Source: Lucinisca nassula (Eukaryota > Mollusca > Bivalvia > Lucinida > Lucinidae). From it: a DNA stretch of 64,000 nucleotides. Below, piece after piece: positions 1 through 64,000 of the stretch. Each line of letters begins with the position of its first letter. The first letter of the stretch is position 1. Where the stretch lies: contig OY757021.1 in assembly GCA_963580285.1 (NCBI GenBank), positions 91,499,221-91,563,220 on the forward strand, read 5' to 3'. The notes below the pieces were generated by a model. It was not told the DNA's origin, ran no database searches, and saw nothing but the letters and a program-made list of their open reading frames with translations. The translations under genes and the position numbers were made by a program.

Positions 1-1005
1 ATCATAACGACATATGCAGGCTGATCATATAAAATAATTAGGCTACATTTAGCAAATATTTCGCATGCTGTTCTCAAAATGTGCGTGTCATTGATACTAG
101 TACAGTAGAATTCCGCTTAAAGACCACTCCTGTATTAGGACCACTCCGCTATTAAGACCGGTTTTCGCCAGACACAAATTATTTCTTATATAATTAATTA
201 AGACCACCCCGCTATCCAGTATTAAGACCGCTTTCAACCGAATCTACCGTTACTGTTCTTTATTGAGACCACTTTTTGGCCAAGTCAAGTTAATTTGAAT
301 CTCTCAGTTCATTGGTCAATATAATTTTTTGCTGGATTCCTCATCATTACAACAGATCTTGGTAATGTTCACACATTTCTCTAAAGGTGTGAAAAACAGC
401 AGTTTACCTGTAGTAATCAGTGTGTTGTTTTGAAAAGATTTTTTATGCTATGTGAATAAATAGTTTTAATAATTTTGGTAATGTGCAGCTCTGTTTCTTC
501 AGAAAGAAGATTATTGTGGAACAATTGTTATCATTAATGTGATTTTTATTGGTGTAATATTGTCTATAATTACATATAATGAGGAAAAGAACAGTAAAGT
601 TAAAGACAGCAAGATTTACCAAAAAGCAATAAAATAGGCACAGTGCACATAAAAAAATATTTAAATCCGTCTTGCCAGCAATATTTTTTTCACCAATTCC
701 ATTATAAAGGACCACCCCGCTAATAAGACCACTTTTTAGAAGTCTAGAAAGTGATCTTAAAGTGAATGACCACCATTTTTTTCCCCCAGATCCATTTTAT
801 AGTAACACCATTGAGGAATGATAAAATCGCATTCTTCATCTAAACTGTTTCTCTAATTAACTGTAATGGCGCATTTAAGTTGCTGATAGGGTGTCAGACA
901 TGTTTACATAGTATATCTCCTGGGGTGACCTCACGGCAACTGCAACAAATCTCGGTATTTTAGCAGCTGAGGTTTAAAGAGAAGAAAGTGAACATTAAAA
1001 CAAAA

Positions 1006-1233
1006 ATGCCTTCTTGTATGGCCAAATACTGCACGGTGAAAAGACGACAAGGAATTAGCTGTTTTGCTATCCCTGACCCTAAGAAACATAGAGAGTTAAA
1101 ATGTGAAAAATGAATTCATAATCTTGGAACAGAGAATCTCAACATCAAGACATTTGTTTATGCAAAGCATAACATTGTTTGTGCTAAACATTTTGAAGAT
1201 AGCTATTTTCAAGTGTACTTGATGGTTTCTTGA
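1006..1233 (+). pseudogene. THAP zinc-finger relic
   Basis: From the ATG at 1006 the frame begins MPSCMAKYC and, after a stop, continues to CAKHFEDSYF. This fits the C2CH THAP DNA-binding domain: C4 and C9 as the first metal ligands, the C and H of CAKH as the last pair, an FAIP-type F..P segment near residue 20-23, and the HFE..YF close of the fold. The frame has a TGA at 1111-1113 exactly where THAP domains carry their invariant tryptophan (EK-stop-IHNLG), so the simplest reading is a TGG to TGA change. The frame then stays open to the stop at 1231. THAP domains bind DNA in P-element-type transposases and in domesticated factors. No transposase body follows, so this is a broken fragment. 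Confidence 0.65.
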
Positions 1234-1259
1234 TTACTTATTTATTTTCTTTTCTTCAA

Positions 1260-1486
1260 TAACCCATTTAGCACCAGAAACCCAAAAATGGGTACCCTAG
1301 CAAACATTGCATGCCCAGACCAGATGCCCAGAATGCGGCATCTGATCAGGGCCTCCACTGTTTGCTAAAAGTCCAGTCATTTTCCAAATAAATTTTGATG
1401 AAAACACAACCTGACACCCATAAATTTTGAAATGAACTCCTGCTATATATAAAGAGGAAGATTCCATTTGGTACAAAAAGGGTTAA
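1260..1486 (-). mobile_element. MITE-P copy (TTAACCC...GGGTTAA)
   Basis: A roughly 227 bp unit bounded by TAACCCATTT and AAAAAGGGTTAA. Its core has a GATCAGG...CTGATC dyad and a GTTTGCTAAAAGTCCAGTCA segment. At least seven further copies occur in the window (see 4853, 15550/18503, 19788, 42186, 52672, 60347). The TTAA edge and inverted ends suggest a TTAA-targeting non-autonomous DNA transposon. Confidence 0.6.
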
Positions 1487-1596
1487 TTAATGCATATCAT
1501 TATCATTTAACCAATCATTACATTAACACGCCTTGACAAGTTTAGGTAAAATTTATTTGCTTTTTACATAGTATTTTGTGATATTTTTAAAGCATA

Positions 1597-1680
1597 GATT
1601 GTGGGTACTCGTTAGAAATGTCTCAATGAGGCGATTCCTTTGAGCACCCATAATTTATGTTTTGGAGAAATTATCAGAAT
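1597..1680 (+). repeat. MITE-H fragment (hairpin family)
   Basis: Carries the AGATTGTGGGTACTCGTTAG arm and a decayed opposite arm (GAGCACCCATAATTTATG), followed by the family's typical TTTTGGAGAAATTAT tract. Its left/right arms form a degenerate inverted repeat. Confidence 0.5.
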
Positions 1681-2072
1681 ATATACATATGTCCTTTTAA
1701 ATCCCCATTTTACCTACAAAAACTCCTCTTCTGTGAACTCGGGCTCATACTGATAGCCCTCAGTATCAAACTCAGGAAAACTGTCGTCAAAGTCTTTATT
1801 TTCGTCCAAAGACATAATGAAGCCTTATGTAAGATGCTGAACTGACAGCCTATTCAAAGGATTTTTGAGAATTCAACCTGATTAGAGAGCCTAATCACTT
1901 CTTCTTTAGTAGCTGCATAGAGAGACATAGAGCTACTACAGTCTCCATGAGATCAGGACTTTAGCAAACATGTTGAACCCTGGGAAAGATTTGGATTACC
2001 TTGGGGAAAATATGGCCGCTGCCAGAAGACTTCACTGAAACCATTAAATGTTGATTTAATTACCTTAGCAGG

Positions 2073-2612
2073 CTGTCTCTGGCTGGGCTCATCGGAGTCT
2101 AACTGTTGGTTTTCTTTTGCTCCAGCATTTCAGTGGTTTCTTGCTGTCGAGTCCTCACCGTTGTCTCACCTCTGTGGTTCTTTGATTTTTGTGTTCACGG
2201 AGATGTTGCACTGATGAGTTAGGAGGCCTTCATGCGGACTGAACAAATTATTTGTCTAAATAGCGACGGAAGTAAGGGCGAGGATTGTGGCCACGTAAAA
2301 TCGATTTAAGCCCCCCAGTGGAAATCTTCCACTGACCGTTCCAAGGCGGCTCTTCTGTGGCAATTTATTTATGTTGTTGTTTGTTACTTACTGTGTGTAT
2401 CACTTGTGTCTTTTTATTTTTGGATGGCCATATGGCCATTTTGTGGGAAAGTAACTGTCCTTATGGCCTTCCTTTGTTTAGGTTTCCATTATGGTCTGGT
2501 CGCTTAATGTTTTTATTTCTTTCCCTTTGGTGTCTTTTATGGGTGGAGTAAGTTAATTGTATCAATCCCTGATCTTTGTTTTACTTCTACTTTTCAATTG
2601 GTAATAAAAGTC
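2073..2612 (+). repeat. Solo Penelope-like terminal arm
   Basis: This block is closely similar to 31270-31790 (+) and to the reverse complement of 28463-28985, the two inverted arms of the Penelope-like element in this window. It ends with the same GATCTTTGTTTTACTTCTAC terminus. No RT sequence adjoins it here, so it is an isolated arm, nested in the mariner-like element. It holds a 64-codon version (2357-2551) of the small open frame seen in both other arms. Confidence 0.65.
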
Positions 2613-2921
2613 AGAGATTAATCTTTACAGTAACTTTTTCTTGCAAATGAAGTAATTATGTTATAAAGGTGGTCATTCACTTTAATAGCGGAATTTTACT
2701 GTAAATACGGATCATTCTCAGTCATTAATCAAGTCCTAGTGACACCTCCTCGTTGGTGCTAACTGGAAACATGGCTATGGATAAAACTTTTAAAACACTT
2801 TATTTGGGCTATCATTACCATGGCTAACATGACAGGTCGTTGAAATAATATTCCAAATTTAAATAATAATTACTATTCAATATGTTTTATACAGAAAAAA
2901 ATGCTATCTAATAAAATCGGA

Positions 2922-3062
2922 CCGAAACGACCCAGGCCGAATTGACCAAGGGCCGAAACGACCCACCGAAATAGGCCGAAACGACCCAGGTCCAAATATG
3001 GGCCGAAACAACCCAGGCCGAAACGACCCGGCCGAAAAGACTCAGGACCGAAACGTCCCGGA
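2922..3062. repeat. Minisatellite, GGCCGAAACGACCC unit
   Basis: About nine imperfect copies of a 14-17 bp unit of the form GGCCGAAACGACCCA. A second array of the same unit lies at 50870-51012. The two arrays are each followed by unrelated DNA, so they may be termini of an element not otherwise recognised. Confidence 0.7.
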
Positions 3063-3064
3063 TT

Positions 3065-3170
3065 CCCTTGGAGCAATACGACAGATGACGACCAGGGCTT
3101 TTCCCGTTCTATTTTCTGAACCGGAAGTACGTCACGAAAAAAGCTCCTATACATCGGCTGTGCTTCGCGC
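3065..3170. repeat. Dispersed repeat shared with 60215-60305
   Basis: About 100 bp including AGCAATACGACAGATGACG and GAAGTACGTCACGAAAAAAG recur almost unchanged at 60215-60305. No termini or coding sequence were recognised. Confidence 0.55.
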
Positions 3171-3548
3171 TGCATATCGCGAGATATAAGAGACTTTCTC
3201 TGGTGCCACATAGAGATGTAAAAAGACTTGATTCACATTTTACGAAATATTGACTGTATATAAATGGAAGCCGTGGTGCACCTTAGTTACTTAATCGGTT
3301 TTAAGACATTTTTAAGGCTGTAAAATAGGGTGGTGGACATTCATCATTTTAACCACAGACTGTACATATTATCAAGTGTTGAAAACCTAAGAAGATTCTT
3401 TTCGACTCTACAAGACATGCGTCGGATTCGGCGGAATTTATATCAACCAACCAACCAACCAATGGCGGGAAAGAATGTCAACAAAGTAATCAATCTACAT
3501 GAGAAAAAAATTAACAATCTACAATTTACATTCATCAACGATTTTGTT

Positions 3549-3644
3549 TGATTTGAGGTATAACATCCCCGTCAACACTGTAAAGGTCATTTTGGAGATA
3601 TTGCTTCCAATTTTGTGGGATTTTTACACGACCTCGAGATGAAA
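3549..3644 (-). mobile_element. SINE-C, 3' tail half of a split copy
   Basis: On the plus strand this starts GATTTGAGGTATAACATCCC and runs to AGATGAAA, where the 3645-5738 transposon interrupts it. The other half resumes at 5747. It fixes the insertion point of that transposon and shows that SINE-C was there first. Confidence 0.75.
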
Positions 3645-4149
3645 GGTTTCTGGTCAACTCGTACCTAAGTCAACTCGTACCTTAGTCAACTCGTACCCGA
3701 ATTTGGTCAACTCGTACCTTAGTCAACTGAACTCGTACCTAAGTCAAATCGTACCTTAGTAAAAATAAAATTTGTTTTGGGGTAAGTTTGGCTTAAGTAC
3801 ACATATATACAGGTCAACTTTATGGTCTATGCAGACTCCTGATCCTTTTCCCGACGATGAAGGCGATACATAGTGTGTGCATGACGCCATTACGCACGTG
3901 CGCCAAAATGGCGCCTTTCATGTGTATGACCCCCATATCCCTTTAGCCAGACATAATTTATGGGTGATCGTTAGATCTATGCTCCAGAGGGATGTGATTG
4001 GTACATAACACCATGCTCAACATAAGACGAACTTCATATGTAAATATGTAAATGAAAATAACGAGAAAAATATAATTGTAGAACTTACATTTCATGCTCA
4101 GTTGCAAATAAAATGTAGTTATACAATTATAATTTGTTCTCATATATGC

Positions 4150-4480
4150 TCAAAACATAAATGTTGGCTAACATAAATGTTGCATATTCCTTATTACTGT
4201 TACTTTACGATAACACACCCGTGCAATATGGTGCGTTTTTCACATCTCCAAAATGGCAATTTTTCTTATGAAAATCCGTGTTTTTTTGTTTGTTTTTTTT
4301 TTTTTTCTTATTTATACTTCAAACATAGGCTACGATCTTTAGTTGGAACGACTCTAACGAGTACCCTCAACCTATGTATTGGAGCATAAATAAAGAAAGA
4401 TAATGTATACCCCCGTAAACCCGAGTTTCTCTATATAAAGTGAGGTTTAGGGTGCGCCCATTGCACGGACAAAACCGGTT
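4150..4480 (+). repeat. MITE-H copy
   Basis: Decayed copy with the GGCTACGATCTTTAGTTGG / CTAACGAGTACCC stem remnants and the family's second hairpin (GTAAACCCGAGTTTCTCTAT then AAAGTGAGGTTTA). Confidence 0.5.
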
Positions 4481-4852
4481 TCATGTCGGTGAGTATAAAC
4501 ACAGCGGGATGTACAGGTAGCAAATAAAAATAAATTCAGTTATTTATATAATTTTATTGCTTTAATTATAAACATTTATTATACCGTTTAACTAACAAAC
4601 TCTTAAATAAAAACAATCATCACGAATGCAAGTCTATATGAATTTGTCCCTCTTAAAACCCACTTTTATATATAAATAGTAAAACTGGGATTTAGTTTTA
4701 AGTTTTGTCAGAACAAAAACAGCCGCTCGCCGGCAAAATTAAAGCAATTAAAAACAGCCTTTAATGAAGGACGATTAGATTAAACTAGTACCGATAATCG
4801 TTTTTTTACACCCACATTAATCGGTACACGATTAACTAAAGTATTAATTAAA

Positions 4853-5210
4853 TTAACCCAAATGGAATCTTCCATCTTATATATTTCGAAATTTAGGGGT
4901 GTCAGGTTGTGTTTTCTTCAAAATTTATTCGGGAAGTGGCTATACTTTTTCAAACAGCGTCCGCCCTGATCAGACGTCGCCGCGTTCTGCGGGCATTCAG
5001 TGTTTGACTACCCAAATGGAATTTGCCATCTTATATATTTCGAAATTTAGGGGTGTCAGGTTGTGTTTTCTTCAAAATTTATTCGGGAAGTGGCTAAACT
5101 TTTTCAAACAGCGTAGGCCCTGATCATACGACGCCGCGTTCTGCAGCGTCTGATCTGGGCCTGCAGTGTTTGACAAGGCATCCCTTTGTGGGTTTCTGAT
5201 ACTGAATGGG
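4853..5210 (+). repeat. MITE-P, two partial copies in tandem
   Basis: TTAACCCAAATGGAATCTTCC opens a first copy, and CCCAAATGGAATTTGCCATC at 5010 opens a second near-identical one, so about 157 bp is duplicated head to tail. A third fragment is at 5285-5370. Both sit inside the 3645-5738 transposon. Confidence 0.6.
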
Positions 5211-5217
5211 TTAAAAG

Positions 5218-5221
<4 letters not shown>

Positions 5222-5254
<33 letters not shown>
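5222..5254. repeat. (AAT)n microsatellite
   Basis: Eleven ATA/AAT triplets between two MITE-P fragments; a more interrupted AAT tract follows at 5376-5428. The long N, Y or L homopolymer translations here are artefacts of this repeat. Confidence 0.95.
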
Positions 5255-5257
<3 letters not shown>

Positions 5258-5746
5258 GAGCAGGTTGATGGCGCGCCATCGCATATCCCCGCGTTCTGCG
5301 GCGTCGGATCTTGGCCTGCAGTGTTTGACAAGGTACCCCTTTGTGGGTTTCAGGGACGGAATGGGTTTAAAGTGAATAATACTAATAAAATAATAATAAT
5401 AAAAATGAGAATAAAAATAATAATAACTAGAGCAGGTTGATGGCGCGTGATCGCAAATCCCCGCGCTGTGAAAACCATGTTACAATAAAAGGACCCAAAG
5501 TACTTCTTTCTGGTCTCCGGTGAACTCAAGACATGTCTCGGGGCAAGTTATAACCCATTTCAACTATTGTTCGGCAAAAACTAGAGTACCCCACCTACCC
5601 CCGGGGTACGAGTTGACCAAAATAGGTACGAGTTGACTAGGGGGTACGAGTTGACCAACGAACGGGTACGAGTTGACCAAAAACAGGTACGAGTTGACTC
5701 AGGTACGAGTTGACTTAGGTACGAGTTGACCAGTTACCAGATGAAA

Positions 5747-5860
5747 TGACATCTCAAGCCCTATCGCCCAATGAAACCAATAGGGTTTATAAGCATGGAA
5801 GGTCCGACACTCGCACCGCTTTGCCTGGGCAGACTTAAATCCTCTAAACCCCATTCTACA
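5747..5860 (-). mobile_element. SINE-C, head-side half of the split copy
   Basis: Continues the SINE-C copy interrupted at 3644, from TGACATCTCAAGCCCTATCG through GGTTTATAAGCATGGA and CGCACCGCTTTGCCTGGG. It then fades out after about 5850, so the head is missing. Confidence 0.7.
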
Positions 5861-6484
5861 ATGTAAAAGTGGGTTCAAGGGGGTCCCATTTCTCGATGTT
5901 GAGAAGCCCGGCTGGGTAGGAACGGTCACATCTTATTTGCATAGTAAAAGCTCATAAAATTTCAATCAGTAATCAAATACTCATTAGTGCTACACTGAAA
6001 TTCCTATTTATCCTTAATTTTAATGATATATCTCTCCAGAAAGTGCCGAACATTACATTACCGTCAGTCCTCTAATACCATTGTCTCCTGTCTGTGTTGC
6101 GCTTTTGATGTGCTACTATGTAAAATGTGCTATATTTATAATATCGTTTGTTTCATCGTCGTTTGCTCAAACCCATAATCAAGTGTATGAAGTTGGCTTG
6201 GAGTCTGGAGTATGGAGTTTGGAATTCAATTTATTCCGTCGTAGTAAAGTAAAGTAAAATATTAGCGAATGTTACGCAAAATCGATATTCCAAGCCGCGA
6301 ATCCCGAGCCAAGTTCACACACTCCCCATAATCTTTCACCGAGTCTCACTTGGCATTTTCAGCTAACTTATTTTGTAATAGCTTACCCAGCAATATAAGA
6401 CTGCGGTACAGTGTATGTTTGAGTTTTGCGTCCCACTAACAATTAATAGTTGAGGTCATATGGAGATGGGACTTTATTCTTACA
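5861..6484. other. No recognised feature
   Basis: AT-rich unique-looking sequence. I see no coding frame, terminal repeat or tRNA-like box in it. Confidence 0.5.
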
Positions 6485-6489
6485 CAAAA

Positions 6490-6740
6490 CCATAGATTGT
6501 GGGTACTCGTTAGATTTGTTTGATTTGAGGTTTAACGTCCCCATCAACACTGTATATGTCATTTTGGAGACGTCGGTTCCAATTTTGTGGGACGTTTACC
6601 CGACATTGAGATGAAAAGACATCTCAAGCCCTGTCGCCCAATGAAGCCAATAGGGTTTATAAGCCCATATATTTCTTCAAGCCCCGATGGGCTCGTTAGA
6701 ACCACAATGTGGGGGCCGGTTCTAACGAGCACCCACAATC
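6490..6740. repeat. MITE-H copy split by SINE-C
   Basis: The left arm ATAGATTGTGGGTACTCGTT (6492-6511) and right arm CTAACGAGCACCCACAATCT (6723-6742 region) are the two halves of a MITE-H hairpin, separated by the SINE-C copy at 6515-6691. Confidence 0.65.
6515..6691 (-). mobile_element. SINE-C copy, internally deleted
   Basis: A 177 bp copy from TTTGTTTGATTTGAGG to CCCCGATGGG, lacking the middle third of the element. The 9 bp CTCGTTAGA flanks it on both sides (6506-6514 and 6692-6700), duplicated from the MITE-H arm it entered. This places SINE-C mobility after MITE-H at this site. Confidence 0.8.
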
Positions 6741-6970
6741 TGTTTGGTTTATGAGACGAGGAGCTTTGCCAATGCACCACAGAGGCTTCTTAATTAAATG
6801 TAAATATGTTTTTATGTTCTTATTAAAAACCTGTAAATTACACTTTATATGACTTCTCAATACTTTCAATACCTAAAGCGGCTAGCATACTTCTAAAGTC
6901 AACCTACACTTAATAGCAGAATACATATTACCAAAGACATATAATTCTCTAACTTATGACTAAAATAAAG

Positions 6971-7040
6971 GTCCGTTCCGGTTATTCCAGGTCCGTTCCG
7001 GTTATTGGGTCCATTCCGGTCCATTCCGGTTAGTAAACGT
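6971..7040 (-). repeat. Minisatellite, CCGGAATGGACC unit
   Basis: Read on the minus strand it runs TACGTTTACTAACCGGAATG, then GGACCGGAATGGACCC and AATAACCGGAACGGACC. It is the uninterrupted version of a sequence split at 14988-15033 and 23880-23935, and so serves as a pre-insertion reference. Confidence 0.65.
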
Positions 7041-7050
7041 ACCCCCGAAC

Positions 7051-7384
7051 AACTGTGCAATCCCGACTCTGAAAAGCTTAGACAAGTATTGAGTGACAAG
7101 AAAGCGTCAAGAACATATTTTAACACGTGTATTTAATCTTTCTGGTAATAAGATAAGACCAGACATTGGCAAACTTAAATGTAATATGTAAATAGGCTTA
7201 GCCTAAGAGCGAGCACAGCATAGCATACACGAGTCTATGCAACTATATAATTCCACGAAACTGATGCTGTAATAACAAAGCATAGTAGCTCATAAACAGT
7301 GATAAGGATAAAAACTTTATTTAACTTAACATATCTGAAAGATATCTGATTCTGATATCTTTCAGAAACAAGTAACATCAACTG
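7051..7384. other. No recognised feature
   Basis: Nothing identifiable except a short GATATCTTTCAG/CTGAAAGATATC dyad around 7335-7365. Confidence 0.5.
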
Positions 7385-7391
7385 CATGACA

Positions 7392-7462
7392 TAGCCGGGG
7401 ATCGAGACCTACAACCTCATCCCAAAGCGGACACTCCACCACTGAGCCATCAAAGCTGGTAA
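7392..7462 (-). mobile_element. tRNA-derived SINE head
   Basis: On the minus strand it reads TGGCTCAGTGGTGGAGTG (A-box-like) followed 30-40 nt later by GGTCTCGATCCCCGGC (B-box-like). The arms do not close into a full tRNA and there is no proper acceptor stem, so this is a Pol III promoter relic of a SINE, not a tRNA gene. Confidence 0.55.
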
Positions 7463-7505
7463 CACCACAATTACATCAGAACTAGAATATGGTAGGTTTT
7501 TTTTG

Positions 7506-7722
7506 TTTAGTTTTTACGGCCCTTTCAAGATTATTTCACTTTGTCGAGTCGATCGTTAATCAGAGGTGGGCGAAAACCAGGGTACCTGGAGAAAAACCAC
7601 CCGACCTTCCGTTGCAGAACTTGGCATCTCACATGTTACCCAAGCGAGGTTCAAACCACAGCGGTGAGACACCTAATGATCAAGAGTCAGCGCTCTTAAC
7701 CACTAGGCCATGGAGGTCCGTA
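7506..7722 (-). mobile_element. SINE-B copy
   Basis: Reverse complement gives the CCTAGTGGTTAAGAGCGCTG head, a GGTTTGAACCTCGC B-box-like site, then the shared body with ACGGAAGGTCGGGTGG, ending in GGGCCGTAAAA. The tRNA-like head marks it as a tRNA-derived SINE. Five other copies are in the window. Confidence 0.75.
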
Positions 7723-7835
7723 AAGAATATGGTAGGAGACGTTGTCTTTGAATTATTGGCTTTCTGACATTTTTAATTCTGATTTACGTCAGTCTGCTGT
7801 GGTAACCATAAAAGTATGGAATATTTTGGATCTTT

Positions 7836-8060
7836 AGCCTTCTTCTACAAGATACATTCTGATTCAGTGTCTATTGATAAAGATGGGTACTTGACCCCTG
7901 TAACGGTGTCGGCCCAAGCGGGGGCATCAAGATTGGACGACTCGCGGTGTCGTATATGCCAGTCCTATAGCGATGCCCTGAAGAACTCGTTCTTTCCTAG
8001 AACTATTCCCCAATGGGATAGTCTCCTCAATAAAGTTTTCCAACTGCAATAATGTGCCAA
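7836..8060 (+). pseudogene. LINE-3 ORF2 C-terminal fragment
   Basis: The frame (LAFFYKIHSDSVSIDKDGY ... FFPRTIPQWDSL) matches the C-terminal end of the LINE-3 reverse-transcriptase protein at 49609-49860 in the opposite strand. Only about 70 codons remain. Its 3' end abuts the 3' tail of another LINE-3 copy in opposite orientation. Confidence 0.75.
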
Positions 8061-8068
8061 CAAGAGAC

Positions 8069-8512
8069 TCTATCTATCTATCTTCTTATACTGAGTCGGT
8101 CATATCTGGCCATTACCTCAGTTGATTGGGTGGCTAAATTTAGAATTTAGCTGAAAAAAAAAAAAAGAGAGAGAGGCACTGGATGCGTCCTTAAAACTAT
8201 TTACAATCTGCATAACAGAGGTATCCTAAAACGCATACCTCTGAGACCCAATCTTACACTGTGCGGGCTTTGAACTCTTCTGCTGACTTGGCATTCACCG
8301 CAGAGGAGGGAAGACTATTCCATTGGGGAATAGTTCTAGGAAAAAACGAGTTCTTCAGGGCATCACTATAGGACTGGTATCTACGATATTGTGAGTCGTT
8401 TAATTTTGATGCCCTTGTTTGGGTCGACAGTGTTACAGGGGTCAAGTACCTATCTTTATCAATAGACACTGAATCAGAGTGTATCTTGTAGAAGAAGGTT
8501 AAAAAGGACTGC
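8069..8512 (-). mobile_element. LINE-3 3' end fragment
   Basis: On the minus strand it holds 71 C-terminal codons (8469-8254), a 3' UTR, and the terminal AGTATAAGAAGATAGATAGA. It is nearly identical to 49431-49872. Truncated at the 5' side at about 8512, as is typical for LINE insertions. Confidence 0.85.
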
Positions 8513-8685
8513 TCACGAGCGTGTATTTCTTCATAGCACCGCCAATTTCTTTCTTTTCCTTCCTTTATTTTAATTTTCTTTATTTCTTTCCTTCGTTCTT
8601 TCTTCCCTCTCTTTCTAATATAGTAACAAATAAGTGCACTTATTTGAGATATTTCATTTTTTTCCTAAAAAGATTTGTTGAGGGT

Positions 8686-8944
8686 TTTGTTTGTTTAATT
8701 TGAGGTTTAACGTCCCCGTCAACACTGTATAGGTCATTTTGGAGACGTTGCTTCCGATTTTGTTGGATTTTTTTTACCCGACATTGAGATGAAATGACAT
8801 CTCAATCCCTGTCGCCCAATGAAATCAATAGGGTTTATAAGCATTGACGGATCGACTCGCACCGCTTTGCCTGGACAGGCTTAGCTCTGCCTGAAAGCAT
8901 CATACAGCCCATTTATTTCTTCAAGCCCCAATGGGCGGGGGCCG
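8686..8944 (-). mobile_element. SINE-C copy with 14 bp target duplication
   Basis: Runs on the plus strand from TTTGTTTGTTTAATTTGAGG to GGGCGGGGGCCG. GATTTGTTGAGGGT occurs directly on both sides (8672-8685 and 8945-8958). A 14 bp duplication is retroposon-like, and supports a SINE, rather than a DNA transposon, for this family. Confidence 0.88.
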
Positions 8945-9349
8945 GATTTGTTGAGGGTACGTATTAGAATCCTGTGGGAGTAAGTTGTAATGAGACCCAC
9001 CACATGTTTTCTATCTTTTTCATGTGGATACCCGTTAGAATCCTTGGTAAGACGATTATGACTACCCACGAGATATTTCTTTATTTTGTTCTTATTTCTT
9101 TCTTTTTCTATCCTACAAAGGAACCGGATAAGAATAACAGCAGTTATCGATGAGATTCCGAATTAAAAAAAAAATGTTATGGGTACAGAAAAAAGCGACA
9201 AGAAGAAACAAACATACTTGTCCTCAAACTCAGCAGCAATAAAACACGCCTATATTATTTTGACCCACAACCTTGTATTGGAAGAGAGAGAGAAACGTCA
9301 TGACGTTGTTTTGACGTTGATACGACGTTGCAAACACGTAATGTGCCAA

Positions 9350-11145
9350 CTCTTCAGTACTCCCCTCGTCAAGTTATTTCTTCTTGTCGCTTTTTTCAGT
9401 ACTCAACTCGTCCCGTTATTTCTTCTTGTCGCTTTTTCATGTCACATTACATAAGCCACGTCAACGAGTCCGTGTAATGGATATTCATTTATCCAACTTA
9501 TTTTTTTTCTCCCCAGAACCATAGTTTGTGGGTACTCATTAGCACAGTCTCGAGGAGACCGTTCGAACGAGCACACTTAATCTTTAATTTTTGGTCGATT
9601 GTCGCTTTTTTTCAGTACTCGCCTCGTCCCGTTATTTCTTCTTGTCGCTTTTTCATGTCACTTACCATAAACCACGACAACATGTCCGTGTAATGGATAT
9701 TCATTAATCTAACTTATTTTTTTTTCTCCCCAGAACTATAGTTTGTGGGTACTCATTAGCACAGTCTCGCGGAGACCGTTCAAACGAACACACACACTCT
9801 ATCTTATCCATCTTTAAATTTCGCTCGCCCCGCAATATTATCTTGTCACTTTTTCAGAACTCGCCCCGTCCCGTTATTTCTTCTTAAATTGTCGCTTTCT
9901 CATGTCACTTTACATAAACCAAGTCAACAAGTCCATGTAATGGATACACATAAAATCCAACATTTTTTTCTCCATAGAACCATAGTTTGTGGGCACTCAT
10001 CAGAACCGCATCACGGAGGCCGTTCTAACGAGGACCGACAAAGTATCGTATTCATGTTTAATTTTGGTTGCTATGCAAAATTTTCTTGTCGCTTTTTTCA
10101 GTACTCACATCAACCCATTATTTCTTCTTGTCGCTTTTTCAGCCGATGGGGTTATTGGTCGGTTTGACTATTTTCTTACCGATTGATTGTCTTTTTCGCA
10201 TTCTTCTGCCTGAAAGGCATAATTAAATTTAATCCTTTGGGTTCTTCTTTGCACAGCCCCTAAGTTCTTGTCGCCTTTTGAGGACTCATATAGCCCCGTT
10301 GAATTTTCTTGTCGCCTTTTTAGCTCCCGTGTTTCAGCTCTCGACGTTATTGTGCGTTTTTTTTTTTTTTGTTTTTTTTTTTTTTTTTTCATTTTTTTCT
10401 TATCAGCTGATTATCTACCTTGCGATGTATTGCCCGGAATGGATATATGATTTTGATGGTTCTTCATCTTTGTGTAATCGCCATTTAACCTTAATGTCGC
10501 TTTTTTATGGACTCATGAAGTTTCGTGTCGCTTATTCAGAACTCAATTTATCGGGCGATTTGCATGCTTTCGTACCCCAAAATGCGTCTTCTACGGATTT
10601 AATGCATAAAATACATACTAGAATATGTTCCATACACTTCATGACGCTTCTTGTTATCGCTTCAACTGTGAAAAATCTTCTTGTCGCTTTTTCTAGCACT
10701 CAAATCGCACCGTAATTTCTTCATGTCGCTTTTTCACCACTCAATATGCTTGTGCGGTTTGCCTTTCTTCTTGCAGCATGTTAGTCTTCTACACATTTCA
10801 ATGCCTTTAATGCATATTGCATATAAGAGACATAAATATATATGACTTCAATTCGAGAAAAACAAGACTTATATCTAACATTTACTCTTTGTCAGTCGAA
10901 ACATTTTCTTGTCGCTTTTTCTCAACCGAACGCGGTTATGCACGCGATTTTTATTTTTTATTTTACACAAGAAAATGCAATATTTCTTGAACTATTCAAA
11001 CCTGATCTTTTGAAATACTCAATTTATTTATGACTTCATAAAAAATCTAATACAGGAATGTATATTTCAAATGGAATATGATCATGACGCTTCTTGTCGC
11101 TTCTTGACGCTTCTTGTCGCTTCTTGACGCTTCTTGTCGCTTTAT
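9350..11145. repeat. Dispersed TTCTTGTCGCTTTTT motif array
   Basis: The motif TTCTTGTCGCTTTTTC recurs about 18 times at irregular spacing (examples near 9387, 9427, 9640, 10084, 10127, 10303, 10678, 10906), mostly followed by AGTACTC or ATGTCAC. Between 9370 and 10040 it lies in about 220 bp higher-order units that also contain MITE-H arms (TTTGTGGGTACTCATTAGCA). Between 11087 and 11142 it condenses to GACGCTTCTTGTCGCTTCTT tandem repeats. The 145-residue frame at 10278-10715 runs through the poly-T and is not a gene. Confidence 0.7.
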
Positions 11146-11640
11146 AGTGAGACCCGTTGTTGTATATCTATAAGGCATTTTATCGCTGCCTATAGCCACT
11201 TGGTACTTTAATAAGTCACTTGTACATTTCACTATGTGAAAAACTCATGATACATATATTACAATGCAATTCAAAATCTTTTTGTGCTCCTGATGAATTC
11301 CATCAGTGCATCTGTCAGTTCCTTCCTTCCTTTCATTTCATTTCATTTCAAAGCCTTCTACTGGCCGAGATAACTCACACGTATAATCTTTTACAAGTAG
11401 TGTCTGCGTAATAACTCATAGTATAGAGGAATATTTTTTTTCCCTCCCTCTTTCACCCAACATGTTGAAAATCAGACATAAACAGCAATCAACAGGGTTA
11501 AGATTTAGATAAGACCATCAATCATGCACTCTAAATACATATTTATTGTTGCACTCCATCCTACAAAGAGACAATTATTATTACTATCATTATTATTATT
11601 ATTTTCAAATGTTCAGGGGATACTCATGTAATCATATCAC
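11146..11640. other. No recognised feature apart from simple repeats
   Basis: AT-rich DNA with short (TTCA), (ATT) and (CCTT) runs; no termini or coding frames stand out. 11330-11360 (TTTCATTTCATTTCAAAGCC) resembles the SINE-A tail in reverse. Confidence 0.45.
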
Positions 11641-12325
11641 ATTTCTAGCTTCTTTTGACTCTGCTGCATCTGCACCTCTCGGTAACCATCCCGGCACCGC
11701 TGCAATCTGAGGAGAAAAATTGTAAAGAAAAACACCAAGTGCCCCGACCGGGGACCGAGCCCACGACCCTGAGGCCAAAAAGCAAGCGAGTCAAACACCA
11801 GGCCAAAAGGTTCGGGCCAGTCAGACCGGTCGGTTTTGCACTCCAAATAAGGCGATTTATTATGCCGTGCTACTTCATTCCTCTATCCTACAAAGAAACC
11901 AATATTTAAAATGTTTAGGAGAGAATCATTTAAACATGTCAGATTTTTAGCTCCTCTTGACTCCGCTTAATCTGGTCCATCCATGGGCTGCAGCAATAAT
12001 CATCCCGGCACCAGGCACCACTGTAGTAGGGAAAAAAATTCCAGTCTAGTGCCCCGACCGATGATTAAAGCAGCGTGATATTTCAGTGGTTAATCCACTT
12101 GCCCCCGACGCCATAGGTCCTGGACTTGATACCGGCAGCGGCCACAAAAAGCCGACGCCCAAACACACTCCAACCGCACCACCTGCAGAATGAATCACAT
12201 TTCCAGATTTCTTTGACTCCGCTGCATCCGCACCCACCCCAGGACCCACGGGCAACCACCCCACCAGATACCACTGCATCTGAGGAGAACAATCTGTAAA
12301 GAAAAACAAACCGAGTGCCCCGAAA
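11640..12325. repeat. Three diverged copies of a 120-150 bp unit
   Basis: The segment TTCTTTTGACTCTGCTGCATC ... ATCTGAGGAGAAAAAT ... AGTGCCCCGACCG occurs at 11640-11750, 11945-12060 and 12205-12325. A SINE-A relic (12074-12171) interrupts the series. Similarity is lower than in the arrays further right. Confidence 0.6.
12074..12171 (+). mobile_element. SINE-A, degenerate 5' half
   Basis: GTGATATTTCAGTGGTTAAT ... CACTTGCCCCCGACGCC ... GGCAGCGGCCACAAAA matches position by position with the head of the better copy at 15036. Both Pol III boxes are damaged. Confidence 0.6.
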
Positions 12326-12431
12326 ATAATGATTGCAATACATATCAAAGTCTTCAAAGAATATGTAGCAATTAAAGGTCAACCACACTCAGTCCCATAA
12401 TGTATGTTAAATTTATGTATATCCTCAGACC

Positions 12432-13165
12432 AGGTACAGCCGTGTCTGCCACTTCCCGCCGTTCAGATATAACCATAAATATAGATAATGATTACAATAC
12501 ATCAAAGAATATGTAGTACTTAATTAAATGTGAACCACACTCATTCCCATAATGTTTAATGAATTTTGAATTCAGGTACAGCCGTGTCGGCCACTTCCTG
12601 TCCTCCACATATAACCATGAAAACATGAACCTTACTCATTCCCATAATGTTTAATGAATTTTGAAGGCCAGGTACAGCCGTGTTAGCCACTTCCTGTCCT
12701 CCATATATAACCATGGAAACATGGACCACACTCATTCCCATAATGTTTGATGAATTTTGAAGGCCAGGTACAGCCGTGTCGGCCACTTACTGTCCTCCAG
12801 ATATAACCATGAAAACATGGACCACACTCATTCCCATAATGTTTGATGAATTTTGAAGGCCAGGTACAGCCGTGTCGGCCACTTCCTGTCCTCCAGATAT
12901 AACCATGACCATGAAGACATGAACTGCACTCATTCCCATAATGTTTGATGAATTTTTTATTTTTATTTTTTTTTTGGGGGGGGGGGGGGGGGGGAAGGCC
13001 AGGTACAGTCACGGCGGCCACTTCCTGTCCTCCAGATATAACCATGAAAACAAATGATGATTTCAATATATCAAGATGGATGTAGTAATTGAATGTGAAC
13101 CACACCCATTCCCATAATGTATGATGAATGTATGTATATCGTCAGGGCGGGTACAGCCGTATCAG
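12432..13165. repeat. 97 bp minisatellite
   Basis: Seven copies of GGTACAGCCGTGTCGGCCAC begin near 12432, 12574, 12671, 12766, 12863, 13002 and 13150. The middle four are 95-97 bp apart; the outer ones carry insertions, including a T/G homopolymer block at 12955-12994. The frames of 76 and 140 residues on the minus strand simply read the array. Confidence 0.85.
12977..12994. repeat. Poly-G tract
   Basis: An uninterrupted G run following a T-rich tract within one 97 bp unit; assembly length may be unreliable. Confidence 0.9.
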
Positions 13166-13261
13166 CCGTTTCCTGCTCTTCAGAAGAAATAATGATTGCA
13201 TCACTCTTACGCCAAACAACCCCATTACCTTGAAATGTCCTAGCATCCCCCCCACCCCCCG

Positions 13262-14070
13262 TTAAATTTAAAATCTGTTTGTTGATGATATGAAAACATC
13301 TAATTGTTGGTAGATGTCTTCACGGTGAATTTTTGGTTCTTCGTCATCTTTGTTTTGGTTTTCGTCAAAGAAAGTATTCAAGTCCAGGGCACTTGTACCC
13401 AAGTTTAATAAGAGCTCTTGCCTCATAATTTCTCTCTGAGCATCGTAGAGTTCACAATCAAGGAGAAAATGGTCTACTGTTTCTCTCTCACCGCAAGCAC
13501 AAGAGGGATCATCAACCACACCAACAGAGTGGAGGTAGTCTTTGAGTCTGCAGTAACCACTCTGCAATTGCAATATCACCCTCTGATTTCTTGTGCCCTT
13601 GAAACTGATTTTCTTCAGTTTGACTACTTGATGGTATTGATGCAAGTTTCTGCCTTTTTCCGATATTTCCCATCTTCGTTGCCATTTCCCCTTGACTGCT
13701 TCTCTTGCTGCATGTTGTATTTGTGCCTGTGTTGCATCTTCTATATCTTCTGGCATTTCCTCTGCTTCTTTTGCAGCCTCCTTGGCAAGCCTATCCGCTA
13801 TCTCATTCCCTCTTATATCTGCATGCCCTGGACTCCACTGAATCTTTACTTCTGTCCCATGTCCTCTGACATAACTTGGATGATGTCAGAGCTTGTTTTC
13901 TTGTACTTTTTGTCATCCCAGCCTAACTGTAGAATACCAACTGCACACTGACTGTCACTAAAAATCAAAACTGTATCAATCTTTCTTTTCATCTTTTCTT
14001 GTAGGATAAAATCTAGTGTCATCTTGATAGCGGCTAGTTCACCAAGGAGAATGGAAGCCAGCTTAGACAC
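13262..14070 (-). pseudogene. LINE-4 RNase H and C-terminal domain
   Basis: On the minus strand, 14070-13846 encodes ELAAIKMTLDFI ... LIFSDSQCAVGIL, the central RNase H motifs, with the E and the SDSQ aspartate. After a frameshift near 13860 the reading resumes with WSPGHADIRGNEIADRLA, the RNase H terminal HxxxxGNExAD motif, then a frame (13756-13268) ending in a C-x-C ... H-x4-C element (CACGERETVDHFLLDC). This order, RNase H then a short cysteine/histidine tail, is that of I/Jockey-type LINE ORF2 C-termini. No RT core is upstream. The 177-residue plus-strand frame at 13418-13951 is its antisense shadow. Confidence 0.75.
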
Positions 14071-14084
14071 AGGTTGTTTGAGCT

Positions 14085-14284
14085 CTATCGTTTCATCATT
14101 TGGTAGAAATATGCAAGAGTATATCCTTGCTTACTAATGTCTTCAATCATGCCTGTCAACACTTTCAGGTTAATGTCTGTTACCATTTTCACCTCCTCCC
14201 TGCCCAGAATCTCTTCAACATTATACTCTAAAGTATCCCTTTCTGATTTAAATCTCTGACAGTGGAACAGAAAATGATCCTGGA
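14085..14284 (-). pseudogene. Second LINE-4-like C-terminal fragment
   Basis: About 66 codons containing DHFLFHCQRFKSERDTLEY, which resembles the VDHFLLDCELYDAQRE segment of the neighbouring LINE-4 protein. On the minus strand it lies upstream of that RNase H, so it must come from another LINE copy joined head to tail. It stops exactly at the 14285 boundary of the long-TIR element. Confidence 0.55.
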
Positions 14285-14967
14285 GCACAGGAGCTTGACG
14301 TAATAAAATTTAAAGTGCTTATCCCTACGTTTCTATATAATAGAAACGAAGGACGGACACTGTTTCAGAGGTCCGATGATTTTCATTAAAAAATCTGAAC
14401 ATCTACATATTGCTCCGTCGAAATGCAACGTTAAAACATTTAATTAATGTGCAATATAATTTCCGCCGCACCTAATAATACTTCGCTACTCTTGAATCCA
14501 CGACATTCCGTCTGCTTCTTTAAAATTTGCAGCTCGCACAGCTGCTGGTTACGTCGCCATGTTTGTTTACTCGGAGTGAGTCCAGGCGCGTCGTCTGATT
14601 GGTCTAAAACAACCCAAGAAAATCGTCACGTGCTTGGTGACCAATCAAAACGCTAAAAATGTTGAAATGCGATCCTCCTAACGAAAATAAAATGGCGGCG
14701 TAACCTGCAGCTGTGCGAGGGGGTATCTTTAAGAAACACACACTTTACGGTGAATTATATGACAAAGCAGTTCTATAATAGGCGGCGGAAGGTTTACGGT
14801 TCGTTCATTAACGTAAGCAATATTGTATTTAAACGGAGCAATATGTAGATGTTGAGGTTTTCGCATGAAAATCAACGGATCTCTGAAACAGTGTCCGTCC
14901 TTCGTTTCTATTACATAGAAACGTAGAGATGAACCCTTTAATATTGTAATACGTCAAGCTCCTGTGC
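14285..14967. mobile_element. Long-TIR non-autonomous DNA transposon
   Basis: The left 132 bp (14285-14416), starting GCACAGGAGCTTGACGTA, is an inverted repeat of the right 134 bp (14834-14967). The arms share CTACGTTTCTAT, GAAACGAAGGACGGACACTG and ACATCTACATATTGCTCCG with scattered mismatches. The interior (14417-14833) has no coding frame and contains an ATTGGTCT...GACCAAT dyad. No convincing target duplication was found. Arms over 100 bp are common in MULE-like MITEs, but the family is not assigned. Confidence 0.75.
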
Positions 14968-15035
14968 ACTGCTTTTGGTTGATGTGTCGCACGGTACGTT
15001 TACTAACCGGAATGAACCGGAATGAACGGGTAGCG

Positions 15036-15419
15036 GAGCGTGATAGCTCAGTGGTTAGTGCACTTGCCTCTGATGCTAGAGGTCCCGGGTTCGATCCCCG
15101 GCAGCGGCGATAAAATTTCGGTGTCCGAACACGCTCCATTGACATCATTTGCAGGGATGAATGTCATTAAGTGCACCGTCCTTCGGATCGGGACGTTAAC
15201 TGGAGGCCCCCTGTGCAGGGAGAACCATCCCCTGTGCAGGTTAAAGATCCCTACCGTAATTACATGATTACTGTGAGTAATCTCGGCCAGTAGAAGGCTT
15301 TGAAATGAAATGAAATGAAGTGTAGGCTTTCATCCTGCAAAACTGGAGTGTATGTAATATACACCTGCGGTAATGGTCAAATGTGACCGACGCAGTATCA
15401 GAAGATAGATAGATAGATG
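15036..15419 (+). mobile_element. SINE-A, best copy
   Basis: The head GTGATAGCTCAGTGGTTAGT is an A-box and GGGTTCGATCCCCGGC a B-box, about 34 nt apart, as in a tRNA-derived Pol III promoter. A body follows (TTCGGTGTCCGAACACGC; CTGTGCAGGTTAAAGATCCC; CTCGGCCAGTAGAAGGC), then (GAAAT)n, then a tail GGTAATGGTCAAATGTGACC ... GAAGATAGATAGATAG. That tail matches the 3' terminus of LINE-3. GGTAG flanks both sides as a possible 5 bp duplication. There is no acceptor-stem pairing, so this is not a functional tRNA. Confidence 0.85.
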
Positions 15420-15549
15420 GTAGGTATAATATGCGAAATCAAGTTGATTTCGCGAAATCAGCCCGATTTAGCGAAATCAACTTATAAAATCAACATTTAT
15501 AAAAACAGGCAAAAAATTGTTATTGCATGATATCTAGAATGTTATTATT

Positions 15550-15610
15550 TCTGATACTAAATTGGTTAAATTGATTATATTTCCATCAAAATTTAATTGG
15601 AAAATGACTG
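15550..15610 (+). repeat. MITE-P fragment, left of LINE-1
   Basis: CTGATACTAAATTGGTTAAA ... AATTGGAAAATGACTG; the same sequence recurs at 18599-18660, where it continues uninterrupted into AACTTTTAGCAAACAATG. LINE-1 therefore inserted inside MITE-P DNA. Confidence 0.7.
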
Positions 15611-15873
15611 TCCTTAATGGCCTCAAAGCTGTTCAGTGTGATCAATGTGAAATGTGGATACACACTGACTGTTCCTTCATTTCAGATGCAGAATATGGCA
15701 CTTTGGTGAATTCAAGCTGCCACTGGATATGTTCAAAATGTGAGGTCTGTAACTTTTCAGACTCCTTCTTTGATGAATATGTAGAACTGAGTAAGCCAAT
15801 AGGTTTGAACCTCTGTCAGAGTATAAGAGAGGCAAATCTTCGACTGCTGATGAAACTAAGTCAAATTTTGTGA
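15611..15873 (+). pseudogene. LINE-1 PHD finger (end of ORF1)
   Basis: The frame reads QCDQCEMWIHTDCSF ... WICSKCEVC, giving the C-x2-C ... H-x2-C ... C-x2-C ligand pattern of a PHD finger, with the W before the last pair. PHD-type fingers occur in ORF1 proteins of several LINE clades, where they are thought to mediate nucleic-acid or chromatin contact. The N-terminal part of the protein is lost by 5' truncation; the first codons of the open frame (from 15562) are MITE-P sequence. It ends in TGA at 15871-15873, overlapping the endonuclease frame by four bases. Confidence 0.7.
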
Positions 15874-16937
15874 AAGGTTTGAAACTTTGCAGTATAAACA
15901 TAAATCGAATTAGAGGGAAAATTCTTGAACTTTTAGCTTTCCTCGATACATCTCAACCTCATATTGTTGCTATTCAGGAGACAAAGATAGACAGTTCAAT
16001 AACTACATCTGAGCTTTTCACTGAAACCTGTCAGCACTGTGTGTACAGAAAAGATAGGAACTCTCATGGCGGTGGGGTAATGTTGCTCATTCATAGAGAC
16101 ATCCCTCACATGCCTTTCATGGAACTTGAAAATGACACCGAATCGGTCTGGGTTAAGGTTTTTGCAACTAAAACTTCCCACTTCGTAGCTAGTTGGTATC
16201 GACCACCAAATGGTACAATGGAAAACTTCCAGTTGTTTAAAGACCAACTGGATTGCATTAAATCGCAGCATAAGGGTAAAAAACTCCCGGCTGTACATGT
16301 TCTAGGTGACCTCAACTTCAGAGACATTGCTTGGCCCGACAGGCTCAGCAAACAAGGCACAATGCTGAGTCAGTCGGAAGGACAAATATTAATTGACATT
16401 ATGAACGATTATGGCCATGAACAAATTGTTAACTTCCCCACTCGTGATAAGAACACATTGGATCTGATCCTTACGACTTTGCCAGGACAATTCGAAGACA
16501 TTCATTCCCATAATAAACTAAGTGACCACAATGTTGTCTCCGGATATTTAAAAATTCACATCCCACCAATAAAGAAACCTCGGAGGAAGGTGTACTCATA
16601 TCAGAAAGGTGACTATGAAACTATGAGGAAGGATGCACTCAGATTTGCAAAGGAGAATTACTTTAATGGTCATTCAGATGCTCGGTCTGTACAGGAGAAT
16701 TTTGATTTGATAACTTCTTTCATACATACTTCGGCCGAAAATCATATCCCCTCAAAAACTAGTAGGTCTGTATTTTCTATTCCCTGGATCACTCCAGAGA
16801 TAAGAAGGAAAATTCGCAGAAGGAATGGGATTCATGCAAAGGCAAAAAAGACGGGAAGTGGTAAACTCCGGATAAAATTTGAAAACTTGAGATGTGAAAT
16901 CAAGACTGATATAAAAATCAGCATGATTTGTATGTGA
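15870..16937 (+). pseudogene. LINE-1 ORF2, endonuclease part
   Basis: About 355 codons. The exonuclease-endonuclease-phosphatase signatures are all present: CSININRIRGK (N), VAIQETKID (catalytic E), VASWYRPPNG, HVLGDLNFRDIAWP (GDxN) and LSDHNVVSG (catalytic SDH). These residues nick target DNA to prime reverse transcription. The domain itself looks intact; the frame is lost at 16937, 100 codons after the SDH motif, before the RT begins. There is no ATG at the start, so translation would have to read on from an upstream frame in the original element. Confidence 0.85.
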
Positions 16938-17051
16938 ATAACTTGGTAGGTGATGTAAAGGCAAATCCAAGAGACTTCTACAGATATATTAATAGCCAGA
17001 AGAAAGACAGGCAAGGTATCCCGCCCCTTAATAAAAGAGGAGGGGACGGGG

Positions 17052-18415
17052 TTGCTGAATCAGACATCAGATGCGTTTAATAAAACTGAGTTCACGGAGG
17101 TTCCATTGACTGGAAGATCGGCCCCATTCATGAATAATATTGTTGTGACAGCTGCAGGAGTGATCAAATTACTTCAAGGCTTAAACCCCAGTAAGGCCTT
17201 AGGACCTGATGAGCTTCATCTTAGAGTCCTGAAGGAACTTGCAAATGAGTTGGGTCCAGTTTTTGCACACTTGTTTCAACAGTCTCTTGATACGGGTGAA
17301 ATCCCTAAAGAATGGCTCTTAGCAAACATCTGTCCACTCTTCAAAAAAGGAGATAGGGCTCTTGCCCGGTAATTATCGCCCTGTGTCTCTGACTTGTGTT
17401 CTGTGTAAATTGCTGGAACATATAGTCTGCTCAAACATCATGGCCCACTTGGACGAACATAAACTTTTGTCAGACAGACAACATGCATTTAGGAAAAGGC
17501 ACAGTTGTGAAACTCAGCTAAGCACAGTTATTAATGACTGGGCAAAAATCTTGGACAAAGGGGGACAGGTGGACACATTTATTCTTGACTCAGAAATAAG
17601 ACTGTTCGCAGATGACTGTGTTTGTTACCGGGAAATTAGAGATACACATGACTCACTGAAACTTCAGGCTGACATAGATAGATTAGGATGTTGGGCACGT
17701 AAATGGGGCATGGGATTTCAGCCAGTTAAATGCAATATTATGCAGATAACTAGGAAGGGACCTAATAAAGTTGAGGCTTCTTACACCTTAGAGGGAACGG
17801 TCCTCGAGAATGTGGACTCCATTAAATACCTTGGAGTGACAATCTCACACAACTTGAGATGGAATACTCATATTAGCAACACGTGTACTAAGGCAAATAG
17901 AACGCTTGGTTTCCTGAGGCGAAATCTTCATCAGTGCCCTCAGGATGTAAAAGAGGCAGCATATAAAGGTCTTGTTCGCCCAATCTTGGAATATTGTAGT
18001 TGTATCTGGGACCCCAGTGGAGTGGTCCTTAACGATGAAATTGAGAAAGTTCAGAATAGAGCAGCTAGATTTGTAACAGGTAATTACTGCTTTGAAACTG
18101 GGAGCATGACTGGAATACTTGGAAATTAAAATGGGAGTCTCTCAAGAAAAGGAGGAATGACAGTAGGCTAATCCTTTTATACAAAGGTCTAAAGGGTGCT
18201 GCAAGCATTCCAACAGATGGCCTTGTTCCCCCAACTAGACACTGTAGAAATCACCATTCGTTGGCATTTCAGACCCTTTGCGCAAGAACTGACATTTATA
18301 AAGAGTCGTTCTTCCCCAGAACCATTAGAGACTGGAATGCCCTTCCCGATTCGATTATTTCGACAGCTGAAGGTGCTGATGATTGCGTAGCTAAATTTAC
18401 CTCTTTGGTTTGAGC
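17052..18415 (+). pseudogene. LINE-1 ORF2, reverse transcriptase with internal deletion
   Basis: Two frames (17052-17372, 17362-18129) overlap around a frameshift. They encode KALGPDELHLRVLKELA and NYRPVSLTCVLCKLLE (RT fingers), then jump from VDTFILD straight into SEIRLFADDCVCY. The catalytic FADD is therefore present, but most of motif A after the first Asp and all of the GxPQG motif B are missing, a deletion of roughly 60-80 codons compared with LINE-3. Downstream come YLGVTISHNLRWNTHI (thumb) and RAARFVTGNY. After the stop at 18127 the same protein continues out of frame to about 18415 (FFPRTIRDWNALP). Confidence 0.85.
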
Positions 18416-18502
18416 TAGAACTTCCCACATCACAGGTCCTGGTGTATGAATGTCATTTGACGTGTCACCAGTAACATTTCTGATTCTGATTCTGATTCTG
18501 AC

Positions 18503-18722
18503 TCAACTTTTAGCAAACAATGGAGGCCCTGATCAGACGCCGCATTCTGCGGTGTCTGATCTGGGACTGCACTGTTTGCCAGGGTACCCCTTTAGGGGTT
18601 TCTGATACTAAATTGGTTGAATTGATTATATTTCCATCAAAATTTAATTGGAAAATGACTGAACTTTTAGCAAACAATGAAGGCCCTGATCAGACGCCTC
18701 ATTCTGCTCCACACAGCAAGTA
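18503..18722 (+). repeat. MITE-P fragments, right of LINE-1
   Basis: AACTTTTAGCAAACAATGGA, the CTGATCAGACGCCGC dyad and GGGGTTTCTGATACTAAATT, followed by a second start of the same unit at 18660. A partial head-to-tail dimer. Confidence 0.65.
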
Positions 18723-18966
18723 AAGAGATTAACGAACACTCGCCAAGTAATTAAATCAAACTGCGGTTTACTGACTTTCACACGTTATTACCTGTGATGG
18801 TGTGAATAACAAACACACTGTTTATTCAGCCCTGTCTACATGTCCATCTATCTATCTAGCCGTCCGTCCATTCGTCAGTCAGTCAGTTCGTCCGTCTGTC
18901 TGTCCGACGATGCACCCGTCAAATTAGGGCTTATTTAATGCATGTTTTTTTATTATTAGAAATAAT

Positions 18967-19275
18967 TATTTGATTTGTTTGATTTGAGGTTTAACGTCCC
19001 CTTCAACACTGTAAAAGTCATTTTGGAGACGTTGCTTCCAATTTTGTGGGACTTTTACCCGACATTGAGATGAAATGACATCTCAAGCCCTGTCGCCCAA
19101 TGAAACCAATAGGGTTTATAAGCATTGACGGTCCGACTCGTGCGCACCGCTTTGCCTGGGTAGGCTTAGATACACTAAGCGGTTTACCAGTACTCCTGTG
19201 TGGGTCGGATTCAGCTCTGCGTGGAAGCATCATGCAGCCCATATATTTCTTCAAGCCCCGATGGGCGGGGGCCGT
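18967..19275 (-). mobile_element. SINE-C, near full length
   Basis: 309 bp from TATTTGATTTGTTTGATTTG to GGGCGGGGGCCGT on the plus strand. GAAATAAT flanks it (18959-18966 and 19276-19283). Contains all blocks of the family: GGTTTAACGTCCCC, CATTTTGGAGACGTTGCTTC, ATGACATCTCAAGCCCTGTC, CGCACCGCTTTGCCTGGG and CGTGGAAGCATCATGCAGCC. Confidence 0.85.
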
Positions 19276-19276
19276 G

Positions 19277-19304
19277 AAATAATAATAATAATAATAATAA
19301 TAAC

Positions 19305-19340
<36 letters not shown>
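19277..19340. repeat. (AAT)n microsatellite
   Basis: About 20 AAT/ATA triplets directly after SINE-C, with two AAC interruptions. Confidence 0.95.
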
Positions 19341-19342
<2 letters not shown>

Positions 19343-19461
19343 CAACAGTTTGATAACGCATCCGTGATAAATAACGGAAATCCACACATTCAATTATATT
19401 GAACATTTTGCCACCTTAAAATGAAAATTTTCTGGCGAAAAATTCCGATATTCTTCATATC

Positions 19462-19645
19462 TGTGCTCTAAACATAGATTGTGGGTACTCCTTCGGACTG
19501 GACCAGTGAGGCCGTTCTAACGAGTCATATTCTATGTTTTGAGCAAAAACTAGAAAAATAATTTACAGCCCTGTAAGCCCCAGTTTTTCTGTATACAAAT
19601 GGGGTTTGAGGGGATCGAAATTATACAGGCGTGTTTTGGTGATGT
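19462..19645 (+). repeat. MITE-H copy
   Basis: CATAGATTGTGGGTACTCCT pairs imperfectly with the AGGCCGTTCTAACGAGT arm; the second stem (GTAAGCCCCAGTTTTTCTG / CAAATGGGGTTTG) follows. Confidence 0.6.
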
Positions 19646-19787
19646 ATCGCCCGGTCCTTCTAATGATATTTTCCTTTATCTCTTCTTCTTACTTGTTTTT
19701 GGTGATATAACGCCCGAAACAAAAGCTCGAACTCAACATCAATAATTTCTCATAAAACGTGACTCATAAATGTAGAACAACATTTCT

Positions 19788-19945
19788 TAACCCTTTTTTT
19801 GTACCAAATGGAATCTTCCTCATGATATATAAGAGGAGTCCATTTCAAAATTTATGGGTGTCAGGCTGTGTTTTCTTCTATTTTGTTGCAAACAGTGTAG
19901 GCCCGCGTTCTGCGGCGTCTGATCTGGACCTGCACTGTTTGCCAA
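19788..19945 (+). repeat. MITE-P copy, 3' damaged
   Basis: Starts AACCCTTTTTTTGTACCAAA, keeps GGTGTCAGGCTGTGTTTTCT and the TCTGCGGCGTCTGATCTGG block, then breaks off before its terminal GGGTTAA. Confidence 0.6.
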
Positions 19946-20242
19946 CTACATTATGCATAAAAAACGTTTTAGCCAGTTTTGGAAAAAAAAGATGTGTTAT
20001 AGATTGATTTCGCTAACATCCGTCCGTTGTTGTCTAGAGTTTGTAAATGTATATTTCTTATTAGCCTGTATAAAAATGACAGCAAAAATGGGCTTGTACA
20101 AATGTGGTAGCAATTCTGAACGAGAGTTTTGCTCGTTGGCCCCTTTTTATGTCTTTGTGTGAAAGCTCTTACTGGTTATGGGCCGTTTTGTTCCTTCTTG
20201 TGAAAGCTTAGTCTTGTTGTTGCATCTCATGTTTACGCCAAC

Positions 20243-20430
20243 GGACCTCCGTGACCTAGTTGATAAGAGCGCTGACTCTTAATCATTAGGTCTCTCACCG
20301 CTGTCTCGAGTCATGCACACGTGAGACGCCTAGTTCTGCAACGGAAGGTCAGGTGGTTTTTATCCGGGTACTCCAGTTTTCGCCCACCTCTGATTAACGA
20401 TCGGCTCGATATGAGTTCATTTAATAATGA
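20243..20430 (+). mobile_element. SINE-B copy
   Basis: GACCTCCGTGACCTAGTTGA opens it and TAAGAGCGCTGACTCTTAAT follows. The B-box region is rearranged (CACCGCTGTCTCGAGTCATG). It ends near AATGAAATGACCGTAACCCC. Confidence 0.7.
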
Positions 20431-20671
20431 AATGACCGTAACCCCCACCCCCAACCCCATCACAAAAACAACAACAGCTAAATAGTGTTGAGGCTGATGG
20501 GCTGATTTGGAAATGTCGCAGCCGCCATTATTTCAAATATACACTCAATTAAACCACATGTGGCGTTGCTGCATTAGAGTCAGGTACAGAAGTTTTCACT
20601 CACACCCGTGTGCTAAAATGGCATCTGCCTTATCTCCAAAAGTAACATTTTTATTTAAGTCTACACATGCA

Positions 20672-20750
20672 TTACAGATTGTGGGTGCTCGTTAGAACAG
20701 CCTTTTTGAGGCGGTTCTAACGAGTACCCACAATCTGTGTTTTTGAGCAA
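20672..20750 (+). repeat. MITE-H stem
   Basis: ACAGATTGTGGGTGCTCGTT and its complement AACGAGTACCCACAATCTGT bracket a short GGCGG loop region; arms about 30 bp. Confidence 0.7.
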
Positions 20751-20796
20751 AGACAATGACACTGATGTATTCACCATAGGAAACTCCTCTTTCCTC

Positions 20797-21352
20797 GGGC
20801 CTTCGCCCATCGAGGCTTGGAGAAATAGATTGCGCTGCATGATGCTTCCACGCAGAGCTTAAACCGATCACACATAAGTACTGGCAAACCGCTTAGAGGG
20901 TCGAAGCCTACCCAGGCATAGTGGTGCGAGTCGGGCCGTCCCTACATTTAAACCCTTTTAGTTTGTTTGGGCGACATGGTTTGAGATATCATTTTATCTC
21001 AATGGCGGGTAAAAGTCCAATGACCTAGTGGATAAGAGCGCTGACTCTTAGCCATTAGGTCTCTCACCGCCGTAGGTTCGAGCCTCGCTCGGGCCACGTG
21101 TGAGACGCCAAGTTCTGCAACGGAAGGTCAGGTGGTTTTTCTCCGGGTACTCCGGTTTTCGCCCACCTCTGATTAACGATCGGCTCGATATGAGTGAAAT
21201 AATCTTGAAAGGGCCGTAAAACCCAAACCAAAAAAAAAAAAAAATCCAATGAAATTGCAAGTTACGTCTCTAAAATGACCTAAATAGTGTTGACGCCGAC
21301 TTGAAACCTCGATTCAAACAAACAAACAAACAAACAAACAAACAAACAAACA
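20797..21352 (+). mobile_element. SINE-C copy interrupted by SINE-B
   Basis: Head at GGGCCTTCGCCCATCGAGGC, body to GGGTAAAAGTCC at 21018, then SINE-B (21024-21244), then the tail (GTTACGTCTCTAAAATGACC) ending in ten CAAA repeats (21313-21352). The (CAAA)n end shows which end of SINE-C is 3'. Confidence 0.8.
21024..21244 (+). mobile_element. SINE-B copy nested in SINE-C
   Basis: 221 bp: CCTAGTGGATAAGAGCGCTG (A-box region), CGTAGGTTCGAGCCTCGCTC (B-box), body, and an A-rich end after GGGCCGTAAAACCC. TCCAATGA is duplicated on each side (21016-21023, 21245-21252), and removing one copy plus the SINE restores SINE-C. This is direct proof of retroposition of this family. Confidence 0.88.
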
Positions 21353-21659
21353 AGGCCTTGTTACACTTATGTATTTATTTTTGCTGGCAAATACCCTTCA
21401 CTTTACTGATCGATCAGTAGAGTTGCAGATGGACTTTGGGAACAAAAACAAACACACGCAAAATATAAAGCCCCCGTGGTGTAGCGTTAAACCTCCTATA
21501 CTTGTAAACAAGGTGCCGGAGTGTCATTACAAGCTTCTCCACACTATCGGACGAGTCTTTAAGCCGAGGTCCCATGTCTATATGACCTTAGGTGCGTGTT
21601 GATGGGACGTAAATACACACACACACACGCACGCAAGCGCGCATTTTGGTTTTGTTTTA

Positions 21660-22190
21660 CGAACGTTTCAAGATAATCTCAATATTTCAAGCAAATCGTT
21701 AATCAGAGGTGGGCGGAAAAGGAGTCGTCATCATCATTATCATCATCATCGGAGTTTTGATTAACGTGCAGGTACAGGGTCCAAATTAACATAAATGCGC
21801 CCCCCTTCCATGTAACTGGTTTGCTGCACGCATAGCAGATCTCACACCAGGTCTCCAGGTATGTCTATCATGAGGGTCGATAGCAGACAGCTTCTTTGTC
21901 AGCTGCTTCCAGGTCATCTTGGGCCACCCAGGCTCACGCCTTCCGTCTGCCTGTGTGTGACAGGCAGTCTTGACTGCATCGTTGGAGCGTTCCACATGTT
22001 CATACCAGTGGAGCCTTCTCTCTTTTAGGATGAGGTCCAGGTCCTCAATGCCAAGCCGTGCAAGTAGCCGAAGAAAAAACTACCTAACTTTCCGTTGCGG
22101 AACTTGGCGTCTCACATGTGACCTGTGCGAGGATCGAACCACAGCAGTGAGATACCTTATGCTTTTGCCCACTAGGCCATAGAGTGGCGT
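21660..22190 (-). mobile_element. SINE-B copy split by LINE-5
   Basis: Minus strand: head near 22186, body to about 22079, resuming at 21722 down to about 21660. The interruption is the LINE-5 fragment with its (GAT)n end. Confidence 0.65.
21722..22078 (-). pseudogene. LINE-5 (RTE-like) ORF C-terminus and tail
   Basis: On the minus strand it encodes RLLARLGIEDLDLILKERRL, then HWYEHVERSNDAVKTACHTQ, and GWPKMTWKQL, a recognisable C-terminal pattern of RTE/BovB-like LINE proteins (R.GRP..TW). The 3' end carries a (GAT)n repeat at 21724-21752, typical of short-repeat LINE tails. About 100 codons remain; there is no RT or endonuclease core. Confidence 0.65.
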
Positions 22191-22268
22191 TGCAAAATTT
22201 ACACGTATGGCATGCAAAACTAGATTACCAAAGCGTGCTCGTACCATTGCTCTGCTTTTTATATAGTA

Positions 22269-22312
<44 letters not shown>
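22269..22312. repeat. (CT)n microsatellite
   Basis: 22 uninterrupted CT units. Translations rich in RE or SL here are artefacts. Confidence 0.97.
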
Positions 22313-22315
<3 letters not shown>

Positions 22316-23240
22316 TTACACCGCCAATCACACGCAGAAGAATTTCCAAAGCATTGACAAACTGTATTTTCCAGTGCCGATAAATGATTGTTTTGGGTTA
22401 ACGACAAGTAAACCCTTGTGGGTCATTTTCTGTCTTTCGCAGAAAGGGAGAAAAGAAATAGAGGAGATAGTAGATGAGATGAAATTTAAGGACAGAGGAG
22501 AAAATGGAAAATGAATGGGCGTGTAGAAACAGAAGAAAGAATATTTCCCCTCTAACCTAACCTGCTGCAAGGACAACAGGCCTTGTCAACTGTAAACCAA
22601 TATCAGTTGGACGCCCCAGTGACGCAAGACACACGTCACCTTTGCCTTACCCATCCACCCCTTCATTACCGCTAAATAAAAAATGTTCAAGCACACACAA
22701 ACACACACATACAGAAAAAGAAAATCCAACATTTGTACGTGATATTAAAAAAATCTGGCAAATACAGTGAGCGCTAAATCACGTCACCAGATGACCAATT
22801 AACAGAGAAACAGTGTCTTTTGCTTTAAACATACGTTGGTGTATTCATACGAACTCCATCGACTTTTATTTGTGACACATGTAAAATAAATTATCGTCGC
22901 TATTCGGACAGTTTTCTTTTGCACTTGTGGCGCTAGTGATGCAGTACAGTTGCCGCTAGTCGTACAGTCATTATAATGTGACTGGTGCATTTCAAGTGGT
23001 CATTGATTGAGCCATACAAGATGAGGTCTACACAAAAAATGCACCACTATCAGAAGTAATGAGAATCATTTGAATAAAGTACACTCATTTCTTCCTCCGA
23101 TGCCAAAAACCGCAGTCTAATCGCACATTCCGTTGCTTTCATACCCGACAGAAAGTAACCAACAGCAACGGTTGTTTATATGCCGCTAGTGATTTTTAGG
23201 TCTAATGCCGCTTCCGATGTGGCGACTGTCCGGTTATACA
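22313..23240. other. No recognised feature
   Basis: Largely unique-looking sequence with a CACACAAACACACACA stretch at 22693-22711. None of the short open frames resembles a known protein. Confidence 0.45.
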
Positions 23241-23249
23241 CAGTGAACA

Positions 23250-23840
23250 TGAGTAGATTTCGCACATGAGACTGCAGGAGAAATCATGTGGCAGAATAGT
23301 TTTCCTCTCAAAAACCTACTAAATATTCAAATTTCATCATGAAACTTGGCTCACAAATGATAAACAGCATTTTTAATAATATGCACAAATGTGTTGTAGT
23401 CAGTTTTGGGAAAAAAGTATTTTATACATTGATTTCGCTAAAATGAGTTGATTTCGCACATGCGATTGCCAGAGAGATCAAGTGACAGAATAGATTTTCC
23501 TCAAAAAAAAAAAAAACATACTAAATTTCACCATGAAACTTGGCTCATAAATGATTAACAACATTCTTAATAATATGCACCAATATGTTTTATTCAGTTT
23601 TGTGAAAAAGGTTTTTTATACATTGATTTCGCTAAAATGAGTTGATTTCGCACATGCGATTGCCAGCGAAATCAAGTGGCAGAATAGAATTTCCTATCAA
23701 ATACATACTAAATATTGAAATTTTGTCATGAAACTTGGCTCATAAATGTATAATAACATTCTAGATAATATGCAATAACAATTTTTTGCCTGTTTTTAAA
23801 AAATTTGATTTTATAAGTTGATTTCGCTAAATCGGGCTGA
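23250..23840. repeat. 195 bp tandem repeats
   Basis: Three units, marked by AAACTTGGCTCATAAATGAT at 23342, 23536 and 23731 (194 and 195 bp apart). Each contains GATTTCGCACATGCGATTGC and a TTGATTTCGCTAAAATGAG block. The last unit grades into the right inverted arm of the 15.4-23.9 kb interval. A fragment also occurs at 19960-20030. Confidence 0.8.
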
Positions 23841-23880
23841 TTTCGCGAAATTAACTTGCTTTCGCATATTATACCTACCG

Positions 23881-24535
23881 GGAATGGACCCAATAACCGG
23901 AACGGACCTGGAATAACCGGTATGGACCTTTAAAATCATTATTTTATCCAATTATCTAATGAATATACTGTATATATGAGGCAGTAGGGAAATTAAGAGT
24001 GAGAGGAGGCAATTTTGGATGAAATATTCTGTACTATACTCACTCAAAGGCCTTTAAAAATTTAGCCTAGATTAAACCAGGCGTTTGTAAATAGCACCAA
24101 GAAGCCTATTTATTTTTTATAGATTTAAAGATATCACTGGTCAATGCTCAGGAGCAAACATCTGGTCTTAATAAGTGAGCACTTGCAGGTAATTACAGGC
24201 ACTATGGTGAACCAGTATCACATGCCATGTCCCGAAAGCGGAAATGTTCAATACCCAAGCTCATTAAAAAGCATTGATAACTTTGGCACACTAATGTCCG
24301 GGAATTATCCGGAAAATGTCCTGGAAATGTGGGAGTAGTGGTATGTCATTTTTCGGCGTAGCTGTATAAGTTGGCTTTTGACCTACTTATTCCGGCCCGC
24401 TCACGGGCGGCCGGATATACGATAGGAATTTCGCAAAGAAATTGCGAAGAAATCCAAAACGTTCCAGTTGGCAAAAGGAGTTGCTTCCTGGCTCAGTCTC
24501 TTTCATTTCTGTTGCTGCTGACGGTCTCCCTATTT
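23881..24535. other. CCGGAATGGACC half-repeat, then nothing recognised
   Basis: 23881-23935 is the right half of the split minisatellite. The rest, up to the LINE-2 target site, shows no element termini or coding sequence. Confidence 0.5.
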
Positions 24536-24985
24536 GGTGACAAGAAGTGACAAGAGGTGACAAGAAGTGACAAGAGCTATTTTATGGTGATGAAAGGCGC
24601 TCGTCGGAGAAGGACGTGTTTTTTTAACTCACAGATTTTAACATTTTATTCTAAAATTTTATCCACACTTGTGAACTAATTCTTAGTCTAGATTTAACTA
24701 TTTTAATTTGTACATACGTTTTGTACCCGGGATAGTGTTCTTTTACCTGGAGAATTCACGAATTTGTCATCTTCGACCAAACAAAGAAAGTCTTAAGGGC
24801 GCGCCATTTTGGAGGAGCGGGCAGCCATTTAACCCGTCGTTGAAAAATTTAATCTTTATGCAGACATTGAGTTCTTAACGGAGGTACCCATGATCTTAAG
24901 TACTACATACTTATGTTCTTAAACTCTTTTAAATATATTTAACTGTGGAATTTACTCTCAGAAGCTGAAATTATGCCTAATTGCC

Positions 24986-27435
24986 GTGGCCATGTCACAA
25001 GAAAATATGTCTGTCGCACTTTGTAAAGTGATGACCAGAGCCAACCACAGAAACTCAGACCAAGACATTGTTATTAACTCAAACACATATGTACTAAACA
25101 AGGTGAAAGCGCTTAAGAAGAAATTGGCCCAGTGTGACATTGCCCATCTATCCTATGAAATGAAGGCAAACTCTTTGTTTTACGTCTCAGCCCTGCAGCC
25201 AATGAATTGGCAAAATTGACTGTTGTTGAAGAGCTGTACAGTGAACCTTTTATCTCTAACTATTTTATAGAATCTGCAATTAATGAAGATGAGTGTCGGC
25301 ATCAAGTAGGTTCCATGTTTAGGGTTTTTAATCGGAAAAAGACGGTGCAAAAGGCATTAATAACAAGTTTACCATAAACTTTTATCACACTACCTCTACA
25401 ATTCTTATTAATGGCAACCACGTGGCAATATTTGAGAATGAACTCTTTAAAGGTGTTTGCGACAGGACTAGAGCAAATGGAGCAAAATTAACTATCGTCA
25501 ATGAGCAAATTTCCATCGCCCTGTCAGATATTGAGCGGAAAGCTAATAAATGTAAGGCAATCGAAGGCATAGGTTCCACTGATAGCTGCTCAGGAACAGC
25601 GGTTGAACTTGAAAATTCAAAAGGTACATTGGCTGTCAATGATGGCTTTGTTCAGGAGGTTTCTGTGTCACAATCTGACAATTTGACACTTTCTCAAGGT
25701 GGTGCATATGAGAAAATCTACCAGTGCCCCTGTTGTGAAGAGACGGTAGGTTATGACACAATTGCCTGCGAGGAATGTGGTGAATGGTTTCACTTTACCT
25801 GTGCTGGAATCGACAAAACTGCCGCTGATTCAATACCAAATACCGTACCCTATATATGTCTACAATGTAATGACAGTCACTTGTATACGGATAATGTAAC
25901 TAACCTAGAACCACCTGAAATTGTAAGCTCCAAAACTGAAATAAATGGACAAGACTCTGTTATGGCAACTGAAATGAACTCTAATCAATCAGGAATATCT
26001 GAACCAATATTTCAAGGTAATGAGCCCGGTGTATCTGAAAACACAAAAACTGACAATTTAGCTAATGGTGTTGGGGAGAATCAGGATAAATGTAATAGCA
26101 CAGAATCTGGTCAAGATTTCAGTAAAAAAGCTAAAGTTAAAAAATCCAGTAATACCTCAAAGAAACCTGTAGGGCCAGAAAATCAAGAAACTTTAATAGC
26201 ACAAAAATATTATATTTCCAGCCTTGAAGGCAGGGTCAACCATCTGGATAATATGGTGAAAATCTTACAAAAAATCAAACGCTACAGATGCTACTAGGTC
26301 AACCTCTAGTCACCTTACATGTAGTCAAAATGACCAGTATCAATATAAATCTTTAGAGCAGAGGCTAAACATGCTGGAACTTCAAAATCAAATGATGAAC
26401 AACGTGAATTTACAAAATCAATTACACCTACAAGCTGTTTTAAGGGAAAGACTAGTATCTCCATATCAATACATAGCACCGTTGCCTCATGCACCTATGA
26501 ATCCATGGGTAGCTGGTATGGGTCCGGGTGTATTACAGGGACTTCAACCCCATATATATCAGCAACAATTTCCAACATATGTCGCGCCTCCACACATGAT
26601 GGGAAATTATGGTCCCCCAAGCATGCCTGGAAACCATATGCATCCTTCGGTTGTACCTGTCATCCCAAGAGAACATACTAATATGGGACATCAGAGACAT
26701 TCACAACATACGAAGCACGAGAATACATCTAGAAATCCTAGTTCAAAATTTCAGCTCGCTTCTGATGCAAAACAGTTTAGCGCAGGAAATAGGCGACTAA
26801 GGCAATCTAAGGTTAGATCAGAGATTAGAAAAGACCCTGTATTGAATGCTGGGAGCAATTCTGGTCCTGATTCTGTTGTGGAGTGGTGTGTCACGGCTGC
26901 AAGAACTTCACATGAGAAGTCGTCACATTCAGCTTCTGATGTGAATCAATTGCCCCTTGGTGCGCCTGCAAAGTCTGCTCATGTTTATGTGGAGCAAGTA
27001 CACTGCACGACTGCATCAACTTCGCAGGAGAAACAGTCACATTCATTTCGAAGTGTGGAACGGATATACCATGGTTTGACCAATATCGCTCAAAACGCGG
27101 AAATGGAGACTCCCCATGAGACAAATCCAAATATCCACACCTTATAAAGGGAAAACAGAGCGCTTCGCTGGGAAGATTCTCTATCGCAACACGAGCATGA
27201 CAGATCCGTTGCAGAGTTTAAGGAAGGCGGTAATATAGAAAAACGTGACAGCAGTACTTCTGTTATGAACGTAGACAATTCTCCCCAACTGGATCGGATG
27301 CCAGATAATGATAGTTTCAATCAGGATTTTTTATGGTTAACCAGCCCGACGAAGGCTCCACCCGACATAGGGAAAGTAGAAGTAAAACAAAGATCAGGAA
27401 TTGATACAATTAACTTACTCCAAGTCTGGAAACGG
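24986..27435 (+). pseudogene. LINE-2 ORF1 (PHD finger, coiled coil)
   Basis: The reading moves through three frames: 24986-25205; 25201-25350; then 25360-26297 and 26290-27147, with further remnants to 27435. Recognisable parts: a KFTINFYHTTSTILINGNHV segment near 25360-25420; a PHD finger at about 25714-25885 (CPCCEE ... CEECGEWFHFTC ... YICLQC, C4-H-C3 pattern); a polar Ser/Asn-rich linker; a heptad-like SLEGRVNHLDNMVKIL at 26215; a second helix LEQRLNMLELQNQMMNNVNL; and a Pro/Met/His-rich region. Such ORF1 proteins bind LINE RNA. No ATG-to-stop frame survives. Confidence 0.75.
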
Positions 27436-27451
27436 AGCTATGTCCGGAAAT

Positions 27452-27826
27452 GCTAATCATCAGACTTTAAAGCTTATTTCTATAAACATTGAAGGAGTTA
27501 TCGCAAATAAACTTTACCTAGAACAACTCTGCCAGGCGAACGATATTATATGTATGCACTGGTTGTGGGACTTTAAGAAAGATTGGATACAAAATAATCT
27601 GTACGGCATGAAGGCTTTTGTAAGGTGTCATGATTCGAATGAATTAATTACGAATTTCAATGTACCCGTGGCCAGGGGGTGTAGCTATTTTATGGACAGA
27701 TAATTTTTCAGATAAAATAACCAAGCTTGACGTAGGGAACGAGCGGGTTATAGCTGTTGAATTGGATTTTAACCCAAAAATCTGTCTGGTGAACACTTAT
27801 CTGCCAACCAACAAAAAGGACTCTGA
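27452..27826 (+). pseudogene. LINE-2 ORF2, endonuclease N-terminal part
   Basis: KLISINIEGVIANKLYLEQL is the endonuclease start (N in the first motif); further on VAILWTDNFSDKI and VELDFNPKICLVNTYLP follow after a frame change near 27675. Where most such enzymes have a QE pair before HWL, this copy reads CMHWLWDF, so the catalytic glutamate appears deleted. The frame is cut at 27826 by the Penelope-like insertion and resumes at 31791. Confidence 0.75.
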
Positions 27827-27844
27827 TGGGATATCCGTTCCACA

Positions 27845-28460
27845 CTTCGAATTATACACTTTGGTCATGTCAGAAAGTGTGTGATGCCCTCACCTTTCTA
27901 CTTGACAATATTTATATTAGATTCGGTACTAAGTTATTAAGACAAATTGTGGGTATTCCGATGGGTACGAATTGCGCTCCTCTTGTGGCTGATCTGTTCT
28001 TGTATTGTTATGAAGGGACGTCATGTTGTCACTTTCCATTGATAACCAATCTGAAATTATTGAAGCTTTAAGCTCCACTTCTAGATATTTAGATGATTTA
28101 TTAAATATTGATAATACCTATTTCGATGGTTTGATCAGTCAGATTTACCCCCCCCCCCAGAACTTCAGTTAAATAAAGCAAATTCTTCTGATACCGAGGC
28201 CCCGTTTTTGGATTTACATCTATCTATTGTAGATGGGTTTGTTTCGTGCAAAATTTATGATAAACGCGATGACTTTGATTTTGAGATTGTAAATTTTCCT
28301 TTTTTGGATTGAGATGTTCCTCGTGCGCCATCCTATGGCGTTGATATTTCGCAATTAATTCGATTTGCTAGCGTGTGTAGTCATGTAACTGACTTCAACA
28401 CTCGTAATAAATTATTAACGGCTAAACTCCTTAACCAGGGTTATCGGTACCATAAACTAC
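27845..28460 (+). pseudogene. Penelope-like RT, truncated sense copy
   Basis: Starts in the middle of the RT at LWSCQKVCDALTFLLDNIYI and includes IVGIPMGTNCAPLVADLFLY (motif B) and RYLDDLLNIDN (motif C with both aspartates). It is disrupted by an 11-base C run at 28150 and by frame changes. It continues to YDKRDDFDFEIVNFP and the RFASVC region, ending at the arm boundary. Compared with the minus-strand gene at 29044-30700 it keeps the intact YLDD. Confidence 0.75.
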
Positions 28461-28462
28461 GC

Positions 28463-29362
28463 AAAGTAGAAGTAAAACAAAGATCAGGAATCGATACAAT
28501 TAACTTACTCCACCCATCAAAGACACCAAAGGGAAAGAAACACCAACATTAAGCGACCAGACCATAATGGAAACCTAAACAAAGGAAGGCCATAAGGACA
28601 GTTACTTTCCCACAAAATGGCCATATGGCCGTCCAAAATAAAAAGACACAAGTGATAGATACAGTAAGTAACAAACAACGACATAAATAAACCGCCACAG
28701 AAGAACCGCCTTGGAACGGTCAGTGGAAAGATTTCCACTGGGGGGCTTAAATCGATTTTACGTGGCCACAATCCTCGCCCTTACTTCCGTCGCGATTTAG
28801 ACAAATAATTTATTCAGTCCGCATGAAGGCCTCCTAACTCATCAGTGCAACATCTCCGTGAACACAAAAAATCAACGAACCACAGAGGTGAGACAACGGT
28901 GAGGACTCGACAGCAAGAAACCACTGAAATGCTGGAGCAAAAGAAAACCAACAGTTAGACTCCGATGGGCCCGACCAGAGACAGAGCATCAGGCGCCAAC
29001 CAACATTACCTTGAATTAGATCTCTCTTATTCTCAATAAGCCTTTACGTTGGAGCCGTCATAGAATCTGAGGCCTGACCCACCGGCGTGCAATTAAAGAG
29101 GGAAGCAAAGATGCCAACCGTGATTGGGTTAACTACCATGCATGCAGTCTGTCGTATATCATCCATGTTGTACCCAATCTTTTTATATCGAAGAATGATT
29201 TTACGAAATCGGGTGCTGAAGTCATTGCGGTTATATATTTTTCTGAATTTATAAACTAAATCACCATAAAATTCGGGTTCCGATAGACCTTGTTCCAGAA
29301 GAGATTTAAGTCTAATATTGAATTTTGAAATTAAATCAGAATGGCGTCTATAAAATTTTGAA
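28463..29362 (-). repeat. Penelope-like inverted arm, left
   Basis: About 895 bp, reverse-complementary to 30896-31790 with few differences. The outer 50 bp (AAAGTAGAAGTAAAACAAAG...) also occur at 27373-27422 and, inverted, near 2560-2608. The inner part encodes the RT C-terminus. A small frame is open across 28771-28517 (84 codons, MWPRKIDLSP...LSLWCL). Confidence 0.8.
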
Positions 29363-30700
29363 AAGGCTTTGCGTAGTTTATGGTACCGATAACCCTGATT
29401 AAGGAGTTTAGCCGTTAATAATTTATTACGAGTGTTGAAGTCAGTTACATGACTACACACTCTAGCAAATCGAATTAATTGCGAAATATAAACGCCATAG
29501 GATGGCGCACGAGGTACATCACCATCCAAAAAGGAAAATTTACAATCTCAAAGTCAAAGTCATCGCGTTTATCATAAATTTTGCACGAAACAAACCCATC
29601 TACAATAGACAGATGTAAATCCAAAAACGGGGCCTCGGTATCAGAAGAATTTGCTTTATTTAACTGAAGTTCTGGGGGGTAAATCTGACTGATCAAACCA
29701 TCGAAATAGGTATTATCAATATTTAATAAAACATCTAAATATCTAGAAGTGGAGCTAAAAGCTTCAATAATTTCAGATTGGTTATCAATGGAAAGCGACA
29801 ACATGAAGTCTCTTTCATAACAATACAAGAATAGATCAGCCACAATAGGTGCGCAATTCGTACCCATCGGAATACCCACAATTTGTCTAAACAACTTAGT
29901 ACCGAATCTAATATAAATATTGTCAAGTAGAAAGGTGAGGGCATCACACACTTTCTGACATGACCAAAGTGAATAATTCTAATGCTCTTTAGAAGTGAAA
30001 AATGCATTTCTGACATTACATGCAAGATAGAGAGAATCTTCCCTGTGAAAAGCCCATTCAATTAAATCATTAAACTTTTCTTGTATAAGATTATGAGGAA
30101 GTGTAGTGTAAAGAGTGGAAAAATCGTTAGTAGACAGACTTGAAGCACGAAAATGTCTGGATTTCAATTTATTTAAAACCTCATTCGAATTTTTTATAGA
30201 CCAAAACAGGTTTCTTCCTGATCTTTCAAAGACTTTATCACAATATTTAATCACATGCGTTTTAATAGCAGTAAGACAGGAAGTTAATAATTTAGAAAGT
30301 TCAGTGGTAGTGCAAGAGCTAGAATTTGCAATAAACCGTGCTTTGTAAGGTCTTTTATGAAGTTTTGGTAACCAGTAGCGTAGGAAGCTTGTCTTGGCCT
30401 TCGGTAACACACACAGCAAACTTGGTGGCTGAATGACAAACATGTTTATCTACTATAGCTCTCTCTTCAGCTAAAGACTGAAGTTCATACGCCTTAGTAC
30501 CATCAAGCTCCTGCTTAAGCGTGTTAACATAGTGGAGCCGTCACACAACGACGACGTTGTTAGCGGCCTTGTCTGCAGAGGCCAAAACAAACTTCTTATG
30601 AAATTCTTGAATTCCTAGTTTTAGATGACGTAAAGACGTCTTGGGCTTAGGAGGTAATAAGTTAGTATTTTGAGAATAGAAAGAAATGCGTTTATTCACT
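29044..30700 (-). pseudogene. Penelope-like reverse transcriptase
   Basis: Reading from 30700 downward: SLRHLKLGIQEFHKKFVLAS, then ADKAANNVVVV (the ADK motif of Penelope-like RTs), a frameshift near 30400, YWLPKLHKRPYKARFIANSS, STNDFSTLYTTLPHNLI (motif A aspartate), a stop near 29982, IVGIPMGTNCAPIVADLFLY (motif B), RYLDVLLNIDN (motif C), then APFLDLHLS, YDKRDDFDFEIVNFP and YGVYISQLIRFARVC. In motif C the second catalytic Asp is Val (GAT to GTT), although the sense fragment at 28081 still has YLDD. Frames are broken at about 30530, 30400, 29980 and 29520. No endonuclease domain is visible. Confidence 0.75.
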
Positions 30701-30895
30701 AGTTTTAAAATGCTATGTTTCCAGTCCTTAAGGGCTTTATGCTAAACATACTCTCGCTTACACCATCGATTACCGAATTCATTCAAGGAAGCAGCGATTT
30801 CATCTCTGCAGTTACTGAAATCAATTTTAGAAGGAAACCGATATTTCGGTCCTTTAGAAATTATAGTCCTTATCCTAGAATCAGGAATAATCGTT

Positions 30896-31790
30896 AGCCT
30901 TTTTCAAAATTTTATAGACGCCACTCTGATTTAATTTCAAAATTCAATATTGGACTTTAATCTCTTCTGCAACAAGGTCTATCGGAACCCGAATTTTATG
31001 GTGACTTAGTATATAAATTCAGAAAAATATATAACCGCAATTTACTTCAGCACCCAATTTCGTAAAATCATTCTTCGATATAAAACGATTGGGTACAACA
31101 TGGATGTTATACGACAGACTGCATGCATGGTAGTTAACCCAATCACGGTTGGCAACTTTGCTTCCCTCTTTAATTGCACGCCGGTGGGTCAGGCCTCAGA
31201 TTCTATGACGGCTCCAACGTAAAGGCTTATTGAGAATTAGAGAGATCTAATTCAAGGTAATGTTGGTTGGCGCCTGATGCTCTGTCTCTGGTTGGGCCCA
31301 TCGGAGTCTCACTTGGTTTTCTTTTGCTCCAGCATTTCAGTGGTTTCTTGCTGTCGAGTCCTCACCGTTGTCTCACCTCTGTGGTTCTTTAATGTTTTGT
31401 GTTCACGGATATGTTGCACTGATGTAACTCATGCGAACTGAACAAATTATTTGTCTAAATCGCGATGGAAGTAAGGGCGAGGATTGTGGCCACGTAAAAT
31501 CGATTTAAGCCCACCCCCAGTGGAAATCTTTCCACTGACCGTTCCAAGGCGGTTCTTCTGTGGCGGTTTATTTATGTTGTTGTTTGTTACTTACTGTGTG
31601 TATCACTTGTGTCTTTTTATTTTGGATGGCCATATGGCCATTTTGTGGGAAAGTAACTGTCCTTATGGCCTTCCTTTGTTTAGGTTTACATTATGGTCTG
31701 GTCGCTTAATGTTTGTGTTTCTTTCCCTTTGGTGTCTTTGATGGGTGGAGTAAGTTAATTGTATCGATTCCTGATCTTTGTTTTACTTCT
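30896..31790 (+). repeat. Penelope-like inverted arm, right
   Basis: Sense copy of the RT C-terminus (30896-31225; LISKFNI, EPEFYGDLVYKF) followed by the terminal region. Contains the same 85-codon open frame (31484-31741) as the left arm. Ends GATCTTTGTTTTACTTCT at the ACTCTGA duplication. Confidence 0.8.
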
Positions 31791-34700
31791 ACTCTGAGTT
31801 TAGATATAGGGAATGCCTAGACGTGGTCCACGATATTATCTGCAGACATGAACTGAATCACAAAATAATTTTATGTGGAGATTTAAATGGGACCTAGCAA
31901 TCAATAGGAATAATAAACATGATGTCATCTTAAAAGACTTTGCTAAGGAACAACTCTTATCTACGGGACCTAACTGCTTATCAGATCCTACCTTTTATCA
32001 TTTTAACGGTGTTGTCACGTCACAAACTGACTACTTTCTATCAAATTACCCGCAGCTATTTCAATCTTATCATATCCTTGAGAAAGATACTAGTAATGTC
32101 TCTTCACATGTACCAGTGCAGCTCGTGCTTCAATCGTAAACTGCTTTTACAGAGCGTGACCTACCAAACGCAAATCCAAAGAAAATATCTAGAACTATCT
32201 ATACATGGGATATGGTATATTTAGATAAATTTAATGAACTCCTGAAAGCAAACGTCCAGGACGTCTGTTCCGGTGATATAAACGATGACATTGAATGTCT
32301 GACAAGCTCATTAAAAGCTGCAGCTCAAATTTCCGTACCTACGAAAACCATTACTTTTAAGGGCTCAAGGCGACGTGTTTCGGGTCAGGTCCTCCAGCGT
32401 CTGAATGAAGTTAAATCGACCTATAATCGTTGGAAACAAGCAGGAAAGCCACGTTCATGTCATCTGTTTATTTAAAATAAACTGGCTAAAAAGTGCTTGC
32501 GTAGCCAGCAGAGAATGGAAGAAGTGACCCGCCGCAAGACGTTTTATGACTCACTGATGGAAAATCCGTCTTCTAAAATGTTCTATAAACTGATCAGAAA
32601 AAGCAAGTCAAAATCTGAATCTAGTACAGCTTGTATTCAAGCTCAGGACACTAGATACTTTGATCCTGTTCAGCAAAGAAAGTGTTTTTCCCAATACTAT
32701 GAAGATTTGGCATCTCCAAAAGATTTGAACAATGACAATGTCTTTTTAGAACTGTGCAATGTACGCTGTGATGTGGCAGAAACTGAATTTGACTCTTTAT
32801 CAGAACCAGGGATATTCATAACTGAAGACAATGTTGGCTCTGCTATCGACAAGCTGAACAACGGAAAAGCAGCTGACGAATATTGTCTGTCAGCTGAACA
32901 TCTTAAGTCGGCAAAGCCAGTAATTGTACCAAAAATAACAAAACTGTTTAATCAAATCATATGGACAAAAGAAATTCCAGACTCATTTGAAACAGGTGTT
33001 ATAACCCCAGTGCTGAAGAAAGGTTAAGACTCTAAGATCATGGGTAATTACAGAGGAATAACTGTATCATCTGCCATACGGAAACTGTTTGAATATTCCA
33101 TTTTGAACAGACTGAACTTAACGCAGGCCGATCATCAGTTCGGATTTACGTCAGGGCTGTCTCCAGTTATGGCAGGACTACTTGTCAGCGAAACAAAGGC
33201 AGAAGCTTTACACAGCAATTATCCACTGTTTATGGCAACGCTTGATAGCCAGAAGGCTTTCGATGTTGTCCATCATTCCGTTCTCATGGACAATCTGGCT
33301 GAAAATAACGTACAGAAAGACATTTGGTTAATAATTAAGAATCTTTACTCAAATATCTCGGCAAAAGTAAAGTGGCCTGCTGAATACAGTGACAGCTTTC
33401 CGGTGAAGCAGAGTGTCAAGCAAGGTGGCATCCTGTTTACCCATCTGTACAAATCTTATATCGGCCCACTTGTGAAGATCCTACAGGATAAAAGGCTGGG
33501 ACTACGACTAGGTACCGTATACATTGGCGACCCCACCGTCGCTGATGATCTGGCATTTCTATCAAAGTCTAAAGATGAACTACAGCTGATGTCGGGTCAG
33601 CGCAGATATCGGATACATCCAGTTAAATCCCAAGTTACAACACCGTCTGTCATAAAGGATGAAAGTGTATCCTGGTCTTTAGGTGAAAATGAATCAACTC
33701 TTTCGGATAATACAGTGCATCTAGGTCTCATTAGAGCAGGGAAAAAGGAATCAGAATTGAAGTTTAAGGACAGAATAAGTCTAGCCAGACGAACGTCATA
33801 CTCACTCATAAACACCGGTCTACATGGTACCAATGGACTTAATCCCAAAACCTCGTATGTGATATACAGAGCATACGTAATACCCAGACTATTGTTTGGC
33901 CTGGAAGTGATCAGCTTAACAAAAGCTCAACTTTATCAGCTAGAAAGATATCACCTTAATACTCTCCGCCAGATCCAGTCTCTTCCGAAACGTACAGCAT
34001 CTTCTGCAGTATTTATGCTACTTGGTGCTCTACCAATAGAAGCAGCGGTACACAAAAGACAATCAAGTTTGCTGCACTCAGTCCTTACTAGTGAAAATCA
34101 ATGTCTACAAGAGACTCTACAACGTCAGTTAGCCTGTAGTTTTAACGTTGAGCAGAGCTTTTTCAACATTATGTCAAGAGTTCTGGAAAAGTACAGCCTA
34201 CCTACTACAGTGTATTACTTACCTCGAATACCAGTAAAGGACAGTGGAAGCATATGTATAAAAAGCTATAGAGAAATTCTGGACAAGTTTGTATGTAGAG
34301 GATTTCAAATCAAAGAAAACCTTGAAATTGCTGAAGTCAAGTACCCTGCGCATAGGATCTACACATCTAGTATGGAATGGTATTGAATCTGAGGCAGAGG
34401 TGAAGAAGGGCATTGTTAAAGCCAGATTCCTGACCGGCGTATACCTGTTACAAGTCAACAGACATCTATTCATTGGCGGAACTGTTACGCCAACATGTCA
34501 GCTTTGTTGGCTTGAAGACGAAGACATATATCATCTGGCAACACGTTGTCCTGCCTACCATGATATTCGAACGGCTACAGTTAAGCGTTTGAAGTTGCTG
34601 GTGGGGAAACAGTGCAGTACCAACATCTGGGCTACATATTTCATGGACTGGTCTTTTACTCTGAAAATGTTAGTCTGTCCAGACTGTATCAATCATATTG

Positions 34701-34804
34701 TGCCAGAACTCTCTACCTCAGTTGCTGACATAGAAGTTCTCTCAAGAACATTTTTCTATAAGATACATCTTAAAAGACTACGTTTACTCAAGGAACGGGA
34801 ATGA
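31791..34804 (+). pseudogene. LINE-2 ORF2, endonuclease C-terminus, RT and CCHC
   Basis: Endonuclease continues (IILCGDLNGT, the GDxN motif; then SSHVPV where SDH is expected). From 32212 one frame runs to 34386 with only two stops (32473, 33025): KLNNGKAADEYCLSAEHLK, MGNYRGITVSSAIRKLFE, FMATLDSQKAFDVVHHSVL (motif A), SVKQGGILFTHLYKSYI (motif B), PTVADDLAFLSKS (motif C, both Asp intact). After a frameshift near 34370 the C-terminus follows to 34804 with CQLCWLEDEDIYHLATRC, a C-x2-C-x8-H-x4-C knuckle. A short deletion after motif C (QLMSGQRRYRIHP) removes part of the thumb junction. Confidence 0.85.
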
Positions 34805-34974
34805 TGGCTGTCTGCTCACACCCAAAACAAGTGTGTATATAGATTTTAAAGGTTTTTACAGTAACTTTTAACTTTTATGAATGAACTTTTACGCCCCATC
34901 GGGTGGTGCCTCCTCTGAAACAATAGAGGGAGAATACACAAGAACAAGAACAAGAACAAGGTGACAAGAAGTGT

Positions 34975-35500
34975 TAAAACGCATTTGGGGCCCTTTTTAA
35001 AAGTAAAATATGATATGAGCCCCGCCAAGCGAATTTGGGTCTTCGAGCATTCTGTCATGACAAATTTTAACTGCGCATGCCCAGCCATTCAGAAGGGCCA
35101 GGGATATGGCTTTCTGTCTGAAGGTTCCTCTTGATTCACGGCTTGTATGAGCGAGCAGCGAAGGTAGTGGCGAGACTGCGCGGATGCGCAGGCTCGCCTG
35201 AACCTTCGGTGGTCGCATAGGCGATAAGTACCAAAATCGCTTGACGGGGTCCATATATTAAACATTTTTCCAAGCGTTTGAATTCCTTTTAGACTCCTAT
35301 GATGTGCTGCAGCTAAGTAATTGAGCCAGAAAAACGCAGACGCTCGCATGCGTATTAAAGCCTGTAAATGACTACATCCCTATCATTAACCAAATTATTT
35401 ATTGTAACATGACCAGGCAAATGATTTGTTCATGCCTGAAAATGAATTTCATACAATATAAGACACTAGAACCCCAACGGACCCACTAGACTAAGAATCA
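34975..35500. other. No recognised feature
   Basis: Sequence after the LINE-2 duplication. Contains GACTGCGCGGATGCGCAGGC, echoed in the following tandem units, but no coding frame or terminal repeats. Confidence 0.45.
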
Positions 35501-35514
35501 TATCAGGGCCGTCT

Positions 35515-36095
35515 TCAGATGACGCTTCAGTGCTCTTCAGATTTTCTTGTCTGGAATAAAGTCAAGCTGGTCACAAGAAAATTTTACATGTATGAAATGA
35601 TCTACTATATTTCTCCGTCACAAAAAATTATACCCTCAGCAGAAAAAAACAAACCAGACTGCGCAAATGCACAGGCTGATCCAAGTCTTTTCTAGGCACA
35701 CTTGCTCGACGACGCTTCACTGCCTCTTCAGATTTTTTGGTCGGGAATAAATTTAAGTTGCTTTGGTGACAAGAAAATTTTACACGTATGAGATGATCTA
35801 CTACATTTCTCCGTCACATAAAATTAAACCCTCAGCAGAGAAAACAAACCGGACTGCGCATATGCGCAGGCTGATCCAAGTTTTTTTCCAGGCACACGCT
35901 CGATGACGCATCAGTGCCTCTTCAGATTTTTTGGGGTCGGGAATAAAGTTAATTTGGTTACAATAAAATTTTGCATGTATGAAACGATCTACTATATTTC
36001 TCCGTCACATAAAATTATACACTCAGTGGAGAAAACATACCAGACTGCGCATATGCGCAGGCTGGTCAATCTTTTCTAGGCACAAATGCTCGATG
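35515..36095. repeat. Three 190-196 bp tandem repeats
   Basis: TCTACTATATTTCTCCGTCA at 35601, 35797 and 35988 marks three head-to-tail units. Each also has CAGACTGCGCATATGCGCAGGC-type and CACAAGAAAATTTTACATG segments and a GACGCTTCAGTGCCTCTTC start. Confidence 0.85.
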
Positions 36096-36284
36096 TGCAC
36101 TTGTCTGTGCACAATTGGATAAACAAGGGTTAGCATTTACACGGGCATGCAAAAGTAACGATTTTAATACAGCACGCCCATAAGGACGAATTAATAAAAG
36201 ATAATGATGATCGACCTTATTTATAAAGGGTAACACATTTAGTACCAGTACTAATCTTCCATGTGGCCCTCTTTTCCTGGGAAT

Positions 36285-36569
36285 TTGTTGTTTGTTTGTT
36301 TGATTTGAGGTTTAACGTCCCCGTCAACACTGTAAAGGTCATTTTGGAGACGTTGCTTCCAATTTTGTGGGACTTTTACCCGACATTGAGATGAAATGAC
36401 ATCTCAAACCCTGTCGCCCAATGAAACCAATAGAGTTTATTAGCATGGACGGTCCGCCTCGCACCGCAGTTCCTGGACAGGCTTAGATCCTCTAAGCGGT
36501 TTACCAGTACCAGCTCTGCGTGGAAGCACCATGCAGCCAATATATTTCTTCAAGCCCCTATGGGCGGGG
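36285..36569 (-). mobile_element. SINE-C copy
   Basis: Plus-strand edges TTGTTGTTTGTTTGTTTGAT and CCCCTATGGGCGGGG; CCTGGGAAT is duplicated at 36276-36284 and 36570-36578. Nearly complete. Confidence 0.88.
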
Positions 36570-36587
36570 CCTGGGAATGAACCAGTT

Positions 36588-36986
36588 TGTGTGTTTGTGT
36601 GAATTCGGGTTTAACTTCACTTTCAACATTTTTTTCAGTCATATCATGACGGTGTCTGGTTGCGACAGGGAGCTCAATGCTCACTTTTATAGTGCTGCCT
36701 CACTGAAGTATCATGTCCCAGACACATTACATGATACCACACCCAGTTACATTATCCTGACACTGGATCGACCAGTCCTAGCTCTACCCCGTAAATCTGA
36801 GTGCCAAGCGAGGAGCAGCTAGTACCATTTTTAACGACTTTGGTATGTCGCGGCCGGGTATGAACCAGTACTAAGCAATGTGGTTAAAGTCTCTTTCTCA
36901 AGGAAACAACTGATGGCGCATATGGGGATCGAACAGACTACCCCTCGATCTCACTTCCGATGCTTTACTACTGCACCACAGCGCTG
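36588..36986 (-). mobile_element. SINE-D, tRNA-derived
   Basis: On the minus strand the head reads AGCGCTGTGGTGCAGTAGTA (A-box-like) and CTGTTCGATCCCCATATG (B-box-like), followed by CTTTGAGAAAGAGAC and a body ending in a CACAAACACAAAC-type tail. A shorter relative is at 60003-60118. Confidence 0.65.
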
Positions 36987-36995
36987 TAAAGGAAC

Positions 36996-37460
36996 CGTTG
37001 TTTATTCCTTCTGTGATAAACTGAAGGGCCTTAGAGCGTATAGCGAAAGTTTTAAAGCCGCCGTTTTGTGACGTCATTTAAGAAATGAAATTTATTTTTC
37101 TGCAGTTCATGGAAGCATGGCCGCAGTGGGTCGCGTGCAAAGTAAATGAACCCCGAAGGGGTTCATGTAAACTTTGCTAGCGACCAACTGTCGTTCGTAC
37201 TTTCATAAAAAGAGGGATAAAATAAGTTTAATTTTTATATTTACATTACATGTATTTGCCCTCATCACTGAGCGAAAAAATGCTTGTAGGGCAAACTTTT
37301 AAAGCTGAACAAACATTTACACGCTGTTTTTCTACAAAGAGCGTTGCAGCATTGACGTCATCAACGCCCGTAGAGAACAATGGTTTAGAATGACGTCACT
37401 TAATGTCACTGAAAATCATGTGATTCGATGCGTTCATGGAAGTATGAACGCAATTGTTTT
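36996..37460. other. Imperfect hairpin, otherwise nothing recognised
   Basis: 37130-37185 folds: GTCGCGTGCAAAGTAAATGA with ATGTAAACTTTGCTAGCGAC around CCCCGAAGGGG. A smaller GCGTTCATGGAAGTATGAACGC dyad lies at 37430-37452. No coding sequence. Confidence 0.5.
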
Positions 37461-37658
37461 CTATAGGTTTACCTTAGACTTTACACTGGGAATGTAAATA
37501 TTCGTAGATGGCGTTGAAACTTTAAGCATTGGAAAGGACATGAATGCATTTAGTATACAGTGAATAATTTCGGCGGGATTTCTTCTAACAATGGCATAAA
37601 GGTTGGAAGGATTTGAAGGAAACAACATAATTAATGTATGGCAATAGATCAGCTTTAG

Positions 37659-37894
37659 GGAATGTGTGGCGGCCGTAAAAAGTCTCCCTGTCCTACATCA
37701 TAGTGTAGTTTATATTTTCTTGTCCTTTGGGATCATTGATTCCATTGTGGAATTTTGAAAATATTTTGAGGGTCACTGATGAGGCCTAATTGGCCGAAAC
37801 TAGCTAGTCTGGCCCAGAAAACATGTACACTCAATATTTTCCAGTTTCGTGGTGTATTCCTTGCTTCCAAAGGATAACACTTTTATAGAACATA
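37659..37894 (+). mobile_element. 236 bp insertion carrying a hammerhead motif
   Basis: TTTAG flanks it (37654-37658, 37895-37899), and the intact version of the host repeat at 43430 lacks it. It has no coding frame. The middle holds the hammerhead core (37770-37815), followed by ACATGTACACTCAATATTTT and a TTTCGTGGTGTATTCC segment. A short, non-coding, hammerhead-bearing insertion resembles a fragment of a Penelope-like terminal repeat or a retrozyme; which of these is not decided. Confidence 0.7.
37770..37815 (+). ncRNA. Type I hammerhead ribozyme candidate (HHR-2)
   Basis: Every element of the hammerhead core is in place. Stem I 5' strand GGGTCA (37770-37775) pairs with TGGCCC (37810-37815), one G-U. 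The catalytic CTGATGA is at 37776-37782. Stem II is GGCC-TAATT-GGCC (37783-37795). GAAA is at 37796-37799. Stem III is the palindrome ACTAGCTAGT (37799-37808), able to fold as 3 bp with a 4 nt loop or pair between two molecules. The cleavage site would be after C37809 (triplet GTC). Type I hammerheads with very short stem III are known from Penelope-like elements and retrozymes. Activity is untested. Confidence 0.8.
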
Positions 37895-37945
37895 TTTAGT
37901 GTGTGAATTGTTTCAATAATAAACCACAGGTTTCATAACGAAAAC

Positions 37946-38220
37946 ACGCCTATACCTTATCGTCGAAAACATGAATCTTTTAAGATGAAAAATTGTAATA
38001 TTTTTCTAATTTCTGCTCAAAATAAAGATTGTGGGTACTCATCGAGGCGGTTCTCAAAATATAGATTGTGGGTACTCGTTAGAACCGCCTCATCAAGGCG
38101 GTTCTAACGAGTACCCACAATCTATATTTAAGAGCAGAAATAAGAAAAATTAGATTTACCCCAGCAAACCCTAGTTTTACTATATAAAAGTGGGGTTCAT
38201 GGGGGTAAATATTACAGTAA
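37946..38220 (+). repeat. MITE-H copy with perfect hairpin
   Basis: 38059-38090 and 38096-38127 are perfect 32 bp complementary arms (ATAGATTGTGGGTACTCGTT...) around a 5 nt loop. A second, imperfect stem (CAAACCCTAGTTTTACTATA / AAAGTGGGGTTCATG) follows at 38165-38205. This is the best-preserved member of the family. Confidence 0.85.
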
Positions 38221-38504
38221 ATTCGAATTGTATTCGAAAGGTTTCCGGTTTCAGCTACCTATGTACCGCCCTATTTTGTTCTTAGAGAGCTGCTGAAGTC
38301 ACCCTTAGATCAGCTGTTCGGTGTAAATTTCAACATGTTGAAGTTGTGCAGATTTAAAAGTGTGGACCCAACAGGTCTCCTGTGGGCACGCAAAAATGCG
38401 CCCAAATCTTTTACGGATGAGTTCTTAGTAACCGTCGAGTCGAGCAATTAAGTGACAAATATTTTTTTTATTTATTTATTTTCTGCCAACAGTGGCCAGC
38501 TCTT

Positions 38505-38557
38505 AAAGGAAAGAATTTGCTCCTGAGGAGCAAATTCCTTTCCTTTAAGAGTAGATC
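38505..38557. repeat. Short palindrome
   Basis: CTCTTAAAGGAAAGAATTTG and CAAATTCCTTTCCTTTAAGAG pair around CTCCTGAGGAG. The arms are about 24 bp with one bulge. Confidence 0.75.
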
Positions 38558-38747
38558 CATTTTTTCGTGGGACAGAGCTTATAGAAAAGCAAACAGGAAG
38601 TCCCGAAAGTTGTCCCTATTGAAAAAAATGGTGGAAAATGCCAGGTCTTGACATTCCCCTCAAGAGACCAATATTTTTCCTTTTCTGCAAGATTTCATGT
38701 GACCAATAAAAGACTTTAATTGACCAATATTTCTGCTTTTCTGTCAG

Positions 38748-38870
38748 TTTGTTTGTTTGTTTGTTTGCTTTGAGGTTTATCATCCAATTTTGTGGGAATT
38801 TTACTCGACATTGAGATGACATCTCCATCCCTGCCGCCCAGTGAAACCAATAGGGTTTTTATGCGCCTCG
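38748..38870 (-). mobile_element. SINE-C fragment
   Basis: TTTGTTTGTTTGTTTGCTTT, then GAGGTTTATC and, after an internal deletion, CATTGAGATGACATCTCC and GAAACCAATAGGGTTTTTAT. Head missing. Confidence 0.65.
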
Positions 38871-39108
38871 TCGTTGATACGAACCATAAAAACACACCTA
38901 CATAATTTTGACCGTCTACCACCCCCTCCCCAACGAAAACTTGACTCAACGTTGGAACAGCGTTTTCAATTCTTTCTTTCTACTATCGGTCGAATCAACA
39001 TCGGAGCGTTTTCAATTCTAGTGTGATCGGTCACTGACGCTCCAGGTTTGCAGCATGAAAACATACACAGTAATTAGAGATCTTAAACCTGCACATAATG
39101 GGCCTCCC

Positions 39109-39329
39109 TACGGGCCTCCGTGGCCTAGTGGATAAGAGCGCTGACTCTTAGTCATTAGGTCTCTCACCGCCGTAGGTTCGATCCTCGCTCGGGCCACGTG
39201 TGAGACGCCAAGTTCTGCAACGGAAGGTCAGGTGGTTTTTCTCCGGGTACTCCGATTTTCGCCCACCTCTGATTAACGATCGGCTCGATATGAGTGAAAT
39301 AATCTTGAAAGGGCCGTAAAACCCAAACC

Positions 39330-39355
<26 letters not shown>
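39109..39355 (+). mobile_element. SINE-B, full length with poly-A
   Basis: GGGCCTCCGTGGCCTAGTGG head, GTAGGTTCGATCCTCGCTCG B-box, full body and a 26-base A tract. The Pol III boxes are the best kept among the copies. The next element, a SINE-A in reverse, begins six bases later. Confidence 0.85.
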
Positions 39356-39360
<5 letters not shown>

Positions 39361-39543
39361 TTGCGCCTGCCTGCACGTGCAGGGGGTCCCCAGTTAACGT
39401 CCCGATGCGGAGGACGATGCACTTTGTGGCATTCACCCGGAGCATGTTCGGACACCGCAGTTTTATTACCGCTGCCGGGAATCAAACCGGGAGCCTCTAG
39501 CATCATAGGCAAGTGCACTAACCATTGAGCTACCACGCTCAAT
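39361..39543 (-). mobile_element. SINE-A copy
   Basis: Reverse complement begins GAGCGTGGTAGCTCAATGGT and contains CCCGGTTTGATTCCCGGCAG. The AGAT tail is absent: the copy stops in the CTGCACGTGCAGGCAGGCGC region. Confidence 0.75.
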
Positions 39544-39613
39544 TCAGTGTCGAGTGCCTGCTCGGCCACTTTAATTCATGTATATACAGGTGTTCATTCA
39601 TTGTTTCTCGTTT

Positions 39614-39920
39614 TGGCCCCCGCCCATCGGGGCTTGAAGAAATAGATTGGCTGCATGATGCTTCTACGCAGAGCTGAAAACGGCCCGCACACGAGTACTG
39701 GTAAACCGATTAGAGGATCAAAGCCTGCCCAGGAAAAGCGGTGCGAGTCCATGCTCATAAAGTTTACCCTATTGGTTTCATTGGGCGGCAGGGGTTGAGA
39801 TGTCATTTCATCTCAATGTCGGGTAAAAGTCCCACCAAATTGGAAGCAACGTCTCCAAAATGATCTATACAGTGTCGACGGGGACGTTAAACCTCAAATC
39901 AGACAAATCAAAAACAAATC
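39614..39920 (+). mobile_element. SINE-C, full length, head first
   Basis: 307 bp from TGGCCCCCGCCCATCGGGGC to TCAGACAAATCAAAAACAAA. TTTCTCGTTT is duplicated at 39604-39613 and 39921-39930. This copy best defines the two ends of the family. Confidence 0.88.
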
Positions 39921-40099
39921 TTTCTCGTTTCTGCACCAACACTGTGACTGCTGGTTATGTACAAGGATCAGCCTCGAGGTTTTAACGAGTATCCACAGTC
40001 TGTTTTGAGCAGAATATAGAATATATATATTTATGTTAAACCTTCTGAAAAAAAGACTTCTCAACTTTTCATATGATAAATTGTGATATTTGTCTTATT

Positions 40100-40265
40100 T
40101 CTGCTAAAAACATAGATTGTGGGTGCTCGTTAGAACCGCCTCAGTGTCCACAATTACGTTTTGGAGCAGAACTAAGAAAACAATGTATACCCTTTAAACC
40201 CCACTTTTCTCTATATAAACTGGGGTTTTCCAGGGTGTTCATTACATGGACTTGTTAACGTGATG
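40100..40265 (+). repeat. MITE-H copy
   Basis: ATAGATTGTGGGTGCTCGTT arm with a deleted partner, then ACCCCACTTTTCTCTATATA / AACTGGGGTTTTCCAGGG stem and the terminal GGACTTGTTAACGTGATG. Confidence 0.65.
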
Positions 40266-40308
40266 ATGCAAAATGTAGTAATTTCTACATTTTGCGTCGG
40301 TGCTTAAC

Positions 40309-40343
<35 letters not shown>

Positions 40344-40430
40344 ATAGAAATAACTACATTTTGCGTTGATGTAAAAAAAAAATAACAGCGTCCACGCAAA
40401 ATGTAGAATTGCATTTTGCATTGTGACAAG
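40266..40430. repeat. Poly-A tract inside AAAATGTAG repeats
   Basis: A 32-base A run (40311-40342) lies between copies of CTACATTTTGCGT and its complement (40268-40298, 40355-40372, 40395-40415), making several small dyads. Confidence 0.7.
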
Positions 40431-40574
40431 GCTACCATCCTATAAGTTCCCCGCGAGCTTTGCTCAGCGGAGCTTAAGATACACGGAACGGTCATAAGAC
40501 ATGGAAAACATATTGAACAAAACCTTCCCTTTTATTTATGATTTCTTTCATGATTTGTGACATTTTTCTTATTT

Positions 40575-40800
40575 CTACTTAAAACATAGATTGCGAGTAT
40601 TCATTATAAACTCATCAGCACAGATTATGGGTTTTCGATACGGAACCACCTGCGAGTACCCACAATAATTGGTTTTAGACAGAACAAAGAACAATATTAA
40701 GATATTGTACACCCCTGAAAAACCCACTTTTCTCTGTATAAAGTGGGGTTTACCGGGAAGTTCATTGTATGGGCTTGTTAATGTGATATATCACAGTCCG
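40575..40800 (+). repeat. MITE-H copy, decayed
   Basis: ATAGATTGCGAGTATTCATT arm, GCGAGTACCCACAATAATTG partner, AAACCCACTTTTCTCTGTAT / AAGTGGGGTTTACC stem. Confidence 0.55.
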
Positions 40801-41867
40801 ACGCTTTTGCATTCCCGATCTATAACAGTCACACTTATTGTGATTCGGTAAAATTAGCGTAGGTTTGTGGGTAGACATGTTAAATATCGTCAGGACCCAA
40901 GTCTGCCTTCCCATTAACGTCGAGCCAGCAGGGCAGAAAGGGCTAATGAACAGTTAAAATTAAAGACGCTCTTATGTCGAGTTATCTGCGGTCAGTAAGT
41001 ACTGTCCAATATTTAGAGGCGGAGCTACGGCTGAAATGTAATTGATTGGTTAAGTGTGACTGCTGAGATGGTGGTTTTTCTCATTTGATTGTTTACCTGA
41101 CAGACGCTGTAGACGATTGGGTTTCCGATCGATCAGATAGCAAACCTTTCGGACTCAAATAAAAACCACTGTATATAGGCCTGTTTTCGTGATGGTCGGT
41201 CAGTTGTAAGTAGACACATCACTCGCATTACGCCCCCTTTATTTGATCTACTTTACATATGGCCTCCAAACTGTGGTTGATTACTCAACAGGTCACGGCC
41301 CATCTAAATGGGGATGACCTGTAAGCCCCACAAATCTTATTTGTCTATCATAACCATCTATATCTTCAGATACGAATGCTGCGGGTCGCCAAATGCAATC
41401 TTTGCCAGGAAACAATGCCAAAGCGAACTATTTTGAGAAGAGTGTCTTGAATCTCAACAGAATCTATGACTTTATTACATAACCTGTTGGCGCCAATCTT
41501 TCATAAGATAACAAGGTAAACGCATGAATTAAATAAGACAGCTATGACTTTTTAGATGACTTATTTGCATTTTTTATACTTAAACTATTACGAGAAAGTA
41601 TTATATATTCCTGCAAAAATACTTCTGTATACGAGCCCCACTTTTATATACACTCTTACAAAATACGGACTTTTTCTGAATTTTTTCTTTTTTGTTATCA
41701 GACTTTAATCTCTAAACTAAACCATCTTTCTGCTTTGGACTGTCAGAATGGGTATTTTATTACCAGAGGCTGGCGAAAATCTGGAAACACTCAAAAGAAG
41801 TTGCTAAAGCTAAGGACAATACAGATGGCTTTTAACTATACAGAGGAAATTAAAAGAAACAGGTTTG
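40801..41867. other. No recognised feature
   Basis: About 1 kb without repeats of the families seen here and without a plausible coding frame. One of the longest unique-looking stretches of the window. Confidence 0.5.
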
Positions 41868-41925
41868 AGTGAGTGAGTGAGTGTGCGAGCACGCGAGCGA
41901 GTGGGTGAGTAGGTAAGTAAGCAAG
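41868..41925. repeat. (GAGT)n-like simple repeat
   Basis: GAGTGAGTGAGTGAGTGTGC followed by degenerating GAGC/GAGT/AAGT units. Confidence 0.85.
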
Positions 41926-42185
41926 TAATCTTGCAGGCACACAACACTGACTCAACTATGTTTCAACATTGATTCAATAGCAGGTAGGTAAGTAAATAAG
42001 GTAAAGTAAGAATGTTTATAAGTAACTAAGAGGTTTTAGTAATGAGGAAAAATTACAAATAAAAAAAAAGGGAAAAAGAAAATTTTTTTCCCATTTTGCA
42101 CAGAATGAGATGTCCCATCCCACTTTCAGAAGGGATGCATTTAAGAGTTAAGGGGTTCCTGGCTGATTAGAATTTAATCATTGAT

Positions 42186-42276
42186 AAAAATTGGTTGAAC
42201 TTTAAGCAAACAGTTAAGGCCCTGCTCAGGCGTCTTGTTCTGCAGTCTCTGATACGGGGCTGCACTGTTTGCACCG
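42186..42276 (+). repeat. MITE-P fragment
   Basis: TTGAACTTTAAGCAAACAGT, then a GCCCTGCTCAGGCGTC / TCTCTGATACGGGGCTGCAC core. Both ends missing. Confidence 0.55.
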
Positions 42277-42479
42277 AGCGATAAGTTTTTTTTCCTTATT
42301 CCTTTGTCCTTATTCCAGATTTATTTTTCAACCTAAATTTTTATAAAGGGTCATATCAGGAAAGGTCTATTTTTGGCCCCATCAAAATATGTCGACTTTA
42401 CGCTTCGGCTCCGACTTTACGTAAATATGCTCACATAGAATCGACTATTCAGTTATCACACACAATATCAAACCAAAAA

Positions 42480-42715
42480 TCGCCCGCCTATCGTGGCTTG
42501 GCAAATATATTGAGCTAAATGGTGCTTCCACGTAGAGCCGAAACTGACGACACATGAGTAAGCGGCTGTGGGTTCAAGCCTGGCTGGGGTCACGTGTGAG
42601 ACGCTAAGTTCTGCGTGGTTTTTCTCCGGGCACTCCGGTTTTTGCCAACCTCTGATTATATCTTGGCTCAACTGAATAAGTGAAATAATCTTGGAAGGGC
42701 CGTAAAACCACAGCC
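42480..42715 (+). mobile_element. SINE-C head joined to SINE-B body
   Basis: 42480-42545 is a SINE-C head (CGCCCGCCTATCGTGGCTTG); from 42546 the sequence is SINE-B from its B-box (GTGGGTTCAAGCCTGGCTG) to GGGCCGTAAAACCAC. The join could be a template switch or a deletion between neighbouring SINEs. Confidence 0.6.
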
Positions 42716-42744
42716 ATTACGATAACACAGCCGTGACACATAGT

Positions 42745-42990
42745 CCATTTTTTTCACATCACCAAAATGGCTACTTTTCTGATATTTTTCTTATTTATAG
42801 TCCAAGCTTAGGTTGCGGGTGCTCGTTAGAACCGCCTCATTGAAACGGCTCTAACGAGTACCCACAAACTATGTCTTGGGGCAGAAATAAGGAAAATCAT
42901 GTATACACCCGTAAACCCCAGTTTTCTCTATATAAAGTGGGGTTTGGTGGGGGGGGGGGCGTTCATTTCACAGACTTGTTCACCTGATGA
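42745..42990 (+). repeat. MITE-H copy
   Basis: TTGCGGGTGCTCGTTAGAAC / CTAACGAGTACCCACAAACT arms, then ACCCCAGTTTTCTCTATATA / AAGTGGGGTTTGG with a G run, then GACTTGTTCACCTGATGAA. Confidence 0.7.
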
Positions 42991-43224
42991 AAACAAAAAA
43001 AAAAAAGTTTTGAGCAGGCTGGTCAATGGAAACTAAATAATGTTCAACTCTGCTATAATCTGGAAAACTAATTATACTCTGCTTTTTCTAGAATTTTATC
43101 AGATAGTCTGACATATTATCTGATTTATAGTCTTTTGCTAGGATCTGTTTGTTTTAATTGATGGAGCTGTAAAGATCAAAGCCACTCAAATTGAGGAAAC
43201 TTTAGTCACATTTTGGTAGGAGTG

Positions 43225-43400
43225 TATAGTAAAACTAGGGTTTGCTGGGGTAAACCTTATTTTTCTTATTTTAGCTCTTAAATACAGATTGTGGGTACTC
43301 GTTAGAACCGCCTCGATCAGAAATAAGAAAATTATCACAATTTTTCATTTTAAAAGATTCATGTTTTCGACGATAAGGTATAGGCGTGTTTTCGTAATGA
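43225..43400 (-). repeat. MITE-H copy, inverted partner of 37946-38220
   Basis: Contains GTGGGTACTCGTTAGAACCG and the TCATGTTTTCGACGATAAGG flank in reverse relation to 37950-38030. The palindromic arm is deleted. Confidence 0.65.
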
Positions 43401-43640
43401 AACCTGTGGTTTATTATTGAAACAATTCACAGACTAAAGCTGATCTATTGCCATACATTAATTTTGTTGTTTCCGTCAATCCTTCCAACCTTTTAACCAT
43501 TGTTAGAAGAAATCCCGCCGAAACTATTCACTGTATACTAAATGCCTTTATGCCCTTTCCAATGCTTGAAGTTTCACCGTCATCTATGAATATTTACATT
43601 TCCAATGTAAAGTCTAATGTAAACCTCGTACTCGCAGTTT
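43400..43640 (-). repeat. Repeat U, uninterrupted copy
   Basis: Reverse complement of 37461-37658 plus 37900-37945, without the 236 bp hammerhead insertion. It supplies the empty-site reference. Confidence 0.75.
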
Positions 43641-43880
43641 TCCGACACAAAGATACAGTATCCCGTATCTCGCTAGTCGCGTTTTCCGATTCCGTATCGC
43701 CAGCATCGCTTGCTCTGAGTCCCGGCATTTGTTGCACCGTTAGAAAGCAGCCATGTATACTGCGCAACCAGACCTTAGAAATGATGTAGTCACTTATTCG
43801 CAGAGCGTAACGTCAAAATTTCCCGCCTATTTACGGTGGAAAAAATAAACAACTTTATTTGGAAGCAAACAAAGTATACA
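43641..43880. repeat. Direct repeat D, first copy
   Basis: CAGTTTTCCGACACAAAGAT ... CAACTTTATTTGGAAGCAAA; over 90% alike by eye to 44238-44483. No coding function; the 113-codon frame at 43448 crosses unrelated repeats. Confidence 0.8.
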
Positions 43881-44044
43881 ATAAATAGAGGATCTTACAT
43901 GGGTGTTCATGTATTATTGAATTTATTAAACGAGTTGGGGAAAAGGGATAAAATGCGAGCTTTTGCAGAGCATTTTATCCCCTTTCCTAAACGAGTTTAA
44001 TAAATTCAATAATACATGAGCACGAATGCAAGATTCTATTTATC
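43880..44044. repeat. Large palindrome
   Basis: Arms 43880-43956 and 43970-44044 are complementary over about 70 bp with small bulges (TGTATTATTGAATTTATTAA; GGGATAAAATGC / GCATTTTATCCC), loop GAGCTTTTGCAGA. It lies between the two D copies. Confidence 0.8.
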
Positions 44045-44237
44045 ATACGACATTTAAAACGCATTTTATTCACGATTGTTTACTAAAATGTCAATATTTC
44101 GCCGTTAATAAACGCGACGTCGTTAAGGACGCCGTACATGTAACGTTAAGGGACGTATCTAGCTAATTAGCATATTTAATCCAACAGTGGATTGTCGAAA
44201 ATATTACATGGCGTTCAAAAATACTTCTGTATACTGA

Positions 44238-44483
44238 CAGTTTTCCGACACAAAGATACAGTATCCCGTACCTCGCTAGTCGCGTTTTCCGATTCCGTAT
44301 TACCGTCATCGCTTGCTCTGAGTCCCGGCATTTGTTGCGCCGTTAATAAGCAGCCATGTAAACTGCGCAACCAGACCTGAGAAATGATGAAGTCACTTAT
44401 TCGCAGAGCGCAATGTAAAAATTTCCCGCCTATTTACGGTGGAAAAAATAAACAACTTTATTTGGAAGGAAACAAAGTATAAA
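44238..44483. repeat. Direct repeat D, second copy
   Basis: Same orientation as 43641-43880, same GTATCCCGTACCTCGCTAGT and GCTCTGAGTCCCGGCATTTG blocks. Confidence 0.8.
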
Positions 44484-44721
44484 ATAAACATATTTGTCAT
44501 ATGACGTCGCGTCTGAGAATGTAATAACGTCATGTAATAAATTCGATCATTGACTAGCAATCGGTGATAATTTCATTCTGATGCAGGATAATACGCGCCC
44601 CATACTGCTAGAGTGTACATAGATTGCCTTAATCGTGAGACTATTGAAGTAAGGGACTGGCCGGCACGTTCTCTTGACTAAATCCCAATAGAACATGTGT
44701 GGGACATTCGTTAAAGACATC

Positions 44722-45018
44722 GGCCCCCGCCCATCGAGGCTTGAAGAAATAGATGGGCTGCATACGGCTTCCACGCAGAGTTGAAACCGACCCGCACACG
44801 AGTACTGGTAAACCGCTTAGAGGATATAAGCCTGCCCTGGCAAAGCGGTGCGAGTCGGCCCGTCCATGCATATAGACCCTATTGGTTTCATTGAGCGACA
44901 GGGCTTGAGATGTCGTTTCATCTCAATATCGGGTAAAAGTCCCACAACACTGGAAGCAAAGTCTCCAAAATAACCTTTACAGTGTTGACGGAGCGTTAAA
45001 CATCAAATCAAACAAAAA
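44722..45018 (+). mobile_element. SINE-C copy
   Basis: GGCCCCCGCCCATCGAGGCT to GCGTTAAACATCAAATCAAA. Flanks GTTAAAGACAT and CTTAACAGACG are only loosely alike, so the target duplication is uncertain. Confidence 0.8.
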
Positions 45019-45294
45019 CAAAACTTAACAGACGTATCTCACAGGGCGATCATTCACCAATGACTTTTCAAGATCTTACAAACATCCTTAGACATGAGCG
45101 GGAAACACTAGCTTTACTATGTATTCAAAATTTGGTTCGTAGCATGCCTCGGCGATGCCAGGAGTGCTGTGCTGCTTGACGTGGTCATACACATTACTGA
45201 CAGGAAAAAGTGACTGATTTGCGCATAGCTATGACATTTGAAATTAATCTGAGGTAAAGATGGCGATTAATCAAACATTTATGCAAACTCTTCC

Positions 45295-45933
45295 TTAACC
45301 CTTTCCCATTCAGATACGTGCTTTTTACGTGTCTGCACCCCACCCCATTTTAAGCCCCAGAAACACCTAAAATCTGCATTTCTACCCTTGGATAGTTATG
45401 TTTGTTTTAGGATTTGTTGGGAAAAAAAGTGACCTGTTTTTTCGCGCGCCTCCCCACAAGAATATTCGGGGGTGGGGATTGAAAAAGGGGGGGGGGCAAC
45501 GCCCCCCTCACATCCCGAAACATTTTGGGTGTATGGCCCAACCGTCCGCTAAAATTTATATCTGAGGGTGTCTGGGGTCAAAAATGCCTGAAAAATGATG
45601 CTGATAAAACATGCTGCAAACAGTGAAAATGGCCGGTGCCAAACACCTTAATTGTTGCCTTGACAGCGGTGTGAAGATTAAAATGTGATAAAAAATTCAT
45701 GTGAACACACCCTTTTTGCCAACTTTGAGATGCCCCCTCTTTACCAAGACACCAATGATCAAGTCATGAAAGGTTGCATTTCAAAGGCTAAGTACTGCTC
45801 AATGAACATTCATACCGAGTTTGGTGTAAAACAGACCATCCATTATGAAACAATGCCTAGTTGAAGTTGCTGTCAGGTGCAACACTGTGAAAATCAGCGA
45901 AATTCACAAAATCCCTGAGTGGTAAAGGGTTAA
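45295..45933 (+). mobile_element. piggyBac-like MITE-Q, copy 1
   Basis: 639 bp between TTAACCCTTTCCCATTCAGA and CCTGAGTGGTAAAGGGTTAA. The ends are inverted repeats (TTAACCCTTTnCCACTCAG) and the outer TTAA is the classic piggyBac target. Non-coding; contains a G/C homopolymer block around 45488-45506. Confidence 0.75.
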
Positions 45934-46052
45934 TGAAGAAAATCCCAACTTACCAAAATAATGTTTTTTTTTATCATTTTATTGCAAGTAACAATATTTC
46001 AAATATAATTTATGCATTTTTGACTAAAATTCAGTATGTTCCCAGATTTCAG

Positions 46053-46680
46053 TTAACCCGTTCCCACTCATATACGTGTTTGTTTTTACGTGTCTGCACC
46101 CCCTCCCATTTTAAGCCCCAGAAACACCTAAAATCTGCATTTCTACCCCCTGGATAGTTATGTTTGCTTGAGGATTTGTTGGGCAAAAAATCGATCTCTT
46201 TTTTTCGCGCGCCTCCCCACTAAAAATATTCTGGGAGGATTGAAGGGGGGGGGGGGCGACGCCCCCCTCACATCCCGAAAAATTTTGGGGGTATGGCCAA
46301 ACCGGCCGCTAAAATTTATAGGTGTCTGGGGTCAAAAATGCCTGAAAATTGATGCTGATAAAACATTCTGCAAACAGGGAAAATGGCCAGTGCCAAACAC
46401 CTTAATTGTTGCCTTGACAGCTGTGTGAAGATTAAAATGTGGTCAAAAATTCAAGTGAAAACCCATTTTGCCAACTTTGAGATGCCCCCTCTTTACCATG
46501 ACAACAATGATCAAGTCATGAAAGGTTGCATTTCAAAGGCTACTGCCCAATGCATATTCATACCGAGTTTGGTGTAAAACAGACCATCCATTATGAAACA
46601 ACGCCTAGTTGAAGTTCTGTCAGGTGCAACACTGTGAAAATCAGCGAAATTCACAAAATCCCTGAGTGGTAAAGGGTTAA
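46053..46680 (+). mobile_element. piggyBac-like MITE-Q, copy 2
   Basis: 628 bp, same ends (TTAACCCGTTCCCACTCATA). It is separated from copy 1 by a 120 bp spacer that recurs between copies 2 and 3, so the tandem arose by duplication of element plus spacer. Confidence 0.75.
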
Positions 46681-46796
46681 TGAAGAAAATCCCAACTGAC
46701 CAAAATAATGTTTTTTCATCATTTTATTGTAAGAAACAATATTTCAGATATAATTAATGCATCATAGACTAAAATTCAGTATGTTCCAAGTTTCAG

Positions 46797-47440
46797 TTAA
46801 CCCTCTTCCACTCAGATACGCGTTTTTACGTGTCTGCACCCCCCCCCCCCCCCACAATTTTAAGCCTCAGAAACACCTTAAGTCTGCATTTCAACCCCTG
46901 GATAGTTATGTTGGCTTTAGGATTTGTTGGGCAATAAGTGACCTGTTTTTTCGCGCGCCTCCCCACTAAAAATTTTCTAGGGAGTTTGAAGGGGGGGGGG
47001 GGCAATGTCCCCCCCCCCTCACATCCGGAAACATTTTGGGTGTATGGCCCAGCCGGCCGCTAAAATTTATATCTGAGGGTGTCTGGGGTCAAAAATGCCT
47101 GAAAATTGATGCTGATAAAACATGCTGCAAACAGTGAAAATGGCCAGTGCCAAACACCTTAATTGTTGCCTTGACAGCTGTGCGAAGATTAAAATGTGGT
47201 CAAAAATTCATGTGAAAACACACTTTTTGCCAACTTTGAGATGCCCCCTCTTCACCATGACAACAATGATCAAGTCAAGAAAGGTTTCATTCGACAGGCT
47301 ACTGCCTAATGAACATTCATATCGAGTTTGGTGTAAAACAGACCATCCATTATGAAACAATGGCTGGTTGAAGTTGCTGTCAGGTGCAACACTGTGTAAA
47401 TCAGCGAAATTCACAAAATCCCTGAGTGGTAAAGGGTTAA
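46797..47440 (+). mobile_element. piggyBac-like MITE-Q, copy 3
   Basis: 644 bp with TTAACCCTCTTCCACTCAGA and GGTAAAGGGTTAA ends. C and G runs at 46840-46852 and 46991-47019 differ in length from the other copies. Confidence 0.75.
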
Positions 47441-47597
47441 CAAGCTAAAGATCGAGATTTGTGAAGTGGTTGCCAATGTTTGCCATTAACATGTTGCGGA
47501 TAAAGTTATTCGTCTTTCTGAATCGTTGTTTCATCATCATAATCCAACATCTTTATACAACGAGGAAATATATATGTGTTTGCTCCTTTAATTGTTT

Positions 47598-47605
47598 TGT
47601 ATATA

Positions 47606-47690
<85 letters not shown>
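47598..47690. repeat. (TA)n tract, left
   Basis: About 45 TA units, broken once, directly abutting the hammerhead palindrome. Repeated YIYI translations are artefacts. Confidence 0.97.
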
Positions 47691-47692
<2 letters not shown>

Positions 47693-47842
47693 AAAGAGAA
47701 ATGACATCACACGGAAAACACAGTAAATAATATTATTCCCAACCGGTTTCGTTTATAACTATTCCCCTGATGAGTTATAAACGAAACCGGTTGGGAATAA
47801 TATTATTTACTGTGTTTTCCGTGTGATGTCATTTCTCTTTTG
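47691..47842. repeat. Perfect 70 bp palindrome
   Basis: Arms 47691-47760 and 47773-47842 are exactly complementary over 70 bases, with the 12-base loop ATTCCCCTGATG. TATATA outside both arms extends the pairing. The right arm plus loop contains the HHR-1 hammerhead; the left arm is its antisense, so transcripts could fold either way. Such a junction looks like an inverted dimer of a hammerhead-bearing element. Confidence 0.95.
47760..47799 (+). ncRNA. Type I hammerhead ribozyme candidate (HHR-1)
   Basis: Stem I TATTCCC (47760-47766) pairs exactly with GGGAATA (47793-47799). The catalytic CTGATGA is at 47767-47773. Stem II is GTT-ATA-AAC (47774-47782). GAAA is at 47783-47786. Stem III is ACCGGT (47786-47791), self-complementary, which works as 2 bp with a 2 nt loop or as a 6 bp dimer. 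Cleavage would follow T47792 (triplet GTT). Every core nucleotide of the hammerhead consensus is present. Very short stem III is the hallmark of hammerheads in Penelope-like elements and retrozymes. The long inverted arm upstream may compete with the active fold. Confidence 0.8.
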
Positions 47843-47880
47843 TATATAATCCACTTGCCTCGGTTTTTCTACGTTTTTAT

Positions 47881-48365
<485 letters not shown>

Positions 48366-48574
48366 TGTTTGTCTGACTTGAGGTTTAACGTCCCCGTCAA
48401 CACAGTTTAGGTAAAACATGTAACCCTTTATATAGCCCTTCTACTGTATGAATCGATGTGTCAGTACTTAATTTACGTTTCAATACACGCGGACATAAGT
48501 CACTATTTGTGCAGAAAGAACAGCTGTTAAGTAAATAAAAAACATTATGTTAGCAAGTCTATTAAATGTAGACC

Positions 48575-49118
48575 ACCCCTGCTAAATCCCACTTTCCCGT
48601 CCTGGAATATGCAAGTACGTCTTGGGATCCACCTACTGTTACCCGCCAGGGGAACTGGAGAAGGTCCAAAAAACGTGCAGTCCGTTTTGTAACTGGAAAA
48701 TACACGTTTGAAACTGGGAGTATGACTGGCATTCTGGAACAATTAAAGTGGGAGTCTCTTAAAGAGCGGAGAAAACAAAGTAGGCTGATACTTTTATATA
48801 ATAGATCTAAAGGGTAAAGCCAGTGTACCCGTGGATGACCTTGTTTCCCCTTTAAAGACAATACTACGGAAAAAAACATTCACTAACCCTCCCAAAACTT
48901 GGCACTAGGACTGACATCTACACATTTTGCTTCATCCATAGGACAATCTCAGATTGGAACGAGCTCCCCTCTCCTCTTTTGATGTCTGCAGAAGGTGCAG
49001 ATGACTCAATCTCTTGATTCACCACCCTTGTGAGGTCTAGGGACCAGCTCTGTCGGTCGAAGGTCCTGATGAAGGGTTGTCTAAGGACGTGTCACCAGTA
49101 AACAATTCTGATTCTGAA
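48575..49118 (+). mobile_element. LINE-1 family, 3' end fragment
   Basis: Encodes PVLEYASTSWDPPTVT, then KKRAVRFVTGKYTFETGSMT and LKWESLKERRKQSRLILLY, matching the LINE-1 C-terminus at 17990-18190, including RFVTGNYCFETGSMTGIL. Ends with ATTCTGATTCTGAATTTGAT, the same 3' repeat. 5'-truncated. Confidence 0.85.
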
Positions 49119-49164
49119 TTTGATACAGCGAAAAGTGGATTCTCACATATACTTTATTTTTCTT

Positions 49165-49290
49165 ATTTCTGTTTCTAAATCATAGACGATAAGATGGTTC
49201 TAGCCCGCAATCTATGTTTTGAGCAGAAATGAGAAATATGTAACATTTTCAAAGCAAAAAATCCATTATATTGCAAAGACTTGTTAACGT
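49165..49290 (+). repeat. MITE-H fragment
   Basis: ATCATAGACGATAAGATGGT and CCCGCAATCTATGTTTTGAG are remnants of the two arms; the GACTTGTTAACGTTATGTG end is present. Confidence 0.5.
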
Positions 49291-49430
49291 TATGTGAGCT
49301 CAAATATCTTTCTCAAAAAGGTGGTAGCTCAGTTGTCCAAACCTGACGAATAAGTCGTCAGTAGGTCGTCCAGCTGCACCAAGCGAGGATATTAAATACT
49401 TTCCGGGACTCCCCATGCCCACATAAACCC

Positions 49431-50826
49431 TATCTATCTATCTATCTTCTTATACTGAGTCGGTCATATCTGGCCATTACCTCAGTTGATTGGGTGGCTA
49501 AATTTAGAATTTAGCTGAAAAAAAAGGGAGGCACTGGATGCGTCCTTAAAACTATTTACAATCTGCATAACAGAGGTATCCTAAAACGCATACCTCTGAG
49601 ACCCAATCTTACACTGTGCGGGCTTTGAACTCTTCTGCGGACTTGGCATTCACCGCAGAGGAGGGAAGACTATTCCATTGGGGAATAGTTCTAGGAAAAA
49701 ACGAGTTCTTCAGGGCATCACTATAGGACTGGTATCTACGATATTGTGAGTCGTTTACTTTTGATGCCCTTGTTTGAGTCGACAGTGTTACAGGGGTCAA
49801 GTACCTATCTTTATCAATAGACACTGAATCAGAGTGTATCTTGTAGAAGAAGGTTAAAGAGGACTGCTCACGACGGGCCTCCAGGGACGGCCACTCTAGC
49901 TCATTAAGCATGTCACCGACGCTACTTCTATTTCGCCATCGCCTACAGGTCCATCGAGCAGCTGTCCTCTGCACCTTCTCCACCTGCTGAGTCTGAGTTT
50001 TAACATAGGGGTGCCAAATGGGTGATGCATATTCGAGGTGAGGGCGAACCAATGTTTTATATGCAACATCCTTTGTCTGCCTAGGTGCAAAAGCCAAGTT
50101 CCGTCTAAGGAATCCCAAAGTCCTAGTTGCTTTACATGTAATCTCTGAGATATGTTGACCCCAATCAAGATCGTCAGTGATGGTGATACCAAGATATTTG
50201 GCGGATTGAACATGCTCCAAAACTTGCTGGTGAAGAGTATAGTCAAACTAAATTTGCTTGTCCGGAGGGTGTCGTGACACTCTCATTGAGTGACATTTGG
50301 CCACATTGAACTTCATTTGGCAATCGGCCTCCCACTGTGCAAGTTGATCCAGGTCATCTTGTAAAATAAGACAGTCAGAAGGAGAATATATGTTCCTATA
50401 CAGGACACAATCATCAGCAAACAAACGGACCGATGACCTGATATTATCGGGGAGATCATTAATGAAAACCAAGAAAAGGACCGGTCCAAGGACCTAACCT
50501 TGGGGGACTCCAGATAAAACAGGGACTGGATCAGACGCTTGGCCATCAAGTACAACTTGTTGTGAGCGCCCAGAGAACCATCAGCTAATCCACCTATACG
50601 TGGGTCCTCTTATCCCATAGTACTCCAGTTTATGTAATAGCCTTCTGTGAGGTACCTTGTCAAAGGCCTTAGCAAAGTCCATGATGATCAAGTCAGTCTG
50701 TTTGTGGCCACGATTTATGGCCCCATCCAGATTGCTCACAATGTCATGGTAAAATTGAACAAGCTGCGTTTCGCAAGACCTTTGACTCCGGAAACCATGT
50801 TGACAGTCAGCAACCCCTACATATAC
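49431..50826 (-). mobile_element. LINE-3, 5'-truncated CR1/L2-like retrotransposon
   Basis: On the minus strand: RT (50829-49609), 3' UTR, terminal GAAGATAGATAGATAGATAG. 5' truncation lies in the RT fingers. It is the most complete LINE-3 copy; shorter ones are at 7836-8060 and 8069-8512. Its last 60 nt are shared with SINE-A. Confidence 0.88.
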
Positions 50827-50829
50827 CAA
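49609..50829 (-). pseudogene. LINE-3 reverse transcriptase
   Basis: A single frame, no frameshifts, interrupted by three stops (about 50582, 50497, 50247). Motifs in order: DCQHGFRSQRSCETQL, LIIMDFAKAFDKVPHRRLL (motif A), SGVPQG-stop-VLGPVLFLVFINDLP (motif B, stop inside), RLFADDCVLYRNI (motif C, both Asp intact), AKYLGITITDDLDWGQHI (thumb), TRTLGFLRRNL, then C-terminal FFPRTIPQWNSLPSSAVNA. This is the usual CR1/L2 RT plan. The first residues of the RT and the endonuclease are missing. Since only point stops occur, the insertion looks younger than LINE-1 or LINE-2. Confidence 0.88.
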
Positions 50830-50869
50830 AAAATATCTAACCTCAATTCATAGGGCTTGGAAAAAAAAT

Positions 50870-51012
50870 AATGGCGAAATGACCCACAAAACAGGGCGAA
50901 ACGACCAAACAGGCGAAACGACCCAGGGTGAAACGACCCACGGGGAAAACGACTCACTGGCGAAAACGACTCACATGCGAAACGACCCATGTCCGGCCGA
51001 TTCAGGGCCAAA
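50870..51012. repeat. Minisatellite, GCGAAACGACCC unit
   Basis: Nine imperfect units of the form GGCGAAACGACCCA, same family as 2922-3062, beginning about 40 bp beyond the LINE-3 5' end. Confidence 0.75.
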
Positions 51013-51030
51013 ACGTTCCGTATTCTCCTT

Positions 51031-51461
51031 TGTGGAAGCATTCAAACTTGGATATGGTCCCGTCTTTTTCCGCTTAGTTCCGGCATATACAACTACATGC
51101 AAACCGCAAAAACGTCTTATAGTTGAACGAGTACGATCAATATCGATCGCGTTGACGCAGCGTATGGTGGTAATTTTATGTTAGTTTTCGACACAAAGAA
51201 TGCAATTTTCTGAAACAACTTGTCATATGAAATAAGATTTTGTAATACACCGATGTTCTGTTGAAAATCTGCGATAAATAGTCTTTGTTTCGGTGTTGGT
51301 GAGTTCCACATGAGCGTCATTAGTTTTCGTGTTAGGTCTGTGGGCGTTTTCCGTCTTTCTACTGTTGCTGCGATCGGTCTCATTGCACCATTACTCGCTG
51401 TTGCACACTCCAGATTTGAAGAATGAAATCCTACAAAGTAAACATGTAATCAGTAAATGTG
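51031..51461. other. No recognised feature
   Basis: No repeat family or plausible frame identified. Confidence 0.5.
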
Positions 51462-51600
51462 ATAGGTTAGTGCACTTGCCTCTGATGGTAGAGGTCGCGG
51501 GCGCAATCCCTGGCAGCGGCAATACACTCCATTGACATCATTTGCAGGGATGAATGTCAAACAGTGCACCGTCCTTTGGATCTGGATGTTAACTGGAGGC
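51462..51600 (+). mobile_element. SINE-A copy, both ends damaged
   Basis: GGTTAGTGCACTTGCCTCTG, a mutated B-box (GCGGGCGCAATCCCTGGC), then CTCCATTGACATCATTTGC and a stop after GTTAACTGGAGGCCC. A 20-nt deletion affects the region after the B-box. Confidence 0.75.
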
Positions 51601-52290
51601 CCAGTGATTTTTTTAGGCGTGCATCCTGTACGAATAATTTCGTCAGAAGACGCATAAAAATATCGTCGGCGGGTCCTGGGACACATAAAAGTTCTCGGAT
51701 GAATGTACGCTCGATTTATGAACACTTACTTTTGTTTTCGGAATTAAAAAACGGTGTTTGCGTGCAATATTTGATAGAGGCGTCGTAGTTCTACGATAAA
51801 CCGATTCTACCTGTGCGGTCCAATACACAGAAAGCATGTATTTTATAGGAGGTTTTAGGAATTCCGTTTATGACGTCATTCTTGCGCACGCGCAAAGTAC
51901 TGGCCGTCAATTGAAACGGCCATCGCTATTCAAATGCATTGGCGGAACTTAAAATGGTAACAATATTCAGACATTTTGAGAGAAAATATACCCGTTTTCA
52001 TTGAAATAATGCCTCGAGAAGGAAAGAATGATATTTCGCTTTTATTACCGAAATTCATTTATCCTTAATCCGTTTTTAATTGACGAAAATCTTTTCGTGA
52101 ATGACCCATGTCAATGGCTTGAGATACCGTTATTCACGAAAGCTTACTTACAAAATAAGTTTTTGCGTAACTTTCGTTTTATTCGCTATCCAAGTCTTTC
52201 TTTCTTTAGAAATATGTCCAACGATCTGTCTACATGTGCAATTTAAATGTCCATACTGACAGTCGAAATAAACTTATGAGTAAACTGACG
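51601..52290. other. No recognised feature
   Basis: Unique-looking AT-rich sequence; the 72-codon frame at 52028 has no recognisable motif. Confidence 0.45.
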
Positions 52291-52640
52291 GAGGGGCGTT
52301 GAGTCAATGTTGGTTGGACGTCATGCCGTCGACACCCACTCCAACTCACTTCATTGTCACATCACCGTTGGCATGAGACAGAGAGAGAGAGAGATAGAGA
52401 GGGAGAGGTTTGACTGACAGTAGACAGACAGACAGACGACACACAGACCGACTGAATGACTGACTAACAGACGAACAGACTGACTGTTAGACAGACAAAT
52501 AAACACACTGACAATCGACAAAAACAACAACCAATGAGTGGACTTACAGACGGGCGTCGAGTCAACGTTGGCTCGACGTCATGCCGTCGACAACCACTCC
52601 AACTCACTTCAATGTCACGTGACCGTTGAGATGAGAGAGC
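52290..52640. repeat. Direct repeat pair with simple repeats between
   Basis: GACGTCATGCCGTCGAC ... CCACTCCAACTCACTTCA occurs at 52317-52375 and 52574-52632. The spacer contains (GAGA) and (CAGA)-type runs (52379-52500). Confidence 0.75.
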
Positions 52641-52671
52641 GGTTTGATTGATCCCTGTATCCAAGAAGCCC

Positions 52672-52890
52672 ATAACCCTTTTGTACCAAATGGAATCTTC
52701 CTCCTTATATATATAGCAGGAGTCATTTTAAAAATTAAGGGGTGTCAGGTTGTGTTTTCTTCAAAATTTATTTGGAAAATGGCCGAACTTTTTGCAAACA
52801 GTGTAGGCCCCGATCAGACGCCGCGTCTGATCTGGGCCTGCACTGTGTGTCACTTACCCCTTTTGGGGTTTCCTGTACCAAATGGGTTAA
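52672..52890 (+). mobile_element. MITE-P, best copy
   Basis: From TAACCCTTTTGTACCAAATG to CTGTACCAAATGGGTTAA, 219 bp, with GGGGTGTCAGGTTGTGTTTT and CGATCAGACGCCGCGTCTGA inside. Both ends contain GTACCAAATGG in the same direction next to inverted TTAACCC, a structure worth noting for the family. Confidence 0.75.
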
Positions 52891-53349
52891 TGTAGACCTA
52901 ATGACTGGGCAGGTTGAACCAATCTACAAATCTACCAGATTTTACTGTAAAATCTTGCACTTGCGAAGGAGTGTTTCATTTTTATGCACTGAAAGGGTGT
53001 TCTACGTTTGTTTTGAATTTAATGGTCCGAGCACTGGGCAAATGACATTTTATTAATCGCCAACGCAACGTTCTGACGTTTCATCGACGTTGCAATGTCA
53101 AATTCAATGCATCGCTTTGAAGTTGGTTTGATGTAGACACGACGTTGTTGACACGCTACATGTCGGTTGATGTGGCGTAATTTAACGACAAACTGTAATT
53201 TACATTTGCCTGCGCTCGCTAATTGTTGGTGCGCTGAGAGAGAGTGAGAGAGAGAGGACCCTGTTGGGTCGTATGTGCAATATATCATTTTCTTAATGCG
53301 AAATTTCACATCTGGCAGCATATCGGTGTTTCTCCCTTTATCTTCTCTT
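52891..53349. other. No recognised feature
   Basis: Contains several GACGTTGCAATG/CAACGCAACGTT-type short dyads and a (GAGA) run at 53236-53258, no coding sequence. Confidence 0.45.
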
Positions 53350-54374
53350 TTTTAGCTCACCGTCACGTAGTGACGAGGTGAGCTTTTGGGATCACTTTTT
53401 GTCCGTCGTCCGTGCGTGCGTCCGTCCGTCCGTCCGTAAACTTTTTCTTCAAACGACATCTCCTCCTAAACCACTGAGCGGATTTTGACCAAACTTCACA
53501 GGAATGATCCTTAGGTGGTCCCCTTTTAAAGTTGTTCAAATGGTTCCGGTCCGTTGCACATATGGGTCACAGGAGCCAAAAATAGATTTTTTTCACCGAA
53601 AACTTAAAAAAATCTTCTTCTCTGAAACTGCAAGGCCCAGGTCTTTGATATTTGGTATGAAGCTTCATCTAGTGGACCCCTACCAAGATTGTTCAAATTA
53701 TAGTGCTGGGGCCAAAAATGCCCCCGCCCCGGGGCCCTTTGGTTTTACATGGGCTTATATAGGGAAAATCTTTAAAAATCTTCTTCTCTGAAACTGCAAG
53801 GCCCAGGTCTTTGATATTTGGTTTGAATCTTTATCTGGTGGACCCCTACCAAGATTGTTCAAATTATAGTGCTGGGGCCAAAGATGCCCCCGTCCCGGGG
53901 CCCTTTGGTTTTACATAGGCTTATATAGGGAAAATCTTTAAAAATCTTCTTCTCTGAAACCGCAAGGCCCAGGTCTTTGATATTTGGTATGAAGCAGGCC
54001 TGGGGTCGATTACTTTCAAAAGTATTTGAATACAAATACAAATACTTTGCATTTCACGAATACAGAATACAAATAAAAATACATTTTTTATGAATGTATT
54101 CGAATGAGAATACAAATACTTTGCAAATGTATTCAAATACTTTTAGAATACTTTTGAATACATTTCCATCAAAACAAGAGCAACTGGTGACTGTAGTAAT
54201 GTTTGGGTCATAGACAGATACACATCTCTTTGTTTTATCTAGAACAATTTCAGACACAATCAAAGAAGGTGTACAGGATCTTGTATGAAACAGGTCATTA
54301 AATTTTGCAGTTTCTGGAGCCTTTATCAATCAAAAGCTAATGATTGATGAATTACATTACATCACATAAACACA

Positions 54375-54880
54375 TATATAATTCTGACACCTTTGAACCC
54401 CACTTTTATACAGTAAAACTGGGGTTTACTGTAAACCCATTTTTCTTTATTTCAGCTCTAAAATACAGATTGTGGGTACTCATTAGAACCGCCTTATTAG
54501 GATAATGTATCACTTTTAAGTCTTTTAAAAATTCTGCTTGATTATTGTGATGACTTTTCAAAACATTTCTTTATAAATTTTATGATGTAAATTAAAGGTG
54601 ATGATCATAATTGATTTTGTCCACCTTTATAAACAGCAGTGGGGATTATGTCCAGGACCTAAACAAATGGTGGGTGTAGATTTTGTCCGCCTTTAGGTAT
54701 TTTGCCCGGTGGGGTGGGGGTATTGTGTCCTGGATTCCATTGAGGCGGTTATAATGAGTATGCACAATCTATATTTTGAGCAGAAATAAGAAAAATATCA
54801 CAATTTTTCATCTTAAATTTGTGTTCTTTTTTTTTTGGCGATAAAATTTGCAATGTATTTGTATAGGCATGTTTTTTCTT
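54375..54880. repeat. MITE-H copy split at its loop
   Basis: 54375-54495 carries one arm (ACAGATTGTGGGTACTCATT) and the ACCCCACTTTTATACAGTAA stem; 54738-54880 carries the other (CATTGAGGCGGTTATAATG ... GCACAATCTATATTTTGAGC). The 240 bp between them is not identified. Confidence 0.65.
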
Positions 54881-55944
54881 TACTGCTGAAACTAAATAAG
54901 GGACATTATTATGTTCTGTTTCTTGTGAGAAACAAGTGTCAAAGTGGCCAGCACATAATAAAATAATCAGTTTGCCCATTGCCTTCTATTTCTACTTTTG
55001 GGATTTCAGTTTTGGCTTCACTTTCATTTTACTACCTAGACATTTTTTTTTTTTTTTTTTTTGGTGTATGGTTTTTAAATGTTATCAACAAGGAGAATGT
55101 TCTTATCAAACAAAGCTAATCAATTTACCAGTATTTGGAATTACAACTATGAGGGTAATTTGTAGGTTTTGCTTTGGCATGACTCAGTTGTAAAAACACT
55201 AGGTCTTGTCCCTATCTCTCTATCCTGAGGCAATCTATTGGAAGATGACATACAGGTAACTTTACCGATTAACACATCAATGCCTACAGTTCCTTAAAAG
55301 GGGACCTTGACTGTGTAGATTAAGATCATATGCCACAGAATATAGTGTCTGATCAAAGTGTACAGTACTTTCTAGAGATCATAAAATTTTGAAGAAAATA
55401 ATAAAAAGTAAGCAGACACCTCATAAATTGAAATGTTTCTGTCTAATAATATAAATTGAAGAGTTCATGGGACATAAATGGGTAGCAGAAATTATTTTAT
55501 GCAATCAGCACAAATCAGCCCAAAACATCATATATTGACAAATGGATACATTTGTAAGAGCCACGTGCCACAGTGATGGACCATGACTGTAGGTAATTTG
55601 TGATTGAAGTAAGTGTCTCTGAATAAAAAAATCTAACTGAGAACAGAATAATGTTATTCTCTTCTGTTTTTCACACCTCTCCTAGTCAGCAAATTATAAT
55701 ATCAGTCACTTTAAAAGTGATATAATTTCATAAAAATTAAATGTTTGTCATCTTAAAAGCTTTTATTTGCATCAATGCAACCAAATGAATCAATAAATAT
55801 GCTTGGCTGTCTGATATGTATTGTATTAAACCATCTAATAGTAATTTCAGAAGTTCCTACATGAGCAGTCAAGGACTTTAGTGACATCTATTAAAACATT
55901 TATGTATTGTTTCATAATTTTTTTCTGCAAAGTGCAAAAGTATT
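54881..55944. other. Interior of the hAT element, no recognised feature
   Basis: AT-rich, with a poly-T at 55044-55063. No frame longer than about 85 codons and none with a known motif. Confidence 0.5.
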
Positions 55945-57406
55945 CATAATGTATTCGTAAAACTATTCATGAATACATGACTTTTGAAATGTATTCGAAT
56001 ATAAATACAAATACTTTTATTCTAAAAAATCCACGAATACAGAATACTTCACGAATACTGAAAAATGTATTCGAATAGTATTCGAATACGAATACAGAAT
56101 ACAATTACCCCAGGTCTGGTATGAAGCTTCATCTAGTGGACACCTACCAAGATTGTTCAAATTATAGTGCTGGGGCCAAAAATGCCCCCGCCCCGGGGCC
56201 CTTTGGTTTTACATGGGCTTATATAGGGAAAATCTTTAAAAATCTTCTTCTCTGCAACTGCAAGGCCCAGGTCTTTGATATTTGGTATGAATTTTCATCT
56301 TATGGACCCCTACCAAGATTGTTCAAATTATAGTGCTGGGGCCAAAAATGCCCCCGCCCGGGGCCCTTTGGTTTTACATAGGCTTATATAGGGAAAACCT
56401 TTAAAAATCTTCTTCTATGAAACCGCAAGGCCCAGGTCTTTGATATTTGGTATGAAGCTTCATCTAGTGGACCCCTACCAAGATTGTTCAAATTATAGTG
56501 CTGGGGCCAAAAATGCCCCCACCCCAGGGCCCTTTGGTTTTACATGGGCTTATATTGGGAAAATCTTTAAAAAATCTTCTTCTCTGAAACTGCAGGGCCC
56601 AGGTCTTTGCTATTTGGTATGAAGCTTCATCTAGTGGACACCTACCAAGACTGTTCAAATTATAGTGCTGGGGCCAAAAATGCCCCCGCCCCGGGGCCCT
56701 TTGGTTTTACATAGGCTTATATAGAGAAAATCTTTAAAAATCTTCTTTTCTGAAACTGCAAGGCCCAGGGTTTTGATATTTGGTATGAAGTTTCATCTTG
56801 TGGACCTCTATCAAGATTGTTCAAATTATAGCCCTGAGGCCAGAATTGCCCCCGCTCCTGGGCCCTTTGGTTTTTCATAGACTTATATAGGGAAAATCTT
56901 GAAAAATCTTCTTCTCTGAAACCACAAGGCCTAGGTCTTTGACATTTGGTTTGAAGCTTCAGCTAGTGGACCTCTACCAAGATTGTTCAAATTATAGCCC
57001 TGGGGCCACAATGCCCCCGCCCCAGGGCCCTTTGGTTTTACATAGACTTATAATAGAGATAATCTTTGAAAATCTTCTTCTCTGAAACAACAAGGCCCAG
57101 GTCTTTGATATTTTTTTTGTGTAGCTTCATCTAGTGGACCTTTGCCAACATTGTTCAAATTATAGTCTTTTGTTGATATTTGGTATGAAGCTTCACCTTT
57201 TTAGACCTCCCTCAACATTATGCACATTATAACCCTGGGGTCAATAATGGCCCTCCCCGGGGCCCACTTGTTACTCTATGGATCAGGTGAGCGATCCAGG
57301 GCCATCATGGTCCTCTTGTTTTTTTCTCCTATTACTGCTACTCGCTCACATCTGAGCATTACGAGCAGGATTTCCTGGGTGGTAACCAGTACTTTCTGTT
57401 TTCTTT

Positions 57407-58030
57407 TTTTTAGCTCACCAGAGCCGAAGGCTCCGGGGGAGCTTTTAGGATAGGCAGTTGTCCGTCGTCGTCGTCTGCGTCTGCGTCGTCAACACTTTCA
57501 AACGACATCTCCTCTGAAACCACTGGGTCGATTGGGCCCAAATTTTATCTGTAGCATGCTTGGGTTGGGGGATTAAAAGTTTGTGTTTTTTATGAAAATC
57601 GGCTTTTCAGTTTGGTTGCTATAGCAACTTAGAGCTCCCATAGACTTACAATGGGGAAAATTAAAAAATCACATTAACTGCCAAGCCTTTGCAGATATAG
57701 GGACAAAACTTCATAGAAATGTTCCTTAAGCAATCTAGCATCTGCTATATGATTTTAGGCCTACTGCTCAATTTTATTGGTTGCCACGGAGACAAAAATG
57801 CAAAAAAAAGAAAATAAAACTTAAAAATCATCTCCTCAGAAACCGTATGCTTTATGAGGCTGAGACTTAATGAAAATATTCTCCTTATTAGCCTCAACAG
57901 ATTTTGTGTTTTTTATGAAATTCGGCTATTTAGTTTGGTTGCTATGGCAACTTAGAGTTTCCATTGACTTTTAATGGGGAAAATTGAAAGATGGCATTAA
58001 CTGCCAAGCCTTTGCAGATATTTAGACAAT
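57407..58030 (+). mobile_element. AGCTCACCAGAGCC element, truncated copy
   Basis: TTAGCTCACCAGAGCCGAAG opening, (GTC)n-rich TCCGTCGTCGTCGTCTGCG, then two internal units around GCCAAGCCTTTGCAGATATA. It stops at 58030, where the next copy starts with the same TTTTAGCTCACC. Confidence 0.75.
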
Positions 58031-59998
58031 TTTTAGCTCACCAGAGCCGAAGGCTGCGGGGGAGCTTATAGGATAGGCAGTTGTCCGGCGTCGTCGTCGT
58101 CGTTGTCGTCTGACGTCAACACTTTCAAACATCTTCTCCTCTGAAGCCACTGGGCCGATTGGGCCCAAATTTTATCTGTAGCATCCTTGGGCTGGGGGAT
58201 TGAAAGTTTGTGTTTTTTATGAAAATCGGCTCATTAGTTTGGTTGCTATGGCAACTTAGAGTTTCCATAGACTTATAATGGGGAAAATTGAAAAATGGCA
58301 TTTACTGCCAAGTCATTGCAGATATTTTGACAAAACTTTTATAGAAATGTTTCTTGAGTACACTTCTCTTAGCCATATGCATTTATGCCAACCTGAAGGT
58401 CCCACAGGTTGTGCCGGGGCCATGCCCCACCCCCTCCACTTCATAAAAGGCCATATATCTCAGAAACCATTCAGATCTCGACCCCTAAACCATATATATT
58501 CTTGTTCCTATTGATAAGACGCATTCAGTAACACCAACCTGGGGGTCCTCAGGGATGCGCCGAGGTCATGCCCCACCCCCTCCACTTAATAAAAGGCCCA
58601 ATATCTCAGAAACCATTCAGATCCCCACCCCTAAACCATATATATTCTTGTTCCTTATGATAAGACCCATTCAGTGACATCAACCTGGGAGTCCCTGGGA
58701 TGCGCCGGGGCCATGCCCAACCCCCTCCATTTCATTTAAGGCCCAATATCTCGGAAACCTTACAGATCCCCGCCCCTAGACCATATATATTCTTGTTTCT
58801 TATGATAAGACACATTCATTGACATCAACCTGGGGGTCTTCAGGGATGCGCTGGGGCCTTGCCCCACCCCTCTACTTCACAAAAGGCCATATATCTCAGA
58901 AACTGTTCAGATCCCCACCCCTAAACCATATATATTCTTGTTCATTATGATAAGACGCATTCAGTGACACCAACCTGGGTGTCCCCAGGGATGTGCTGGG
59001 GCCATGCCCTACCCCCTCCATTTCATAATATCACAATATCTCTGAAACCCTACAGATGGCCACCCCTATACCATATATATTCTTGTTCGTTATGATAAGA
59101 CACATTCATTGTCACCAACCTGGTAGTCTTCCAGGGCCTTGCCCCTTCCCCTCCACTTCACAAAAGGCCTTATATCTCAGAGAATGTTCTTAGCCCCACC
59201 CTAAACCATATATATTCATCTTTCTTATGATAAAACGCATTCAGTGACACCAGCTTGGGAGTGCCCGGGGCACGCCCAGGCCATGCCCCACCGCTTTACT
59301 TCATTAAAAGCCATATATCGCAGAAATAGTTCAGATCCCCACCCCTAAACCATATACTTGTTCCTTATGATAAGACTCGTTCAATCACACCAACCTGGGG
59401 GTCTCTTTGTGCTGAGGCAATGTGCCCCGCCCTTCCACTTAATTAAAGGCTTTATATTTCAGAAACCATTCTAATCCCCACCCCATAATCATAAATGTTC
59501 TTGTTCCTTATTATTAGCACACCTACTGTAGGGGGTTCCGCAGGGGCCATTCCTATCCTTTCCACTTCATAAAAGGGCCTCAAATATCGGAAACCGTTCA
59601 GATTCCCAGCACTAAACCATATATATACTTGGTCCTTATGATAAGACACATTTAGGGACAACAATTTCGGCTTTCCTGGGATCAACAGGACATGCCCCAA
59701 CGCCTCAACTGTTTAAGAGGCCTTACAGATCCCCATTGCTAAACCGTATATATTTTTGTTTCTTATGATAAGATGCATTTAGTGATACCAACCAGGGCTC
59801 CATTGGGTCCATGCCTCACCCCCTCTACTTCATAAAAGGCCTAATGTCTCAGATACTGAGTCCACATGGGTGCTCACTTGGGCATGGGGGTTCATTTGGT
59901 AGATTAAAATGATATCATGTTAAAATACAAGGCTGCCATTGGGCAGTGCCCACCTGAGCTCTGGTGAGCATAGTGGCCCATGGGCCTCTTGTTTTTTT
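58031..59998 (+). mobile_element. AGCTCACCAGAGCC element with 145 bp tandem core
   Basis: Same opening as 57407. The core has ten units marked by CCATATATATTCTTGTTC near 58491, 58637, 58782, 58927, 59073, 59207, 59351, 59490, 59618 and 59745; the first five are 145-146 bp apart and later ones shrink to 127-144. It closes GGTGAGCATAGTGGCCCATG and CCTCTTGTTTT, parallel to the 53350-57323 element although the cores differ. Confidence 0.8.
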
Positions 59999-60002
59999 TT
60001 TT

Positions 60003-60118
60003 AAGCAATGTGGATGAAGTGCCTTGCTCAAGGGCACAACACTTTGGTCAGCGTGAGGCTCGAACCCGCAACCTCTTGATCACTAATCCGATGCGCTACC
60101 ACTGCACCAAAGGGCTCT
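60003..60118 (-). mobile_element. SINE-D, tRNA-like head
   Basis: On the minus strand AGCCCTTTGGTGCAGTGGTA and GCGGGTTCGAGCCTCACG are A- and B-box-like; GTGCCCTTGAGCAAGGCACT follows, a block seen in several metazoan SINEs. No acceptor stem closes, so it is not a tRNA gene. Confidence 0.65.
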
Positions 60119-60214
60119 TACATTAGAATTCGCCAAACAAGTTGAAAATTAATTTGAAAATTTTAAAAGAATTCCACTGTTTTACGCTGTAATTAACACT
60201 TTATCTGTCCCACT

Positions 60215-60305
60215 GCCTTTGAAGCAATACGACAGATGACGGCCAGGGCTTTTCCCGTTCTATTTTTAGAACTGGAAGTACGTCACGAAAAAAGCTCCTA
60301 TATTT
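60215..60305. repeat. Dispersed repeat shared with 3065-3170
   Basis: GAAGCAATACGACAGATGAC through ACGTCACGAAAAAAGCTCCT, nearly identical to the first locus. Confidence 0.55.
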
Positions 60306-60346
60306 AAATGTTGAAAAAACTTTACCTGTTCACCATTGTTATTTAT

Positions 60347-60460
60347 TTATTAACCCACATATGCCCGCGGCCCTTTTTTGGGACATCGGCAAACACTGCA
60401 GTCCCAGATCAGACACCTCAGAAAGACGCCGCAGACGTCTGATTTGGATTAAAACTGTTT
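60347..60460 (-). repeat. MITE-P fragment
   Basis: TTAACCCACATATGCCC end, GCAAACACTGCAGTCCCAGA and the CAGACGTCTGATTTGG core; other end lost. Confidence 0.5.
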
Positions 60461-61077
60461 GATAATTTATAATGGTTCAATTATGACACTAATGTTAATC
60501 CCTGTCATATAATTGCCACCCTGCGGTGCGTGTCGATAAGGTGTGAAAATATGGTCAAGTTATGTCTTTAGTTTGCGTTTATTCCTCAATCATAAAATTT
60601 AATCCGCAATCAATGTGAAAATTATTTAATTGCTCCTAAGACGAGTTGCTTTGACTATTCTACTATCTCGTGAATGGTTATGTTTTGGCGCCAAATAGCA
60701 GACGCTTGCCGAGAAAAGTTGAACGCTTTAATCTGGGTTAACACATCTATATGCTGTTGGTTATTGACACGGAGCTTACGGAAAGCTTGTTTTCCACAAC
60801 CGTTTGGCTGTCGAGAATTTTTTGTACCGTTTCCAAACAATTTTTATGAAAGAGATACGCCCCATTAAGACAAAACAATAGACACGTGTGGGGCTGTAGG
60901 GGTCCGATGATGTCATTTACCGATCGCGTGCAGAAAAAAACTAGGGGTGGTTTGTGGGCTGCAGTTTGGATGCCGGAATTCGATGTTCGCATTGGACTTG
61001 CTTGCTTGTTTATTTCGTTTAAAGTCAGAGCTTCAGGAATAAAAATTCACAAAAATCGGGCTTGCTTAGTAATGGAG
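60461..61077. other. No recognised feature
   Basis: Several overlapping short frames on both strands (60655-60992) but no motif in any of them. Confidence 0.4.
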
Positions 61078-61085
61078 ATTGTTAT

Positions 61086-61962
61086 TAGGGCTGCAACGAT
61101 ACGCTCAACTTACGATACCTATCACGATACATGGCTCACAATACGATACATATCGCGATACATTTTATTTAGGATCTCTGTGGAAAAGAAAGCTGCATGT
61201 GGAACAAAAATAAATTTATTGTAACATTAAACTGTAAAAATTGGTTGTAAAATTAAACAGGGCTCTGGGACTTTTTGAGGGTTATTTTGTTTTAAGAACA
61301 TCATGTAACCTAAGCTGACCCTTTGGGACTACACGGCTTGCTTTGATAACTGGTCCCGGCTTTGCAGCTTCTACTTTCGGTTCTACTTTCGATTTCGCTT
61401 GTTCCAGTTCCTGATAAATCAGTGGATGTTTTCTTTGTAGATGAGTGGACATATTTGATGTGGTGCCCGAAGCGTACGATATATCACACTGACAAACTTT
61501 GCACACAGTTTTAGTTTTATTAACTGACTTGATTCCATTGTCATCAGTCTTTTCAAATCCGAAATATTGCCAAACTTTTGATTTGTATTTTGCCGGCGCA
61601 TTCTCGATCTCGCGATCCGCCATTTTGAACTGCCGAGTGTCGCTCCCGTAATGCAAAATCGAGAAATATTTTTACATTTTACAAGTGCAATTGCGAATAA
61701 ATACGCATACAAGTGATAGGCATACCGTCAAAAAAATAATTTTGGCTATTTTTGAGGTAATTTTTGCTTATTTTCTGAATTTTCCCTTGATTTATTGATA
61801 TAAGCGCCAACATCATCGACCGGCAATTTCGGCCCATTTGTCGATTTTCGGAACTGATCGTCGAACCGAACCTAACCGAAAATGGAGGAAACAAAACCGT
61901 GAACCGAATCGTAGCTTATGTACCGCGATGAACCGAGTTTTCGGTGAATCGTTTCACCTCTA
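61086..61962. mobile_element. hAT transposon remnant, 877 bp
   Basis: Ends TAGGGCTGCAACGATACG and, inverted, TAGAGGTGAAACGATTCACC. ATTGTTAT is duplicated exactly at 61078-61085 and 61963-61970. Subterminal ACGATAC repeats occur in the first 100 bp. The only coding part is a BED-finger frame; the hAT catalytic and dimerisation regions are absent, so the element depends on a transposase made elsewhere. Confidence 0.9.
61282..61623 (-). CDS. BED zinc-finger protein from a hAT element
   Basis: An uninterrupted frame. The upstream-most ATG is at 61656, but MADREIENAPAKY from 61623 looks the likelier start. It contains SKVWQYFGF (aromatic lead of BED fingers), TVCKVCQCDISY (C-x2-C), TSNMSTHLQRKHP (H-x4-H), then a Lys/Glu/Pro-rich tail ending HDVLKTK and TAA: 113 codons. 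BED fingers sit at the N-terminus of hAT transposases and bind the element's ends. In full-length hAT proteins several hundred residues would follow; here the frame stops by itself. It may simply be what is left after an internal deletion, or a stand-alone DNA-binding product able to compete with the transposase. No evidence of expression. Confidence 0.7.
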   Translation of the reverse strand: MADREIENAPAKYKSKVWQYFGFEKTDDNGIKSVNKTKTVCKVCQCDISYASGTTSNMSTHLQRKHPLIYQELEQAKSKVEPKVEAAKPGPVIKASRVVPKGQLRLHDVLKTK

Positions 61963-61970
61963 ATTGTTAT

Positions 61971-62409
61971 ATTAATCATGTGTAAGTAAAATTGAGTGAA
62001 CAATTATTAAATTAAACGTTATTTATGTCGGGAATTGTAAAAGGATAGAGCATAACATGAGATGCATCGTGTTTTCAGCTGACAAAAGTAAAAGTAAAAT
62101 GGTCCGATATAATTCGGGCAGGTTATCCACACCCTGAACTTGGGCCTGTAATTTGAAGGGAAAAACTGCGGGTAATACACGCCTGAATACGGTATATATA
62201 CAAGTTTAAATACAGTAAAACTGAAAACGGGCAATGATCAGGAATTGCTACAATCCAGAATTCATGCATTCCTGACTTACTCTAGGGTGCAAAAGAAGGT
62301 TTCACCATGGGTCCTGGGTTGGATGCATGGTTTGGGTCTGGGATGCATTAATTCTGGACCCAGTGGGTCCCAGGACTCATAATGGCAGATTTGTAAAAAA
62401 TCACTGGAG
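61971..62409. other. No recognised feature
   Basis: Has a CCATGGGTCCTGGGTTGGAT / GGACCCAGTGGGTCCC direct-repeat-like patch at 62307-62375, nothing else. Confidence 0.45.
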
Positions 62410-62431
62410 CCCCCCCCCCCCCCCCCCCCCC
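62410..62431. repeat. Poly-C tract
   Basis: A 22-base C run; length may be an assembly or sequencing artefact. Confidence 0.9.
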
Positions 62432-62582
62432 TGTGCAAGGAGAACCCTCCCCTGTGCAGGTTATAGAACCCTACGGTAATTACATGGTTATTGTGTAGGC
62501 TTTCATCCTGCAAATCCTGTTGTGTATGTAATGTACACCTGCGAGTAATGGCCAAATGTGACCAATCACAGTATCGGTAGAA
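62432..62582 (+). mobile_element. SINE-A, 3' half
   Basis: CTGTGCAAGGAGAACCCTCC, TTACATGGTTATTGTGTAGG, ACACCTGCGAGTAATGGCCA, AATGTGACCAATCACAGTAT. The tail AGAT repeats are degenerate (CGGTAGAAAGAAAAAG). Confidence 0.75.
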
Positions 62583-62595
62583 AGAAAAAGAATCC

Positions 62596-62872
62596 AGTGA
62601 AGAAATATATGGGCTGCATGATGCTTCCACGCAGAGCTGAATCCGGCCCGCACACTAGTACTGGTAAACCGCTTAAAGGACCTAAGCCTGTCCAGGAACC
62701 GCGGTGCGAGGCGGACCGTCCATGCTAATTTACCCAATTGGTTTCATTGGGCAACAGGGCTTGAGATGTCATTTCATCTCAATATCGGGTAAAAGTCCCA
62801 CAAAATTGGAAGCAACGTCTCCAAAATGACCTTTACAGTGTTGACGGGGACGTTAAACCTCAAATCAATCAA
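62596..62872 (+). mobile_element. SINE-C copy
   Basis: Starts inside the head at GTGAAGAAATATATGGGCTG and ends GTTAAACCTCAAATCAATC. Directly follows SINE-A. Confidence 0.8.
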
Positions 62873-62904
62873 ATCAGTTAACTTCCCGAACCGAAGGACT
62901 TCAC

Positions 62905-63140
62905 CTAGGGACCCTGCCCATCGGGGCTGGGAGAAATAGACTGGAGTGTATGACGTTTGCACTCAGAACTGAAACTGACCGCACATCCACTTAGGAGGTC
63001 TAAGCCTACATAGGCAAGGTGGTGCAAGCGGTCTGTCCTATTGGTTTTGATTGGGCGGCAGAGATGAGATGTCATTCTTTCTCAGTGTCAGGTAAAAGTT
63101 CCACAAAAGTGAAAGCAGCATCTCCAAAATGACCCAGGGA
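62905..63140 (+). mobile_element. SINE-C copy, diverged
   Basis: GACCCTGCCCATCGGGGCTG to CAGCATCTCCAAAATGACCC, with deletions; lacks the (AAAC) tail. Confidence 0.65.
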
Positions 63141-63277
63141 TGTAAAAATTCCACTCGCCCACTCACATTTGCGAGTAAGTTTTAGGCAGGGCGAGTAGGG
63201 TTTTCAAAACTGACCTTACTTTTTCTTCATTTTTAGACGATACGTGTATGTTTGAGGGAAATTTTACACCTCTGTGA

Positions 63278-63961
63278 CAGAGCTACAGATAAGGTACGTA
63301 TCCACGTAAATACGCACTAATTTTCATTAAAAACGCATTGAAAATCGATTTTTCATGTACCGATACGCATTAGAAAAAACGGGTACGTCATGGTCCCGAT
63401 GGGTGCAAAATAAAAGTTGGAGTAAGCCAGCTTCGTTTAGGCAAATCGAGCGCACCCAACTTCATATCCGGTTCTATCAACAGCATCAATAATACGTTGT
63501 CTGATTGGTACTTTCGTTTTCGTTGCCACTTGTATTCGGCAGGGGAGATCACTCTGTTGGTTTCCAATGCAAACAAATGGCGGAGGAATCGTCGAAGTCC
63601 GTTCGTTTTAGACCAAAAATGCCAGCAAATGCGGGCAATATATTGAACTACCTAACTCAGTAAGGCACTTCTAATGAATACCAACAATATAATTATGTTT
63701 TTGTGCAAAAATAAGAGAAATATAATTATGTACTTTTCTGATGAAAAAAGCGCCTTATCTGGAGCTATGATTATTATTTTATTATTATAAATATTATAAA
63801 AACTGACACACTTGGAAATAAAAAGCATAATGTCAAAATACTCGTTCCAAAATATTGTGAAACGGTTTACTCTTTCAGAAAATTTCTAGGACCCGAAATA
63901 CCCTTTGAAAATAAAATCAGGGTGTAAAATACTCTTTGGCCTAAAATTATCTGTAGCTCTG
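63278..63961. mobile_element. Small hAT-like element
   Basis: CAGAGCTACAGATAA at the left end is perfectly repeated in inverted form at the right end (TTATCTGTAGCTCTG), and CTGTGA lies directly outside both (63272-63277, 63962-63967). CAGAG ends are hAT-like, although only 6 bp of duplication can be read. A MITE-H scrap is at 63650-63720. No transposase frame. Confidence 0.65.
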
Positions 63962-64000
63962 CTGTGACCTATATTAAATAGTCTAGATGGGGTCGTTAAA

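Follow-up and report, generated by a model that had tools for sequence, protein, structure and literature searches.

A type I hammerhead insertion in Lucinisca nassula: one copy of a putative non-LTR retrozyme family with a shared 3' end and a module also present in a second family

The window analysed here, a stretch of 64,000 nucleotides from the bivalve Lucinisca nassula, carries a complete type I hammerhead, HHR-2, on its plus strand within a short insertion. A preliminary description of this DNA had placed the hammerhead at 37770-37815. All of the stems and the core are read in the sequence at that place, and a structural descriptor matches at 37776. The only other descriptor match in the window is at 47767. 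The place of a first hammerhead, HHR-1, was not stated in the preliminary description and has been taken to be this second match. The features that the text refers to are the following.

37654-37658, plus strand: 5'-side TTTAG, host sequence; possible target-site duplication or microhomology, 0-5 bp
37659-37898, plus strand: copy of the putative retrozyme family A, about 0.92 of a 261-nt unit, phase 261/1 to 239
37659-37718, plus strand: 3' part of the module common to families A and B, phase 1-60
37770-37815, plus strand: HHR-2, type I hammerhead with stems I, II and III, from the descriptor and from reading of the sequence
37770-37775 and 37810-37815, plus strand: stem I of HHR-2, GGGTCA paired with TGGCCC
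37776-37782, plus strand: core CTGATGA of HHR-2
37783-37795, plus strand: stem II of HHR-2, GGCC/TAATT/GGCC
37796-37799, plus strand: GAAA of HHR-2
37799-37808, plus strand: stem III of HHR-2, ACTAGCTAGT, 3 bp and an AGCT tetraloop
37809, plus strand: C17 of HHR-2
37854-37898 (start approximate), plus strand: 5' part of the module common to families A and B; its end coincides with the shared 3' end (putative start point of reverse transcription)
37895-37899, plus strand: 3'-side TTTAG, of which TTTA is the family A 3' end (phase 236-239) and G is host
43425-43448, minus strand: empty site in an inverted sister repeat, from sequence comparison
47760-47799, plus strand: HHR-1 (assumed), minimal hammerhead of a probable Penelope-like element, in the palindrome 47685-47843

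The open helix of HHR-2 is helix I, and since C17 is at 37809, cleavage is expected between 37809 and 37810. HHR-2 is a real hammerhead sequence, and self-cutting is predicted from it. Matches as strong as HHR-2 were found only three times in 4000 order-2 Markov random windows. A search of the whole window with Rfam gave no hammerhead at the gathering score, and a search of 37000-44500 gave none up to E 5. When 111 bases were searched alone, HH9 scored 17.6 bits (gathering 52) and RAGATH-1 scored 18.7 bits (gathering 56.3). The insertion has a GC content of 0.394, no open reading frame of at least 90 aa in an ORF scan, and no long direct repeat within it. The folding energy of the linear insert has a z score of -2.54, and the predicted fold of the whole insert buries the hammerhead (-64.0 kcal/mol free and -56.6 kcal/mol with the ribozyme enforced).

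The insertion has a 236-bp body, 37659-37894; the TTTA that follows it also agrees with the 3' end of family A. The preliminary description held that the carrier is missing from the sister repeat at 43430, and this is confirmed, the sister copy being inverted. The occupied and the empty site differ by 241 bp, which is the 236-bp body and one TTTAG. A second copy of the insert was sought within the 64-kb window and none was found. It had also been noted that TTTAG flanks the carrier. The motif does stand on both sides, but as a target-site duplication it is ambiguous because the family A element itself ends in TTTA; copies of the family end in ...ACATATTTA. The target-site duplication of the window copy may be 0-5 bp long. 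The 3' side of this copy ends at phase 239, like other family A arrays, and phases 240-260 are absent from it.

Other repeats are seen around the insertion. A foldback repeat with GAGGCGGTTCTAACGAGTACCCACAATC is found at 38030-38130 and recurs many times in the window, as matches of the flanking host repeat. Tandem arrays with units of 145-194 bp, near retrozyme size, are located at 23249-23846, 35521-36093, 53608-53995, 56117-57166 and 58413-59511, and the structural descriptor found no hammerhead in them. Two tRNA-like matches, at 39467-39539 (minus strand) and 15044-15101 (plus strand), are perhaps SINE heads. LINE-type retrotransposon frames with endonuclease and reverse transcriptase lie at 15870-18129 and 33040-34386. 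Among the 120 of 170 matches listed for the reverse transcriptase frame at 33040-34386, homologues include Mytilus and Pinctada proteins and also proteins of bacterial MAGs, Candidatus Thiodiazotropha and Sedimenticola. The Thiodiazotropha and Sedimenticola MAG proteins may be host contamination.

The preliminary description had called for a genome-wide count of hammerheads, and it would have been contradicted by the absence of other copies. The exact 34-nt core of HHR-2 occurs at 15,322 places in the 2.926-Gb assembly and the reversed control at none, which makes HHR-2 a member of a large dispersed family. A 41-mer of the family A arm occurs at 8,803 places (reversed control 0), and a loose hammerhead motif at 66,158 places versus 13,120 for its reversed control. 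The family was characterized in a sample consisting of 34 loci around listed hammerhead-pattern matches, 14 loci from the arm pattern and the window. The arm pattern gave 30 loci, the other 16 of which overlapped loci already in the sample. Among the matches listed, from which the sample was drawn, all sampled loci except the window are on one contig, C1. Tandem units are 257-261 nt long, and a 261-nt consensus with a GC content of 0.414 was made from 13 internal units. The sample holds 59 arrays of 0.39 to 7.79 units; 38 of them have at least one unit and 15 of these have at least two. There are 142 unit fragments, of which 108 span the whole hammerhead, and 68 of those are intact by our own rule. 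For the 19 loci listed by the arm pattern, the hammerhead is intact in 30 of 45 complete spans.

Whether the carrier is a retrozyme had been asked in the preliminary description. HHR-2 is found in short tandem arrays of a ~261-nt unit, and the features described for metazoan non-LTR retrozymes are present: a type I core, a 170-400 nt unit with GC below 50%, tandem copies and no ORF. The tandem copies are a feature of the family, as the window copy itself has 0.92 of a unit. By the features that can be tested in the sequence, the HHR-2 insert is one copy of a non-LTR retrozyme, named family A. A highly self-paired circle is a further feature of that group; the family A consensus circle folds at -69.7, or at -65.4 with the ribozyme enforced, and is not clearly more stable than order-1 random circles (z -1.56). 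No relative of HHR-2 was found in viral contigs, prokaryote contigs or plasmids, a result of little weight as these collections hold no animal genomes. Four IMG/VR contigs have another hammerhead-like motif: L001 (11784-11829, minus strand), L003 (814-859, plus strand), L002 and L004. The two that were read, L001 and L003, are nearly identical around the motif, which is upstream of an apparent gene start.

The preliminary description had suggested that disruption of core nucleotides at the neutral rate would argue against it, and on this point the genome-wide counts are mixed. Core G5 is altered in 470 copies versus 15,322 intact (3.1%), worse than a control G (214 versus 11,164, 1.9%), whereas core A14 is altered in 145 (0.95%), better than a control A (202, 1.8%). 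In 48 units from the 19 arm-pattern loci, nine core columns have 6 substitutions in 408 versus 327 in 7144 elsewhere. Purifying selection on the core was considered as an explanation and rejected, since 1445 of 20,000 random nine-column sets are equally low and the genome-wide counts are opposite. An alignment of 77 hammerheads (73 of family A including the window and four of family B, with the short row L054 left out) has no covariation beyond shuffles; three pairs changed on both sides, and 111 of 500 shuffles reach that number. Because core positions are not consistently better kept than controls, most family A copies seem, from these counts, to decay about neutrally, like dead-on-arrival retrocopies. 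Such decay does not exclude active source copies. Of the proposal that the two hammerheads represent an active family, the large dispersed HHR-2 family is borne out; HHR-1 is not a member of it, and the counts do not show the family to be active. In one array (G000:C1:43146302-43146857) three tandem units all have the same G5 to A change in the core; a dead ribozyme thus does not prevent the spread or duplication of an array.

Mean identity within the array is above 0.95 in 13 of the 24 arrays that have two or more long units (0.988 in L037 and 0.996 in L071, for example), and identity between arrays is 0.887. The mean of the 24 arrays is 0.909 and the lowest value is 0.575 (L029). In arrays of at least four units, neighbours are not more alike (0.959) than non-neighbours (0.962), as expected for copies of one template. 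Variation confined to one unit of an array is seen at 524 positions, and variation in all units at 100.

The ends of the arrays are not placed at random. Eleven of the 59 arrays were left out, five with an identity below 85% (two of these are family B pieces) and six with shared flanks; duplicate arrays were removed by hand. The pairs L016/L046 (right flank), L041/L043 (both flanks) and L027/L029 (left flank) were kept though they share flanks. Of the 48 remaining arrays, 40 have their 3' end at phase 234-243, where 1.8 would be expected from a uniform distribution; the figure is 38 of 45 when the flank-sharing pairs are counted once. The eight exceptions are L013, L021(+), L027, L033, L042, L063, L064 and L065. 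Three of them (L064, L042 and L065) also end at the shared point when the flanks are judged by eye; L064 is interrupted, and its phases 213-239 are found 230 nt further on. None of the 48 arrays ends at the cleavage site (phase 147-153). The 5' ends vary. They fall at phase 31-45 in 15 of 48 arrays (2.8 expected), these arrays ranging from less than one to 7.79 units, and at phase 210-261 in 15 of 48 (9.6 expected). Target-site duplications of metazoan non-LTR retrozymes, where present, exceed 4 bp. For the 40 arrays with the shared end, the mean target-site match is 2.08 versus 1.25 in a shuffled null, and a match of at least 5 bp is found in three versus 1.15. Only L030 among these 40 has a clear target-site duplication (17 bp).

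A second family, B, has a 383-nt unit with its own hammerhead. The hammerhead parts of families A and B are alike (48 nt at 79% identity), and the two units also have in common a stretch of ~145 nt with 75% identity, A 194-261-77 and B 58-203. Outside the ribozyme the families appear to share little but this module. The module spans the shared 3' end and runs well past it, nearly identical in places (CTTCACT, GTGTGGCGGC and GTAAAACGTCTCCC). Three of the four family B arrays end at the point homologous to the family A end, with L047 as the exception. Folded alone, the A and B modules are predicted to form similar hairpins. The module hairpin has 5 both-sided cells versus 1.4 in shuffled alignments (reached in 4 of 500), a weak sign only; control alignments that were slid give 5-10 both-sided cells, and RNAalifold gives 4 weak pairs. 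No special conservation of the module is seen within family A: its columns at phases 226-261 and 16-30 have 0.065-0.092 differences per site, versus 0.046 for the unit outside the hammerhead and the arm. In a single case (L045 2243-2250) an A array ending at phase 239 directly abuts a truncated B copy, the kind of junction expected from a template jump. At L047 1341-1399 a fragment of the module was considered as another carrier; this was rejected, since its sequence fits a truncated copy of family A.

A shared 3' end that is not at the ribozyme cut, variable 5' ends and an A/B stretch that continues past the end are most simply accounted for by an internal start on circular RNA. It is proposed, with a probability of roughly two in three, that family A spreads by a retrozyme cycle through RNA circles, with reverse transcription from a fixed internal site. 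What has been observed of this cycle is the motif and its family, units in tandem, the 3' end that the sampled arrays share, and the module common to A and B. Cleavage and circularisation of the RNA are inferred, and so are the helper, its priming and the stop. Tandem family A copies would be transcribed, the hammerhead of each unit would cut the RNA to unit length, and a host ligase would close the circles. A helper reverse transcriptase may then recognise the module on the circle (about phase 194-261-77) and start at a fixed internal point in it, phase ~237-242, with priming by nicked target DNA that could be helped by short TTTA-like microhomology. The enzyme would make one or more turns of the circle and stop at variable places, often on coming back into the module (phase 31-45), and nearly one such turn would have produced the window copy. 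Parts of this proposal have precedents. Circular RNAs of 170-400 nt have been shown for animal retrozymes in mussel, coral and axolotl, and Penelope-like elements have been proposed as their helpers (PMC7229834). A Penelope-like reverse transcriptase has been shown to start internally on its own RNA in vitro, which explains the genomic tail of that element (PMC11167929).

Several observations count against the circle reading. These are the buried hammerhead, the circle z of -1.56, the lack of covariation in the hammerhead, a module without special conservation within family A, target-site duplications that are mostly not clear, and Penelope-like pieces in which the module is not found. The within-array mean of 0.909 and the 524 single-unit versus 100 all-unit positions count against it as well. 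The main rival is a linear, SINE-like RNA template with its 3' end at phase ~239, on which TPRT starts at that end. Uncut multimers or unequal crossing-over would then account for the tandem units, with the hammerhead confined to trimming of the RNA or incidental. A linear RNA ending there would yield the same 3' ends as the circle model, with variable 5' ends and no need of circles; arrays can grow by recombination, and family A copies show no special conservation 3' of the end. However, the A/B similarity past the 3' end is unexpected if the template holds nothing 3' of it, and a working ribozyme would cleave any multimer in which the hammerheads are intact. Moreover, the known animal retrozymes give circles (PMC7229834). 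A linear template is judged unlikely, but it deserves to be taken seriously.

Spread at the DNA level, in which extrachromosomal circles of satellite DNA are reintegrated via microhomology, is improbable. It would agree with the short tandem arrays, with the possible TTTA microhomology in the window and with target duplications that are mostly not clear. Reinsertion of such circles would be expected at any phase, yet 40 of 48 arrays share the 3' end while the 5' ends vary, and the 5' ends at phase 31-45 recur in arrays from less than one unit to 7.79 units. This polarity of the ends already speaks against spread by DNA circles.

HHR-1 is a different case. Its exact 33-mer occurs at 152 places genome-wide. 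Of the 100 that were listed, several form pairs on the same strand with a spacing of ~3.70 kb, and three have a same-strand GIY-YIG match no more than about 1 kb away. The open frames in which GIY-YIG matches occur in the genome reach 820 aa. L088, a piece of a tandem ~3.7-kb element, has 97.7% identity over 133 nt to the HHR-1 of the window. The Rfam type I model scores HHR-1 at 24.5 bits (gathering 34), and it fits the minimal hammerhead type. From these sequence features we conclude that HHR-1 is the hammerhead of a Penelope-like element. It is located at the centre of a near-perfect palindrome, 47685-47843, with (TA)n on both sides; the palindrome is a Penelope-like pLTR piece with an inverted copy of itself. 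The preliminary description had read the differing stems of HHR-1 and HHR-2 as compensating changes. This is rejected, because HHR-1 belongs to the ~3.7-kb Penelope-like elements and the two hammerheads thus come from different element classes. The module of families A and B was not found in six Penelope-like pieces (L083-L088, 951 to 3267 bases, none of them a whole element).

It is highly improbable that HHR-2, like HHR-1, is a solitary piece of a Penelope-like element. Such elements carry type I hammerheads (PMC7761336) and are present in the genome, but the insert is without a frame of at least 90 aa, HHR-2 has a full helix III (3 bp and a tetraloop), the periodicity is ~261 nt and not ~3.7 kb, and there is no similarity to the six Penelope-like pieces examined. 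A chance motif or artefact, for which it could be said that the loose motif alone is present in 36 of 100 shuffled windows, is already refuted by the number of exact copies against a reversed control of zero and is made still less credible by the scarcity of equally strong matches in random windows.

How retrozymes are mobilised is the question on which the shared end and the module bear. Section 9 of a 2020 review states that animal retrozyme repeats show no conserved motif pointing to a helper (PMC7761336). It is suggested tentatively, at a little under even odds, that the RNA of animal retrozymes contains a portable module by which a helper reverse transcriptase is recruited and the start of circle copying is fixed. 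If this is true, a module common to two families shows how retrozymes are mobilised, and the same module in an autonomous element would name the helper. The shared end and the module make the question of the machinery that moves retrozymes testable. In the titles and abstract openings that were searched, and in parts of a few papers, no such retrozyme end or module is named, and the shared start point and the module may be new here.

Among known systems, the plant LTR retrozymes resemble family A in having a hammerhead-made circular RNA as mobile intermediate, although the family A circle is a proposed one; they are described with a type III hammerhead, LTR, PBS and PPT, and circles of 600-800 nt (PMC7229834). 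HHR-2 has no type III hammerhead in LTRs. The Anolis Penelope-like element PAc is similar in its proposed internal start of reverse transcription, in its tandem organisation, and in ends that are set by the start of reverse transcription and not by the hammerhead cut (PMC11167929). Unlike family A, PAc codes for its own reverse transcriptase and GIY-YIG endonuclease and has a minimal hammerhead (PMC11167929). The HHR-1 family of this genome has a spacing of ~3.7 kb versus 261 nt for family A, and HHR-2 has neither a reverse transcriptase/GIY-YIG frame in its unit nor a hammerhead lacking helix III, as Penelope-like elements do. Family A is most like the metazoan non-LTR retrozymes of Mytilus galloprovincialis, Acropora millepora and Ambystoma mexicanum (Cervera and de la Pena 2020, PMC7229834), a likeness judged by described features. 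It has in common with them the type I hammerhead with a weak helix III and a palindromic tetraloop, a unit of 170-400 nt with low GC, dimers to multimers, thousands of copies, the lack of an ORF, and Penelope-like elements in the same genome (PMC7229834). What sets the L. nassula families apart from them is the shared 3' end and the module common to two families that are reported here.
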